DNA of 64,000 nt, taken from Actinomycetota bacterium. Its GTDB lineage: Bacteria; Actinomycetota; Acidimicrobiia; Acidimicrobiales; Ilumatobacteraceae. The notes below the pieces were generated by a model, which was not told the DNA's origin, did not search any database, and worked only from the letters and a program-made list of their open reading frames with translations. The DNA lies in assembly GCA_009919275.1 (NCBI GenBank), contig RGCG01000001.1, positions 1 to 64,000 on the forward strand. The letters run 5' to 3'. Every line of letters begins with the position of its first letter. The stretch's first letter is position 1. Made by a program: the position numbers and the translations under genes. Shown one piece after another: positions 1-64,000 of the stretch.

Positions 1-67
1 GCGGAAGCGCGAATTCCGACGTGAAACCAACCTAACACGCACGAATGTGTGCGTGGCGTGGGTCAGT

Positions 68-1468
68 TCAGCGGTGGCTTGCCAGCCAGGCGGCTTCGGC
101 TTCGCCGAGGGGAGTCGACGGCGAGGCGTTGACCATGGGCCACAGTTCCTCGGCAACGCGACGGTAGTTGCCGTTCGCGCGCAGTTCTCCGAGGAGGGCG
201 TAGAGGCCGAGGTTGATTCGCTGGATGAAAACGAACGCGCGCGGAACTGAGGCGTAGTTGGCGATGGGACTGGAGCGGTCGAAGGTGTGTCGCACGATCG
301 ACGACGAGTACTCGGGGGTCCAGTGCATGACGTGCGATTCGCGTACCGGCGCGTAGAAGTGGGAGAAGTAGTCGCCGATCTGGTCGGTGGTGACGGGTGC
401 GTCGGGCTTCAACAGGCCTGCGTCTTCGATGATCTGGCGGAACGCAGCGTCGTCGTGGTTGATGGCGGCGGCAGAGATCATGTTCTTGAACACTGTCATC
501 TCGTCCTCGGTGAAGTGCTTGACGAGGCCGTAGTCGAGGAAAGTGACGCGCACGTTCTCCGGGTCTTCGAGGTGGAAGATGTAGTTACCCGGATGAGGGT
601 CGCCGTTGAAAGCACGGAAGCGGTACAGCGAACGGAACACGTATCGAAAGATCGCCTCGGCAGCGCGATCGCGCACATCTTGGGGCTGATCCATCAGCTC
701 CGACCACGAGCTACCACTGACGAGATCGGAGGTGATGACTCGGGCAGAACACAGGTGCGAATGAACGTGTGGCACGTGGACGAAGGGATGTCCCATGTAG
801 AAGTCGGCGAATTCCTGTTGGTTCTTGGCCTCGCGGGTGTAGTCGAGTTCCTCGGCGAGGCGCTCCTTGATTTCGGCGACCATTTCGTCGGGTTCGAAAG
901 CCTTGAAACCGAAAGCGAGAACTGCTCCGAGAAGGTCGGCATTCTTCAGGTCTGCTGCAATTGCATCGGCCACGCCCGGGTACTGCACCTTGACCGCGAC
1001 GGCCCGCTGCTCGTTCGTGTTCGGGTCGATGATGATCGCGCGGTGAACCTGACCGATCGAGGCCGATGCGATCGGCTCGTCATCCCACTCAACGAACAAC
1101 TCATCGACTGGCTTCCCGAACTCTTCCTCGACAACCCTTCGGGCGAGTGCGCCGCTCATCGGGGGAGCGTTGTTCTGCAGTTCGGCAAGTGCGAGTCGCA
1201 GCGGTTCGGGAAGGCCGTGGTCGAGATAGCTCGCCATCTGACCCAACTTCATGAGGGCGCCCTTCATGTTGCCGAGACGTTCGGCGATCTCGGAGGCGTT
1301 CTTCATTTCGCGGCTGTGGTCGAGGGCTTCTTTGCGCTCCGCCGATGCGAACAGTTTTCGTGCGGCAGTGGTTGCGTAGTTGGTTCCGACTTTCACGCCG
1401 AGCTTGGCGATTTCGGCGTTGCGTCCGAGGCGGCGACGCGACGAGAGGGGAGAACTGTTCTTTGGCAT
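68..1468 (-). CDS. ABC1/AarF/UbiB-family atypical kinase
   Basis: Protein with KxGQ-like (MKLGQMAS), EEFGKP, IASASIGQVHRA, VKVQYPG, NGDPHPGNYIFH and FLDYGLVK motifs; ORF trimmed to the internal Met MPKNSSPL. Confidence 0.9.
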   Translation of the reverse strand: MPKNSSPLSSRRRLGRNAEIAKLGVKVGTNYATTAARKLFASAERKEALDHSREMKNASEIAERLGNMKGALMKLGQMASYLDHGLPEPLRLALAELQNNAPPMSGALARRVVEEEFGKPVDELFVEWDDEPIASASIGQVHRAIIIDPNTNEQRAVAVKVQYPGVADAIAADLKNADLLGAVLAFGFKAFEPDEMVAEIKERLAEELDYTREAKNQQEFADFYMGHPFVHVPHVHSHLCSARVITSDLVSGSSWSELMDQPQDVRDRAAEAIFRYVFRSLYRFRAFNGDPHPGNYIFHLEDPENVRVTFLDYGLVKHFTEDEMTVFKNMISAAAINHDDAAFRQIIEDAGLLKPDAPVTTDQIGDYFSHFYAPVRESHVMHWTPEYSSSIVRHTFDRSSPIANYASVPRAFVFIQRINLGLYALLGELRANGNYRRVAEELWPMVNASPSTPLGEAEAAWLASHR

Positions 1469-1475
1469 CGGTCGG

Positions 1476-2333
1476 TCAGGCCTTTGCGCGTTCAACGGCC
1501 GATTTGCACGCACGGACGAGGGTCGGCACGAATTGGTCGGCCGCCGCGTACACGGCGTCGTGGTCGGCATCGACCCGGAAGGCTTCGGCCCTCGGGAGAG
1601 CCTCGAAGAGTCGCATCTGTCGTTTTACGGGGACAACGCGATCACGCATCGTGATGACGACACTCGACGGCACGTCGACCGTGCGGATCCAGTCGCGCGA
1701 GTTGAACGACCCGAGTGCGCCACCCGCCTCGAGAATTGTGCGCCAGTCGTGTTGCTGAAGCTGTGCTGCGGCCCAGGGTTCCCAGTTGCTGACCTTACGT
1801 TGCAGGTAGACGCGTTCAGTGATGCGCTCGCGGGCACCGGCGGGTGTGACGCGTGCAAGTACGCCGAGTCCGTGCAGTCCGAGAAACGACAGACGTTCCT
1901 GACGTGTGGACGCGAAGTAGCCGGACGTTGCCGCAAGGACGAGAGCGCGTACTCGTGACTCGTGTCGCTTCCATACCAACTGGGCAACCGACCCACCCAT
2001 CGAATAGCCGACGGGTATGAATGTGCTGATGCCGAGTTGGTCGGCAAGGGCAGCGGCGTCATCGGCGCAGGCGGCGAGGCTGAAGGGTTTGTTCGACCGG
2101 ATGCCGCGCCCGTGACCACGCTGGTCGGGGGCGATGACACGGAAGTGTTCGCCAAGAGCCCGGTAGCAGGTGAAGAAGTTGAGATCCGCGGTCGCTGTCC
2201 AGCCGTGGAGGAGCATCAATGTCGGGGCATTCGTGGGTCCGGCGACTTCGCGGAAGAACATGGTGCCCCGGCCCGGCAGATGAATTTCACGGCCGGGCGG
2301 GAGAAAGGGGGTTCGCGGTTCGGTGTCGGTCAC
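1476..2333 (-). CDS. alpha/beta hydrolase
   Basis: [21 protein letters not shown] nucleophile elbow, DHDAVY near C-terminus; GTG start. Confidence 0.85.
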
Positions 2334-2336
2334 TGG

Positions 2337-2816
2337 TCAGTCGTGGTGTTCGACAGCAAGAATGCGCACGCGCAACTTGTTGCCGTTGGGGGCCTGGTAG
2401 TCGACCCATTCTTCAACACGGCGTTCAAGCAATGCCGCACCGAGCGGAGCCTTTGGGCTCATGATTTCGACACCCTCGCGGCGCTCTTCGATGTGACCGA
2501 TGAAATAGCGCTCGGCCATGTCATCGTCGTCGCCTTCGTAAACGATGGTGACGGTGCAACCGATCGATACTTGACCCTGTTCACCCGAGGCGACGATCTC
2601 GTGATCGTCGAGAATTGCCTCGAGCGTGCGTATGCGAGCCTCCATGTGGCCCTGCTCATCTTTGGCGGCGTGATAGTCGCCGTTTTCGGAGAGGTCTCCC
2701 ATTTCCCGCGCGCGCTCGATCTTCTCGGCCACCTGAATGCGGCCGCGCGTGGTGAGATCGTCGAATTCGGCTTTCAGGCGGTCGTAGGCGACTTGCGTGA
2801 GTTGATGGCGTGCCAT
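2337..2816 (-). CDS. greA: transcription elongation factor GreA
   Basis: 159 aa, [22 protein letters not shown]-terminus, [17 protein letters not shown] motif, C-terminal [19 protein letters not shown]. Confidence 0.95.
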
Positions 2817-2820
2817 ACGG

Positions 2821-2853
2821 AAAAAAGGCTACCGACGGCTCTGCCGTTAGCCT
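2821..2853 (-). terminator. hairpin plus U-tract immediately 5' of greA (candidate leader attenuator)
   Basis: Minus-strand sequence AGGCTA-ACGGC-AGA-GCCGT-CGG-TAGCCT-TTTTT, ending 4 nt before the greA ATG (2814-2816). Confidence 0.5.
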
Positions 2854-2861
2854 GCCTGCCT

Positions 2862-3857
2862 ATGGCACATCGCATTGCAGTCATTGGCGGCGACGGCATC
2901 GGACCCGAAGTGACGGTCGAAGCCCTGAAGGTCATCCGGGCGGCAGGAGTCGACGTTGCCACCACCGACTTCGACCTGGGCGGGGCGCGCTTCTTGCGCG
3001 ATGGCGAGATTCTCTCCGACGCGACGCTGAACCAGCTCCGCGATTTCGACGCCATCCTCCTGGGTGCCGTGGGGACACCCGATGTGCCACCCGGTGTCAT
3101 CGAGCGCGGCCTCCTGTTGAAAATGCGCTTCGAGCTCGATCTCTACGTCAACCAGCGCCCCTTCATCGGAACCGCTCCCGGCCACTCGAAGCCGCACGAC
3201 TTCATTGTCATCCGCGAGAACACCGAAGGGCCCTACGTCGGTGAAGGCGGGGTTTTGCGCAAGGGCACGTTGAACGAGGTCGCAACTCAGGGAAGTGTGA
3301 ACACGCGCATGGGTGTCGAGCGGTGTGTTCGCTACGCCTTCGAGCTTGCGTCGAAGCGCGACCGCAAGCACGTCACGTTGGTCCACAAGACGAACGTGCT
3401 CACTTTCGCCGGGGATTTGTGGCAACGCACCTTCGACATAGTGGCAAAGGAGTTCCCGAACGTCGGAACCGCCTACAACCACGTCGACGCGGCGTGCATC
3501 TACTTCGTGCAAGACCCGCACCGCTACGACGTCATCGTCACGGACAACCTGTTTGGCGACATCCTCACCGACCTCGGTGGTGCGGTGAGTGGTGGCATCG
3601 GTCTGGCGTCGTCGGCCAATCTGAACCCCGCGCGTACGGGACCCTCGATGTTCGAGCCCGTGCACGGTTCGGCCCCCGACATCGTTGGCACCGGCAAGGC
3701 AAACCCCACGGCTGCGATTCTCTCGGCGGCCCTGATGCTCGACTTTCTCGGTGAAAACGCGGCTGCAACGCGCGTTCGTGCGGCGTGCGCCGAACCAACC
3801 ACGGGTTCCACCAGCGAAATTGCGAACTCGATCGTTGCTCGCCTGACCGCCAAGTAA
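2862..3857 (+). CDS. leuB: 3-isopropylmalate dehydrogenase
   Basis: [84 protein letters not shown]; real start is ATG 2862 inside a longer ORF. Confidence 0.95.
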
Positions 3858-3884
3858 TCTGCGAAGACCCGAAAGGACTCACGG

Positions 3885-4805
3885 ATGCCCACCCTCGTTC
3901 CCACGCCGAAAATCTGGATGAATGGAAAGCTCGTCAATTGGGACGACGCCAAGGTTCACGTTCTCACGCACACCCTGCACTACGGAACGGGCGTGTTCGA
4001 GGGAATCCGTGCGTACGAAACGGCCGAGGGGCCGGCTGTGTTTCGTTTGACCGAACACATCGAGCGCTTGTTCCGCAGTGCGCACATCCTCGGCATGGAG
4101 ATTCCGTTCACGGTGCAGCAAATCATCGATGCAACCAAAGAAACGGTTGCGTCAACCGGACTTCCGGGTTGCTACATCCGCCCAATCGCCTACTACGGCT
4201 ACGGCGAAATGGGTCTCAACACGCTTCCGTGCAGTGTCGATGTCGCCATCGCATGCTGGCCCTGGGGCGCCTACCTGGGTGACGACGCCATGACCAAGGG
4301 CGTGCGCATGAAGATTTCCTCGTGGAAGCGTCTCGACCACAACATGTTGCCGCCCGCTGCCAAGACGGTCGCGAACTACGCCAACTCATCACTCGCCAAA
4401 GTCGAGGCACTCAAGGCCGGCTACGACGAGGCGATTCTTCTGAACAACGAGGGTCTCGTCAGCGAATGCACCGGAGAGAACCTCTTCGTCGTTCGCGGTG
4501 GGTCGGTCATCACGCCACCGTTGTCGGCGGGGGCACTCGAGGGCATCACCCAGGCGAGCGTCATCACCATTCTCGAGGACCTCGGTTACAAGGTCGACAA
4601 GGGCAACATCGCCCGTTCCGACCTCTACATCGCCGAAGAGATCTTCTGCGTTGGTACCGCAGCCGAGGTCAGTGCAATCAACTCGGTCGACGATCGCAAG
4701 GTGCCGTGCCCGGGCCCCATCGCCAAGCAGGTTGCCGAGACGTACGGCAAGGCCGTGCGAGGCCAGATCCCCAAGTACAAGCACTGGTGCGAACTGGCCA
4801 AATAG
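3885..4805 (+). CDS. ilvE: branched-chain-amino-acid aminotransferase
   Basis: [50 protein letters not shown], fold-type IV PLP enzyme motifs. Confidence 0.95.
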
Positions 4806-4963
4806 GGCCGATCGGGGTTGTCTGGGCGACTGTGTGCGCTCTTTGTGACAATCCCCAGACATATCCACAGCGGGGCGCGACAGGCTCGCAGGCCGAGGAA
4901 ATGCAGGAAAATCACGCCTCCCATTGACGAAACGGGATTTCCGGGGGCAAACTGCTCTCCGTG

Positions 4964-5035
4964 ATGTCCACAGCCCGCACCGTTTCGGCCCTTGGGTCCT
5001 TCGGCGTCGTCGCTGCCGTCATCATTATTCCGTAG
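4964..5035 (+). CDS. putative attenuation leader peptide MSTARTVSALGSFGVVAAVIIIP
   Basis: Short ORF 5' of cimA with the VVAAVIII run (GTC GTC GCT GCC GTC ATC ATT ATT) just before the stop, followed by a hairpin and a terminator. Confidence 0.75.
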   Translation: MSTARTVSALGSFGVVAAVIIIP

Positions 5036-5056
5036 CGCACGGGCCACCCCGTGCGC
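5035..5056 (+). promoter_or_regulatory. leader hairpin GCGCACGGG-CCAC-CCCGTGCGC (9-bp perfect stem)
   Basis: Perfect inverted repeat beginning at the last base of the leader-peptide stop codon. Confidence 0.7.
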
Positions 5057-5060
5057 AGCC

Positions 5061-5083
5061 AGCCGCCCACCGGGCGGCTTTTG
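5061..5083 (+). terminator. rho-independent terminator upstream of cimA (attenuator)
   Basis: AGCCGCCC-ACC-GGGCGGCT followed by TTTTG; lies between the leader ORF and the cimA ATG at 5113. Confidence 0.8.
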
Positions 5084-5112
5084 TATTTCCGGAATCAAGA
5101 AAGAGACGTGAG

Positions 5113-6480
5113 ATGAGCACCCAGAGCAACCAGACCGAGAGCAACCCTCAGACCGGGAGCAATTTTGTCGAGGTATTCGACACGACGCTGCGTGACGGCA
5201 TGCAGGTCGAGGGCGTGTCGGCAACGGTGGAAGACAAACTGCGCATTGCCGAGCAACTCGATTTTCTCGGGGTGCATTTCATCGAAGGTGGCTGGCCCGG
5301 CGCCAACCCGAAGGACATCGAGTTTTTCCGTCGCGCAAAGAACGAATTGAAGTTCGCCAACTCCACCCTTGTTGCGTTCGGCTCGACACGCCGTCCGAAG
5401 GGGAAAGTCGACGATGACGTGACCTTGCGCAACTTGATCGAGGCCGAAACCGCGGCCGTGTGCATCGTGGCGAAGTGCTGGGACTACCACGTCGAGCACG
5501 CTCTGCAGACCACCCTCGAAGAAGGAGTGGCGATGGTTGCCGACTCCGTCGAATTTCTGAAGGCGAACGGTCGCCGTGTTTTGGTTGACATGGAGCATTT
5601 CTTCGACGGCTTCAAACGCAATCCCGAGTTCTCGCTGCGCGTGCTCGAGTCGGCCGTCATGAAAGGAGCAACCCATCTCGTGTTGTGTGACACCAACGGT
5701 GGGTCGTTGCCGCACGAAGTGGGCGACATTGTCGCCGCGGTGCGCAAGCACATCGGAGGAGACGCGATCCTTGGTATCCATTGCCACGACGACACGGGTT
5801 GTGCGGTGGCAAACTCAATCTCCGCGGTTGCCGCGGGTGTACGTCACGTACAGGGAACGTTGAATGGTCTCGGCGAGCGCACGGGTAACGCCAACCTCAC
5901 CACCATCATCCCGAACCTTCAGCTGAAGATGGGTTACCGCTGTCTGCCCGACGAGAACATGCCCCGTCTCACGCCGGTCAGCCACCACGTTGCCGAGGTG
6001 TTGAACAGGCCGATGAATCCGCAGGCTCCGTATGTCGGTGCATCCGCATTCGCGCACAAGGCCGGTCTGCACGTCTCTGCGATCGCCCGCGCGAAGGACG
6101 CCTACGAACATGTCGACCCCGAATTGGTCGGCAACGGCACGCGGTTCGTGGTTTCCGAAATGGCCGGCCGCGCCACCATCCAAATGAAAGCCGACGAAAT
6201 TGGTTTGGCGATGGACGGCCCGGCGGTCAACCAGGTGATCGACGACCTGAAGCGTCTCGAGCACGAGGGCTACCACTTCGAGGCCGCCGATGCATCGCTC
6301 GAATTGTTGATGCGCCGCGCCGCGGGTTGGGAGTCACCTTTCTTCACGGTCGAGTCGATGCGCGTCATCACCGACGAGGCAGCCGAAGATCCATCTCACC
6401 GACTACAAGGTGCGCATCCTCGATGGTGCAACGGCGACGGGTGCAGTGACGCGTGTCCTCATCGATGCGACGAACGGTGA
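5113..6480 (+). CDS. cimA: citramalate synthase (CimA/homocitrate-synthase family), 3' end apparently frame-disrupted
   Basis: [86 protein letters not shown]. In-frame ORF ends with unrelated sequence ([16 protein letters not shown]). Confidence 0.9.
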
Positions 6481-6577
6481 ACGTTCGTGGACGACCATCG
6501 GCGTGTCGCCGAACATCATCCAGGCCTCGTGGCAGGCGCTGGAAGAGTCGCTCGTTTACGGGTTGCTCCACAGCTGA
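6389..6577 (+). pseudogene. out-of-frame C-terminal regulatory-domain remnant of cimA ([62 protein letters not shown])
   Basis: Manual translation of the +1 frame gives a CimA-type C-terminus that continues the cimA ORF. Confidence 0.85.
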
Positions 6578-6594
6578 CGGCTACTCTCGGGGGC

Positions 6595-7119
6595 ATGGCC
6601 GCACCGCGCTACGCCCCCGAGTTCACCGCCGGACAAACCCCCGCCTACGAGTCTCCCCAGTACGTTCCTGGCTCATGGAAGCCCGGACGCAAGGGTGAAA
6701 TCGAAGGTCGGCAGCCTGCGGGTCGACGACTCGGCTATCAAGGCCCCGACCAGGGCTTCGTGCTGAAGATCGCCGCCGCATTGCGACCCGAGATCAAGGT
6801 TCAGTCGGGCGAGAACATCGACGACGCGATTCGCGGCAGCATCAACATTGCGCTACGCCGAGCATCGTTGTACGGGCGTGCTCCCGTGGTGCACGACCTG
6901 CGCTTGGCTCTCACCATTTGGGGTTGGCTCGACTCATCCCCGCCCGCCGAACTTGTTGCGGCACGCAAGGCATTGTTCGCGGGCGTTTCGCACGTCACCG
7001 CGCACTACGGCGAGGGTCGCCACATTGCCGACCTCGTACCCGAGGCAACGCTGCGCATGACTCCCGAGGCGGCACGCAACGCGATGCCCGCCTCGTGGCG
7101 CGCCCTCACCGGCTCGTGA
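6595..7119 (+). CDS. conserved hypothetical protein
   Basis: 174-aa ORF MAAPRYAPEFTAGQTPAYESPQYVPGSWKPG...; no family recognised. Confidence 0.7.
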   Translation: MAAPRYAPEFTAGQTPAYESPQYVPGSWKPGRKGEIEGRQPAGRRLGYQGPDQGFVLKIAAALRPEIKVQSGENIDDAIRGSINIALRRASLYGRAPVVHDLRLALTIWGWLDSSPPAELVAARKALFAGVSHVTAHYGEGRHIADLVPEATLRMTPEAARNAMPASWRALTGS

Positions 7120-7169
7120 GGGTTCTCGGTGTGAATTGACTCGGATTTTGCTACAACGCGCACCGAGAA
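7118..7169 (+). repeat. left arm of 52-bp inverted repeat flanking the EamA gene
   Basis: GAGGGTTCTCGGTGTGAATTGACTCGGATTTTGCTACAACGCGCACCGAGAA; reverse complement of 8003-8054 with 46/52 identity (first 38 nt: 37/38). Confidence 0.95.
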
Positions 7170-7175
7170 AAGCGT

Positions 7176-8036
7176 TCAACGTTCTTGGAGCACAATGCCC
7201 GCGATGATGAAGACGCCTCCCACCAGGTCCCATCCCGTCGGCGTCTGATCAAAGACGACATACCCGAAAAGACTCGACACGATCGGCAGCATCGCAAGTA
7301 GCACCGAGTAATGGCGCACGGTGACCTTGCGGAGAATGCGCTGGTCAATTCCGTAGCTCGTGACGCTCGACAACGTCCCGATGACGAGTCCGAGGGGAAT
7401 CAGCCAAAGATGCGAGATAACCGCATCGGCATCGGCGATGCCAAAGGGAATGGTGAAGATCGTTCCGAATACGAATGCCATGGCCAGACCGTCGATTCCC
7501 GCGTGACCACGAGCAACTTTTGCACCCGACACGATGTGCACCGCCCACGATGCCGCGGCGAGAAGAATGAACATCACACCAAGCGGCTCGTCGCCGATTT
7601 CCACTCCGCTCAGGATTGCAACGCCGGCAATTGCGGACACGAGGGCGAGGGCGTTACGTCTGGAACGCGTGAGAACCGCTGCCACGGTGATTGGCCCGAT
7701 GAATTCGATCGCCACTCCCTTGCCGAGAGGGAGGCGGTCGATGGCGAGGTAGAAAAACGTGCTCGTCAATCCGGTTGAGAGTCCGAAGATCGCAGCCGAT
7801 CGCAACGATGCGCGAGTCCATGACTTCGAACGCAGTTTGCGTGGGCCCGCGATTGCGACGGCAACCACCATCGCGCCGAACATCCGCAGCCACGCGAGAG
7901 AGGCGGGATTCGCGGTATCAAACTGCGCCTTTGCAATGGCGTTACCCGAATTGAGTGCGATAGCCGAGAGAAGAAAGAGGATCTCCGGCTCGAACGTGCG
8001 GTTTCTCGGCGTGTCGTGTAGCAAAAACCGAGTCAA
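7176..8036 (-). CDS. EamA/DMT-family transporter
   Basis: Two EamA repeats, about 10 hydrophobic segments (LFLLSAIALNSGNAIAKAQF, GVAIEFIGPITVAAVLTRS, LLAMLPIVSSLFGYVVFDQTPTGWDLVGGVFIIAGIVL); TTG start lies inside the right repeat arm. Confidence 0.85.
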   Translation of the reverse strand: MTRFLLHDTPRNRTFEPEILFLLSAIALNSGNAIAKAQFDTANPASLAWLRMFGAMVVAVAIAGPRKLRSKSWTRASLRSAAIFGLSTGLTSTFFYLAIDRLPLGKGVAIEFIGPITVAAVLTRSRRNALALVSAIAGVAILSGVEIGDEPLGVMFILLAAASWAVHIVSGAKVARGHAGIDGLAMAFVFGTIFTIPFGIADADAVISHLWLIPLGLVIGTLSSVTSYGIDQRILRKVTVRHYSVLLAMLPIVSSLFGYVVFDQTPTGWDLVGGVFIIAGIVLQER

Positions 8037-8054
8037 TTCACACCGAGAACCCTC
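8003..8054 (-). repeat. right arm of 52-bp inverted repeat flanking the EamA gene
   Basis: Reverse complement GAGGGTTCTCGGTGTGAATTGACTCGGTTTTTGCTACACGACACGCCGAGAA; ends directly at the stop codon (8055-8057) of the neighbouring gene. Confidence 0.95.
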
Positions 8055-8873
8055 TTAGTTGAAGAGGTCGGGGTCGGACTTGACGATGTCGTCCCAGAGT
8101 GGCTGGAAGTTGAGCCACATCGCTGCCTGGTGCGCCGTGTTGTTGCGGGTGTACTCGGCCCATTCGTGGGGAATCAGCTTCGGCTTGCCGGCGGCCTCGG
8201 CCATCAGCTGGGCCTGACACGTGCGCTCCATTGTGATGAAGGCATACGCGGCGGCATCGACGGTGTCGCCCGTGGTGAAAAGGCCGTGGTTCTGGTGAAT
8301 GGCGGCCTTGTAGTTGCCGAAACAATCGGCAAAACGGATTCCGTCTTCGATCTCGAACACCACCTTGCCGCCGACATCGTCGATGAGTACGTGGTCGTTG
8401 TAGAACGCGCACGAATCCTGCGTGATGGGGTCGAGAAGGCGGCCGAGGGACGACCACGACTTGCCGTAGACGGAGTGTGCATGCGCGGCGGCGTTGATGT
8501 CGGGACGGGCCTTGTGCACCGCGGCGTGCAAGACGAACGCGGCGCGGTTGACGGGGCGTGATCCGTACACCACGTCACCGTCGTGGTTCACGAGAATCAA
8601 GTCACTGACGCTGATCTGACGGAACGACATGGCAAACGGGTTGACCCAAAAATGATCGGTGAACTCGGGGTCGCGAACCGTGATGTGTCCGGCGACTCCT
8701 TCGGAGAATCCGAACTTGCCGAAAATGCGCAGGGCCCCGGCGAGCCGTTCCTTGCGGTGGCGGCGTTCGTCTTCGAAGTTGTCGAACTTGGGGATCGACA
8801 CGAAGTCGAGTGGCTTCGGTGTCAGCGGAATTCCGTCGATCATGGGGACACTGGGTGCATCGGTGACTGCCAT
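8055..8873 (-). CDS. class II aldolase/adducin family protein
   Basis: [67 protein letters not shown]. Confidence 0.88.
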
Positions 8874-8968
8874 GGCCCCAACACTACGCCCGATCGCGTT
8901 CCGATCTCGGCGCGAATGTTGACGCAGACTGCACCGTGCCGTGCCGAAAACCCTACGATTTGGGGTCT

Positions 8969-10564
8969 ATGGCTGACCCCACCGCAGACGTTTCCTCCTG
9001 GCCGAAGACCGACTCGGGTATTCCGATCGCTCCGCTCTACACGGCCGACTCCCTGAGCGGGTGGAGCGCGGGGACGCAGTTGGGCGAACCGGGCAAGCCG
9101 CCCTACACGCGCGGCGTCTACCCGACGATGTACCGCGGCAAGTTGTGGACGATGCGCCAGTACGCCGGCTTCGGTACCGCCGCGTCGACCAACGAGCGGT
9201 TCAAGTTCCTCTTGCAGGCGGGTCAGACAGGCCTGTCGTGTGCGTTCGACCTGCCCACGCAGATGGGTTACGACTCCGACCACCCGCGCGCCGAGGGTGA
9301 AGTCGGCAAGGTGGGCGTGGCGATCGACTCGATGGCCGACATGCGAATTCTTCTGTCGGGCCTGCCGCTCGACAAGGTCTCGACGTCGATGACCATCAAC
9401 TCGACTGGCGCGATTCTTCTCCTCATGTACGAACTCGTCGCCGAAGAACAGGGTGTGCCGGCCAGCGCCATCAGCGGCACAATCCAGAACGATCTTCTGA
9501 AGGAGTACATCGCGCGTGGCACGTACATCTACCCACCACGACCGTCGATGCGCGTCATCACCGACATCTTCGAGTACTGCTCGAAGCATGTTCCGAAGTG
9601 GAACACCATCTCGATCTCGGGGTATCACATCCGCGAAGCCGGTAGCACTGCGGTGCAGGAAATTGCGTTCACCATCGCGAACGCGATCGCCTACGTGCAG
9701 GCGGCGGTCGATGCCGGCCTGAAGGTCGATGACTTCGCACCGCGACTCAGTTTCTTCTGGAACGGTCACAACAATTTCTTCGAGGAAGTCGCCAAGTTCC
9801 GTGCCGCACGTCGCATGTGGTACCGCATCATGACCGATCGATTCGGGGCGCAGAAGGAGTCGAGCAAGCTGCTCCGTTTCCACACCCAAACGGGCGGCAG
9901 CACGCTCACTGCCCAGCAACCGTTGAACAACGTCGTGCGCGTCGCCATCCAGTCAATGGCGGCGGTGCTTGGTGGCACGCAGAGTCTCCACACCAACGGG
10001 TACGACGAAGCAATCAGCCTTCCCACCGAAGAGGCCGCGCGCATCGCACTGCGCACGCAGCAGATCATCGGCTACGAAAGCGGAGTCGCCGACACGCCCG
10101 ACCCGCTGGCGGGTTCGTACTTCGTCGAGAAATTGACCGATGAAGTCGAGGCGCTCGCATGGGAGTACATCAATCGCATCGACGAGATGGGCGGTGCGGT
10201 GGCGGCCATCGAGCAGGGCTTCCAGATGGACGAAATCGAACAGGCGGCCTACGAGTACACCAAGTCGATCGACGACGACGAGCGTGTCATCGTCGGGGTC
10301 AACAAGTTCAAGGTCGACACCGAACCCGAGCCGAAGGCCTTCCCGATCGATCCGCAACTGCAGGTCGACCAAGTTGCAAGCCTGAAGAAGTTCAAGGCGG
10401 AACGCGACATGGCTCTCGTGACGGCGAAACTCGCCGATGTCACTGCGGCAGCACGCGGAACCCAGAACCTGTTGTATCCGATGAAGGAAGCACTGCGCGC
10501 CAATGCCACGCTCGGCGAGGTCAGCGATGCCTTGCGCGAGGTCTTTGGCGTCTACCAGCCGTAG
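8969..10564 (+). CDS. methylmalonyl-CoA mutase family large (alpha) subunit, no B12-binding domain
   Basis: [104 protein letters not shown] ends before a C-terminal cobalamin domain. Confidence 0.92.
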
Positions 10565-10570
10565 GTGTCC

Positions 10571-11122
10571 CTACAGCCAGTTGATGTCGGGGGCGGGACG
10601 CCCCGGATTCTCGACCACGCCGGTGGGCCAGCCGAGATAGACGAGACCGAGCACCTCGGTGTCGGGCGCAAACCCACAGACGTCGTTGATGGCGGCGTTC
10701 GCGCCGCGCATCGGCGAACCCCACAGAGCCGCCAGCCCGTTGGCGTGTGCCGCCAGCAACATGTTCTGCACGCCGGCTGCGACCGCGTAGCGGTTTTCGG
10801 CGGTGCGTTCGGGGCTGTCGCCCGGCGCGGCTCCGACTGCGACGACGATCGGCGAACGTAGGTACTTGGTTCGCGTCTTTTCCACCTTCGGGGGGTCGTC
10901 ACCCTGGGCGGCCATGACGTCGGCGATTGATTCGCCAAGCATGCGGCGCGTCTCGCCAGTCAGCACCGCAAGACGCCACGGCCATGTTCGCTTGTGGTTG
11001 GGTGCCCAGGTGACGAGTGCAAGCAACTCTTCAACGAGGCTTCGGGAGACTTCGCGCTGCGCGTCGATGAGCAGGCTGCTGCGACGCGAACGGATGAGCG
11101 CGGCAAGTTCCTCGGGTGTCAT
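10571..11122 (-). CDS. nitroreductase family protein
   Basis: LIRSRRSSLLIDAQREVSRSLVEELLALVTWAPNHKRTWPWRLAVLTGE, AVAAGVQNMLLAAHANGLAALWGSP. Confidence 0.85.
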   Translation of the reverse strand: MTPEELAALIRSRRSSLLIDAQREVSRSLVEELLALVTWAPNHKRTWPWRLAVLTGETRRMLGESIADVMAAQGDDPPKVEKTRTKYLRSPIVVAVGAAPGDSPERTAENRYAVAAGVQNMLLAAHANGLAALWGSPMRGANAAINDVCGFAPDTEVLGLVYLGWPTGVVENPGRPAPDINWL

Positions 11123-11123
11123 G

Positions 11124-12050
11124 TCAGTTCTTGTGTAGTGCGGCGTTCAGGCCGCCCCAGGTGCCCTGTCGTTGCACCGCCTCGACTGCGCCGGTGGTGC
11201 TGTTGCGGCGGAACAGCAAGTTGTTGGCACCCGACAGTTCGCGGGCCTTCACGGTGCTGTCATCGGGCAGACGGACAAGGGTTCCGGCCGTCACGTAGAG
11301 ACCCGCTTCGATGACGCAATCGTCGCCGAGCGAGATGCCGAGGCCCGAGTTTGCACCGAGCAGGCATCGCTGGCCGACGGTGATCATTTCTTTTCCGCCG
11401 CCCGACAGGGTTCCCATGATGCTGGCACCACCGCCGATGTCGCTTCCGTCACCGACAACGACGCCCGCCGAGATACGGCCCTCGACCATCGAAGCGCCGA
11501 GTGTTCCGGCGTTGAAGTTGCAGAAGCCCTCGTGCATGACCGTGGTGCCGGCGGCGAGGTGTGCACCAAGACGAACGCGGCTTGCATCGGCAATGCGAAC
11601 TCCGGACGGCACGACGTAGTCGGTCATGCGCGGGAACTTGTCGACGCCGTTCACGACGAGGTGTTCACCACGCTGTGCGAAGTTCCACGCGATGCTTTCG
11701 AGTTGGTCGATGGCAACCGGACCGCGGCTCGTCCAGGCAACGTTGGTCAGCAGCCCGAATGCGCCGTCGAGGTTCAGCGTGCGGGGTTGGGCGAGGCGAT
11801 GGGACAGCAGATGCAGTCGCAGGTACACGTCGCTTGCACTTTGCGGTGCCGCGGCAGTGTCGACGACGATCCGAACGGGTGCGAAGGTGACGCCACGCTC
11901 GGGGTCGCCGGGGGCGGTGCGCTCGATGCTGCTGCTGGGTGCATCGGCGGGAATCATCTCGCCCCACCCGAGCGCACGAAATCGCGTGTCGAGAACCGCA
12001 CCGTCGGTGGCGATCGTTGCGAGGCCGACGCCCCAGGCTGTCTTGGTCAT
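11124..12050 (-). CDS. dapD: 2,3,4,5-tetrahydropyridine-2,6-dicarboxylate N-succinyltransferase (actinobacterial type)
   Basis: Left-handed beta-helix repeats; [70 protein letters not shown]. Confidence 0.92.
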
Positions 12051-12084
12051 GTCGTGGCTCCTGTCGCGGTGGTGAACCGACGGT

Positions 12085-13602
12085 TCAGTCGAGAACCTCG
12101 GGTCGCAGGGTGGGGAAGAGAATGACGTCGCGAATGGTTGGGACGTTGGAAATCAGCATCGTCAGACGGTCCATTCCGATGCCGAGACCTCCGGTCGGGG
12201 GCATGCCGAACTCGAGTGCGCGGAGATAGTCCTCGTCGACCGTGCCGGCTTCGGCATTGCCGGCTTCCTTGGCGCGCTGTTCGTCTTCGAATCGCAGGCG
12301 TTGCTCGATGGGATCATTCAACTCGCTGTAGCCGTTGGCGAGTTCGCGACCGCCGACGAACAGTTCGAAGCGCTCGGTGAGGTGCGGGTCGTTGCGGTCG
12401 ACGCGGGCAAGAGGGCTGATCTCGACGGGATGTCCGGTGACGAACGTGGGGGCGATGAGTTCGTGTTCGGCCAGCGCCTCGAAGAGTTCCTCGATGATCT
12501 TGCCGGAGCCCCACCGCGCCTCGGTTCGGACGTTGTGTTTGGCGGCGAGTGCGCGAAGATCGTCGACGGGTTGCGACGGGTGCACTGCGACGCCGGTCTT
12601 TTCCTGCACGAGGTCGATCATCCGTACGCGCCGGAAAGGTTGAGCGAGGTCGACCGACAGGCCGTTCACGTCGACGACCGTGGTGCCGATTGAATCGCGA
12701 GCCGCGGCAGCGAACAATTCTTCGGTGATGGCCATCACGTCGCTGTAGTCACCGAAGGCTTGGTACAGCTCCATCATCGTGAACTCGGGATTGTGGCGCG
12801 GCGAAATTCCCTCGTTGCGGAACACGCGGCCGATTTCGTAGACGCGTTCCATGCCCCCGACGATCAGGCGCTTCAGGTGAAGTTCGAGCGCGATGCGCAG
12901 GTACAACCCCATGTCGAGCGCGTTGTGGTGGGTGGTAAAGGGTCGGGCGTGAGCCCCACCGGCCTCGACGTGCAGCACCGGGGTCTCGACTTCGATGAAA
13001 CCCTTTGATGCGAGCGTGCGACGGAACGAGGCGATGATGGCATGACGCACCGCGAATGCCCGTCGTGCGTCGTCGTTCGAGATGAGGTCGGCGTAGCGCT
13101 GTCGGTACCGCGTGTCGGTATCGGTGAGGCCGTGCCACTTGTCGGGAAGTGGTCGCACGGCCTTGGCGAGAAGCTCGAGACCCGAGACCTTGACGGACAG
13201 TTCGCCCTTGCGGGTTGTCATGACGGTGCCGTGCACTCCGACCCAGTCACCGAGATCGAGGTCACCGATGCGCGCGAAGAGTTCGTCGCCGACGACGGCC
13301 TTCGACACGAACAACTGGATCTCGTCGTCGCGATCGCGCAACGTGGCAAAGATCAGTTTTCCCTGGTCGCGCTTCAGCAAGACGCGTCCCGCCACCGCCA
13401 CCGTGACCTCGGTTTCGGTGCCCGGCTCGAGGTCTGCGTGTGCCGCGCGGATTTCGATGAGAGTGTGTGATCGGTCGAAGCGGTACGGGTACGGGTTGGT
13501 CCCCTCGCTGCGCATCGCGGCGAGTTGGTCGAGGCGACGGCTGCGCTCGGCCGCGAGACCGTGTTCGGCTTCCACAACGGGCATGTCGGCGGAGTCACTC
13601 AC
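12085..13602 (-). CDS. lysS: lysyl-tRNA synthetase (class II)
   Basis: [91 protein letters not shown]-type motif 3; GTG start at 13602. Confidence 0.95.
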
Positions 13603-13648
13603 GGATTCCCACGGTAGTGCGTGGGCCCACAACTACCGTTGTCGTTTG

Positions 13649-14890
13649 ATGACTGCGCGGCGACTCTCGAAGATCTTCGCGGTGGCCATCGTGGTTCTTT
13701 CCGTGGCCGATTTTTCAACGGGCGTCGACGCGGACACCGCGAACGTTCCGTTGCCGGTCACGCGCGAGTGGACCGCGCCGATGAAGCACGCGATTTCCAT
13801 CTCCCGGCCCGGGGGAATCTCCCTTGCGGTCCGCGCGCGAATCAGGGACGTCGCCACGGCCATCGGAGCCGAGGCATACCCCGGCCGTGCAGCCATGGTT
13901 GGCCTCACACTCGTCCGACGCGAAGAAGACGTGGTGCAGCGAGTCAAACGCGGCATGCAGGTGCCGATGTCGGTGACGGTGCAGCCCGACGAGGTTGTGC
14001 GCAACCTGTTGTCTGCCGAGGCTGCCGATGCTCTCGCTGCAGGTGGCATTGTCATGGGGGAGAGTTCCGCAAGGTATCGCGGTGCACGGGTCGGCGACGT
14101 TGTGACGCTGGTGGGCCGCCGTCAACGTCAGCTCACCTTCACGATCGGTTTCGTTGCCGACGACGAGATTGTCGGCGGAGGTGATCTCTTGGTGTCACCC
14201 CAACAAGCCGACAGATTGGGGGCCACAACCATCACCCGGTACACCGTGACGGGCTTCCGCAACCCCGACACTGCAACCTCCGCGCTGGCTGCGGCGGGTT
14301 TCGTGAACGGCATGAGCTACCGCGTTCGACGCACATGGGAGGGCGAGAACCCCGACGCAACCCTCGGTCTCGGTGAAGCCAAGCTTCTCGTCGGAGAATT
14401 CGCGTACTCGCTTTCCAAGTCCGGCGCGGTCACCGCCGACCCCGACTGGATTCGCGCCAACATCACGCCCCGGCGGTTCTTCGATGGCATCCCGGTTCGC
14501 GCCGCGTGTCACCGCCGAATCTGGGCTCCCTTGCAGGGTGCACTCAACGAAATCAAACGAGCCGGCCTCGACGACCTCATCGACGTCGACAACACCAACA
14601 AATACGGCGGTTGCTTCTACCCACGGTTGAATCGAATATCCGGGGGCCTCGGTTACCTGTCGCGACACTCGTGGGGAATGGCCTTCGACTTGAACACCGA
14701 AACGAATTCGCAGGGACGACCGCCGAATCTCGACTGTCGGATCGTGCGAATCTTCCGCGCTTGGGGATTCGCGTGGGGCGGCAACTTCACTCCCGCCGAC
14801 GGCATGCATTTCGAATATGTCGGTGAACGGCGCGACAACATCGAGTACCCGTCGAAGTATTGCCCGAACCTCGTCAACCGCGACCGATAG
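13649..14890 (+). CDS. secreted M15-family peptidase (D-alanyl-D-alanine carboxypeptidase-like)
   Basis: N-terminal hydrophobic signal; C-terminal YGGCFYPRLNRISGGLGYLSRHSWGMAFDLNTETN...GFAWGGNFTPADGMHFEYV (zinc-binding HSxGxAxD and HxE). Confidence 0.82.
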   Translation: MTARRLSKIFAVAIVVLSVADFSTGVDADTANVPLPVTREWTAPMKHAISISRPGGISLAVRARIRDVATAIGAEAYPGRAAMVGLTLVRREEDVVQRVKRGMQVPMSVTVQPDEVVRNLLSAEAADALAAGGIVMGESSARYRGARVGDVVTLVGRRQRQLTFTIGFVADDEIVGGGDLLVSPQQADRLGATTITRYTVTGFRNPDTATSALAAAGFVNGMSYRVRRTWEGENPDATLGLGEAKLLVGEFAYSLSKSGAVTADPDWIRANITPRRFFDGIPVRAACHRRIWAPLQGALNEIKRAGLDDLIDVDNTNKYGGCFYPRLNRISGGLGYLSRHSWGMAFDLNTETNSQGRPPNLDCRIVRIFRAWGFAWGGNFTPADGMHFEYVGERRDNIEYPSKYCPNLVNRDR

Positions 14891-14900
14891 CCTGCAGGGC

Positions 14901-16262
14901 GTGACACTTCGGTTCATCATCGTTGGTGGTGGTCCGGCGGGAAATTCCGCCGCCACGTGGGCGGCGCGACTCGGTGCCGAAGTCGTGATGATCGAACGTG
15001 AAATTGTCGGCGGCGGCGCACACCTTCTCGACTGCATCCCGTCAAAAGCGATGATTGCAACAGGTGGCGCGATGAGCGCAACGAAACGCTTCGCCGGTAT
15101 GGGGATCGAACAGCACGACGTCGAGATCGACGTCGATTCGCTGGCCGAGCGAATCGGCGGCATCGTCAACCGACTGCAGGGCACCACGACCCAGTTGCTC
15201 GAAAGCCAGGGTGTCACGATCATCCGTGGCGAGGCACGGTTCGTCGGCCCGAAAGAGGTTGTCGTGCGCGGCCCCGAGGGCGAACAAACCTTGCGCGGGG
15301 ACGCTTTTCTCGTTGCGACCGGTTCGCGTCCGCGCATTCCCGACTGGTGCAAGCCCGACGGTGAGCGAATTCTCACCACCCGCGACTGCTACCCGCCGAA
15401 GGTGTTCCCGAAGAGCATCGCGGTCGTCGGCTCCGGAGTCACCGGCGTGGAGTTCGTTCACATGTTTGCTTCATTCGGAGCCGAAGTCACTCTCGTCGTC
15501 AGTCGTCAGCAGGTTCTCCCCGGTAAGGACCCCGAGGCCGCCGCCGCACTCGAGGACTCGTTCCTCAATCGCGGGGTGAAACTTCTGAAGGGCGCGCGGG
15601 CAACGGTCATCGACCGCGAAGGGGATGGCGTGGTCGTGAAGTGCGACGACGGGCGCGAAGTCCGGGCAACGCACGCCGTGCTCGCCATCGGGTCCGAGCC
15701 GAACGTTGAGGGCCTGGCGCTCGACATTGCCGGCGTCGAGCTCGATCCTCGGGGTTACGTCAACATCGATCGGCACTGCGAAACCAATGTGAAGGGGATC
15801 TATGCGGCGGGCGACGTCAGCGGCAAGTTGCCTCTGTCATCGGTCGCGTCGATGCAGGGACGCAAGATCGCCGAGCACCTGATGGGCGCGAATCGAGCGA
15901 CGCACCGCCATCTCGACTACGACAAAGCGGCGTCCGCCATTTTCACCCAGCCCGAAATCGCAGACGTCGGTCTTGCCGAAGCCGAAGCCTTCGCCAACGG
16001 ACGAAAGATCCGCGTCACCAAGGTGCCGTTTTCGTCGACGGCCAAGGCGCTCATCCACAACGACCCGCGCGGCTTCGTGAAACTGATCTCCGACCCGAAC
16101 ACGGGTCAAGTGCTGGGCGGCACAATCGTTGGTCGTCACGCGGGAGAACTGATCAGCGTCATTGCCCTAGCGGTGACGGCACACCTGAAAGTTGCCGACC
16201 TGCTCGACACCCTCTTCGTGCACCCCGCCCTCGCCGAAGCGCTGCTCGACGCCGCCGAATAG
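14901..16262 (+). CDS. pyridine nucleotide-disulfide oxidoreductase, LpdA-like NAD(P)H quinone reductase
   Basis: FIIVGGGPAGNSAATWAARLGAEVVMIE, GGGAHLLDCIPSKAMIATG (no redox CxxxxC), IYAAGDVSGKLPLSSVASMQGR; GTG start. Confidence 0.85.
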   Translation: MTLRFIIVGGGPAGNSAATWAARLGAEVVMIEREIVGGGAHLLDCIPSKAMIATGGAMSATKRFAGMGIEQHDVEIDVDSLAERIGGIVNRLQGTTTQLLESQGVTIIRGEARFVGPKEVVVRGPEGEQTLRGDAFLVATGSRPRIPDWCKPDGERILTTRDCYPPKVFPKSIAVVGSGVTGVEFVHMFASFGAEVTLVVSRQQVLPGKDPEAAAALEDSFLNRGVKLLKGARATVIDREGDGVVVKCDDGREVRATHAVLAIGSEPNVEGLALDIAGVELDPRGYVNIDRHCETNVKGIYAAGDVSGKLPLSSVASMQGRKIAEHLMGANRATHRHLDYDKAASAIFTQPEIADVGLAEAEAFANGRKIRVTKVPFSSTAKALIHNDPRGFVKLISDPNTGQVLGGTIVGRHAGELISVIALAVTAHLKVADLLDTLFVHPALAEALLDAAE

Positions 16263-16270
16263 GCGGCGGC
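16251..16270. repeat. 20-bp palindromic unit, copy 1 (GCCGCCGAATAGGCGGCGGC)
   Basis: Exact copy of 16285-16304; contains the lpdA-like stop codon. Confidence 0.9.
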
Positions 16271-16284
16271 ATTCACGGGGTACA

Positions 16285-16304
16285 GCCGCCGAATAGGCGG
16301 CGGC
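16285..16304. repeat. 20-bp palindromic unit, copy 2; with following GGGCTTTATT a likely terminator between convergent genes
   Basis: GCCGCCGAATAGGCGGCGGC followed by GGGCTTTATT, between convergent genes. Confidence 0.85.
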
Positions 16305-16309
16305 GGGCT

Positions 16310-18079
16310 TTATTCGATGACGGCGACGATGTCGCCGGAGCCGACGGTATCGCCGGCCTTCACCTTGATCTCTTTCACCTTGCCCGACTTCTCGGCCTGA
16401 ATCTGGTTCTCCATCTTCATCGCCTCGAGCACGACGACGGCCTGGCCGGCCTCGACTTCCTGGCCGACCTCGACGAGGACCTTCACGATGGTTCCCTGCA
16501 TCGGAACAACGACGTCGCCACTGCCCGAACCACCCGCGCCACCGCCACCCGACGATGCGGCGCGTGCCGGTTTCTTCGCTTTGGCGGGGCCGGCCGACGC
16601 AACCATCTGACCTTCGGGAACCCACATCTTCACTGCGAAGCGCTTGCCGTTGACCTCGACGGTGGTCTTGCGCTCGACGAGTGATTCGGCATCGTCGCCC
16701 GCAGGCGCGGGCGCAGTACCCCCGACGTTGGAGAGATCGAGGCGCTCTTCGACCCACTTCGTCGAATGTTCGAACGCGACGAAGTCGGGATGTTCGAGAA
16801 TCGCGATGTCGGCGGGGATCGTCGTGTGAACGCCCTCGACAACCATCTCGTTCAGCGCGCGAATGGTGCGCGCGATGGCGGTGTTGCGATCTTTGCCCCA
16901 CACGATGAGCTTGCCGACGAGGTTGTCGTAGAACTGACTGACGGTGTCGCCCGATTCGTACCCGCCGTCGAAACGCACGCCGAACCCGTCGGGGGTGACG
17001 AGCTTCGTGATGGTGCCGGGGGAGGGAAGAAACTTGCCGCCGGCGGGGTTCTCGGCGTTGATGCGGATCTCGATCGCGTGACCACGGCGCTGCGAGAGCA
17101 CCTGCTTCTGCGTCATCGGCAACTTCTCGCCCGATGCAACGCGGATCTGCCACTCGACGAGGTCGATACCCGTGATCACCTCGGTGACCGGGTGTTCGAC
17201 CTGCAGACGGGTGTTCATCTCGAGGAAGAAGAACTCGCCGTCCTGATAGATGAACTCGACGGTTCCCGCGTTGTAGTAGCCGACGGCCTTCGCAGCTTTC
17301 ACCGCGGCCTCGCCCATGGCTTCTTCGACACCGTCGGGCAGTGCACCAGCTGGTGCTTCTTCGATCAGCTTCTGGTGACGGCGCTGCGCGGAACAGTCGC
17401 GCGTGCTGACCCACACGACATTGCCGTGCTTGTCACCGACCAACTGCACCTCGATATGGCGCGGCCAGGTGAGGTACTTCTCGACGTAGACCTCGTCGCG
17501 GCCGAAGAACGCCTTTGCCTCGCGTTGCGCGGAATCCATGGCTTCTTTCACGTCGGCGGCCGCGTGGACCACCTTCATGCCGCGCCCGCCACCGCCGAAC
17601 GCTGCCTTGATGGCGACGGGGAAGCCGACCTTGTTTCCGAAGTCCTCGATCTCTTTCGCCGACTTTGCGAACTCCGTCGTGCCCGGCACGATCGGGGCGC
17701 CACCGCGCTGGGCGGCGATACGGCTCGAGACTTTGTCGCCCATTTCGATGATCGCTGCAGGAGGTGGTCCGATGAACTCGACACCAAGTTCAGTGATCGC
17801 CTGCGCGAAGTCGGCGTTCTCGCTGAAGAACCCGTAGCCGGGGTGCACACCGTCGGCACCGCTCTTCTTGATGGCATCGAGAATCGCTTCGGTATTGAGA
17901 TAACTCTCGGCCGCGGTCTGTCCGCCGAGTGCGTATGCCTCGTCGGCGAGGCGCACGTGGAGTGAGTTGCGATCGAGTTCCGAGTAGACCGCGACGGTCT
18001 TGATCCCCATCTCTCGGGCGGCCCGAATGACTCGGACGGCGATTTCTCCACGGTTGGCGATGAGGATTTTCTTGAGCAC
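16310..18079 (-). CDS. acyl-CoA carboxylase alpha subunit (biotin carboxylase plus BCCP)
   Basis: LKKILIANRGEIAVRVIRAAREMG, KAAFGGGGRGMKVV, EMNTRLQVEHPVTE; C-terminal VVVLEAMKMENQIQAEKSGKV biotinylation motif. Confidence 0.95.
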   Translation of the reverse strand: MLKKILIANRGEIAVRVIRAAREMGIKTVAVYSELDRNSLHVRLADEAYALGGQTAAESYLNTEAILDAIKKSGADGVHPGYGFFSENADFAQAITELGVEFIGPPPAAIIEMGDKVSSRIAAQRGGAPIVPGTTEFAKSAKEIEDFGNKVGFPVAIKAAFGGGGRGMKVVHAAADVKEAMDSAQREAKAFFGRDEVYVEKYLTWPRHIEVQLVGDKHGNVVWVSTRDCSAQRRHQKLIEEAPAGALPDGVEEAMGEAAVKAAKAVGYYNAGTVEFIYQDGEFFFLEMNTRLQVEHPVTEVITGIDLVEWQIRVASGEKLPMTQKQVLSQRRGHAIEIRINAENPAGGKFLPSPGTITKLVTPDGFGVRFDGGYESGDTVSQFYDNLVGKLIVWGKDRNTAIARTIRALNEMVVEGVHTTIPADIAILEHPDFVAFEHSTKWVEERLDLSNVGGTAPAPAGDDAESLVERKTTVEVNGKRFAVKMWVPEGQMVASAGPAKAKKPARAASSGGGGAGGSGSGDVVVPMQGTIVKVLVEVGQEVEAGQAVVVLEAMKMENQIQAEKSGKVKEIKVKAGDTVGSGDIVAVIE

Positions 18080-18098
18080 GAGTGACAATGTTGGTGCG

Positions 18099-18905
18099 AT
18101 GGACGGGGTGAATGCGAACTGGCTCGAAAATGGGGCGGAAAATGGGGTCGAACGGCACGGCCGGTGGCTCGTTCGGGCAGTTGCGGAGACGGGGTCGACA
18201 AACGCCGACCTGCTCGCCCTCAGCGCCTCGGGGCTGCCCGATCGGGCGGTTTTGCGGACCGACCACCAAACCGCGGGTCGCGGGCGTCTGGGGCGCACGT
18301 GGCAGGCACCGCCCGGAACCAACCTGCTCGTCTCGATCCACTTCAGGAACGTTCCCGAACCGGTCCATCGTGTGACGCAACTGCTGGGTACCGCATGCGC
18401 GCTCGTGTTGCGCCGTGATTTCGAGGTACCTGCCGGTCTCAAGTGGCCGAACGATGTGGTTGTGACGAGAAACGGCATCGCAACCAAGATTGCGGGGATT
18501 CTCGCGCAAGCGGGAAGGGTGTCCGCGGACGGCCGCGTCGATGTTGTCGTCGGCATGGGGTTGAACGTCGGTTGGGCGCCACCGCCCGACGTAGCGCCCG
18601 CAACGTGCGTGACGGCCGAGGTCGATGTGTCCGAAACAACGCCCGAGCCGCATGCGGTTCTGCTGCGCATTCTCGATGTGTTCGACGAACTCGAAGCATT
18701 GGGAGATGACGAAGCTTTCGCGTCGTACGAAAACCTTCTCACGACATCCGGTTCAAAAGTCCGCTGCGACCTACCCGACGGTGTGGCGATCACCGGACGT
18801 GCGGTTGGCGTCGAGCGCGACGGTCGCCTACGGATTGTTGACGAATGTGCCGTCACGCACCGCATCGACACTGCCGACGTGGTGCATCTCCGCAACACCG
18901 ACTAG
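18099..18905 (+). CDS. birA: biotin-[acetyl-CoA-carboxylase] ligase
   Basis: ETGSTNADLLAL, QTAGRGRLGRTWQAPPGTNLLVS, LKWPNDVVV, KIAGIL, VVGMGLNVGW. Confidence 0.93.
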   Translation: MDGVNANWLENGAENGVERHGRWLVRAVAETGSTNADLLALSASGLPDRAVLRTDHQTAGRGRLGRTWQAPPGTNLLVSIHFRNVPEPVHRVTQLLGTACALVLRRDFEVPAGLKWPNDVVVTRNGIATKIAGILAQAGRVSADGRVDVVVGMGLNVGWAPPPDVAPATCVTAEVDVSETTPEPHAVLLRILDVFDELEALGDDEAFASYENLLTTSGSKVRCDLPDGVAITGRAVGVERDGRLRIVDECAVTHRIDTADVVHLRNTD

Positions 18906-18923
18906 CGGCTACGTTGGTTTGAC

Positions 18924-19916
18924 GTGAAGGCAACGCGTTTCGTCATCGCCGCGTGTCTCGCGGCCGTCGTGGCTTTTGCGGGTGCGACGGGCCTCGTTTC
19001 CGGCGCGAAGAGCCAGATGAAGGACGTGAAGCGCAACACCGAGGTGGTTACCGACCTCGCAGCACCGAACCCCGAGTTCGAGAACTTTCTCCTGGTCGGG
19101 TCGGACAGTCGCGAGGGTATCGACCCGACCGAGTCCGACTTCAACGTCATCGGGTCCGCCGGCGACGTGGGTGGCCAACGCAGCGACACGATCATGGTTC
19201 TGCGCCACGAGAAGAAGACGAGCACACTTTCCATCACGTCGTTCCCCCGTGACCTGTGGGTGCGCATCGGAAACGGTGAGAAGTCGAACCGCATCAACGC
19301 GACGTACAACCTCGGCGCAGCGATGCTGGTTCGCACGGTCACCGCGAATTTCGGCATTCCCATCCACCACTACATCGAGGTCAATTTCCAGGGCTTCAAG
19401 GATCTCGTCAACGCCATCGGTGGTGTCACCTTGTGTGCGCCGTATCAGGCGCGCGACACGCACATCGGGCTGTGGGTCCGCAAGGGCTGTAACCGTCTCA
19501 CCGGTATCGGTGCCTTGCGCTATGCGCGAAGCCGCCACTACCAACAACGCATCAAGGGCGAGTGGGTGCTCGAAGGAACCGGTGACATCGGTCGTTCGGC
19601 GCGTCAGCGCGAGTTCATCACGCTGATGTTGCGACAGGCCGCGAAGTATGCGGCAGCGAATCCGTTCAAGGCAGGTGACGTCATCCACGCCGTCACCTCG
19701 ACCGTCACCGTCGACGCCAATCTCGACATGCCATCGTTCCTGAAGAGCATGCGTCCGGCCGCCGACGGCAACATCGCAAACTTCGGTCTCGAGGTGTACC
19801 AGGACACCGAAGCGGGCATGGCCGTGGTGAAGCTGGGTGGAAACTCGAAAGAGACACTCGCATTCTTCGCCGGGGTGGGGCCCCCTCCGGCTGGTCCGTC
19901 GGTTCCGGCGGGCTGA
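18924..19916 (+). CDS. LytR-CpsA-Psr (LCP) family protein
   Basis: NFLLVGSDSREG, RSDTIMVLRHEKKTSTLSITSFPRDLWV, RINATYNLGA, ALRYARSRHYQQ. Confidence 0.92.
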   Translation: MKATRFVIAACLAAVVAFAGATGLVSGAKSQMKDVKRNTEVVTDLAAPNPEFENFLLVGSDSREGIDPTESDFNVIGSAGDVGGQRSDTIMVLRHEKKTSTLSITSFPRDLWVRIGNGEKSNRINATYNLGAAMLVRTVTANFGIPIHHYIEVNFQGFKDLVNAIGGVTLCAPYQARDTHIGLWVRKGCNRLTGIGALRYARSRHYQQRIKGEWVLEGTGDIGRSARQREFITLMLRQAAKYAAANPFKAGDVIHAVTSTVTVDANLDMPSFLKSMRPAADGNIANFGLEVYQDTEAGMAVVKLGGNSKETLAFFAGVGPPPAGPSVPAG

Positions 19917-19917
19917 C

Positions 19918-21903
19918 TCAGCGCACGCGGGCGAGAGCCCGAGCGAACTCGTCGGCCGCCGCAGGCTCGCCGATGCGGTTGCCCTGCAGGTGATCGCATC
20001 CGAGAACCCGCAGACGCTTCATCTGCTCCTCGGTACTGACCCACTCGGCCACGACGGTCATGTCGAGGGAGTGCGCGAGCTGAATGATCGAGCGCACGAT
20101 CGGGTCGTCGTAACCGTCGCGACCGATGTCGCGCACGAGTGAGCCATCGAGTTTCAGCACGTCGGCGGGGAAGTTGCGCAGCGACGAGAGCGAGGAAAAT
20201 CCGTTGCCAAAGTCGTCGATCGCAATGCGGATACCGGCGCGCTTCAGAGCGTTGATGCTGCGTCCTATGCCGGGGTTGTCGTCGAGCACGGTCTTTTCGA
20301 TCACCTCGACGACGAGTTGCCCGGCTTCGAGACCCGCGTCGCGGAGCGCCGTCAGCGTGCGGTCGACGAAAGACGAATCGGTGAGCTGTTTGGCCGACAC
20401 GTTGACGTGCAGTGCGAACGACCGGTCGACGAGGCCCGCATCCATCCATCCGCGGAGATCGGTGCATGCCCTCGAGATGACGAAGTCGCCGAGGGGTCCG
20501 ATCATCCCCGATTCTTCGGCGACCGGAATGAAGGTGGGTGGGGTGAGCTCTCCGCGTTCGGGGTGGTCCCAGCGCAGGTACGCCTCGACCCCGGCGTTGC
20601 GACCGGTGTGTGCCGACACGATGGGCTGATAGACGAGCCGCATCTGGCCGGTTGCCAGCGCCCGTTCGAGAGAGTTGGTGAGCACCACGCGTTCGCGAGC
20701 CTCGGCGCGCATCGCCTCGCTGTACACCTCGGCTCTGCCGCGTCCGCGCTGTTTGGCCCGGTACATCGCGGTATCGGCGTTGTTCAACAAAATCTGCGCC
20801 GTGTCCGCCGGAGAGTGTTCGGCGAGAAGTTGTTGGGTTGACATTGCGATGCCGATGCTCGCGCTTGTGAACACCTCGGTGCCCTGCAGCACCATTTGGC
20901 CGGTGACGGCCTGAAGAATGCGGTTCGCGATGTCGACGGCGATGTGCTCGTCGGTGACGCCGTCGCACAACACGACGAATTCATCACCCCCGTTGCGGGC
21001 GACGATGTCGGAGGGTCGCGTGGCGTTGACGATGCGCTTGGCGATGTTCGAGATGAGGACGTCGCCAACGTCGTGGCCCATCGTGTCATTCACGATCTTC
21101 AGGCGGTCGAGATCGACGAACATGACCGCACACCCCGACTTGAGCGTGCGGTCCTTTTCGAGTGCCTCGGCGAGGCGACGGAGGAAGAGAACACGGTTGG
21201 GTAGACCCGTACGCGCATCGTGGGTGGCCTGCCGGGTGAGTTCATCGTGCAATTGCTTTGTTTCGGTGATGTCGCGAGCGATTGCGCTGAAGTGTTGCAC
21301 CACGCCGGCCGGATCACGCACGACTTGAAGCGTGAGGGCGAGCGTGCGAACGATGCCGTCGGGACCGCGGAAGCCGACCTCGCCCATCCAGCGGTTCTCC
21401 TCGGGTGCGGCAAGGGAAGGCGAGGCGTTCAACACCTCGCGGGGTACCTGGTCGCGGATCGCGCGCAGGAACGTGTCGGCGACCGTGTCGTTGTCGGTGT
21501 CGCTCACACCAACAAGTTGTTTCGCACCGTCGTTGCAAAAGAGCATCCGACCCGCGCGGTCGAAAACCAACACCGCATCTGCGCTGACATCGAGAAGGCC
21601 GACGAGTTGTTCTGACAACGTGCGTCTCGTGACCATGTCGGTGTGGTCGGCCGCTGTTCCGACGTAGCCACTGAGCTTCCCCGACGTGTCGCGCACGGGC
21701 TCGAGATGAAGCGAGATCCAGCGCTCATCACCGTCGGACGACAGCAGCCGGAACTCATGGGTGAAGGCGCCGGCGAGTGAACGAGTTTCTTCCCATGATC
21801 GTTCCGCGGCGGCTCGCTCCGTCGGCGATGCGTTCACCCACGGTGCCGAACCCACCACCATCGGTGTGCCACCAAGCACGAGCGCACGAAATGCGTCGTT
21901 CAC
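19918..21903 (-). CDS. PAS-GGDEF-EAL domain cyclic-di-GMP signalling protein
   Basis: ARNGGDEFVVL; EAL-type VYQPIVSAHTGRNAGVEAYLRWDHP, AIDDFGNGFSSLSSLRNFPADVLKLDGSLVRDIG, GCDHLQGNRIG; two PAS segments. Annotated GTG start falls inside the first PAS domain. Confidence 0.92.
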   Translation of the reverse strand: MNDAFRALVLGGTPMVVGSAPWVNASPTERAAAERSWEETRSLAGAFTHEFRLLSSDGDERWISLHLEPVRDTSGKLSGYVGTAADHTDMVTRRTLSEQLVGLLDVSADAVLVFDRAGRMLFCNDGAKQLVGVSDTDNDTVADTFLRAIRDQVPREVLNASPSLAAPEENRWMGEVGFRGPDGIVRTLALTLQVVRDPAGVVQHFSAIARDITETKQLHDELTRQATHDARTGLPNRVLFLRRLAEALEKDRTLKSGCAVMFVDLDRLKIVNDTMGHDVGDVLISNIAKRIVNATRPSDIVARNGGDEFVVLCDGVTDEHIAVDIANRILQAVTGQMVLQGTEVFTSASIGIAMSTQQLLAEHSPADTAQILLNNADTAMYRAKQRGRGRAEVYSEAMRAEARERVVLTNSLERALATGQMRLVYQPIVSAHTGRNAGVEAYLRWDHPERGELTPPTFIPVAEESGMIGPLGDFVISRACTDLRGWMDAGLVDRSFALHVNVSAKQLTDSSFVDRTLTALRDAGLEAGQLVVEVIEKTVLDDNPGIGRSINALKRAGIRIAIDDFGNGFSSLSSLRNFPADVLKLDGSLVRDIGRDGYDDPIVRSIIQLAHSLDMTVVAEWVSTEEQMKRLRVLGCDHLQGNRIGEPAAADEFARALARVR

Positions 21904-22040
21904 CGCGCGAAGTCGGCCGTCGGGGTCGGTCTCGCAGACGGCGACGGGGAAGGAAGCGAGAACGCGGTCGATTCCCCAAGTTTTGCACCCGATTCGGGTG
22001 GCACCGCGGATTCAGGCGGTGACGGTTCGGGAAGCGCGGT

Positions 22041-22685
22041 TCAGGAAGTGAAGGTGACGGCAGCCGCCTCGATGGCCGCGGCGTAGATGGCATCCTGCAT
22101 GGCGACCCCGTCGTCACCGTTTTGAACCTCGAGTACCTGGTCGAGGGCATACAGCGAGAGCGAGTAGGCGTGTGTTTCACCTTCCGGTGGGCACGGACCG
22201 CTGAAGCCGATCGTGCCGGCGAAGTTCTTCGCCTGAACGGCGTTGGGGTCGACGCTTCCCGCCAACAGGGCCGTTGTCGAGGGGTCGATGTTCGCCACCA
22301 CCCAGTGCGTGTCGTCGGGTGCGTCCTCGTCGATGAGGACGAGGGCGAGAGACTTGGTGCCCTCGGGGACGCCCGTCCACGAGATCTCGGGGGATGCTTC
22401 AGGCCCGACACAGCGGTACCGGGTTGGGATTGTGTCGCCGTCGGCCCATGGGGCCGTGAGCGTGAGAACGCTCGATGATCCATCATCAAGCGTCGTGTCG
22501 AGGGTTGCGGACTCGCCACCATCGAGGACGGCAAGCGTCGTTTCGGGGGCAATTGTCGTGGTTGTGAGTGACGAGGCGATCTGGGCATCGGAGGGAAGCT
22601 TCATCTCGCGACCATCGTCCGAACTGCACGCGGCGAACAGGGTGGTGCAAAGAACGGCGAACACGACGGGGCGACGACCACGCAT
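22041..22685 (-). CDS. PEBP (YbhB/YbcL) family lipoprotein
   Basis: Lipobox LFAACSSDD; SPEISWTGVPEGTKSLALVLIDEDAPDDTHWVVANI, GFSGPCPPEGETHAYSLSLYALD. Confidence 0.92.
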   Translation of the reverse strand: MRGRRPVVFAVLCTTLFAACSSDDGREMKLPSDAQIASSLTTTTIAPETTLAVLDGGESATLDTTLDDGSSSVLTLTAPWADGDTIPTRYRCVGPEASPEISWTGVPEGTKSLALVLIDEDAPDDTHWVVANIDPSTTALLAGSVDPNAVQAKNFAGTIGFSGPCPPEGETHAYSLSLYALDQVLEVQNGDDGVAMQDAIYAAAIEAAAVTFTS

Positions 22686-22724
22686 ACGCCGAGCCTATGG
22701 GACCCGCCAGTAGCCTGACACGCC

Positions 22725-23666
22725 ATGGACGGCGAGCAACTGTGTCTCCTCACGGTGCACGCGCATCCCGACGACGAGGCGTCAAAGGGCGCCCCGACCC
22801 TGGCCAAGTACGGTGCCGATGGCGTACGGACGGTGCTCGTTTGTTGCACGGGTGGCGAAGAAGGCGATGTGAACAACCCACGCCTGAAAGAGCCGGGACA
22901 ACCGTTCCACGGTCTCGAGGGCGAAGCGGAGAAGTCGCTCCTCGCCACAATGCGTCCGCTCGAGCTCGCCAGGTCAGCCGCGGTGATCGGGTTCCACTCG
23001 GTTCACATGCTCGGTTACCGCGACTCGGGCATGCAGGGGGCCGACTCGAACAATCATCCCGAGTGTTTTCACATGGCGCCTCTCGATGCCGCGACCGAGC
23101 GCCTCGTTCGCATCATCCGCGCCGAGCGTCCGCAGGTGATCATCACCTACAACGACGATCAGTCGAGCTATCCGCATCCCGACCACCTGAAGGTCCACGA
23201 CATTTCCATCGCCGCCTTCCAACGTGCCGGCGACCCGATGTGGTATCCCGATTCCGGCCCCGTGTGGCAACCCGCCAAGATGTACTACACCCTCTGGTCG
23301 CGCATGCGACTGATGGCGTTGCACGAGGGAATGCTGAAGCATCGCGGCGAGTCGCCGTTCGACGAAAAGTGGCTGAGCCGAGCAAACCAAGACTGGCGGA
23401 TCACGACCCGTTTGCACGTCGGCGACTACATGTATGCCCGGTCGGGCGCACTGCGTGCCCACGAAACCCAAATCGACCCCGACGAACCCTTCTGGTTCGG
23501 CCTGTCCGACGAACAACTCGCCGAGATTTACCCCTGGGAAGACTGGGTCCTCGCCCGCAGCATCGTCGACGGACCACAACCCGGAACCTACGAAGACGAT
23601 CTTTTCTCGGGCGTGCGGGGTGGCACGTCAGCGATCGACCTCACTCCTCTCGAGCGGTTGCCGTAG
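22725..23666 (+). CDS. mca: mycothiol S-conjugate amidase (PIG-L family)
   Basis: LLTVHAHPDDEASKGAPTLAKYGADGVRTVLVCCTGGEEGDVNNP, YRDSGM, ITYNDDQSSYPHPDHLKVHD. Confidence 0.92.
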   Translation: MDGEQLCLLTVHAHPDDEASKGAPTLAKYGADGVRTVLVCCTGGEEGDVNNPRLKEPGQPFHGLEGEAEKSLLATMRPLELARSAAVIGFHSVHMLGYRDSGMQGADSNNHPECFHMAPLDAATERLVRIIRAERPQVIITYNDDQSSYPHPDHLKVHDISIAAFQRAGDPMWYPDSGPVWQPAKMYYTLWSRMRLMALHEGMLKHRGESPFDEKWLSRANQDWRITTRLHVGDYMYARSGALRAHETQIDPDEPFWFGLSDEQLAEIYPWEDWVLARSIVDGPQPGTYEDDLFSGVRGGTSAIDLTPLERLP

Positions 23667-23669
23667 GGG

Positions 23670-23915
23670 ATGGGCATGGCGAAAGAGTCGAGCATTCAGT
23701 ACCGAGTGGCGAAGAGCAAGAAGGAAGAAGTCGTCGATGGTCCCGACGACGCCGAGGTCGTTGTTTCGATCGCGGCGACCGACCTCGAGCTCGGCGCAAA
23801 CGTTGCCTACATGCGCGGGAAACTGAAGGCAACAGGCCATACGGGCGTTCTGTTGCGTGCGCTTGCGAGTGGTGAGATCGACCGCGGTCTCACCGCAGTC
23901 GCATCGCGTCTCTGA
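23670..23915 (+). CDS. small conserved hypothetical protein
   Basis: 81-aa ORF directly after mca, same strand; its last 26 bp overlap the convergent ChbG/YdjC gene. Confidence 0.5.
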   Translation: MGMAKESSIQYRVAKSKKEEVVDGPDDAEVVVSIAATDLELGANVAYMRGKLKATGHTGVLLRALASGEIDRGLTAVASRL

Positions 23916-24741
23916 CGCGTCGGTAGCCCACCATCACCGCGCCTGATTGTTCGATTGCCTCGCGCAGCGTCGGGTCGTTCACGACGAAGTTGTGGTCTTC
24001 GATCCAGCCGAGCGACACGTCGCCGAGTGCGCGCACCTCGGCGGTGTCGATCGCGGGTTGAACGTGGATTTCGGTGATTCCCGGCCGCAGGTCGGACAAG
24101 TCGCCCAACACGCGTTCACGACTGCCCGCCCGCCAATCGTGGTTGAAATAGTCGGGAAAGACGACGCCCTCGTCGCTGGCGAGTTTGCGGAAAGGGAAAC
24201 CGGCATCGCGTTCGTCGATTGTCGAGGGCAGTCGGATGGGCAGTCGGAACTCGACCGCGAGGTCGAGATAGATGTCGAAGAACTCGGGACGCAGGGTGAT
24301 CGCGGTGAGATGCGGTGCGAGGTGGGTGACGTCGATTCCCCATGCAATTGCGCGCTCGATTTGTGCGCGGCATTCACGACGCACCTCGGCGGGGTCGGCG
24401 TGGTCCCACAGGTCCTCGATGCTGCTGGGAAAACCACCGTCACCCGAAAGAAGTGAAGGTGCATGTGTGATTGGACCCCAGCGCAGATTGTCGTGTTCGG
24501 CATTCAGCGTGAGATGCACACCGATGTCTTCACCGCGGTACATGTTGGCGGCGTGACGCGCCCACGGCGCGGGCACCATCAGCGACGCACATGTCGCCAC
24601 ACCCTTGCGCAAGGCGTCGTACACGCCGACATTCGCGGCGTGGCACGAGCCGAGGTCGTCGCAAGACAGGATGACTGCCCGCGCGTCGCGCGACAGACCC
24701 ATGGCCTCGAGCAGGTCCGCATCGTGGGTGTGTTGCGTCAT
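23890..24741 (-). CDS. ChbG/YdjC-family deacetylase-like protein
   Basis: AVILSCDDLGSCHAANVGVYDALRKGVATCASLMVPAPWA, DIGVHLTLNAE, VTHLAPHLTAI. Confidence 0.88.
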   Translation of the reverse strand: MTQHTHDADLLEAMGLSRDARAVILSCDDLGSCHAANVGVYDALRKGVATCASLMVPAPWARHAANMYRGEDIGVHLTLNAEHDNLRWGPITHAPSLLSGDGGFPSSIEDLWDHADPAEVRRECRAQIERAIAWGIDVTHLAPHLTAITLRPEFFDIYLDLAVEFRLPIRLPSTIDERDAGFPFRKLASDEGVVFPDYFNHDWRAGSRERVLGDLSDLRPGITEIHVQPAIDTAEVRALGDVSLGWIEDHNFVVNDPTLREAIEQSGAVMVGYRRVRDAMRLR

Positions 24742-24760
24742 CGATCACAAACTAGTCGTG

Positions 24761-25237
24761 TCAGCACGCGCCCCACAGTCCCCGGCCCGCGTCCTGTGCC
24801 TCCCATGCCGCGGCGGCGAAGTCGGACTCATGCGTTGTGTTCGGTTCGAATGGGTAAGGACGAGCGAAACCGAGACGAACGAGTTCAAGGTTGAAAAAGA
24901 CATTCGTGTCGGTGAGGTACACGTAGGCGAGAAGACGTCCGTACCGGTCGCGCGCTTCGACATCTCGCACGAGGCGCACGCGCGTCCCCTTCGTCATCAC
25001 GCTTTTCGTGAAGTCCGACGCTTCGGGGCCCCAGCACTGAACCCCCTTGGTCGGGTGCTGCGTCTCGGGTGTGTCGACCCCGATGAGACGCACCTTTTCC
25101 TTCGTGTCCCCGATTTGGACGGTCAATGTGTCGCCGTCGGCAACGGAGACGACGACGCCCGCGTTGGCGAAGGTTGCCGATTCGGAGCCGGACGACGAAG
25201 GGCTTCCACCGCACGCCACTGCTGTCGCGGCACACAA
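24761..25237 (-). CDS. thermonuclease (SNase-like) lipoprotein
   Basis: AVACGGS lipobox-like, VSVADGDTLTVQIGDTKEKVRLIGVDTPETQHP, DRYGRLLAYVYL; start uncertain (TTG 25237 proposed). Confidence 0.85.
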   Translation of the reverse strand: MCAATAVACGGSPSSSGSESATFANAGVVVSVADGDTLTVQIGDTKEKVRLIGVDTPETQHPTKGVQCWGPEASDFTKSVMTKGTRVRLVRDVEARDRYGRLLAYVYLTDTNVFFNLELVRLGFARPYPFEPNTTHESDFAAAAWEAQDAGRGLWGAC

Positions 25238-25269
25238 TGCCGCAGTGGTGAGGCAGCGGACCGTGCGCG

Positions 25270-26457
25270 TCAGATGCGTTCGATGAGCGTTCCCGTACCG
25301 AGGCCGCCACCGCAGCACATCGAGATGATGCCGTAGCGGCCACCCGTGCGCTCGAGTTCGTACAGCGACTTCGTCATGAGGAACGCACCCGTTGCTCCGA
25401 GCGGATGACCGAGCGCAATCGCGCCCCCGTTCGGATTGGTGGTCTCGGGGTTGGCGCCAGTTGCTTTGGCCCACGCGAGAACGACCGATGCGAATGCTTC
25501 GTTGATCTCGAAGTTGTCGATCTGGTCGATCGTGAGTCCGTTGCGCGCGAGAAGACGCTTCGTCGCGTCGATGGGTCCTTCAAGCATGAGAACGGGGTCG
25601 ACACCGACCAGGCAGGTGTCGACGATGCGGGCACGGGCCTTCAGGCCGAGGGCCTGTGCGCGTGACGCCGTCATCATCAACACGGCCGCGGCTCCGTCGG
25701 AGATCTGCGACGAGTTGCCTGCGGTGTGCACGCCGTTTTCGCGGGCAACCGGCTTCAGGCCCGCGAGTGCTTCGCGGGTGGTGTCACGCATGCCCTCGTC
25801 ACGGTTGACCTTGTGGAAGGTTCCCGATGGCTTGCCCTCTTCGTTCAGGTCGGGTGCGGTGACCTCGACCCACTGTCCTGCGAATCGGTCTTCGGCCCAG
25901 GCGCGCGCGGCGCGCTGTTGGCTCTGGAAACCGAAAGCATCGGTGTCGTCACGCGTGATGCCGAACTTGTCGGCGATTCGCTCGGCTCCTTCGAACTGCG
26001 AGGTGGCTTCGTACTGTCCGAAGTACGTTTTCGGAATCGGAACACCGAGGCCGAGTTTCTTCGACGAGTTGATGCCGATCGGGATGCGGCTCATCACTTC
26101 GACACCGCAAGCGATGGACACATCGACGACGCCGCTTGCCACGAGCGAAGTTGCGAGGTTGGTGGCTTGTTGCGACGATCCACACTGCGTGTCGACCGTG
26201 GTGGCGGCGGTCGACAGGGGGAGGCCCGCGGCCAACCACGACGTGCGGGTGATGTTGAAGCTTTGCTCGCCGACCTGGCTGACGCAGCCTCCGACGACCT
26301 GTTCGATTGCCGCCGGATCGATACCCGATCGTTCGACGATCGCTTTCTGTGCGACACCGAGAAGTTCGGCCGGGTGCATGCTGGACAATCCACCGCCGCG
26401 GCGGCCGATGGGGGTGCGTACTGCGTCGACGATGACGACGTCTTCTCTGCTGCTCAT
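25270..26457 (-). CDS. acetyl-CoA acetyltransferase/thiolase
   Basis: VVGGCVSQVGEQ, CGSSQQATNLA, NPNGGAIALGHPLGATGA, SMCCGGGLGTGTLIERI. Confidence 0.93.
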   Translation of the reverse strand: MSSREDVVIVDAVRTPIGRRGGGLSSMHPAELLGVAQKAIVERSGIDPAAIEQVVGGCVSQVGEQSFNITRTSWLAAGLPLSTAATTVDTQCGSSQQATNLATSLVASGVVDVSIACGVEVMSRIPIGINSSKKLGLGVPIPKTYFGQYEATSQFEGAERIADKFGITRDDTDAFGFQSQQRAARAWAEDRFAGQWVEVTAPDLNEEGKPSGTFHKVNRDEGMRDTTREALAGLKPVARENGVHTAGNSSQISDGAAAVLMMTASRAQALGLKARARIVDTCLVGVDPVLMLEGPIDATKRLLARNGLTIDQIDNFEINEAFASVVLAWAKATGANPETTNPNGGAIALGHPLGATGAFLMTKSLYELERTGGRYGIISMCCGGGLGTGTLIERI

Positions 26458-26490
26458 ATCGCCATCCTATGCAGGTACCGTGGACGGCGT

Positions 26491-27300
26491 ATGAGCCGTC
26501 ATGCGGAAGTTCCGCGTCTTGTTCCGTCGATCAAACCCGCGGCACACGCGCGCCGGAATCGCTTCTTCCACGTGGTCGGCAGCAACATTTGGGAAGCCGA
26601 CGAGCCCGTGGCGAGCGACTGGCACGTCCACTTCATCGGGATGATGGGCGACGTCGCCGTGTGGGCCGTCGACGTGCCACACGGCCTCGACCCGGCCGAC
26701 GGTGCATCGATCGACCTCTTCTCGTACCACGGGCGCAGTCACGAAAACGATTGGCTCGCTGCCGGTCGCGCGGTGCAACTGGTCGAATGGGCTCGGACCC
26801 ACAAGTTCTGTGGCCGGTGTGGTCAACCGACGCAACGACTCGACGGCGAGCGTGCCATGCGTTGTGCAGCGTGTGGACTGATGGCCTTCCCCCGCCTTGC
26901 GCCGGCGATCATCACGTTGGTCACGCGCGGCGAGGGCGACGAAGAAGAGGCGTTGTTGGCGCGCGGCGTCCAGTGGAAGCAACCCATGTATTCCTGCCTC
27001 GCGGGTTTCGTCGAACCGGGCGAGACACTGGAAGAAGCCGTGGTTCGTGAAACCATGGAAGAGGTCGGCGTCTCTGTCGGCAACGTCCGCTACGTGCGCA
27101 GCCAGCCGTGGCCGTTTCCACATTCGCTCATGTTGGGATTCCGGGCGGACTGGATCCACGGCGACATTGTGTGCGACCCGGTCGAAATTGCGGACGCGCA
27201 GTGGTTCCGCCGCGACGAAATTCCGATGATCCCACCGGGCATCTCGATCGCCCGTCGTCTCATCGATCTGTGGTTGCAAGGAACTATCGTCGGCTCATGA
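26491..27300 (+). CDS. nudC: NAD(+) diphosphatase (Nudix)
   Basis: Zinc ribbon CGRCGQPTQ...MRCAACGLMAFPRLAPAII, Nudix box GFVEPGETLEEAVVRETMEEVGV, SQPWPFPHSLMLGF. Confidence 0.92.
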   Translation: MSRHAEVPRLVPSIKPAAHARRNRFFHVVGSNIWEADEPVASDWHVHFIGMMGDVAVWAVDVPHGLDPADGASIDLFSYHGRSHENDWLAAGRAVQLVEWARTHKFCGRCGQPTQRLDGERAMRCAACGLMAFPRLAPAIITLVTRGEGDEEEALLARGVQWKQPMYSCLAGFVEPGETLEEAVVRETMEEVGVSVGNVRYVRSQPWPFPHSLMLGFRADWIHGDIVCDPVEIADAQWFRRDEIPMIPPGISIARRLIDLWLQGTIVGS

Positions 27301-28208
27301 CCGACGACAAGTCCCCGCAGTCCCATCCGAAACCCGATCTCGGCCGCATCGGCCTGTGGAGCGGCTCGCTCGACGGAGTCCCCGGGTCGCAGGTGCGTGA
27401 CGTTCTCCAGGAAGTCGAAGGTCTTGGTTTCGGTACCTACTGGTATCCCGAAACCGTCGGTCGCGAGGCTTTCGTGAATGCGACCTTGATCCTGTCGTCG
27501 ACAACGAAGTTGAAGGCCGCAACGGGTATCGCCAGCATCGCTGCACGCACGGCCATGGCGATGCAGGCCGGCTGGAAGGCGTTGTCCGAGGCGTTCCCCG
27601 AGCGCTTCGTGCTCGGCATGGGTGTCAGCCATGGCCACATGGTGACGAAGCTCCACAAGTCCCCCTACGAAAAGCCCTACTCGACGATGGTCGAATACCT
27701 CGACAACATGGACGGCGTTCCCTACTTCGCGGTGCCGCCGGCCGGGCCGATGTACCGCGTGCTTGCGGCGCTCGGTCCGAAGATGTTGGAGCTGGCGCGC
27801 GATCGCACGTCGGGTGCCCATCCGTACTTCACGACACCCGAACACACCGCCGAGGCCCGATCGATTCTCGGTCCCGACAAACTGCTCGCCCCCGAACAGA
27901 TGGTGATCTTCGAGACCAACGCCGACAAGGCTCGCGAGACGGCGCGCAAGAACATGTCGGTTTACACGCGCCTGCCGAACTACGCGAACAACCTCGTGCG
28001 GTTGGGTTTTTCGGCCGACGAGATCAAGGACCAGTCCGACAGATTGGTCGACGAGATCGTGTGTTGGGGCACGCTCGACAAGATCGCAGCACGCATCAAA
28101 CAGCACCACGACGCCGGCGCCGACCACGTCTGTGTTCAGGTTCTGATGCACGACGGAAAGGCCCTGCCGACGGCCGAGTGGCGCGAGCTGTCAAGCCTGC
28201 TGAAGTAG
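27297..28208 (+). CDS. LLM-class F420-dependent oxidoreductase
   Basis: IGLWSGSLDG..., LGFGTYWYPETVGREAFVNATLILSSTTKLKAATGIASIAARTAMAMQAGWKALSEAFPERFVLGMGVSHG; ATGA overlap with nudC. Confidence 0.88.
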   Translation: MTDDKSPQSHPKPDLGRIGLWSGSLDGVPGSQVRDVLQEVEGLGFGTYWYPETVGREAFVNATLILSSTTKLKAATGIASIAARTAMAMQAGWKALSEAFPERFVLGMGVSHGHMVTKLHKSPYEKPYSTMVEYLDNMDGVPYFAVPPAGPMYRVLAALGPKMLELARDRTSGAHPYFTTPEHTAEARSILGPDKLLAPEQMVIFETNADKARETARKNMSVYTRLPNYANNLVRLGFSADEIKDQSDRLVDEIVCWGTLDKIAARIKQHHDAGADHVCVQVLMHDGKALPTAEWRELSSLLK

Positions 28209-28215
28209 CTCTGCC

Positions 28216-28974
28216 GTGACGACGTCGTATCTCGACCTGCGCGGTCGCAATCACCTGCACGTGCTGTCCGACGAAAACGCACGCTTCATTGCAGCCGCCC
28301 GTGAGTCGGGTTGGTCGTCCGCCGTTGCGGCGTGCCCGGGCTGGAACGTCGCTGAATTGGTTTTTCACATGTGCAAGGTGCAGGCGATGTTTCACGGCAT
28401 GTTGTCGACCGGTGCCACCAGTCCGAAAGACCTGCCGCGTACGGAACGACCCGCATCCGACGATGGTCTCGTCGAACTGTTCACTGCGGGTGCCGCGCGG
28501 CTCGAACATCTTCTCGAAAGCACGGTCGACGATGCTCCCGTTTGGACCTTCATCGGGTCCCAGCCCGCCGCTTGGGTGAAGCGACGGATGGCCCACGAGG
28601 TCTTGGTGCACCGTTTCGATGCCGAAATTGCCGGCGGTGCACTGTCGCAGACCGACGAAGTGGTGTGCGCCGACGGCATCGACGAGAAGTTCGGGGTGTT
28701 TCTCCCGTGGTTCGGTGACAAGGTGACGCTGACCAACACGGTGCACCTCCATTGCAGCGACACCGACGGGGAATGGATGCTCGGTCCCGGCGCCGGTTCG
28801 GTACGGGTTGCCCGCGAACACGGCAAGGGTGACGTCGCCTTCAACGGACCGTCGCAGATCCTCCTCCTTGCACTGTGGCGGCGCATCTCCATCGACGAGG
28901 CCGTTGATGCCGGTGCGAAGGTGTTCGGTGATCGCGCCGTGCTCGACGCGTTCGTCACCGCATTCGGTGTCTGA
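28216..28974 (+). CDS. maleylpyruvate isomerase family (MDMPI/DinB-like) mycothiol-dependent protein
   Basis: FIAAARESGWSSAVAACPGWNVAELVFHM, MAHEVLVHRFDAEIAGG. Confidence 0.82.
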   Translation: MTTSYLDLRGRNHLHVLSDENARFIAAARESGWSSAVAACPGWNVAELVFHMCKVQAMFHGMLSTGATSPKDLPRTERPASDDGLVELFTAGAARLEHLLESTVDDAPVWTFIGSQPAAWVKRRMAHEVLVHRFDAEIAGGALSQTDEVVCADGIDEKFGVFLPWFGDKVTLTNTVHLHCSDTDGEWMLGPGAGSVRVAREHGKGDVAFNGPSQILLLALWRRISIDEAVDAGAKVFGDRAVLDAFVTAFGV

Positions 28975-28985
28975 CGAACGGGTGG

Positions 28986-29810
28986 TCAGCCGCCGAACAC
29001 CCGGGCCTGAAGTTTGCGCATTCCGCCGAGCCACCTCGCGTGCTGAGAGGCGCGAGTGGTCATGTATGTCTCGACCTCGGCATGTGGAAGAACGAGGAAC
29101 CGCTCGTCGCGAATTGCGTCGAGTGTGAAGGTCGCGACGTCCTCGGGTTCGAGAACTGCACCGGCAGCCTTCACGACGTCTCCTGCCGAAGCGAAGTCGC
29201 CCCCCGTCTTCGTGGGCTTGTCGGGGTTCAACATGTTCGTGTTGACACCCTGCGGACACAGACAGCTGACGCGCAGGCCGCGGTCGTGGTAGGTGATTGA
29301 AAGCCACTCGGCAAATGCAACGGCAGCGTGTTTGGTGACGGAATACGGGGCCGAGCCGATTTGTGCGAGCAAGCCGGCCGCCGACGCGGTGGAGCAGAAG
29401 TATCCGCGTCCACGCGCGAGCCATTCGGGAAGAAGAATCTCGGCCGCGTAACGATGCGCGTGCACGTTCACCGCGAAACTGGTGGTCCAATCGTCGTCAC
29501 TCGAATTCTCGAGGTCGGTTCCCATGCCGACGCCTGCGTTTGCGAAGAAGAGATCGATCGCACCAAAAGTCGCACGGGCATGCCTGATGACGGCTGCGTT
29601 GCCGTCTCGAGTACCGATGTTCGCAGCGATGGCGGTTGCCGAACCCGCGCGCTGTGCGTTCAGGTCGTTGCAGACCGCAACGAGGCGCGGTTCGTCGAGG
29701 TCGGTCATGGTGACGCGGGCACCGGTGGCGTGGAATTCCCTTGCGAGAGCGCGACCGATTCCGCCCGCGGCACCGGTCACGACAACGTGTGATTGCGGAG
29801 AGAGATCCAT
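28986..29810 (-). CDS. short-chain dehydrogenase/reductase
   Basis: VVTGAAGGIGRALAREF, FFANAGVGMG, SAPYSVTKHAAVAFAEWL. Confidence 0.92.
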   Translation of the reverse strand: MDLSPQSHVVVTGAAGGIGRALAREFHATGARVTMTDLDEPRLVAVCNDLNAQRAGSATAIAANIGTRDGNAAVIRHARATFGAIDLFFANAGVGMGTDLENSSDDDWTTSFAVNVHAHRYAAEILLPEWLARGRGYFCSTASAAGLLAQIGSAPYSVTKHAAVAFAEWLSITYHDRGLRVSCLCPQGVNTNMLNPDKPTKTGGDFASAGDVVKAAGAVLEPEDVATFTLDAIRDERFLVLPHAEVETYMTTRASQHARWLGGMRKLQARVFGG

Positions 29811-29939
29811 GCGGGGTCGATCGTAGGTCGTGAATCCAACCTGATTCGACGCGATTCCGAATTGACACGGGTAAGGGGAGACCTGTGGGTAATGTCACGG
29901 TCAGTCGGCGGTGGGGCTCCTCGTGCTTGCTGCTAGACA

Positions 29940-30161
29940 ATGACAAAAGGAGCTGCCGTGAACGCAACCATCGCCGAATCGACCGAAGACCAAAACACAA
30001 CCGGCGCGATTGCCGAGGCGCTCGCCATCGTCGACAAGGCGCTCGCCGAGATGCTGCGGCGCGAGTTGGTTTCCAGCGGCGAAGTTGCCGATTTGTTGCT
30101 CGACCTCAGGTCGATTCTGTCGGCGGCTGGGAAGCCCGCCGCCACCAGCGCCGTTTCCTGA
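29940..30161 (+). CDS. small hypothetical protein
   Basis: 73-aa ORF MTKGAAVNATIAESTEDQNTTGAIAEALAIVDKALAEMLRRELVSSGEVADLLLDLRSIL..., with intergenic sequence upstream; 3' end overlaps the convergent acyltransferase gene. Confidence 0.55.
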   Translation: MTKGAAVNATIAESTEDQNTTGAIAEALAIVDKALAEMLRRELVSSGEVADLLLDLRSILSAAGKPAATSAVS

Positions 30162-31599
30162 CACCCGCCGCGACGCCGGTGTCGACCGGCGAATGAGTCC
30201 CGCTCTCCGACGGTGCGTCGGTCTTCGTTGACGGCGCGGGCTGTGGTGCGAACTGCGCAATTCTCGTAAACGCCTCTTCGATACAGGTGCGCAGTAATTC
30301 AGGCTGTTCGACTGCCGCAGTGTCGACGTGTAATCCCATATCGAGGTTGCCGTCGTTGCTGAGAAGCGTGAGGTTGAACGCGACGCCGCCCAACGGACCG
30401 ACGGGGTGGTTGGCGGCAATGCGCGCGCCCGCGATGTAGAGCGGGATGCCTGCACCGCGGACGTTCGAGGTGGCGAAGTCGACGGTTTGGCTCTGGGCCC
30501 GCGCCAACCGAGTGAGCACGGAGATGGGAAGTGCTTGGGCCAGGCCGGCGAGGGTGTCGAGGTTGGCATCGCCCGATCCACTGCGCACCGAGGTTGTCAT
30601 TTCGTTGATGGCCGCGAAGCGTTCCTCGACTGGCATCTCGCCGGTTGGGACCAGTAGCCGCACGAGTGTGAAGGCGTTCGATGCGGCCTCATCGGTGCGG
30701 GTGCTCACGGCCATCGACGTGCGCAGTGACTCGACAGGTGCGCCGAGTCGGCGGTGGTATTCCCCCGCGGCATCGGCCGCTGCGGTCACGAAGGCGGTGT
30801 TCAACTTTCCGCCAAGGACCTGCGACGCTTCACGCATCGTGCTGTAGGGGACCGAGAGTGCTTCGAGGCGCCGCCCCAGTGATCGTTTTGTCCACAGAGG
30901 ACTGCGTGCGGGGTCGGTGTCGCCGAGTTGTTTCATGACGGCACGCACGTTGGCGGCCGTCTCGGCCCCTGTCGTGGGCAGGCTTGCAGGGTCGCTGAGC
31001 GCGTCGCGCACCTGCTTCACGAACGAAAGCGGAATACGCAAGGCATCGCCAAGCGCGGCGCGCAGAACGTCGGCCGATTCGTCGTCTGCGTGGTTTGTCT
31101 CGACTGATTCGGGTTCTGGCAGCGGCGCAGGCTCGGGTGCGTCGCGTTCGAGGTCGATGAACTGCATCGACAGGAGAACACCGCCTTCACCATCGGTGAT
31201 GGTGTGGTGAATCTTGCTGATGAGCGCACTGCGGCCGCCCTCGACGTTGTCGACGATGAGGAACTGCCACGGCGGTCGAGCCCGGTCGAACGGGTCGGCG
31301 GTGAAGAGCGTTGCCAGGTCGAGCAATTGGCGCATCGAGCCGTTACCGGGAAGCGCGATGTGGCGAACGTGGTGGGCGAGATCGAAGTAGGGATCGGGCT
31401 GCCAAAAGGGTGCACCGAGATTCGCGGGAGCCGGCTGCACGCGTTGCCGCAGACGCGGGAAGGCGATGGTGGCGCGGTGCATGCGTCGCATGAAAGCCGC
31501 GACGTTCATCGGTCGGTCGAGGATCGAGATATTGGAAAAAGTGGACGAGAGGAAAGGGTCCTTCTCGAGGCGCCACATCAGGCCCTCGGCATCGCTCAT
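30106..31599 (-). CDS. wax ester synthase/diacylglycerol acyltransferase (WS/DGAT) family
   Basis: ISKIHHTITDGEGG (HHxxxDG), FDRARPPWQFLIVDNVEGGRSAL, SNVRGAGIPLYIAGA. Confidence 0.92.
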   Translation of the reverse strand: MSDAEGLMWRLEKDPFLSSTFSNISILDRPMNVAAFMRRMHRATIAFPRLRQRVQPAPANLGAPFWQPDPYFDLAHHVRHIALPGNGSMRQLLDLATLFTADPFDRARPPWQFLIVDNVEGGRSALISKIHHTITDGEGGVLLSMQFIDLERDAPEPAPLPEPESVETNHADDESADVLRAALGDALRIPLSFVKQVRDALSDPASLPTTGAETAANVRAVMKQLGDTDPARSPLWTKRSLGRRLEALSVPYSTMREASQVLGGKLNTAFVTAAADAAGEYHRRLGAPVESLRTSMAVSTRTDEAASNAFTLVRLLVPTGEMPVEERFAAINEMTTSVRSGSGDANLDTLAGLAQALPISVLTRLARAQSQTVDFATSNVRGAGIPLYIAGARIAANHPVGPLGGVAFNLTLLSNDGNLDMGLHVDTAAVEQPELLRTCIEEAFTRIAQFAPQPAPSTKTDAPSESGTHSPVDTGVAAGVRKRRWWRRASQPPTEST

Positions 31600-31607
31600 T
31601 CTTTCGG

Positions 31608-32207
31608 TCACTGGGGAACGCTCGTGTGTTTGAACTCGTTGAGAATCGGCCAGGCGATGTTCTCGAGGATCCGTTCGATGGTCGCAATGGCGAGAGCACC
31701 GTCGCCCTCGGCCGTGCGCAATAAACGGACGAAGACGGCCTTGTCGTCGACGACGAAGGTTGGCACACCCCACACCTCGTGACTGTTCACGTACTGCATG
31801 TGTTCGCGTGCGATGGTCTGCAGCGGCTCTCCCGTTTCGACGATGTCGAAGATCCGCGCGGGGTCGATGTCGGCCCGGGTGAGCAGCGACGAGAGTTTCG
31901 CCCGATCGTTCAGGTTTCCCGCTGCGGTGTGGCGGTAGTCGAACACCGAACGGTGAAACACCGGGAAACGCGCCGGGTTGGTGTCACGTGCGGCAACACC
32001 GACCTGCAGCGCGAAGAGGCCGGAATCGTGCTGCGGCGTCTCCCAGATGGGGCGCAGGTCGGGATCGCGGTTCGACTGACCGAGGCAGTAGGGCAGGAAG
32101 GTGACATTCCAGTCGGCGCCGGCGAGGAGTCCGGTGACGACATGGTCATGGACGATGCGTCCGTACGGACACCGATAATCCCAGGTCACTGCAAAAGAGC
32201 GCGTCAC
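31608..32207 (-). CDS. DsbA-family oxidoreductase
   Basis: WDYRCPYGRIVHDHV, EVWGVPTFVVDDKAVFV. Confidence 0.8.
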   Translation of the reverse strand: MTRSFAVTWDYRCPYGRIVHDHVVTGLLAGADWNVTFLPYCLGQSNRDPDLRPIWETPQHDSGLFALQVGVAARDTNPARFPVFHRSVFDYRHTAAGNLNDRAKLSSLLTRADIDPARIFDIVETGEPLQTIAREHMQYVNSHEVWGVPTFVVDDKAVFVRLLRTAEGDGALAIATIERILENIAWPILNEFKHTSVPQ

Positions 32208-32211
32208 ACGC

Positions 32212-32727
32212 TCAACCTACAAGCGGTACCGCAAGAAGACCAAGGGCCGTTCCGACGATTGCTCCACCGAGGATGTCGGAGAGGTGGTGGAGCCGCACCA
32301 TGACGCGACTGAGGGCCACGCCGACGGCAACCGCGAAAAAGAGTGCGGCCCATGCGCCGGGCACGAGTGTGACCAGAATCGTTGCGGCGAAGAACGCCGA
32401 TGACGAGTGACCGCTCGGGAACGACGAGGTGACCGGTGTTCGCACGTTGAAACGACCGTCGCCGTTCGCATCGGGTCGACTGCGTCGAAACAAACGTTTG
32501 ACGCCCTGGTTGACGATGAGACTCTCGGCCCCGAGCAGGAGCGAAAAGGTCAATGCTTCACCCGCGCGGTCTGTGCTGCCGATCGCGCGCAGCCAGACGA
32601 CGGCGTGCCAGATGACGCTGAATTCGCCGGCGCGACTGAGGAATGAGAAGAGACCCTGCACGACTCCTTTGCGGCGTGCGGGTTCGAGCCAGCGGTCGAA
32701 AGCGTCGTCGATCCGGCGAATGTTCAC
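32212..32727 (-). CDS. PAP2-superfamily membrane phosphatase
   Basis: GVKRLFRRSRPD, SSFPSGHSSSAFFAA, RVMVRLHHLSDILGGAIVG (KxxxxxxRP/PSGH/SRxxxxxHxxxD). Confidence 0.9.
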   Translation of the reverse strand: MNIRRIDDAFDRWLEPARRKGVVQGLFSFLSRAGEFSVIWHAVVWLRAIGSTDRAGEALTFSLLLGAESLIVNQGVKRLFRRSRPDANGDGRFNVRTPVTSSFPSGHSSSAFFAATILVTLVPGAWAALFFAVAVGVALSRVMVRLHHLSDILGGAIVGTALGLLAVPLVG

Positions 32728-32734
32728 GGTTGGT

Positions 32735-33604
32735 TCAACTCGTCGGTGCCGCAAGGCCGGCGATGTAGTCGGCGAACCGATCGGGGTCCTCCATCGGACC
32801 GAAGTGTGACACGTCATCCCACGCCTCGAACCGGGCGCCGGGTACTTGTTCGGCGATGCGCGGTGCGATTGCCGATGGCTGGTACTGCTGCTCGGGGCTG
32901 CCAACCACCCACAAAGGCACGCGCAAGGACGACAACGAGTCCCACGTCTGGTGACCACCACCGGTTTCGTAGGTTCGCGCTTCGTGCTCGGGATTGCACT
33001 TCAACGTCACGCCGTCCGGGGACGAGCGAAAGCCGTAATCGACGTAGGCGTCGAGCGCATCGGTACGAAATGCCGACATCGGTGGTTTCGAGGCGAAGTT
33101 CGACTTTGCGTCGGCGAGTGACGCAAAGGTCGCGCGGCGCTTTCGTGTTGCGGCAGCAAGAGGATTGGGCGGCAGATCCGAGGGTCGGAAACCTGACTGC
33201 GGAAAAATGATCGGCTCGAACGCGACGATGCCGCGGAAGAGGTCGGGCTGTCGGAGCGCGGCCATCACCAAGGTTGCACCGCCCATCGAGTGTCCCGCGG
33301 CGAACAAGGGACCGGGTCGCACGCTGCCAACGAGATGACGTGCGACGGCAAGGGAGTCTTCGCCGAACTCTTCCCAGCGCACCGTCCAGCCCTCGGGCAC
33401 GACCGAATCGCCGTAGCCGCGGTGGTCGTGGGCCCAGACGTCGAAACGACCCTCGAGTCGTTTGGCAACGGGAAGCCAGCATCGGCCGTGGAAGCCCGTG
33501 GCGTGAGAGAGAAGGACGACGGGGTGTGCGCCGGGCTCACAGTCCGACAAGTGGTGGAGCGCGAGAACGATGCCGTTGGTCGACTCGACGTGAACCGTCT
33601 TCAC
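32735..33604 (-). CDS. alpha/beta hydrolase
   Basis: LLSHATGFHGRCW, AAGHSMGGATLVMAAL. Confidence 0.88.
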   Translation of the reverse strand: MKTVHVESTNGIVLALHHLSDCEPGAHPVVLLSHATGFHGRCWLPVAKRLEGRFDVWAHDHRGYGDSVVPEGWTVRWEEFGEDSLAVARHLVGSVRPGPLFAAGHSMGGATLVMAALRQPDLFRGIVAFEPIIFPQSGFRPSDLPPNPLAAATRKRRATFASLADAKSNFASKPPMSAFRTDALDAYVDYGFRSSPDGVTLKCNPEHEARTYETGGGHQTWDSLSSLRVPLWVVGSPEQQYQPSAIAPRIAEQVPGARFEAWDDVSHFGPMEDPDRFADYIAGLAAPTS

Positions 33605-34737
33605 GAAGCGGAACCCTTTGGTTCGCTGTATTTGGGTTCACGCGGAAGGCCGAGGAGGCGTTCACCGATGATGTTGCGCTGAACCTGGCTGGTGCCGCCG
33701 GCGATGCGTCCGCCGGGTGCGGACAGCATTCCGGTCGCGTCACTGCCCTCGAGGAGTGCGGGTGCGCCCGATATGTCACCCTTCAACATTGCGGTGTCGA
33801 ACATCATCTCGGTGATGCCGAGTTTCATGAGCGAGGCGGCGGTCGACGCCTCGGGCCCCTGGCGCTTGCCCATCGCCTTGAATGCGTGACCGCGCGACAA
33901 GAGTTGTGCAAGTCGATCGCGACTCGACGAATCGAGTTCGCGGCTTGCACCGAGTTGAGCCATCGCCTCGAGCCGGCGCTCGAGACCAATGACGCTCGCC
34001 CCAATGTGACCGCGTTCGCTCGTCAACACCGCCATGCCAACACCCCACCCGCCGTGCAGCGGCCCGAGGAGGCATTCGGCCGGTAGCTCGACGTCGGTGA
34101 AGAAGACCTCGTCGAACTCGGCCTCGCCCGTCATCTGCCGCAGTGGTCGTATCTCGATGCCGGGGGTGTCCATCGGGCACAGAAAGAACGAAATACCTTC
34201 GTGCTTCGGTGCGTCGGAATCGGTGCGCGCCATCAAGATGCCCCAGTTGCTGTAACGCCCGCCGCTGCACCACACTTTCTGGCCGTTCACGATGAAACGT
34301 TCGCCGTCGCGTACCGCTTTTGTCGTCAAGCCGCCGAGGTCGCTTCCGGCGCCGGGTTCGCTGAACAACTGGCACCACACATGTTCCGCGCCGAGCGTCG
34401 CGCGAAGGTGCAGCGACTGTTGTTCGGGAGTGCCGAACCGCAGAATCGACCCACCGGCGAGAACGAGACCGACCATGTTCAGCACCGGTGGTACGCCGTG
34501 GCGCGCACAGAGTTCGATCCAAGCCGCCGTGTGGGCCGGGGTGAGCCCGCGACCGCCGTGCTCGACCGGCCAATGGATGCCGGTGAAGCCGGCGTCGTTC
34601 AGTCGGATCTGCCAGGAGCGTCCGGCCGCGATGAGATCGGGAGGACAAATGGCACCGTAGTCCCGCGGTGCCGCCGACGCGTTCGCCGTCAACCACGCCG
34701 CGGCGCGCGAACGGAATTCGTCGACGGTCTCCGTCAT
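33601..34737 (-). CDS. acyl-CoA dehydrogenase
   Basis: WCQLFSEPGAGSDLGGLTTKAVRDGERFIVNGQKVWCSGGRYSNWGILMARTD. Confidence 0.92.
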   Translation of the reverse strand: MTETVDEFRSRAAAWLTANASAAPRDYGAICPPDLIAAGRSWQIRLNDAGFTGIHWPVEHGGRGLTPAHTAAWIELCARHGVPPVLNMVGLVLAGGSILRFGTPEQQSLHLRATLGAEHVWCQLFSEPGAGSDLGGLTTKAVRDGERFIVNGQKVWCSGGRYSNWGILMARTDSDAPKHEGISFFLCPMDTPGIEIRPLRQMTGEAEFDEVFFTDVELPAECLLGPLHGGWGVGMAVLTSERGHIGASVIGLERRLEAMAQLGASRELDSSSRDRLAQLLSRGHAFKAMGKRQGPEASTAASLMKLGITEMMFDTAMLKGDISGAPALLEGSDATGMLSAPGGRIAGGTSQVQRNIIGERLLGLPREPKYSEPKGSAS

Positions 34738-34741
34738 CTGC

Positions 34742-35635
34742 TTACTTCAACTTGTTGAAGAACGCAGCGGTTTCTTCGGCGAGATTCTGGGGGACGAAGT
34801 AGTCCTTCTGGCTCATGATGGCATCCCAGTTGTCGCGCACGTCTTCGAGCGTGTGGTCGGGCTTCGTGTAGCCCTGGGTCTCGCCGAAGAACACATTTGC
34901 GACGCGACCACCGCCGACGCTGTACACCTGTCCGGTGACGGGGCAGTCTTCGTGGGCGAGCCAGGCGACGATGGGCGACACCTGTGACGGGTCGAGCTTG
35001 TCGGCGAGCGCACCCATCAGGTCTTCGGTCATGCGCGTGAGGGCGAGCGGCGCGATTGCGTTCGCCTTGATGTTGTATTTCGCTCCCTCGACCGCGAGGA
35101 CACGGGTGAAGCCAACGAGGCCCAACTTCGCTGCGCCGTAGTTGGTCTGACCGAAGTTGCCGAAGATGCCCGCGGCAGACGAGGTGGAGATGATGCGTCC
35201 GTAACCCTGCTCGCGCATCAACACCCACGCGGGCTGCGTGACATGGAACGCGCCCTTCAGGTGGACGTCGAAGACGGGATTCATGAGATCCGGCGACATG
35301 TTGTGGAACGACTTGTCGCGGAGGATGCCGGCGTTGTTGATGACGATGTCGACGCGTCCAAAAGTGTCGACCGCGGTCTTCACGATCGCCGCGCCACCTT
35401 CGGGCGTTGCGACCGAGTTGTGGTCGGCCACGGCCTCGCCGCCCGCGGCTTTGATTTCATCGACGACCTTTTGCGCCGCCGAGGCGTCGCCACCGGTTCC
35501 GTCGATGTTGCCGCCGAGGTCGTTCACGACGACGAGAGCGCCGCGCTTGGCGAGGAGCAAGGCGTGCTGGCGACCGAGGCCTCCACCTGCTCCGGTGATG
35601 ATCGCAACCTTGCCGTCGAAACCGAGATCTGCCAT
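34742..35635 (-). CDS. SDR family dehydrogenase, MFE-2/HSD17B4-like (3-hydroxyacyl-CoA dehydrogenase)
   Basis: VAIITGAGGGLGRQHALLLAKRGALVVVNDLGGNIDGTGGD, INNAGILRDKSFHNM, NYGAAKLGLVGF. Confidence 0.9.
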   Translation of the reverse strand: MADLGFDGKVAIITGAGGGLGRQHALLLAKRGALVVVNDLGGNIDGTGGDASAAQKVVDEIKAAGGEAVADHNSVATPEGGAAIVKTAVDTFGRVDIVINNAGILRDKSFHNMSPDLMNPVFDVHLKGAFHVTQPAWVLMREQGYGRIISTSSAAGIFGNFGQTNYGAAKLGLVGFTRVLAVEGAKYNIKANAIAPLALTRMTEDLMGALADKLDPSQVSPIVAWLAHEDCPVTGQVYSVGGGRVANVFFGETQGYTKPDHTLEDVRDNWDAIMSQKDYFVPQNLAEETAAFFNKLK

Positions 35636-35719
35636 TGGGGGGCACCTTTCTGTTTGCGCCGTCCTGTGGCGCCGGTCTGTTCGCGCCGCCGTGTGGCGCG
35701 GGTGAACTCTACTTGTGGC

Positions 35720-37351
35720 CTACTTGGTCAAGCCAAGCGCTTCCAGGGCTTCCTGCTTCAGGCGCTTGTAGTCGAGCTTTCCATTGGGTGCGCGGCCGAT
35801 CGTGGCGACCGTGATCACGTTCTTGGGCGACTTGTAGGCAGCGAGTGTCGAGCGGACGTGGGCGACGAGAGTCGCGGTATCGATGGTTGCCCCGGGACGC
35901 GGTTCCACGAGAGCGGTGATCGCCTCGCCGAAGCGCTCGTCGGGCACGCCGACGCAGGCCGCATCGAGCACGCTCGGGTGGGTCTTCAGAACTTCTTCGA
36001 CTTCCTCGGGGTAAACCTTCTCACCTCCGGTGTTGATGCACTGACTGCCGCGTCCGAGGAGACGGACCGTGCCGTCTGCGTCGACCTCGGCGAAGTCGCC
36101 GGGAATCGAGTAGCGCAGTCCATCGATGACAACGAAGGTGGAGGCCGATTTCGCCTCGTCCTTGTAGTACCCGATCGGCGTGCGTCCGCGCATCGCGATG
36201 CGTCCGCGTTCGCCACTGCCCGGTGCGACGTCGCCGCCCTCGTCGTTGATGACGCGCGTGTTCGGACCGAGCTTGAAGGTTGCGGTGCTGCTCGAGCCAT
36301 CGGCACTGGTGGTTGACGACGCCATACCGATTGCCTCGGACGAACCAAGGCTGTCGATGAGGAGCATCTTCGGGTGGTGCCGCAACATGCCCGCCTTCGT
36401 CTCGGCCGACCACATGACGCCGCTCGAGGTGATGAACTTGAGTGACGAGATGTCGTACTTCCCGGGGCTTTCGTCGAGAGCACGCAGAATGGGCTTGGCA
36501 AACGCATCACCGACGATCGCGATGCTGTTCACGCGTGCCGACTGCACAACTTCGAGCAGTTCCTTTGCGTCGAATGTCCGGCTCGTCATGGTGGCGACCG
36601 CACCGCCGAGTGCGAGCGCCCACATTGCGTTCATCGCGCCGGTGCCATGCATCAACGGGGCAGCAGGCATGTTGACGGGGCCAGGTTTCGATACGCGCGC
36701 CTCGAGTGCCGTCAGGTCCTTGTGCGCTGGTAGCGGCACCTTGGATGGGGCATCGAGGCTGCCGACCATGTCGTCCTGTCGCCACATGACCCCCTTCGGC
36801 ATTCCGGTCGTGCCGCCGGTGTAGAGGAAGTAGAGGTCGTCACCGCTGCGCTGCCATGCGGGTGCGGGCTGCGAGATGTTCGAGTTCGCAGCCGACTCGT
36901 ACGACACCGCCCAGTCGGGGCAGGGGTGCGTGCCGTCGTCGACCCAGATCCACGTCTTGACGTTCGGCACCCGCGACCGCACGGCTGCGCATCGTTCGGT
37001 GTAGGTGGCGTGGAAGATCACGGCAACGGAGTCGGAGTTGTCCCAGAGGTAGGTGAGCTCATCTTCGGTGTAGCGGTAGTTCGTGTTGACGGGAACGAGA
37101 CTCACCTTGAACAGGCCGAACATCGACTCCATGTACTCGGGACAGTTGTGCATGTACTGGGCGACTTTGTCCTGGTGTTGCGCGCCGGCGGCGAGAAGCG
37201 TGTTGGCGATGCCGTTTGCCCGCTGATCGAAAGCTCGCCAGGTGCGAACCTCGCCGCCGTGAATTGCTGCCGGTGCATCGGGGAACCGCCGCGCGTGCAG
37301 TTCCCACATGTCGGCGAAGTTCCAGCCGGTGTTCGTCGTCGAGGTCGTCAC
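35720..37351 (-). CDS. acyl-CoA synthetase (AMP-forming)
   Basis: LYFLYTGGTTGMPKGVMW, TGGEKVYPEEVEEVLKTHPSV, APNGKLDYKRLK; GTG start 37351 proposed. Confidence 0.92.
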   Translation of the reverse strand: MTTSTTNTGWNFADMWELHARRFPDAPAAIHGGEVRTWRAFDQRANGIANTLLAAGAQHQDKVAQYMHNCPEYMESMFGLFKVSLVPVNTNYRYTEDELTYLWDNSDSVAVIFHATYTERCAAVRSRVPNVKTWIWVDDGTHPCPDWAVSYESAANSNISQPAPAWQRSGDDLYFLYTGGTTGMPKGVMWRQDDMVGSLDAPSKVPLPAHKDLTALEARVSKPGPVNMPAAPLMHGTGAMNAMWALALGGAVATMTSRTFDAKELLEVVQSARVNSIAIVGDAFAKPILRALDESPGKYDISSLKFITSSGVMWSAETKAGMLRHHPKMLLIDSLGSSEAIGMASSTTSADGSSSTATFKLGPNTRVINDEGGDVAPGSGERGRIAMRGRTPIGYYKDEAKSASTFVVIDGLRYSIPGDFAEVDADGTVRLLGRGSQCINTGGEKVYPEEVEEVLKTHPSVLDAACVGVPDERFGEAITALVEPRPGATIDTATLVAHVRSTLAAYKSPKNVITVATIGRAPNGKLDYKRLKQEALEALGLTK

Positions 37352-37376
37352 GAGGGGCAACACTATTCTCGGAAGG

Positions 37377-38495
37377 GTGAACCACCTATTGCCCGGCGAC
37401 GAAGACGAACGAAGAATCGACGTACGTCGTTGGTTGGCCGACAATCCGCGTCCGTCGGGTCGGCAACTCGCCGAGGCGGGATACGTTGCGCCACACCTCC
37501 CGGCGCCGTGGGGTCTCGGGGCCGACCCCATCCACCAACTCATCATCGATGACGAACTGAAGCGCGCGGGAGTCTCGCGACCCTCAAATGCAATCGGTAT
37601 CGGTTGGGCAGGCCCGACGATCGTTCATGCCGGAACCGAGGAACAAAAGCGACGTTACGTGCCGAAGATCCTCTCGGGTGAGGAAATCTGGTGTCAGTTG
37701 TTCAGCGAACCCGAATCGGGCAGCGACCTTGCGAGTCTGCGTACGCGGGCGGTGCTCGATGGCGATGAGTGGGTGGTGAACGGCCAGAAGATCTGGACGA
37801 GCGGCGCGCAACACTCGAAGTTCGGAATCCTTCTTGCGCGCACCGATCCCGATGCGCCGAAGCACCGTGGAATCACCTACTTCATTTGTCCGATGGATGC
37901 CCCGGGCATCGAGGTGCGACCGATTCGCGAGATGACCGGTGGTGAAACGTTCAACGAAGTGTTCCTCACCGACGTGCGACTGTCGCGCGACGCCGTGGTC
38001 GGAGACGTCAACGATGGGTGGCGGCTGGCGAAAGTGACTCTCGGAAATGAACGCGTCTCTTTGTCGACGGGCGGAATTCTCTGGGGTCACGGTCCGACGG
38101 CCATGAACCTCGTCGATCAGGTGCGCATGAAGGGCGGTGTCGCCGATCCCGTGCTGCGTCGACGGGTCGTTGACGTGTGGATGGAGCATCAGATTCTCGA
38201 ACTCATCCGCATGCGCACGCTCGTTGCCCGACTGCGCGGCGAACAGCCGGGACCCGAAGCGAGCGTTCGCAAGGTTCTTGCCGACGAACACGGCCAGCAC
38301 GTTGCTGCGCTCGCGGTCGATCTGATGGGGGCCGAGGGGGTGCTTGGGGCCGATGTCGACATCGATCACGCTGTGTGGACCGGCGCTTTTCTCTTTTCCC
38401 AGGCACTCACCATCGGCGGGGGAACCGGCAACGTGCAGCGCAACATCGTGGGGGAGCGCGTGCTCGCCCTGCCCCACGAACCCGGCATCGTCTGA
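37377..38495 (+). CDS. acyl-CoA dehydrogenase
   Basis: IWCQLFSEPESGSDLASLRTRAVLDGDEWVVNGQKIWTSGAQHSKFGILLARTDP; C-terminal TIGGGTGNVQRNIVGERVL. Confidence 0.92.
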   Translation: MNHLLPGDEDERRIDVRRWLADNPRPSGRQLAEAGYVAPHLPAPWGLGADPIHQLIIDDELKRAGVSRPSNAIGIGWAGPTIVHAGTEEQKRRYVPKILSGEEIWCQLFSEPESGSDLASLRTRAVLDGDEWVVNGQKIWTSGAQHSKFGILLARTDPDAPKHRGITYFICPMDAPGIEVRPIREMTGGETFNEVFLTDVRLSRDAVVGDVNDGWRLAKVTLGNERVSLSTGGILWGHGPTAMNLVDQVRMKGGVADPVLRRRVVDVWMEHQILELIRMRTLVARLRGEQPGPEASVRKVLADEHGQHVAALAVDLMGAEGVLGADVDIDHAVWTGAFLFSQALTIGGGTGNVQRNIVGERVLALPHEPGIV

Positions 38496-38547
38496 GGTCC
38501 CCGACATTCGCTAGTTTGCGTTCACTCGTTTCTTCTCAGGGGGACCC

Positions 38548-39525
38548 ATGAAGCCGTTTCGTTTCGGAGTTCAGTCGTACAACGCAGAGACACCACAGGC
38601 GTGGCGCGACAAGGTGAAAAAGGCCGAGGACCTCGGCTACTCGGCATTCCACCTCGCCGACCACCTCCTCGGACCCGGCCCCGCGCTGCAGAAGTGCAAC
38701 CACCCCGTGCAGGGTTTGGCAGCAGTGCCCGCGATGGCCGTCGCAGCCGAGGCAACATCGACCATCAAGATCGGTTGCCGTGTGTTCTGTATCGACTATC
38801 GCCCGGCAGCAGTGCTCATCAAGGAGGCGGCAACGCTCGACTTCTTCTCGGGCGGACGTCTCGAATTCGGACTCGGCGCCGGCTGGCTCGCTGCCGAATA
38901 CGAAGCGCTCGGTATCACGATGGATCCCGCGGGCGAACGCGTGTCGCGAATGGAGGAATACATCAGGGCCGCGAAGGTGGCGTTCGCGGGCGGCGAGGTG
39001 CACTTCAACGGTGAGCACGTCCGATTGAACGATTACGAGGCGTTGCCCGCACCGGCCAACCCGAATGGAATCCAGATCATGGTGGGCGGCGGCAGCAAGC
39101 GTGTTCTCTCAATTGCGGGTCGCGAGGCGAACATTGTCTCCTACAACTTCGACAACTCGAGCGGCAAGATCGGTCCGTCCGGCGCACAGACGAGCACGGC
39201 GGAAATGACCGCCCAGAAAGTTGCATGGGTCAAGGCCGGCGCCGAGTCCGTGGGACGCAAGATGTCGGATCTCGAATTCGAGATCGGCGCGTATTTCACC
39301 GTCGTTACTCCCGACCCCGACACCGTCAACGCCAATTTCGCCAAGATGTTCGGGATCACGACCGAAGACATGCAGGTGCACCCGCACGCGTACATCGGCA
39401 CCGTCGACCAGATCTGCGACATCATCGAAGAACGCCGCGAGAAATACGGCATCAGCTATTTCACGGTCAGTGAAGGCAACCTCGATGCCTTCGCTCCCGT
39501 GGTCAGCCGTCTGACAGGCAAGTAA
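38548..39525 (+). CDS. LLM-class F420-dependent oxidoreductase
   Basis: KPFRFGVQSYNAETPQAWRDKVKKAEDLGYSAFHLADHLLGPGPALQ, LDFFSGGRLEFGLGAGWLAAEYEALGI. Confidence 0.9.
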   Translation: MKPFRFGVQSYNAETPQAWRDKVKKAEDLGYSAFHLADHLLGPGPALQKCNHPVQGLAAVPAMAVAAEATSTIKIGCRVFCIDYRPAAVLIKEAATLDFFSGGRLEFGLGAGWLAAEYEALGITMDPAGERVSRMEEYIRAAKVAFAGGEVHFNGEHVRLNDYEALPAPANPNGIQIMVGGGSKRVLSIAGREANIVSYNFDNSSGKIGPSGAQTSTAEMTAQKVAWVKAGAESVGRKMSDLEFEIGAYFTVVTPDPDTVNANFAKMFGITTEDMQVHPHAYIGTVDQICDIIEERREKYGISYFTVSEGNLDAFAPVVSRLTGK

Positions 39526-39535
39526 TCTCGGCCCC

Positions 39536-41122
39536 ATGGGGCAAGCAATCGCATCAGTAGGCGACATCATCAGGGTGCACGGCGCCGAGCGCGCCGGCCA
39601 AACAGCGGTCATCCAGGGTGAGCGCAGCCTCACATGGGGCGAGTTGTACAAGCGGTCGAAGAAACTGTCCCAGGCACTTGCCGCGGTCGGTGTGAAGTCC
39701 GAAACGCGCGTGTCGTTTCTCGACAAGAACTCGATCGAGCATTTCGAAGTGTTCTTCGCTTGCAGTCTCTTGAACGCAGTGTCGGTCGATGTGAACTGGC
39801 GACTTGCGCCACCCGAAGTTGCCTACATCGTGAACGACGCCGAGTCTCGAGTGTTCATCGCGCACAACGAATTCCGTCCGGTGCTCGATGCCATTGCCGG
39901 TGAACTCCATCCCGACTCACTCGTGGTCATCATCGGTGGCGACGCGACGCCGGTCGGTGCGCTGCGCACGGTCGCATACGAGGACTTTCTCGCGGGCGGC
40001 GCCGAATCCGATCCCGGCGCGAAGGGTGGAGCCGAGGATGTGGCGTTCCAGCTGTACTCCAGCGGCACGACGGGTCGACCAAAGGGCGTCATGCTCACGA
40101 ACAACAACTTCTTTGCGCTCATGCCGCTCGCAAAGGACATGTGGGAGCTCGATGCCGACTCGGTGAACATGATCGCGATGCCGCTCTTTCACATCGGTGG
40201 CGGGGGCTGGGCGGTCGCCGGAATGTACTGCGGCTGCAAGTCGATCATCGTGCGCGATCTCGACCCCGTCGCAGTGGTGAAGTTGATTCCGCAGCAACGG
40301 GTGACCCACGCGTTCCTCGTGCCGGCCGTTCTTCAATTCATGTTGATGGTGCCCGACGTTGACAAGGGCGACTTTGCCAGCCTCAAGGTGTTCGTGTACG
40401 GCGCATCACCCATATCCGAAGATGTGCTCGCGCGTTCGGTCAAGACGTTCAAGTGCAAGTTCTGGCAGGCCTACGGCCTCACCGAAACCACGGGAGCGGT
40501 TGTCAACCTCGCACCCGATGACCACGATCCCGACGGTCCGAACAAGCACCGACTGCGGTCGTGCGGCAAACCCGGTCCCGGTGTCGGTGTCCGCGTCGTC
40601 GACTCGTCGACCGGCAAGGATGTGAAGGTCGGCGACGTCGGCGAGATCTGGTTGAACGGCCCGCAGATCATGAAGGGCTATTGGAAGATGCCCGAGGCGA
40701 CGGCCGAGTCGATCGTCGAGGGAGGCTGGTTCCGAAGCGGTGATGCCGGTTATCTCGACGCCGACGGCTACCTCTACATCCACGACCGCGTGAAGGACAT
40801 GATCGTCTCGGGCGGCGAGAACGTTTACCCGGCCGAGGTCGAGAACGTCTTGATGGCGCATCCGGCGATTGCCGACGTCGCCGTCATCGGAGTGCCGCAC
40901 GACAAATGGGGCGAAACAGCGAAAGCGATTGTTGTTCGCAAGCCCGGCGTCGAGGTCACCGAACAAGAGATCATCGACTTCAGCCGCGAGCGTTTGGCCA
41001 AGTTCAAATGTCCGACGAGCGTCGATTGGATCGACGCTTTGCCACGTAACCCCAGCGGCAAGGTGCTGAAGAAGGATCTGCGGGCGCCGTATTGGGCGGG
41101 CCGCACCCGCAACGTCAACTGA
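39536..41122 (+). CDS. long-chain-fatty-acid/acyl-CoA ligase (AMP-forming)
   Basis: VAFQLYSSGTTGRPKGVMLTNNN, YGLTETTG, GYLYIHDRVKDMIVSGGENVYPAEVENVLMAHPAIADVAVIG, NPSGKVLKKDLR. Confidence 0.93.
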   Translation: MGQAIASVGDIIRVHGAERAGQTAVIQGERSLTWGELYKRSKKLSQALAAVGVKSETRVSFLDKNSIEHFEVFFACSLLNAVSVDVNWRLAPPEVAYIVNDAESRVFIAHNEFRPVLDAIAGELHPDSLVVIIGGDATPVGALRTVAYEDFLAGGAESDPGAKGGAEDVAFQLYSSGTTGRPKGVMLTNNNFFALMPLAKDMWELDADSVNMIAMPLFHIGGGGWAVAGMYCGCKSIIVRDLDPVAVVKLIPQQRVTHAFLVPAVLQFMLMVPDVDKGDFASLKVFVYGASPISEDVLARSVKTFKCKFWQAYGLTETTGAVVNLAPDDHDPDGPNKHRLRSCGKPGPGVGVRVVDSSTGKDVKVGDVGEIWLNGPQIMKGYWKMPEATAESIVEGGWFRSGDAGYLDADGYLYIHDRVKDMIVSGGENVYPAEVENVLMAHPAIADVAVIGVPHDKWGETAKAIVVRKPGVEVTEQEIIDFSRERLAKFKCPTSVDWIDALPRNPSGKVLKKDLRAPYWAGRTRNVN

Positions 41123-41189
41123 CCCCGGGGGAACGAGAAATCTTCCGTCCGACGGCGGAAACATCACGTTTTGCAATTAGAACTAAATC

Positions 41190-42248
41190 GTGGAGTTGAC
41201 CCAAAAGCGGACCGTTTTGGTCGGATTTCTGTCGATTTCGCTGCTCCTCACGGCATGTGGAGGGGATGATTCGCCTCGAGCGTCGAGCCAAGGGTCCGGC
41301 GCAGTGTCGTGTTCGGGTGGTGCTGTCGTCGAAGGTCGTCCGATCCGCATCGCGTCGACCGTTGCGCCGATCACCAACATCGTCGCGAATATCGCGGGCG
41401 ATACCGATGCGGTGATCGAAGGCCTCGTGCCGGAAGGAACCAACTCCCACACCTTCGAACCCCCGCCGAGCGCGGCCGAGACGTTGGAAAAGGCCGACGT
41501 CGTTTTCATCAACGGTCTGGTTCTCGAAGAGCCGACAAAAGATCTCGCGGTCGCCAATTTGAAAGACGGTGCGACCGTGTGCGAACTCGGCACCGAGGTT
41601 CTTCCCGAGGACGAGTGGATCTTCGACTTCTCCTTCCCCGAAGAAGGCGGAAAGCCGAACCCACATCTGTGGACCAACCCACCGATGGTGAAGGACTATG
41701 CGCGGGTCGTCGCAGATGTGCTGACCGAACGTGATCCCGCGAATGCGGAAGCCTTTGCGGCGAATCTCGCCAAGTTCTCGGTCAAGGTCGACGAGCTCGA
41801 TGCGGCCGTTCGAACGGCCACCGAGACCTTGCCCGTCGAGGCACGCAAGCTCGTGACCTACCACGACGCTTACGCATATTTCGCAAAGGAATACGGCTGG
41901 ACCGTCGTCGGTGCGATTCAACCCTCATCGTTCGAAGAGCCGACACCGAAGGAAATCGCCGATCTCATCACGCAGGTCAAAGAAGAAGGCGTGAAAGCCG
42001 TCTTCGGAAGCGAAGTGTTCCCGTCACCCGTACTCGAGCAAATCGGCAAGGAAGCCGACGTCACTTACATCGACGTTTTGCGCGACGACGATCTGCTCGG
42101 CGAACCCGGCGATGCCGAGCACACATGGATGGGCCTCATGCGGTTCAACTACGTGACGATGATCGAAGCCCTCGGCGGCGACGCCTCGGCACTCAAGGCA
42201 CTCGACGTCTCCGACGTCTCGACAGACAAGGCGTCCTACCCGCAATGA
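41190..42248 (+). CDS. metal (Zn/Mn) ABC transporter substrate-binding lipoprotein
   Basis: Lipobox LLLTACGGD; IRIASTVAPITNIVANIAGDTDAVIEGLVPEGTNSHTFEPPPSAAETLEKADVVFINGL; ZnuA/TroA-like HLWTNP and YHDAYAYFAKEYGW. Confidence 0.9.
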   Translation: MELTQKRTVLVGFLSISLLLTACGGDDSPRASSQGSGAVSCSGGAVVEGRPIRIASTVAPITNIVANIAGDTDAVIEGLVPEGTNSHTFEPPPSAAETLEKADVVFINGLVLEEPTKDLAVANLKDGATVCELGTEVLPEDEWIFDFSFPEEGGKPNPHLWTNPPMVKDYARVVADVLTERDPANAEAFAANLAKFSVKVDELDAAVRTATETLPVEARKLVTYHDAYAYFAKEYGWTVVGAIQPSSFEEPTPKEIADLITQVKEEGVKAVFGSEVFPSPVLEQIGKEADVTYIDVLRDDDLLGEPGDAEHTWMGLMRFNYVTMIEALGGDASALKALDVSDVSTDKASYPQ

Positions 42249-43042
42249 TTCTGAAAGCCGCCCCCGACAACCTTCTCGTCTCCTGTCATCACCTGTCGTG
42301 CGCCTACGGCGAAAACGTGGTGGTCAGCGACGTCACATTCAATGTCGAACGCGGGGAGTTCGTCGGCATCGTCGGTCCCTCGGGTTCGGGCAAGACCACG
42401 CTTCTGCGTGCGATTCTGGGCATGGTGAAGCCGGTGCACGGCGAGGTCGGTACGGTGAAGGGTGTACGCCTCGGCTACGTGCCCCAGGTCGAATCGGTCG
42501 ACTGGAACTTTCCGGTCACCGTTCTTGAAGTCATGGTCATGACGCGACCGCAGCGACGGGTGCTTCCACGAATCACCGTCGCCGAGCGTCGCTCTGCGAA
42601 CGAAATGCTCGAGCGGCTCGGCCTTGGCGGTCTCGGCAACCGACACATCCGTGAGTTGTCCGGCGGTCAGCAGCAGCGCGTCTTCGTTGCGCGCGCACTC
42701 TTCCACAACCCCGACATCCTGGTTCTCGACGAGCCAACTTCGGGAGTCGACGTGCGCACGCGCCACGAGGTGTTGCACCTTCTCGCCGACCTGCACCAAG
42801 ACGGCATCTCGGTGCTTCTCACGACCCACGACTTGAACGGACTTGCCGCACACCTCCCGCGTCTTGTGTGCCTGAACCGCGAGGTCATTGCCGATGGCAG
42901 CCCACGCGAGGTGCTCGTTCCTGACGTGCTCGAACGTCTCTACGGTGCGCCGATGCACGTCCTTGAACACGGTGGCATGCCGGTCGTCCTCGACCACGCC
43001 GAAGGTGCGGTCATCAAACCGTTCCGCCCGCGGGCCGTGTGA
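42245..43042 (+). CDS. metal ABC transporter ATP-binding protein
   Basis: GIVGPSGSGKTTLLRAILG, LSGGQQQRVFVARAL, ILVLDEPTSGVD; ATGA overlap with the substrate-binding protein gene. Confidence 0.93.
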   Translation: MILKAAPDNLLVSCHHLSCAYGENVVVSDVTFNVERGEFVGIVGPSGSGKTTLLRAILGMVKPVHGEVGTVKGVRLGYVPQVESVDWNFPVTVLEVMVMTRPQRRVLPRITVAERRSANEMLERLGLGGLGNRHIRELSGGQQQRVFVARALFHNPDILVLDEPTSGVDVRTRHEVLHLLADLHQDGISVLLTTHDLNGLAAHLPRLVCLNREVIADGSPREVLVPDVLERLYGAPMHVLEHGGMPVVLDHAEGAVIKPFRPRAV

Positions 43043-43905
43043 TGTCGGTGCCGGCGTTGGTGGCAGCCGACATTTTCGAACCGTACGGGTTCGAGTTTTT
43101 CCGCAACGGAACCGTCGTCGCGGTTGCAGCCGGAGCCTTGTGTGGACTTCTGGGCGTGTTCGTCGTGTTGCGCGGCATGTCCTACATCGGTCACGGCCTC
43201 TCGCACGCGGTGTTCGGCGGGGCAGCCGCTTCGGCGGTCATGAACTTCAACTATTTCGTCGGTGCAGGCCTCTGGGGAATCGTCTCGGGTGTCCTCATCG
43301 GACGAATCGCGCGACGCCGCATCCTCGGAGCCGACGCCGCCATCGGCGTCGTCACCACTGCCTCGTTCGCCGTTGGTCTTGCCCTTCTCAACCGTTATGG
43401 CCAGGCCAAGCGGAGCATCGAGGCCGTGTTGTTCGGCAGTGTCCTCGGCGTGAAGACGGGCGACATCATCGCCGTGGTCGTCGTCGGTCTGCTCGCGCTC
43501 GGCGTCATCGTGGTCGGTTATCGACGGTTCTTGTTCTCCACCTTCGACCCCGAAGTCGCTTCGGTGTCGGGGGTTCGCGTGTCGTTGATGGAGGCCGCGC
43601 TCATGGTGATGCTGTCGCTCACCATCCTGGTCACTATGCGAGTCATCGGCACGCTCCTCATCTCGGCGCTGCTCGTCATTCCTGCCGCAACCGCGAGAAT
43701 GCTCACCAACAGGTTCGCCCGAATGCTGTGGATCTCGCCGCTCATCGGCGGTGCCGGGGCTTTCGTCGGAATGAACCTCGCCTACCACACCAATACTTCG
43801 GCCGCGGCAATGATCATCATCGTGTGCGCCACCGCATTCAGTTGCGTCTACTTCGCTTCGGGTGTTCGTGGCAAGCGGCGCGTTGCGGCGCTCGGTCATC
43901 TCTAG
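43042..43905 (+). CDS. metal ABC transporter permease (ABC-3 family)
   Basis: AGALCGLLGVFVVLRGMSYIGHGLSHAVFGGAAAS, MRVIGTLLISALLVIPAATARMLT. Confidence 0.92.
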   Translation: MSVPALVAADIFEPYGFEFFRNGTVVAVAAGALCGLLGVFVVLRGMSYIGHGLSHAVFGGAAASAVMNFNYFVGAGLWGIVSGVLIGRIARRRILGADAAIGVVTTASFAVGLALLNRYGQAKRSIEAVLFGSVLGVKTGDIIAVVVVGLLALGVIVVGYRRFLFSTFDPEVASVSGVRVSLMEAALMVMLSLTILVTMRVIGTLLISALLVIPAATARMLTNRFARMLWISPLIGGAGAFVGMNLAYHTNTSAAAMIIIVCATAFSCVYFASGVRGKRRVAALGHL

Positions 43906-43908
43906 GAA

Positions 43909-45174
43909 TTACGGCAACTGCAGTACCCACTCGACACCGGCGGGGGTGTCGCGCACCTCGACGCGTGCACCGGCGAGTGCATCGCGGATGATGTCGGAGA
44001 GGTCGTAACGCTTCTCGGCGCGGACAACCTTGCGGATCTCGAGAATCGCCTCGACGTAGGGTGCGACCGTCGCCCGGGGATCGGCGAGCCCCGACGTTGC
44101 TGCCTCGCCAAGTTTCAGGATCATTCCTCGGAACGTGTCGCGCGCATAGTCGCCGTCGGTTCCCGTCAGGGTGTCCGCAGACCACTGCCGAATGTCTGCC
44201 TCGAGATCGAGAACTGCGCGTGTTGCTGCGACAGAGTCATGGGAAGCGAGCGCAGTGTCGAATTCGCTCTTGCGATGCTCGGCAGCGGCACGAAGCGATG
44301 CCGGAACGTTGCCACCGACTGCGTCGACGGCCTGCTCTGCGGCGCTTGGTGGCGGAGGTGGTGACGTTGTCGATTCGCCGTCACGCGGGTCGCGGAGGAG
44401 CGACAACGACAGCGTCTCGCCCGACGAGAAAGTTCGTGAAGCACCGTCGACACGCAACGTGACGACACCGTTACCCACGACGCGAGCCGATTCCGCGTCG
44501 AAGTCGATGATGAGACCCGTGTGTTCGTCGATGCCGATCACGTACTCGTCGTCGCCGAGTTCACTTTCGAGCGCGATGAGGCGTCGCTCGCCGAGGTAAC
44601 AGAACCGAGTGTCGTGATGGCCGCCTTCGGCGTTGTTGTAGTGCGGAATGACGACGGCTGGGATACCGAGGTCGCCGAGCAGATTCAAACCTTCGAGCCA
44701 GTAGGGCTCTTCACCGCACTTGTAGATCTCGTACACGGGGACCGTGCGGGTGCCGAGGGTGAGCGCCGCCGCCGACGCGAAGGTGACGACTCCGCCACCG
44801 CGGATTTTCGCGTGGAGCATGTCGGGGATCGTGGTGCCCTTCCACTGTCGCAGTGCGTATGTGGGTGATCCGGGACCCGCAAAGACGTAGGTCGCGTCGG
44901 ACAGCAGATTGAGACCGTGCTGCAGCGCCACGGGATCGGCGCCGTCGATTCGGCCGAGACCGGCAGGAGTGATTGAGGTGTTGACGCTCGTCTTGAAGTA
45001 CTCGACTGCACGACTGGCCAATTCGGGGGCGTTTTCCTGGAAGCCGTACGGCGTATCGAGCAGCACCGCGGCGGGTTTCGAAAGTCGCGCAACGAGCTCG
45101 CGGTGGACCTTCACCATGGTGGGCGCGGTTTCGCCCGAACCCATGATGGTGAGAATTCGTGGAAGTGAGGTCAT
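43909..45174 (-). CDS. S51 peptidase/cyanophycinase-like (type 1 glutamine-amidotransferase-like) domain fused to a CysRS C-terminal-like domain
   Basis: N-terminus MGSGETAPTMVKVHRELVARL, FAGPGSPTYALRQW, TFASAAAL, GIDEHTGLIID; C-terminus EIRKVVRAEKRYDLSDIIRDALAGARVEVRDTPAGVEWVL resembles the CysRS C-terminus. Confidence 0.75.
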   Translation of the reverse strand: MTSLPRILTIMGSGETAPTMVKVHRELVARLSKPAAVLLDTPYGFQENAPELASRAVEYFKTSVNTSITPAGLGRIDGADPVALQHGLNLLSDATYVFAGPGSPTYALRQWKGTTIPDMLHAKIRGGGVVTFASAAALTLGTRTVPVYEIYKCGEEPYWLEGLNLLGDLGIPAVVIPHYNNAEGGHHDTRFCYLGERRLIALESELGDDEYVIGIDEHTGLIIDFDAESARVVGNGVVTLRVDGASRTFSSGETLSLSLLRDPRDGESTTSPPPPPSAAEQAVDAVGGNVPASLRAAAEHRKSEFDTALASHDSVAATRAVLDLEADIRQWSADTLTGTDGDYARDTFRGMILKLGEAATSGLADPRATVAPYVEAILEIRKVVRAEKRYDLSDIIRDALAGARVEVRDTPAGVEWVLQLP

Positions 45175-46058
45175 GCAAAGAGTCCGTTGATGGCTTCGTC
45201 GTGCAATTCTTGCGCCACACGCTTCGGATGTTGTGCATGCAGGTCGTGGTCGGCACCGTGATACCACGAAACACCCGCTCGACGGAGCGTGTTGACCGCT
45301 CGCTCGACGGCACTGCGCTTGTCGGCAGCCCAACCACGCACGGATGACTCATCGCTGGCCACGGCGGGCATGAAGAGAACCGGCACCGAAATCTCGGGGA
45401 ACAGTTCTTCGGGATCGTGCTCCCAGAGTCCGCGGAGGATCCTCATGTGGCGATCACGTGACAGCCATGGGCGGATGGTGCCGTCCTCGAGAACCTCCAT
45501 GTTCGCGAGGGTGCCCGCGATTCCTTCGTCCGGCCAATCGGGATGGGCCGAGCGGATGGCGGCTTCGAGCCGCCGGAAGGGCATGCCGGTGAGATTCGGT
45601 GGTGCGAGTTGCGCGGCGCAGTCGTTCCAGTCGGGAAAGTGACGACGCAATTGAATGGTTCCACCGTCGACGGCAACGACTCCGCGAACGGTGTCGGGAG
45701 AACGATGGGCAAGTTCAACGACAACGTTCGCACCCCATGACTGTCCGGCGACGATCGGTCGGTCGAGGCCGAGTTCGCCGACGAGAAGCTCGAGATCATG
45801 AGCAACGGTCGCCATGTCGAATCCGTCGTCGGGCTTCGAGCTGCGTCCGTGTCCCCGCTGGTCGACTGCGACGACTGTGTGTCCCAACGCTGCGAGGCCC
45901 CGAGCCACTCCGTCCCACAGCCGGGCGTTGGACGCAAGCCCATGAACGAGCAGAAATGGCGCGACACCGGTGGCTGAATCCGCACCCCAGACGATGCAGT
46001 GCAGGTCGAGTCCTTTGCGTATCGAGATGAACTCGTTGCGCTGTGCCAGGGGTTGCAT
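45171..46058 (-). CDS. alpha/beta hydrolase
   Basis: FLLVHGLASNARLWDGVARGLAALGHTVVAVDQRGHGRSSKP, AGQSWGANVVVEL, GADHDLHAQHP. Confidence 0.9.
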   Translation of the reverse strand: MQPLAQRNEFISIRKGLDLHCIVWGADSATGVAPFLLVHGLASNARLWDGVARGLAALGHTVVAVDQRGHGRSSKPDDGFDMATVAHDLELLVGELGLDRPIVAGQSWGANVVVELAHRSPDTVRGVVAVDGGTIQLRRHFPDWNDCAAQLAPPNLTGMPFRRLEAAIRSAHPDWPDEGIAGTLANMEVLEDGTIRPWLSRDRHMRILRGLWEHDPEELFPEISVPVLFMPAVASDESSVRGWAADKRSAVERAVNTLRRAGVSWYHGADHDLHAQHPKRVAQELHDEAINGLFA

Positions 46059-46096
46059 GAGACAAGAGTTTCGCACGGCGCACGTTGGATGGCACG

Positions 46097-46954
46097 ATGG
46101 AACCCACAATGGACGTGTCAAACAACGACATGACAGCCAAGGCTGCGACGCTCGACGATGTTTTGCGCGACGCGGGGAGAGTTGTCGTCGCGTTCAGTGG
46201 TGGCGCCGACTCGGCCTTTCTGGCGGCTCGCGCCACGCAAGTTCTCGGTCGGGAAAACGTGCTCTGCGTGACCGCAGTATCGGCGTCCTTGGCCACGTCC
46301 GAAGAGCGCGACTGCTCGGACTTAGCCGCGGAATGGAACCTCGACTGGCGCGCCGTCACGACCGAGGAGACTTCGCGTCCCGAGTACATCGCCAATGAGG
46401 GCGATCGTTGTTTCCATTGCAAGGACGAGCTGATGGATGTGCTTGTTCCCATCGCCGTGGAACGTCATGCAGTCATCGTCCTTGGCGTGAACGTCGACGA
46501 TCTGGGTGACCACCGGCCGGGTCAACGCGCGGCCGAGGCGAAGGGTGCGCGTTTTCCGATGGTCGAAGCCGGACTGTCGAAGGACGACGTGCGGTCGATC
46601 TCGCGCGAGATGGGTCTGCGCACCTGGGACAAGCCCGCGGCCGCGTGTCTTGCCAGTCGCGTGCCGTACGGAACACCGGTCACGGTTGGGCTGCTCGCGC
46701 GCATCGACCGTGCCGAGGCTGCGCTGCGCGAGGTTCTGGTGGCGAGCGGTGTGCGACCCGGGAATCTGCGCGTGAGGCACGCCGGCGATACGGTCCGCAT
46801 CGAGGTCGACCCCGATGTCTTTCCCGTCATTGGGGCGCACCATTCACAGATCGTCCGAGCCCTCGAGGCGGTCGGTTACCGCTACGTGACACTCGATCTC
46901 GCGGGCTTCCGCTCCGGCAACCTCAATTGGGCACTGCGGCCGGACTCACCGTAG
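46097..46954 (+). CDS. larE: ATP-dependent sacrificial sulfur transferase LarE
   Basis: VVVAFSGGADSAFLAARAT (PP-loop), RCFHCKDELMD, DKPAAACLASRVPYGTPVT (candidate sacrificial Cys context). Confidence 0.9.
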   Translation: MEPTMDVSNNDMTAKAATLDDVLRDAGRVVVAFSGGADSAFLAARATQVLGRENVLCVTAVSASLATSEERDCSDLAAEWNLDWRAVTTEETSRPEYIANEGDRCFHCKDELMDVLVPIAVERHAVIVLGVNVDDLGDHRPGQRAAEAKGARFPMVEAGLSKDDVRSISREMGLRTWDKPAAACLASRVPYGTPVTVGLLARIDRAEAALREVLVASGVRPGNLRVRHAGDTVRIEVDPDVFPVIGAHHSQIVRALEAVGYRYVTLDLAGFRSGNLNWALRPDSP

Positions 46955-46989
46955 GGTTGCCCGGTCAGCCTGAACTTTCTGGGGGAAAC

Positions 46990-48042
46990 ATGAAGTTGTC
47001 GATGATGATCAACTACGCGGGGGGCTTCAAGGAAGCCGCACAACGTGTCGTCGAGTTGGAAAAGGCCGGTCTCGACCAGGTGTGGATCGCCGAGGCCTAC
47101 AGCTTCGATGCGATCTCGCAGGTCGGTTATCTCGCCGCCATCACCAACCGCGTCGAAATCGGCACCGGCATCGTCAACGTGTTTTCGCGCTCCGCCGCTC
47201 TCATGGCAATGACCGGGGCAGGTTGCGACTACGTCAGCGACGGCCGCTTCATTCTCGGCCTGGGCGCCTCGGGTCCCCAGGTCGTCGAGGGTTTCCACGG
47301 CATTCCCTACGAAAAGCCGATGCAGCGGATCAAGGAGTACATCGAGGTTTGCCGAACGGTGTGGAAGCGCGAACCGCTCAACTACCAGGGACAGACCGTG
47401 CAGGCACCATTGCCTCCCGGCGTGGGCACGGGTCTTGGCAAGCCGCTCAAGTTGATCAACCACCCGAAGCGCGCCGACATTCCCGTGTGGTGGGCGAGCC
47501 TCAAGGGTCTCAGCGTCGAAGCGACGGCCGAGCTCGCCGACGGTTGGTTGCCCATCATGTTCGTTCCCGAGAAGTTCGACCGCGTGTGGGGCAAGCAACT
47601 GAAGGCAGGCCTCGCAAAGCGCAGCCCGGAACTCGGCACGCTCGATATCAGCGCAGGCGGCATTCTCGCGATTGGCGACGACAACGTCGGCGACAAGAAG
47701 TCGAAGATTCTCGACATGGTGCGCCCGAACAGTGCGCTCTACATCGGGGGTATGGGAGCGCGCGGCAAGAACTTTTACAACGACATCTGCCGTGCCTACG
47801 GATACGAGGACGAGGCAAAGCTCATTCAGGATCTCTATCTCGATGGCAAGAAGGACGAAGCGGCGGCAAACGTGCCGACGGAAATGCTGGAACTGACGAA
47901 TCTCGTCGGCCCCAAGGGTTTCATTGCCGACCGCGTCGCTGCTTACAAAGAGGCGGGCGTCACCGTTCTCAGCGTGAACCCGGTTGGCCCCGACGCCGTC
48001 CACCAAATCGAGACCTTGCGCGACATCGTCGACAGCCTCTGA
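46990..48042 (+). CDS. LLM-class F420-dependent oxidoreductase
   Basis: MKLSMMINYAGGFKEAAQRVVELEKAGLDQVWIAEAYSFDAISQVGYLAAITNRVEIGTGIVNVFSRSAALMAMTGAGCDYVSDGRFILGLGASGPQVVEGFHG. Confidence 0.92.
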   Translation: MKLSMMINYAGGFKEAAQRVVELEKAGLDQVWIAEAYSFDAISQVGYLAAITNRVEIGTGIVNVFSRSAALMAMTGAGCDYVSDGRFILGLGASGPQVVEGFHGIPYEKPMQRIKEYIEVCRTVWKREPLNYQGQTVQAPLPPGVGTGLGKPLKLINHPKRADIPVWWASLKGLSVEATAELADGWLPIMFVPEKFDRVWGKQLKAGLAKRSPELGTLDISAGGILAIGDDNVGDKKSKILDMVRPNSALYIGGMGARGKNFYNDICRAYGYEDEAKLIQDLYLDGKKDEAAANVPTEMLELTNLVGPKGFIADRVAAYKEAGVTVLSVNPVGPDAVHQIETLRDIVDSL

Positions 48043-48043
48043 A

Positions 48044-49243
48044 ATGAACCCCGGGCCCGTTCCCTTTTCCGGAATCTGCGAGACGGGTTGGGAGCCCGTG
48101 CGAGCCGCGATCGAGGCGAACTTCGCATCGACCGGCGAGCTCGGCTGCAGTGTGGCGATCTTCCATCGCGGCCGTCCGGTTGTCGACCTTGTCGCCGGAT
48201 GGACCGACCAGGAACGTTCCGTTCCCTACACGACCGACAACCTGCAGGTGGTGTTCAGTACGACGAAGGGAATCGCCGCAACCGCACTGGCGATGTGCGT
48301 GGATCGAGGTCTCGTCGACTACGCCACCCCGGTGTCGCACTATTGGCCCGAGTTTGCCGCACACGGCAAGGACAACATCACCGTGGCACAGTTGGTTTCG
48401 CACCAAGCAGGGCTCTACACGATCGACGAAAAACTTACGCTTGACGAAATTCTCGACGACGCTCGTATCGCGCGCGCGCTCGCCGACACCAAGCCCCGCT
48501 GGGAGCCGGGCACGGCGCATGGCTATCACGCACTCACGTACGGATGGCTGGTCGGCGAGATCGTGCGTCGGGTGGATGGCCGTGACATCGGTCGTTTCGT
48601 GAACGAAGAGATCGCCGGGCCGCTCGGGGTTGAGCTGCACATCGGCTTGCCCGATCGACACCACCACCGCGTGGCGCTCCTGACGCAGGAGAAGTCGAAG
48701 AGTTCGGGTGGCGGCGAGACACCCGAGGCAAAAGCGGCGCGCGAACTCATCGAGAAGATGCTCGGCCCCGACACTCCGGGTGGGCAGGCGTTGTCGCTGT
48801 CCGGAATGTGGACAGGCGAGGGGCTGTTCAACCGCCCCGAGGTGTTGCGCGCCCAGATCCCCGCGGCGGGTGGGGCCACCAACGCACGGTCGCTCGCCAC
48901 GATGTACGCGGCTCTGCAACAGCCGGTGAACGGAGTGAGGTTGTTGTCGCCCGAAACGTTCGCCGCAGCAACGGCGGTTCAAACGCCCCTCAACGAACCC
49001 GACAAGTGCCTCATCGTGCCCACGTCGTTCGCCATGGGATACATGACGCACAGCATGTTCACGCAGTACGCGGGCCCGGGCAGCTTCGGACATCCGGGTT
49101 TTGGTGGCTCGGTCGCGTTTCTCAATCCGGAACGAGAGCTCGCATTCGGCTACGCGATGAACGCGTTGGCGGCAAACCTCGCGGGCGACACGCGCGCGCA
49201 GGCGGTCATCGACTCTGCTGTTCGCTGCGCAGACGCCGCCTGA
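48044..49243 (+). CDS. serine hydrolase, beta-lactamase/class C (EstB-like) family
   Basis: VVFSTTKGIAATALAM (SxxK), HALTYGWLVGEIVRR (Yx motif), FGHPGFGGSVAFLNPE. Confidence 0.9.
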   Translation: MNPGPVPFSGICETGWEPVRAAIEANFASTGELGCSVAIFHRGRPVVDLVAGWTDQERSVPYTTDNLQVVFSTTKGIAATALAMCVDRGLVDYATPVSHYWPEFAAHGKDNITVAQLVSHQAGLYTIDEKLTLDEILDDARIARALADTKPRWEPGTAHGYHALTYGWLVGEIVRRVDGRDIGRFVNEEIAGPLGVELHIGLPDRHHHRVALLTQEKSKSSGGGETPEAKAARELIEKMLGPDTPGGQALSLSGMWTGEGLFNRPEVLRAQIPAAGGATNARSLATMYAALQQPVNGVRLLSPETFAAATAVQTPLNEPDKCLIVPTSFAMGYMTHSMFTQYAGPGSFGHPGFGGSVAFLNPERELAFGYAMNALAANLAGDTRAQAVIDSAVRCADAA

Positions 49244-50438
49244 TCGGCGCCGTCAACACGAGATAGAGACTCCCCGCGGTCGCGGCGGCCAGTGCGAACA
49301 CCGCAATCGTGGATCGCACACCGATGGCATCGGACACCACTCCCGAAATCGCGCTCGTGATCGACAGTGTGAGAGTCACGAGTGCAAAGTCGCCGGCGAG
49401 AACCCGTCCGCGGACCTCGTCGGGCGCGCGCATCTGCAGGCCGTAGGAACTGAGCACCCATTGCGCGCCCCCACCGAAGTGGGCGAGCGCGACAAAGATC
49501 GCGGCGACGGCGATGTGAGGGCTGATCGATGCACCGAGATAGAACCCCGAGAACAAAACGCCCGCGACGCCGCACACGAGGAGAAGGCGTTCGAGGTTGC
49601 CCTTCACGAGACGGGCTGCAAGGAGCGGCCCGAGCCCCGATCCGACTCCTCGCGCGCCGATGAGCAGTCCACGCCCCGAATCTCCCGTCTTGAAGGCTTC
49701 GGAGGCGAGGACGGCAAGCTGGCTGACGATTCCCGCGCCGATTGCGAAGGTCATTTTCGATGCGACCAGCGCGAGAATCACGCTGTCGCGCCGGGCGAGC
49801 TGGATCGCTTCGCGCATGTCGGCGACGGGACGAACCTTGCGCCCGGCGGTCGTCGTGTCGCGCTGTTGCATCGGAGTGCCGATGGCTCCGAACAGCAGTC
49901 CCGCAACCACGAAGCTCACGGCGTCGGCAATGAACGAAGCCGAGCGTCCGAACGCCTGCGCAAACAGACCACCGAGTCCGGCACCGACTGCGAGCATGAC
50001 ACCCCACGTGGCGCCGAGGAGCGAGTTTGCCTTCCGCAACTCGTCGTCGTTTCGGGCGAGGTTGGGGATCGCGGCGCTGCTTGCGGGTCCGATGAACGCT
50101 GCGAGAGCCGAAATGAGCGACTGGGACACGAGGGCGATCCAGATGCGCCCACCGGACGAACCGAGGAGACCCAACGCGCACACGGCCTGGGCGAACGAGA
50201 CGGCGACGAGAAGTTTGCGGCGGTCGTATCTGTCTGCTGCCGGTCCGGCGATGGGTGAAGCGAGAAACGAAGGCAGGGAGAACGCCACGTAGACGAGAGA
50301 GACGAGAAACTTGGAATCAGTTGCGTCGTCAACAAGGCCTGCAAGGGCGACGAAGGTGAACCAGTCGCCGAGGTACGACACGACCTGGGCGAAGAAAAGC
50401 AGTCGGATGTCGCGGTTGTCGCGCAGGAGTTTCAGCAC
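49206..50438 (-). CDS. MFS transporter
   Basis: LRDNRDIRLLFFAQVVSYLGDWFTFVALAGLV, multiple TM segments, AGPAADRYDRRKLL. Confidence 0.9.
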   Translation of the reverse strand: MLKLLRDNRDIRLLFFAQVVSYLGDWFTFVALAGLVDDATDSKFLVSLVYVAFSLPSFLASPIAGPAADRYDRRKLLVAVSFAQAVCALGLLGSSGGRIWIALVSQSLISALAAFIGPASSAAIPNLARNDDELRKANSLLGATWGVMLAVGAGLGGLFAQAFGRSASFIADAVSFVVAGLLFGAIGTPMQQRDTTTAGRKVRPVADMREAIQLARRDSVILALVASKMTFAIGAGIVSQLAVLASEAFKTGDSGRGLLIGARGVGSGLGPLLAARLVKGNLERLLLVCGVAGVLFSGFYLGASISPHIAVAAIFVALAHFGGGAQWVLSSYGLQMRAPDEVRGRVLAGDFALVTLTLSITSAISGVVSDAIGVRSTIAVFALAAATAGSLYLVLTAPIRRRLRSEQQSR

Positions 50439-51400
50439 TACAGGTATTTCTGCGAGCCGCGCAGTACCCGCTCGGCCTCGGCAACGATGTCGCGCACGAT
50501 CTGAGCAGCGGGGATCAACGACGTGATCGCGCCGACGCCCTGGCCACAGGGCATGAACTCTCGGTTGGTGTCGACAACCGTGTCACTCGGCGCGCCGAGA
50601 TGATTGGCGCCTTCCTTCATCGCATGGATGGCCTGGTCGGGGAACTTGCGTAGCTCGTCGGGATGCTGTTCGTAGTAGCTGGTCCAATCGTTGCGCACGA
50701 CGCGGCACGTTTTTCCGGTGAAGCCGCGGGAGACGACGGTTCCGTCTTCGGGCGTGGCGACGAGCGTCTCTTTGTATCCGCGCACCGCGCGCGCCTCGGG
50801 CGTGGCGATGAAGCGCGTGCCAACCCAAACGCCATCTGCGCCCAGTGCGAGCGAGGCGGCGAGTCCGCGCCCGTCGAACAAGCCCCCTGCGGCAACCACC
50901 GGAATCTTGTCGCCGACTGCGTCGACGACCTGCGGGACGAGAGCCATCGTGGCAACGGTTCCCGTGTGGCCTCCGCCTTCGGTGCCCTGTGCGACCACGA
51001 AGTCGCAGCCACTCGCCAGCGCAGCTTCGGCGTGGCGCACCTTTCCGCACATCGATCCGACGAGAACATTGTGTTTGTGGAGGTAGTCGATTGCGTCGCG
51101 GGGTACTCCAAGGCCTGCGACGAAGATGCGCGCCCCTCCCTCGACGACAGCTTTCACGCCTTCCTCGATCTGCGTGGGAAGCGCCGCCAAGAGGTCGACA
51201 CCGAACGGCTTTTTCGTGATGGTTTTGACTCGGTTGATTTCGTCGACGAGCTCATCGGTTTTCATGGTCGACGCACCGAAGGTTCCGATTCCACCGGCTT
51301 CGGACACGGCGCCGACGAGGTCGCTGTATGACACGCCCCCCATGCCGGCGAGCATGACGGGGTGCTCGATGTCGAACAGTTCGGTGATTCGCGTGCGCAT
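50438..51400 (-). CDS. nitronate monooxygenase family protein
   Basis: DIEHPVMLAGMGGVSYSDLVGAVSEAGGIGTFGAS, VVAQGTEGGGHTGTVATMALVPQVVDAVGDKIPVVAAGGLFDGRGLAASLALGADGVWVGTRFIAT. Confidence 0.92.
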   Translation of the reverse strand: MRTRITELFDIEHPVMLAGMGGVSYSDLVGAVSEAGGIGTFGASTMKTDELVDEINRVKTITKKPFGVDLLAALPTQIEEGVKAVVEGGARIFVAGLGVPRDAIDYLHKHNVLVGSMCGKVRHAEAALASGCDFVVAQGTEGGGHTGTVATMALVPQVVDAVGDKIPVVAAGGLFDGRGLAASLALGADGVWVGTRFIATPEARAVRGYKETLVATPEDGTVVSRGFTGKTCRVVRNDWTSYYEQHPDELRKFPDQAIHAMKEGANHLGAPSDTVVDTNREFMPCGQGVGAITSLIPAAQIVRDIVAEAERVLRGSQKYL

Positions 51401-51414
51401 GGCGCCAACTTATC

Positions 51415-52416
51415 TCAGTAGGCGCCGTCGCGATTGAGGAACCTGCGGTGCCATCGCCGGGGCGTGAACACCACCGCGCGCGGCTCATCTTCGAACATCC
51501 AGCGGGCGAAGTTGGTGCGCGTCCAGTTGTTCGTGGCCGCGACGCGAATGGCACCGCGGGTAACGACCGACGACCGCAGCAACTTTCCGAGTGCGATGCT
51601 CATGCGATGGTCGGCAAAGAGGTGCCGGCGCACGGTTGTCTCGTAGTTTGCGGCCACGTCTCCAAGCAGGTCGGCCCATTCCTTCTTCATGTCCTGCACT
51701 CGGCGTTTGCCATCACGCAAAATTCCGAAGCCGATGTTCACCCGTCCGTCGGCCAGCGGGAACGACCAGGCGTAACCGGGCAGCAGGTCGGGTTCGAACC
51801 AGACGTAGAGGCGGTGCGCGGCGGGACCCGTGACGTTGTCGGCGTATTGACGGAACGCATGCCATTCACCGAGATAACCCGAATCGCCCAAACCCATTGC
51901 CTTGCGCACCGGCGACCACATTCCGTCGGCCGCGATGACGTGTCGCGCCGTCAACGCCCCGCCGTCCGCGAAGTGAACGGTCGCCGTCCGCGAGCCCGCG
52001 GTGAAGTTGAGATCGATGCGCGAGAACTCCATGCGTTCGCGCACGTCGGCGCCGGCGGCACGGGCGTGCTTCACGAGTTCGTTGTCGAGTTGCAGTCGCG
52101 CCGCGACTGCGGCGTACTGGCCTCTCCCGTGTGGAAGCGGAAGTTCGACTTCGCGCCCCGACGGTGAGCGCAGCCACGCGGAGTCGACGTTCTGCCACGA
52201 CGCAACGACCCCCGGATCGAAGTCGATCTTCTCGAGCATCCGCAGAGCGAGCGTGGTGAGGCCGTCACCGCAGCATTTGTCGCGCGGGAAGTCGGCCTTG
52301 TCGACCACGACGACACTGCGGCCCGAACGCGCGAGGAGCGTTGCCGCAGCGGTGCCCGCGGGACCCGCGCCGACGATCAGGACGTCGACGGGGGCGATGT
52401 CGCTGTGAGTAGACAC
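51415..52416 (-). CDS. geranylgeranyl reductase family FAD-dependent oxidoreductase, apparently internally deleted
   Basis: VDVLIVGAGPAGTAAATLLARSGRSVVVVDKADFPRDKCCGDGLT, RHVIAADGMWSPVRKAMG, YAWSFPLADGRVNIGFG; C-terminal NWTRTNFARWMFEDEPRAVVFTPRRWHR; no GDAA-type FAD motif between. Confidence 0.82.
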   Translation of the reverse strand: MSTHSDIAPVDVLIVGAGPAGTAAATLLARSGRSVVVVDKADFPRDKCCGDGLTTLALRMLEKIDFDPGVVASWQNVDSAWLRSPSGREVELPLPHGRGQYAAVAARLQLDNELVKHARAAGADVRERMEFSRIDLNFTAGSRTATVHFADGGALTARHVIAADGMWSPVRKAMGLGDSGYLGEWHAFRQYADNVTGPAAHRLYVWFEPDLLPGYAWSFPLADGRVNIGFGILRDGKRRVQDMKKEWADLLGDVAANYETTVRRHLFADHRMSIALGKLLRSSVVTRGAIRVAATNNWTRTNFARWMFEDEPRAVVFTPRRWHRRFLNRDGAY

Positions 52417-52489
52417 GGCTCGAGGCTAGGAGCCGCCACACGCGGTCGTATGATCGGCGGAGCAAAACGGAATCATTTCGGGGGAGTCG

Positions 52490-53410
52490 ATGTCAAAGCT
52501 GTGCGAAGGTCGTGTGGTCATTGTCACGGGGGCCGGTCGAGGCATCGGTCGCGAACATTCACTCAGCCTCGCGCGCCACGGAGCGTTCGTCGTGGTGAAC
52601 GACCTCGGGGGAAACGTCGACGGAACGGGAGGCGATACCTCCCCCGCGCAGCAGGTGGTGAACGAAATCGAAGCGCTCGGCGGCCGCGCCGTTGCCAACG
52701 GTGACGATATTTCTTCCTGGGACGGTGCTCAACGACTCGTGCGCACCGCGATCGACGTTTTTGGCGATCTGCACGGCGTGGTCAGCAACGCCGGCATTCT
52801 GCGCGATCGCACGCTCGTCAACATGACCGAGGCCGAGTGGGATGCCGTCATCAAGGTCCACTTGAAGGGCACCTTTGCTCCGGCGCACTTCGCCGCCGAG
52901 TACTGGCGCGATCAGCACAAGGCGGGAAAGCCCGTCGACGGTCGCATCATCAACACCACCTCCGTGTCGGGCATCTACGGCAACCCGGGGCAAACCAACT
53001 ACGGAGCGGCGAAAGCCGGCATCGCCGCGTTCACCGTCATCGCGGCGCTGGAACTCGCGCGCTACGACGTCACCGTCAACGCAGTCGCCCCGGTCGCACT
53101 CACACGCATGACCGAAGGTCTCGGTCCTGCACCGGAAACCGACGAAGAGCGAGAGATGCGCTCACCCAAATGGATCGCACCCATCGTCACCTGGCTCGCG
53201 TCTGCCGAGTCAAAGGGCGTCACCGGACGCGTGTTCGAAGCGAGTGGTCAGACCCTGGCAATCGCCGAAGGTTGGCACCGCGGACCGCGCCGTGATCCAA
53301 TCGCCGATCCGACACAACTCGGACCGGCCGTCGCCGAACTCTTGGCCGCCGCACGGCCGAATGCCGGAATGAACGGCGAAGACGGCACCTGGCCGCAGTC
53401 GCCGCGCTGA
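52490..53410 (+). CDS. SDR family dehydrogenase (MFE-2-like 3-hydroxyacyl-CoA dehydrogenase)
   Basis: VVIVTGAGRGIGREHSLSLARHGAFVVVNDLGGNVDGTGGD, VSNAGILRDRTLVNM, NYGAAKAGIAAFT. Confidence 0.9.
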   Translation: MSKLCEGRVVIVTGAGRGIGREHSLSLARHGAFVVVNDLGGNVDGTGGDTSPAQQVVNEIEALGGRAVANGDDISSWDGAQRLVRTAIDVFGDLHGVVSNAGILRDRTLVNMTEAEWDAVIKVHLKGTFAPAHFAAEYWRDQHKAGKPVDGRIINTTSVSGIYGNPGQTNYGAAKAGIAAFTVIAALELARYDVTVNAVAPVALTRMTEGLGPAPETDEEREMRSPKWIAPIVTWLASAESKGVTGRVFEASGQTLAIAEGWHRGPRRDPIADPTQLGPAVAELLAAARPNAGMNGEDGTWPQSPR

Positions 53411-53438
53411 CATCGCTCATAAACAACAGGGGGACAAC

Positions 53439-54281
53439 ATGCCGATCAATCCGGATGCAGTCGGGTCACAGGGCGACCCGTTCATCTCCACATGGGACAG
53501 CAAGGACTGCCTTCTCTATGCAGTCGGCATCGGTGCGGGAGCGTCCGACCTGCCGTTCAGCACCGAGAACAGCCGCGATGCCGCGGGCAACATCATTCCC
53601 CAGCAGGTGTATCCCACTTTTCCCGTCATCCTGACGCGCGATCCGGGATCGCCGATGCGGAACATCGGCACTTTCAACCCGGCGATGCTCGTGCACGGCC
53701 AACAAGCCGTCACCCTTCACAAGCCCGTTCCCGTCGAGGGCTCGGCGCGCATCGTCACGCGCATCACCGGCATCTACGACAAGGGGAAGGGTGCCGTCGT
53801 TGCATCGGAACAGGTGGCGGTCGACGCGAGTGACGGCTCGCCCATGTTCACGCTCAACTCCTCGGCGTTCATCCGCGGTGAAGGCGGTTGGGGAGGTGAT
53901 CGCGGACCGGGCGGCGACAAGAACGTGCCACCCGCTCGCAAACCCGATCACTCGGTGACCTACCAAACCGCACCCGACCAGGCCTACGTCTATCGGCTGT
54001 CGGGAGACCGCAACCCACTGCACTCCGACCCGACGTTCGCCGCGATGGGTGGCTTCGACCGACCCATCCTGCACGGACTCTGCACCTACGGGTTCACCGG
54101 TCGTGCGTTGCTCTCCGCGCTGTGCGGCAACGATGCATCGCGCTTCTCCCACATCGAGGGTCGCATTGCCGGCGAAGCATTGACGATCGCCATTTGGGAC
54201 ACCGCGCCGGGTGAGGCGGTGTTCACCACGTCGGTCGGCAATCGCGTCGTCCTCGACCAGGGCCTCGTCCGCTACGACTGA
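53439..54281 (+). CDS. MaoC-family dehydratase (2-enoyl-CoA hydratase 2-like)
   Basis: YRLSGDRNPLHSDPTFAAMGGFDRPILHGLCTYGFTGRAL hydratase-2 motif; two hot-dog halves. Confidence 0.92.
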   Translation: MPINPDAVGSQGDPFISTWDSKDCLLYAVGIGAGASDLPFSTENSRDAAGNIIPQQVYPTFPVILTRDPGSPMRNIGTFNPAMLVHGQQAVTLHKPVPVEGSARIVTRITGIYDKGKGAVVASEQVAVDASDGSPMFTLNSSAFIRGEGGWGGDRGPGGDKNVPPARKPDHSVTYQTAPDQAYVYRLSGDRNPLHSDPTFAAMGGFDRPILHGLCTYGFTGRALLSALCGNDASRFSHIEGRIAGEALTIAIWDTAPGEAVFTTSVGNRVVLDQGLVRYD

Positions 54282-54284
54282 TTC

Positions 54285-54944
54285 TCAAAAGAGCGTCAGC
54301 TCGTCGGGCTTGCGCCCGCGAAGTGCGTCATAGTCGACCTCGACGCAAGACAAACCTCGAGTCATGGCGAGGGTCTTTGCCTGCGGCTTGATGACCTGCG
54401 CGACGAAGATTCCGCGTACCTCGCCGAGTGACGAATCTTTCGACAGGTATTCGAGATAGCGGGACAGTTGTTCGACGCCGTCGATTTCGCCCCGTCGCTT
54501 CACCTCGATTGCGACGGTGTGTCCGTCGCGGTCGCGGCACAGAAGGTCGACCGGGCCAATGGCGGTCTGATGTTCACGACGAATGAGGGTGAGACCTTCC
54601 TCGATCGCGTCGGGAAGTGCGGCGAGAAGTTCCTGGAGGTGGGCCTCGACACCGTCCTTGCTGAGGCCCGGGTCATCTCCGAGCTCGTGCACGGTGTCGA
54701 GGAAGACCTCGTGGAGCGAAATGGTCAGTGTTTCGCCCTTCGAATTGGAGACGATCCATTCGGAGTCGCGCTCGGTGATGACGTTCGGGGCATTCATCCA
54801 GTTGAGGGGTTTGTAAGCACCGCCGTCGGCGTGAACCGCGACACAGCCGTCGGCTTTGACCATGATCAGTCGCGTTGCTTCGTCGAGGCGCGACTCGAGA
54901 CGGCCCTCATATTTCACACTGCAACGAGCAACGACGAGACGCAT
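54285..54944 (-). CDS. nucS: endonuclease NucS (mismatch-specific)
   Basis: [90 protein letters not shown] (D-ExK), C-terminal DELTLF. Confidence 0.94.
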
Positions 54945-54982
54945 CGCCAATTTCGTAGCAGACAATTAGATTTGGCAGCGAA

Positions 54983-55981
54983 ATGGACCCCTCCCGCGAT
55001 CTGCGAACAAAGCAGTACCTCATGCTCGCCGTCATCGTTGCGGTGGGAGGGGCGTGGCTGGCGATCGGGGCAACGTCGAACGATGACCCGACAGCGGTGT
55101 CCGCGACGACCGCGCCAATCGTGACCGTCGCGGCAGGTGATGCGCCCGCCACGGCGACAACGATCGTCGCCGGTCCGGGTGTCACGAACGCTGCGGTCAC
55201 CCCGACATCCGAGGTCGGCGACCTCGTTGGCGAAGAAGACGTCCCCGAGGACTGCACAATTGCGCCGAGAACTCTGCGCACGGGCGACACCGGAGCCTCG
55301 GTGTTGTGTCTGCAAAAGGCCCTGATCCGTGAAAGCCGCCTGGTTGGTGCCGCCTCGGGAACCTTCGACGGTCCCACCCGTACGGCGGTCATCGCCTTGC
55401 AGACCGAGAAGTCACTCTTTGTCGATGGTGAAGTGGGCCGTGAGTCGGCGCTGGCACTCGGCATTTGGCCCGAGGAAAAGTTGAACGTGGTACGAACACC
55501 GCCGCCCGCGCCCGGTGCCAAAGATTCGATGGGCTTTCCGCTCTCGTCCGTCGCGTCCGCCGGTGACGATGCTCCGCCACTACCGCCCAACTCGGGTGAG
55601 GGGCGCCGTCTCGTCTACGACAGGTCGGGTCAACGGGTCTGGGCCGTCGACAAGGACGGCACCATCATTCGCTCGTGGCTCGTGTCGGGAAGCCAGTACA
55701 ACAACGAATTGCCGGGTACGCACAAGGTGTACAGCAAGTCGGAAGTGACGACTGCATGGAACGGCAAGGCGTTTCTCAAGTTGATGGTCCGCTGGATGAG
55801 AACCGAAATTGGTGCGATCGGCTTCCACCAGATTCCCGTTCGCCGAAGCGATGGCTCGGTGTACCAAACGGAAGAAGAACTCGGCACGCGATTGTCGGGC
55901 GGTTGTCAGCGCCAGGCAAAAGAAGACGCAGAGTTTCTCTGGACGTTCGCGAAGATCGGAACCCCGGTCATCGTCATCTGA
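54983..55981 (+). CDS. L,D-transpeptidase (YkuD) with peptidoglycan-binding domain
   Basis: LRTGDTGASVLCLQKALI...GTFDGPTRTAVIALQTEKSLFVDGEVG; IGFHQIPV...GTRLSGGCQRQ catalytic H/C motif; N-terminal TM. Confidence 0.88.
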   Translation: MDPSRDLRTKQYLMLAVIVAVGGAWLAIGATSNDDPTAVSATTAPIVTVAAGDAPATATTIVAGPGVTNAAVTPTSEVGDLVGEEDVPEDCTIAPRTLRTGDTGASVLCLQKALIRESRLVGAASGTFDGPTRTAVIALQTEKSLFVDGEVGRESALALGIWPEEKLNVVRTPPPAPGAKDSMGFPLSSVASAGDDAPPLPPNSGEGRRLVYDRSGQRVWAVDKDGTIIRSWLVSGSQYNNELPGTHKVYSKSEVTTAWNGKAFLKLMVRWMRTEIGAIGFHQIPVRRSDGSVYQTEEELGTRLSGGCQRQAKEDAEFLWTFAKIGTPVIVI

Positions 55982-56004
55982 TGAGTGAAGCCGCGCGCGT
56001 TGAA

Positions 56005-57627
56005 TCAGGCGCGAATGTGGTCGCGCATCCGCTTGTTGATGAGATTCCGGCGTTCCTGTAGTTCGCGGTAGGTGAGTCTGTTCACGCTGGCTTCGAGGCC
56101 AAGGCTCGCCTTCACGCTGTCGAGGTTGACCTCGAATGCGTCGGGGTTGAATCCGAGTTCGCGACCGATGCGCTCGCCGTGCCGTTCGGCGAAGATCATG
56201 GAGATCGCGGCGACCTCGGCGAGGATGTCGAGATCGGGCGCCAGCCGCGCGATGGCGCCGTCGAGGAAGACCATGTTCTTCACGTAGAGCATCAGCTCTT
56301 TGGGCATGCTTGCGCCGTAGCCGAGCAGCGATTTCACGATGCGCTGCACTTCCTTCACGAGTTCCTCGCCGGAGAGTCCCGTTGGATCGATCGTGGGCTG
56401 ATCGAGACGCAGATCCTTGATCACCTGGTCGACATCGACATCGGCCGGCAGCGCGCCAAGATCTCGCAGCGCGGCGACCTGTCCCTTCACGTCGTTCGTC
56501 GTGGCGCCGAGCATGAGTCGCAGGAAGGCGATTCGGCGCGGTCCGGTCAGGCGGCCGACGATGCCGAAGTCGAGGAGTGCCGTGCGCCCGTCGGTCATCA
56601 CGAACAAGTTGCCACCATGGAGGTCGCCGTGGAAGATGCCTTCGATCATGGCGCCTTCCATGAAGGCGATCATTCCGGTGCGCACAATGTCTTCGGTGTC
56701 GATTCCCGCGGCCTTCATTCCCTCGACGTCGTCGAAGTTGAAGCCGTTGAGGCGCTCCATCACGAGCGTACGACGGGTCACCAACTTGGGGTGCGGGCGA
56801 GGAACGATGTAACGCTCTTGTTTAAGGTTGTGCAGCATCGCTGCGATGTCGATCATGTTCGAGGCTTCCATGCGGAAGTCGAGTTCTTCCACGATCGTCT
56901 CGGCGAACAGTTCAACAAGCGCCGGGGGGTTTGCCAAGGCGGCAATGGGAATGCGACCGATGAGGAACGGCGCGATCCACGACATGACGCGAAGGTCACG
57001 TCGCACGAGTTCACCGATGTCGGGGCGTTGTACCTTGACGACGACCGGCTCGCCGCTCACCAGCGTTGCTGCGTGCACCTGGGCGATAGACGCGGCGGCA
57101 AGGGGAGTTGAGTCGATGTGGAGGAAGACGTCGGTGAGGCGAGCACCGAGGTCGGATTCGATGGTGCGTTGCACGATTTCGAAGGATTCGGCGGGGACTT
57201 GGTCGCGGCAGCGTTTGAATTCGTTGACCAATTCCCCGGGAAAGAGACCCTCGCCACTCGAAATGATTTGAGCCAACTTGATGTAGGTCGGTCCGAGCGT
57301 TTCGACGGCGCGTCGCAAGCGCAGGGAAAGAACTGTGCGACTCTCCTCGGGCGTTGCGAATCGGCGAAGTTTCTTCTTCACCAACCACGGAACGAGCGCA
57401 CGACCGAGCACCACCACGACCGTGAGTAGGCGACCGATCGGGGGCACGCGGCCTGGCGTGGTGAGTCGGGGAATCTCGTTGCGCGCCTCGCGCCGCAGGA
57501 CCGCAGCGTGGTCCGCCCAAGCGATGTCATTGCGGTCGAGTTCCCACGGGCCGCGTTCCGAGAACGCGCCCCACGACAGGTCGGCGACGTTGTTGACGGG
57601 GCTTTGGGCCATTTCGACAGTTTGCAC
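56005..57627 (-). CDS. ABC1/AarF/UbiB-family atypical kinase
   Basis: LGPTYIKLAQIISS (KxGQ-like), PLAAASIAQVHAATLVSGEPVVVKVQRP, FHGDLHGGNLFVMTDGRTALLDFGIVGRLT. Confidence 0.92.
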   Translation of the reverse strand: MQTVEMAQSPVNNVADLSWGAFSERGPWELDRNDIAWADHAAVLRREARNEIPRLTTPGRVPPIGRLLTVVVVLGRALVPWLVKKKLRRFATPEESRTVLSLRLRRAVETLGPTYIKLAQIISSGEGLFPGELVNEFKRCRDQVPAESFEIVQRTIESDLGARLTDVFLHIDSTPLAAASIAQVHAATLVSGEPVVVKVQRPDIGELVRRDLRVMSWIAPFLIGRIPIAALANPPALVELFAETIVEELDFRMEASNMIDIAAMLHNLKQERYIVPRPHPKLVTRRTLVMERLNGFNFDDVEGMKAAGIDTEDIVRTGMIAFMEGAMIEGIFHGDLHGGNLFVMTDGRTALLDFGIVGRLTGPRRIAFLRLMLGATTNDVKGQVAALRDLGALPADVDVDQVIKDLRLDQPTIDPTGLSGEELVKEVQRIVKSLLGYGASMPKELMLYVKNMVFLDGAIARLAPDLDILAEVAAISMIFAERHGERIGRELGFNPDAFEVNLDSVKASLGLEASVNRLTYRELQERRNLINKRMRDHIRA

Positions 57628-57709
57628 GCCCTCCGTTGGCTTGCTCCCTTCGAGCCCGAAATTGCGGGTGTGACAAAGGGACTAGGTTGCCGAGTCTGGG
57701 GGTGCGACT

Positions 57710-59470
57710 GTGGGGCAAACCGGCCGTTATTACGTCACGGACACCGATCTCTCGGATCGGTTTCCCATCTACACGCGGGCGAACGTCGGTGAGGTGTTCC
57801 CGGACCCCGTGACTCCTTTGACGAGTGGTACGGGACTGTGGCGCGCCGAACGCGGCTGGCGCGCAGCGTGGGAACGGATGGGGGCGTTCGAGCTCGCCGA
57901 GTTTCCGGCCGACGCCTTTTGCCAACTCGGGGTCGTCGGTGGTTACTGCTACTTGAATGCGTCGCTCATCCGACTCTTCGGTGAGCGAGCGCCGGGTTTG
58001 TCATGGCAGGACATGGACGCGCAGTTCTTCGGTGCGCAGCCGGGAATTCCGCCCTACGTCGAGGCGCCGGGCGACGCGCGCCCCGATCTCACAGCGAAGA
58101 TCGGCACTACCTTCGCCTCGATTCTGGCCTTCTCGTCGGTCGATCAGTTGAGCGAGATCTCCGATCACAAGTCCCGAACCATCGCACTTCGGCGATCTCG
58201 TCCCGAGCTGACGACGTTGAATGACTCCGAGCTGTGGGCCCGCTATCTCGAACTCATCAGCTGGCACGAGTGGTTGTTTTCACAGCACATCTACACCACC
58301 TACATGGCGACGGTCCCTGTGGGAATGATCTCCGCCATCGCAACCGCGGTCGGTCGGCCCGATCTCATCATGCCCCTCATATCGGGATTCGGTGATGTCG
58401 ACTCGGCGGAGCCGAGCCACGCGATGTGGGCCATGGGCCGACTCGTCGCGAATTCGGCGAGATTGAGCGCGGCTTTCGATGCGGGCACGTCCGGGCTACT
58501 CGAGAGATTGAAGTCAGACGGTTCGTCGGAGGTCCAGCAGTTCGTCGCAATGTTCGACGACTTCGTCATGAACTTTGGCTCGCGCGGACCGAATGAGTGG
58601 GAAGCACGATCACCAACATGGGAGACGCGACCCGAACTCGCCCTCTCCGCAATCGAACGCATGCGCCTCGCGCCATCGGCCGCGGATCCAGCCACGCACA
58701 GCGTCGACCGCGCACGCGAACGGGCCGCGGCGGCCGAAACTCTGCTCGCAATGGTGGAAGGCGACGTCGCGGTGCATGGTCAGTTGGCAGTGGCGATCTC
58801 TGCATCACAGGCATGGATTCCGGCGCGCGAACGGACGAAGACGAACAACATCAGGTTGATCCACGAATGTCGCATGCCGATGCGCGAGATCGGCCGTCGC
58901 ATGGTTGTCAAAGGATTTTTTGATGAAGTCGAGGATTTTGGCTTCATCCAGGCCGACGAGATGGAGGGGTTGATCGCGGCGAAGCACACCGATGCAGAGT
59001 CGTGGCGATCGATCGTGCGCGAACGGCGCGCAACGTACGAGTCGCTCGCTGCAAGAACTCCCGAGTTCGTTTTCGTCGGTACACCCGCGAGCCCGGACAC
59101 CTGGGAAAGCCGGTCGGCAACGACGGTCGTGCGTCTCGGTGTGGGCGAGGGGCTGCAGGGCATGCCGGGTTGTCCGGGGGTCGCTACCGGCAGGGCGCGC
59201 GTCGTTCTCGACTCGAACGATCCGACGGCTCTCGACCCCGGCGACATCCTGATCGCCCCCATCACCGACCCGTCGTGGACTCCGCTCTTCGTGCCGGCCG
59301 CCGCGGTCGTGGTCGACGTCGGTGCGCCGCTCAGCCACGCAATCATCGTCAGCCGTGAACTTGGCATTCCGTGCGTCATCTCCGCCACCGATGCAACGCG
59401 GCGAATTCCCGACGGTGCTCTCCTCGAGGTGAACGGGTCGACCGGAGTGGTTACAGTTCTCGCCGAATAG
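57710..59470 (+). CDS. PEP-utilizing enzyme mobile-domain protein lacking ATP-grasp (paralog A)
   Basis: FPIYTRANVGEVFPDPVTPL; C-terminal MPGCPGVATGRARVVLDSNDPTALDPGDILIAPITDPSWTPLFVPAAAVVVDVGAPLSHAIIVSRELGIPCVISATDATRRIPDGALLEVNGSTGVVTVL. Confidence 0.9.
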   Translation: MGQTGRYYVTDTDLSDRFPIYTRANVGEVFPDPVTPLTSGTGLWRAERGWRAAWERMGAFELAEFPADAFCQLGVVGGYCYLNASLIRLFGERAPGLSWQDMDAQFFGAQPGIPPYVEAPGDARPDLTAKIGTTFASILAFSSVDQLSEISDHKSRTIALRRSRPELTTLNDSELWARYLELISWHEWLFSQHIYTTYMATVPVGMISAIATAVGRPDLIMPLISGFGDVDSAEPSHAMWAMGRLVANSARLSAAFDAGTSGLLERLKSDGSSEVQQFVAMFDDFVMNFGSRGPNEWEARSPTWETRPELALSAIERMRLAPSAADPATHSVDRARERAAAAETLLAMVEGDVAVHGQLAVAISASQAWIPARERTKTNNIRLIHECRMPMREIGRRMVVKGFFDEVEDFGFIQADEMEGLIAAKHTDAESWRSIVRERRATYESLAARTPEFVFVGTPASPDTWESRSATTVVRLGVGEGLQGMPGCPGVATGRARVVLDSNDPTALDPGDILIAPITDPSWTPLFVPAAAVVVDVGAPLSHAIIVSRELGIPCVISATDATRRIPDGALLEVNGSTGVVTVLAE

Positions 59471-59494
59471 CCCCCGACACGTCACGGAGCCCCC

Positions 59495-61138
59495 ATGTCG
59501 CACTGGATCACCGACACACGCGCAAGCAAGCGCTTTCCCGTCTACACGCGTTCGAACGCGAGCGACGTTCTCCCCGACCCGATCAGTCCGCTCGGCGCAA
59601 GTCTTGCGTTCATCCCCGGAACGATGGAGGGCTGGCGCGACGGCAACGTGCGCAACGGGTCGGTGCTCGAGGGCGAGGTGCACGCCGAGGGATTCAACCC
59701 CGTGTGCGGTTTCTTCAACGGCTTTTTCTACGTGAACGCTTCGGTTGTGCGTCTGTTCGGTGTACGCGCCGGTGTCGGAGCCGAGCCGATCGACCTCGCT
59801 TTCTTCGGCACACGTCCCGATACTCCGCCGTACGTTCCGCACCCCGACGATCCGAACGAAACAGTCGCAAAGCAACTCACCGACCGTGCCAACTGGGCAT
59901 TGACGATCTCCGAGTATCCCGAACTCGAGGAGTCGAAGCGCGTCGCGAAGGAGATTCGCGCGAAGCGCCCAAATCTTGCCGAGGCAACCGACGCCGCACT
60001 CATCGAGTACGCGCGCGCGCTCATTCCCGTGCACCGTCGGATGTTCGACGACCACGTCATGACATCGACCAACACCGCAACCGGCCCGACGGTGCTCGGC
60101 CAGATCGTGCCCGATCTGCTCGTGCGCATCATTGCGGGAGCAGGCGACGTCGACTCTGCTGCGCCGAGCCATGCAATGTGGGCTCTGTCTCGCCTTCCCC
60201 AGAATTCTCCCGAGTTCCAGCAGGGCTTCGAGGACTTCCTCTACGAGTTCGGTTCGCGTGGTCCGAATGAATGGGACCTCTATTCCGACGTATGGGAAAC
60301 CAAGCCCGCCCTCGCGCTCGCCCTCATCGACGCGATGCGTCAGGTCGGCCCCGATGGTGACCCCGCCAAGGCCGCTGCTCGCACCGTTGCCGACTCCGCC
60401 GCCGCTCTCGCGACGGCCCTCGAGCGCGTAAAGGGCAACGACGAAGCCACGACCATGGTCAACCTTGCCGCCGCATCGGGACGTCGATTCAACGCCTGGC
60501 GCGAGCGCAGCAAGACCAACTGCATTCGCGTGATGAACGAGGCGCGCGTCGCGATGCGTGAACTCGGACGTCGTCACGCCGCAACCGGGGCACTCGCGCA
60601 CGAAAGGCAGGTCTTCATGCTGTTGAACGACGAGCTCGATGCGTTCATTGCCGACCCCAAGTCGTTCACTGCAAAGCTTGCCGAGCGCGAGACGCAGTGG
60701 CGCTCCCTGTGGGAACTCGAGACTCCGTACTTCGTCGAAGGCGACAAGCGCGTGCCCGAAGTCGAGGATTTGCCAAAGCGGACCGAAGTCAAGGTTGACC
60801 GCGCGCAGAAGGGTGATGTCCTGCAGGGCAATGCCGGCTGCTCGGGTGTCGCGCGCGGTCGTGCACGGGTCATCCTCGACCCGGCCGATCCGTCGGCACT
60901 CGAAGAAGGCGACATTCTCATCGCGCCAAACACCGACCCGTCATGGACGCCGCTTTTCATTCCCGCGGGCGGCGTCGTGGTCGACGTCGGCGCGCTCAAC
61001 AGTCACTCCATCATCGTCAGCCGGGAACTGGGAATTCCGTGCGTCGTGTCGGTTGTCAACGCGACGCGACGCATTCCCGACGGTGCCACCATCGAAGTGA
61101 ACGGCGACCTCGGTACCGTCACGATCCTCGAGAGCTGA
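59495..61138 (+). CDS. PEP-utilizing enzyme mobile-domain protein lacking ATP-grasp (paralog B)
   Basis: FPVYTRSNASDVLPDPISPLG; GDVDSAAPSHAMWALSRL and FGSRGPNEWD shared with paralog A; NAGCSGVARGRARVIL...VDVGALNSHSIIVSRELGIPCVVS. Confidence 0.9.
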   Translation: MSHWITDTRASKRFPVYTRSNASDVLPDPISPLGASLAFIPGTMEGWRDGNVRNGSVLEGEVHAEGFNPVCGFFNGFFYVNASVVRLFGVRAGVGAEPIDLAFFGTRPDTPPYVPHPDDPNETVAKQLTDRANWALTISEYPELEESKRVAKEIRAKRPNLAEATDAALIEYARALIPVHRRMFDDHVMTSTNTATGPTVLGQIVPDLLVRIIAGAGDVDSAAPSHAMWALSRLPQNSPEFQQGFEDFLYEFGSRGPNEWDLYSDVWETKPALALALIDAMRQVGPDGDPAKAAARTVADSAAALATALERVKGNDEATTMVNLAAASGRRFNAWRERSKTNCIRVMNEARVAMRELGRRHAATGALAHERQVFMLLNDELDAFIADPKSFTAKLAERETQWRSLWELETPYFVEGDKRVPEVEDLPKRTEVKVDRAQKGDVLQGNAGCSGVARGRARVILDPADPSALEEGDILIAPNTDPSWTPLFIPAGGVVVDVGALNSHSIIVSRELGIPCVVSVVNATRRIPDGATIEVNGDLGTVTILES

Positions 61139-61145
61139 ACGGGCG

Positions 61146-62297
61146 ATGTCGCGGGGAGGGCCGCTCGCCGGGATTCGGGTCGTCGAATTGGGTGTGTGGG
61201 TTGCCGGACCTGCATGCGCAGGCGTACTTGCCGATTGGGGGGCCGAGGTCATCAAGGTGGAGCCACCGGCGGGTGACCCCCAACGCAACATCTTCGGTGC
61301 GCTCGGGCAAAACGATCAACCCGCGGTTCCGCCGTTCGAAATCGACAACCGTGGCAAGAAGTCGGTGGTCATCGACCTCCAGACCTCCGATGGTCGCGAC
61401 CGGATGCGTGCACTCCTCGCAACTGCCGATGCCTTCGTCACGAACGTACGACTCGCGGCGCTGGCGCGCCTCGGCCTCGACCCCGACACGGTGAGGGCTG
61501 CCTTTCCGAAGATCGTCTACGGCATCATCACCGGTTACGGACTCGAAGGCCCCGATGCGCACCGGCCGGGCTACGACATTGGTGGTTACTGGGCACGATC
61601 GGGCCTGGCGCACACCCTGGTACCGCCGGGCGCGAATCCGCCGGCGAACCGCAGTGGACAGGGTGATCACGTCACCGGCATGTCGTTGGTGGCCGGGGTG
61701 TCCGCCGCATTGTTCGATGCGCAGCGAACGGGGGAGGGTCGCCTCGTGTCGACGAGTCTGCTGCGCAACGGTATGTACAACATCGGCTGGGACATCGGCA
61801 TCCAGCTGCGTTTCGGCAAGCGCGAGAGCACGCGTCCACGCGAGAACGGACGCGCTCCGCTCATGCTCAATTATTTCGCCGGCGATGGCAAGGCGTTTTG
61901 GATGTTGGCACTCGAGGGCGATCGTCACTGGCCGGCGCTCGTTGCCGCAGTCGACTCCGACAGGCTGCGGGTACCGCAGTTCGACACCGCAAAGTTGCGA
62001 CTCGCGAACAACACCGAACTCATCGCGACGCTCGACGAACTCTTCGCCGAGCGACCGATGGTCGACTGGGTCGAGCGCTTCGACCGCCACGATGTTTGGT
62101 GGGCGCCGATCAACTCGATTCCCGACGTCATCGTGGATCCCCAGGCGCGGGCGGCCGGCGCATTCGTTCCTATGTCGCCCCGTGATGGCGAGGAACCCTA
62201 CGAAGCGGTCAACAACCCCGTCGACTTCGACGGCTACGCATTGCGTCCAGGTCCCGTGCCGCGGCTCGGCGAACACACCGCCGACTACATCTCCTAG
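61146..62297 (+). CDS. CaiB/BaiF family CoA-transferase
   Basis: LAGIRVVELGVWVAGPACAGVLADWGAEVIKVEPPAGDP, GYDIGGYWARSG (catalytic Asp), VSTSLLRNGMYNIGWDI. Confidence 0.93.
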   Translation: MSRGGPLAGIRVVELGVWVAGPACAGVLADWGAEVIKVEPPAGDPQRNIFGALGQNDQPAVPPFEIDNRGKKSVVIDLQTSDGRDRMRALLATADAFVTNVRLAALARLGLDPDTVRAAFPKIVYGIITGYGLEGPDAHRPGYDIGGYWARSGLAHTLVPPGANPPANRSGQGDHVTGMSLVAGVSAALFDAQRTGEGRLVSTSLLRNGMYNIGWDIGIQLRFGKRESTRPRENGRAPLMLNYFAGDGKAFWMLALEGDRHWPALVAAVDSDRLRVPQFDTAKLRLANNTELIATLDELFAERPMVDWVERFDRHDVWWAPINSIPDVIVDPQARAAGAFVPMSPRDGEEPYEAVNNPVDFDGYALRPGPVPRLGEHTADYIS

Positions 62298-62312
62298 TCG
62301 CAGCGAGCCTCG

Positions 62313-63089
62313 TCAGTTGTCGTTGTCCCAAAGAGCCTTCATCACCGGGTCGGCGAGTTCCGGCCGACAGATGAGAAGGTCGGGCAGCCAAGTGTCGCGT
62401 TGGTTGTACACGAGTGGGGAGCCGTCGATGCGGCTCGTGTGAAGGCCCGCGGCACGCGCAACGGCAACGGGCGCAGCCGAATCCCACTGGTGCTGACCGC
62501 CATCGTGGACGTAAATGTCGGCCTCGCCCAGAACCACCGCCATTGCCTTCGCTCCGGCCGACCCCAAGCGAATTGCATCGCAGTCGATTGCGTTGGCGAC
62601 GAGAATCGCCGAATACGGCGCACGATTGCGTGACGTGATGAGACGTACCTTGCGGTCGGGTTTCGGCGTCAGTGTGGGTTTGGAATCGGGATGCGTGTCG
62701 AGCGTGACGCCGAGTGCCGGCAAGGCGACTGCACCGGCAACCAAATCCCCCCGCTCCCACAACGCGACGTGGATCGCCCAGTCGGAGCGGCCCCGTTCAC
62801 CGTATTCATTCGTACCGTCGAGCGGGTCGATGATCCACACGCGGTCGGCCGAGAGTCGCTTGTGGTTGTCGGCACCTTCTTCCGACAAGACGGCGTCGTT
62901 CGGTCGGTGCTCGGCGAGTGCGTCCATGAGGTAGCGGTGGCCCGCAGCGTCGCCGGCATCCATCACGTGCCATGGCGAGGAGTTCTCGGCAAACAGCTGG
63001 GTGCGAAGCGCGTGCAGGCGTTCACCCGCCTCGCGGGCCAAGTGGGAGGCAAGTTTGTGGTCGTCGGCGACCACGGCGGGATCGATCAC
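62313..63089 (-). CDS. inositol monophosphatase-family protein, CysQ-like 3'(2'),5'-bisphosphate nucleotidase
   Basis: DAVLSEEGADNHKRL, VWIIDPLDGTNEYGERGRSDWAIHVALWE, QHQWDSAAPVAVARAAG. Confidence 0.88.
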   Translation of the reverse strand: MIDPAVVADDHKLASHLAREAGERLHALRTQLFAENSSPWHVMDAGDAAGHRYLMDALAEHRPNDAVLSEEGADNHKRLSADRVWIIDPLDGTNEYGERGRSDWAIHVALWERGDLVAGAVALPALGVTLDTHPDSKPTLTPKPDRKVRLITSRNRAPYSAILVANAIDCDAIRLGSAGAKAMAVVLGEADIYVHDGGQHQWDSAAPVAVARAAGLHTSRIDGSPLVYNQRDTWLPDLLICRPELADPVMKALWDNDN

Positions 63090-63405
63090 GAGGATTGTCT
63101 TCCGAGTTCCACGGCACGGCGGACGATGTCGCGGAGAGCGTCCTCGTTACCGCCTCGTTGGATTTCGGTCTCGATGAGTGATTCGAGCTTCTCTGCGGCG
63201 ACGTCGTTGAATGCACCGATGCGCTGACGCGACGCAACCGTTGAGGCGATGATGAGAACGATTGCAGCAAGAGTCGTGGTGAGCCCGATTGTGACGACCC
63301 AGCCCTCGTTGTTGCCGTTGATCGACGAGACGATGATGCCCGCAATGCCGCACACGAAGACAACGGCACACAGCCATCGAATGACGCGGAGGCTGGTTGG
63401 CGCGG

Positions 63406-63409
<4 letters not shown>
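63086..63409 (-). CDS. small membrane protein, hypothetical
   Basis: [57 protein letters not shown]...; two TM segments; ATGA-type overlaps with both neighbours. Confidence 0.7.

Positions 63410-64000
<591 letters not shown>

Follow-up and report, generated by a model that had tools for sequence, protein, structure and literature searches.

A candidate isoleucine attenuator ahead of citramalate synthase, with a hairpin built on the leader stop codon

The cimA Locus and its Leader

Citramalate synthase is the entry to the threonine-independent route to isoleucine. In the window (by which is meant the whole stretch of 64,000 nucleotides of DNA that was analyzed), the gene for this enzyme, cimA, is preceded by genes for a branched-chain aminotransferase (ilvE) and a leuB-type dehydrogenase, all three names being assigned from curated models. 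On the + strand between the ilvE stop (4805) and the cimA ATG (5113) lies a short leader open reading frame, followed by a hairpin, called here P1, and by an intrinsic terminator, called here T (Table 1). The original prediction described these elements from the letters of the DNA, and its sequence, its hairpins and its coordinates for the TAG, P1, T and the cimA ATG were right.

The cimA frame of the window is itself broken near 6386, where about 143 nt are missing relative to the loci L004 and L033. The encoded protein is truncated in consequence, through either an assembly error or a real deletion.

Table 1. Features of the cimA leader and its neighborhood in the window.
Feature	Position	Strand	Details
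leuB-type dehydrogenase, first of leuB-ilvE-cimA	2871..3857	+	NF002898, 488 bits; start approximate
ilvE, branched-chain aminotransferase, upstream neighbor	3885..4805	+	NF005146, 411 bits
Predicted leader promoter	4924..4953	+	-35 TTGACG 4924-4929, 18-nt spacer, -10 CAAACT 4948-4953
Leader ORF	4961..5035	+	MMSTARTVSALGSFGVVAAVIIIP; GTG 4961 (or ATG 4964) to TAG 5033-5035
Control codons	5018..5029	+	GTC ATC ATT ATT in the window; ATC ATC ATT ATT in most relatives
P1 hairpin	5035..5056	+	9 bp; 5035-5043 pairs with 5048-5056; outermost pair takes the G of TAG
Intrinsic terminator T	5061..5083	+	AGCCGCCC-ACC-GGGCGGCT (5061-5079), then TTTTG
cimA, citramalate synthase, gene predicted to be under control	5113..6480	+	TIGR00977, 558 bits; ATG 5113

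The leader had been thought to open at ATG 4964 and to run for 23 codons. That frame holds; the start itself is more likely the in-frame GTG at 4961, which gives 24 codons. Here, the -10-like CAAACT ends 7 nt ahead of the GTG, and nearly every one of 60 relatives shows a similar geometry, with a -10-like element some 7 nt ahead of the leader start. This element and its like spacing across the family suggest that the leader ORF is probably leaderless and begins at GTG 4961. A strict sigma-70 scan made no call at 4924..4953, the site of the predicted promoter.

Conservation of the Leader in Relatives

Searches with the CimA protein in two partly overlapping collections, in which many of the relatives are metagenome-assembled genomes, delivered 110 loci (L003-L112). 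In 72 of these, 60 of them distinct, the leader ORF, P1 and T stand directly upstream of cimA. The 60 were chosen with TAG required, and the constancy of that codon therefore rests on an earlier scan, open to all three stop codons, in which the conserved site had TAG. Aligning relatives had been proposed as a check in the original prediction, and the check came out in its favor: the leader ORF, its isoleucine codons and T are conserved, and the P1 stem covaries.

The control codons repay closer description. In the window, the leader ORF ends with GTC ATC ATT ATT CCG TAG (5018-5035), while the order conserved in relatives is four isoleucine codons, one further codon, and TAG, with ATC ATC ATT ATT the commonest run. 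The GTC at 5018 is a local variant that replaces the first isoleucine codon of the run in the window species. This means that the signal conserved in these leader sequences is isoleucine and not valine. Thus, of the isoleucine- and valine-sensing attenuator that had been predicted, the isoleucine part is conserved in 60 distinct leaders and the valine part is not.

Codon choice within the run is also uneven. The last control codon (5027-5029 in the window) is ATT in 59 of the 60 cimA leaders; cimA and ilvE of the window together use ATC 32 times and ATT 7 times. Leaders before ilvB likewise prefer GTA. Slow or isoacceptor-specific decoding may lie behind these preferences.

P1 covaries strongly. 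In every one of the 60 cimA leaders, its outermost pair is formed by the G of TAG. When 49 leaders are aligned, 96% of P1 cells pair, and 47 cells have changed on both sides of a pair, against 9.6 in shuffles. None of 500 shuffles reaches P1 on any of five measures, and sliding the partners abolishes the signal. In leaders before ilvB, the third base of the stop codon and its partner change jointly: where the stop is TAG the partner is C, and where it is TAA the partner is U. This joint change indicates that the hairpin includes the stop codon. A CATAT motif is retained in the P1 loop of many leaders before ilvB and leuA (for example L123, L130, L133 and L138 before ilvB, and L175 before leuA), and not in cimA leaders.

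T is found in the window and across the leader alignment. The linker that separates it from P1 has an sd of 1.7 and measures 5 nt in 34 of the 60 leaders, whereas the spacing between T and the cimA coding motif varies with an sd of 25. A constant distance from stop codon to T was considered as the constrained quantity and rejected. P1 span and linker length are uncorrelated (r = 0.01) and the linker is the tighter of the two, so that the linker, rather than the stop-to-T distance, looks constrained. The T stem, GCCGCC/GGCGGC (columns 41-59 of the leader alignment), is near-invariant beyond the needs of a terminator.

Both strands of the window were scanned for a branched-chain codon run, a stop codon within two codons of it, a strong stop-proximal hairpin and a terminator; the one match is the cimA leader. 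In a separate scan, the 64 kb yielded few hairpins with T-tracts, and the 149-nt leader folds better than its shuffles (z -2.76). Because the window holds a single match, 60 distinct relatives share the arrangement and P1 covaries, the leader is, on the sequence evidence, more than chance. When the window stretch and eight loci were searched, no Rfam family, the ilvB-associated motifs included, reached or approached its gathering score.

Not every relative has the leader. One group of loci (L049, L050, L055, L059 and L064) shows it before neither cimA nor leuB, which implies that it is dispensable.

Sister Leaders before ilvB, leuA and leuB

The same genome carries two further leaders of this type. 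The run before ilvB reads GTG GTA GTA GTT CAC TAG, and that before leuA reads CTC CTC CTT ACG TAA. Each continues with a hairpin, placed on the stop codon or right beside it, and then with a terminator, and both leaders recur in relatives. One genome therefore sets an isoleucine run before cimA, a valine run before ilvB and a leucine run before leuA.

Elsewhere in the order are families in which cimA directly adjoins ilvE; there, an isoleucine/valine leader of the same build heads the leuB-ilvE-cimA operon (L101, L102, L103, L105-L109, L111, L160 and L161). These leuB-head leaders retain GGGCGG opposite CCGTCC. Further afield, inspection by eye of several other genomes of the phylum found ilvB leaders with CTC GTA CTT ATC/ATT, one codon, and TAG with a stop hairpin (for example L217, L236, L237 and L239).

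Close to a hundred leaders before three genes thus share one anatomy: control codons, usually one more codon, a stop codon in or beside a hairpin, a short linker, and a terminator.

Ribosome Position and the Folding of the Leader

Folding with a ribosome masked onto the RNA, another check named in the original prediction, gave a divided answer. P1 responds. It is predicted to be closed with a probability of 0.98 when the ribosome is at the first or second isoleucine codon, 0.74 at the third, 0.09 at the fourth, and 0 at the stop codon, and the switch remains inside the isoleucine run for assumed footprint edges from +13 to +17. In this model, the run is so placed that P1 would report whether a ribosome has crossed it. 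T does not respond: its equilibrium probability is about 0.95 in every state. The trpL and thrL leaders of E. coli are equally flat by this measure, and the equilibrium test of T was therefore discarded.

A test on nascent RNA took its place. Here, the RNA was ended at the loop of T and the upstream pairing of the T 5' arm was scored, an antiterminator being called when that pairing was at least 0.5 with the ribosome stalled and below 0.3 with the ribosome at the stop codon. The E. coli leaders gave stall/stop values of 0.75/0.04 (thr), 0.73/0.07 (trp) and 0.84/0.15 (phe); differences were weaker for his, leu and ilv, and the strict criterion recovers three of the six controls. The stall/stop pattern appeared in none of 60 cimA leaders, one of 19 ilvB leaders and none of 16 leuA leaders; since the test is thermodynamic folding with one footprint model, single leaders could be missed by it, and the argument rests on the whole family. 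Mean pairing of the T 5' arm in cimA leaders at the first two isoleucine codons is 0.25 below that at the stop codon.

Two earlier expectations find no support. The classical antiterminator fold implied by the original prediction is seen in no cimA leader by a test that recovers trpL, thrL and pheL, and the alternative pairing suggested between GGCCC at 4987 and GGGCC at 5041 joins stretches, one in the leader coding sequence and one in the P1 loop, neither of which is conserved.

A Proposed Mechanism and its Rivals

The leader has three of the traits by which amino-acid attenuators are recognized: a cluster of pathway-matched codons in a short ORF, an intrinsic terminator before the gene, and an RNA fold predicted to depend on ribosome position. 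The conservation, the covariation, the identity of the codons, and the sister leaders before ilvB and leuA give strong support to isoleucine-responsive, ribosome-mediated transcription attenuation of cimA, which we consider a likely reading of the sequence.

Under such control, the short and probably leaderless ORF would be translated once it is transcribed. With ample Ile-tRNA, the ribosome would pass the isoleucine run, reach the TAG at the base of P1 and hold P1 open; T would then form, and RNA polymerase would stop ahead of cimA. With scarce Ile-tRNA, the ribosome would wait at the first isoleucine codons and P1 would stay closed ahead of it, leading to less termination at T and to the making of cimA. 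Isoleucine starvation would, in short, be expected to raise readthrough.

No base-paired antiterminator was found in the cimA leaders, and base pairing thus does not account for how a stalled ribosome would bring about readthrough. Because P1 and T have no bases in common, we propose, tentatively, a hindrance by proximity: a closed P1, lying about 5 nt upstream, might physically impede T as it zips into the exit channel of the polymerase, with no base pair shared between the two.

The main rival gives P1 only a pausing role, by which the ribosome could catch up with RNA polymerase; antitermination would then be due to coupling between ribosome and polymerase, or to a fold that escaped notice. 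P1 is placed as is the 1:2 hairpin of trp, polymerase pausing would suit a leaderless leader, and in C. glutamicum ilvBNC the first hairpin has been proposed to act in pausing (PMC11857589). Pausing alone, however, does not explain how T is bypassed, nor does it need the narrow linker between P1 and T. This, too, is a reading that we consider less likely than not.

A classical attenuator of the trp/ilv type, in which stalling exposes a segment able to pair with the T 5' arm as an antiterminator, is, of course, the standard mechanism of amino-acid leaders. Proposals of an antiterminator exist both for ilvBNC of C. glutamicum (PMC11857589) and for ilvB1 of M. tuberculosis (PMC13236596), and the near-invariant T stem could hint at a second pairing partner. 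Yet no conserved partner of T was seen, and the near-empty counts of the nascent-RNA test in all three groups of leaders, set against its recovery of half the E. coli controls, make the classical type unlikely here.

That a chance ORF happens to stand before an ordinary terminator, with no regulation at all, is very improbable given the conservation and covariation in 60 leaders, the private isoleucine, valine and leucine runs before three matching genes, and the single match in the window. Least credible of all is hungry-codon frameshifting within the isoleucine run, by which the ribosome would slip past TAG and translate across T: 58 of 60 leaders do have a shifted frame, one of the two, without a stop as far as the end of T, but so do 97% of shuffled sequences, no slippery motif is evident, and the idea was rejected for lack of any excess over shuffles.

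If the hindrance by proximity is true, the cimA leader would be a proximity attenuator, in which a hairpin based on the stop codon reads the position of the ribosome and blocks the adjacent terminator. One chassis would then serve cimA, ilvB and leuA with private isoleucine, valine and leucine runs, with similar stop-flush hairpins before ilvB elsewhere in the phylum. The mode of antitermination in these leaders is reduced to a question for a few point mutations.

Relation to Known Attenuators

Actinobacteria are known to have both leaderless leader peptides and branched-chain attenuators, with examples in C. glutamicum, S. lividans (PMC8079986) and M. tuberculosis. The branched-chain leaders of these bacteria have been described as attenuators whose components are often missing and whose mode of action is unclear (PMC1262725).

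The ilvBNC leader of C. glutamicum (IlvL; the ilvB-II motif; PMC11857589, PMC10272879) shares with the cimA leader a short peptide rich in branched-chain residues and an intrinsic terminator, and has a transcription start adjacent to the start codon, such as is predicted for the cimA leader. Its codons, however, are mixed (isoleucine, valine and leucine) and its target is ilvB, whereas the cimA leader conserves isoleucine only and stands before cimA. Its proposed antiterminator and anti-antiterminator hairpins overlap the terminator; in the cimA leader, the stop codon lies in P1 and no overlapping antiterminator was found.

In M. tuberculosis, the uORF of ilvB1 (PMC13236596) likewise has regulatory branched-chain codons (LVVI), and a structure proposed to form on stalling is masked by a ribosome at the stop codon, a logic like that suggested for P1. 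There, anti-terminator and terminator are presented as mutually exclusive folds before ilvB1, whereas P1 and T, before cimA, are not alternatives for the same bases.

The leaders of E. coli ilvGMEDA (ilvL), trp and thr resemble the cimA leader in having a leader peptide with control codons, a first hairpin and an intrinsic terminator. They differ in their untranslated 5' stretch, which the cimA leader would lack, and, for trp and thr, in sequestering the T 5' arm on stalling in the nascent-RNA test.

Surveys of actinobacterial leaders (PMC1262725, PMC8079986) report ORFs with leucine or mixed runs, often leaderless, before leuA and ilvB, and describe no cimA leader. Their LEU element before leuA is a pseudoknot in which leucine codons pair with the leuA Shine-Dalgarno box, unlike the leuA leaders found here, with their hairpin at or next to the stop codon and their intrinsic terminator. 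The open literature that was searched gave no description of a cimA attenuator or of an isoleucine-specific switch on citramalate synthase, and such a switch is what the present leader would add. Since the antiterminator of the trp type was sought and not found, the cimA leader is filed here as a variant attenuator rather than as a classical member of that type.

A DnaA-box-like Cluster Upstream

The 255 nt upstream of the cimA leader hold, in relatives, a cluster of DnaA-box-like sequences (TTATCCACA, with at most one mismatch), mostly on one strand; the window has one at 4861. Their density is 4.05 per kb there and 0.037 per kb over the remainder of the loci, and examples are seen in L011, L014, L053, L071 and L081. 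A replication origin was considered and is probably not the explanation, given that a relative assembled as a single contig (G023) has dnaA, with the boxes that belong to it, elsewhere in the genome. The cluster may be a DnaA-controlled promoter or a titration site.
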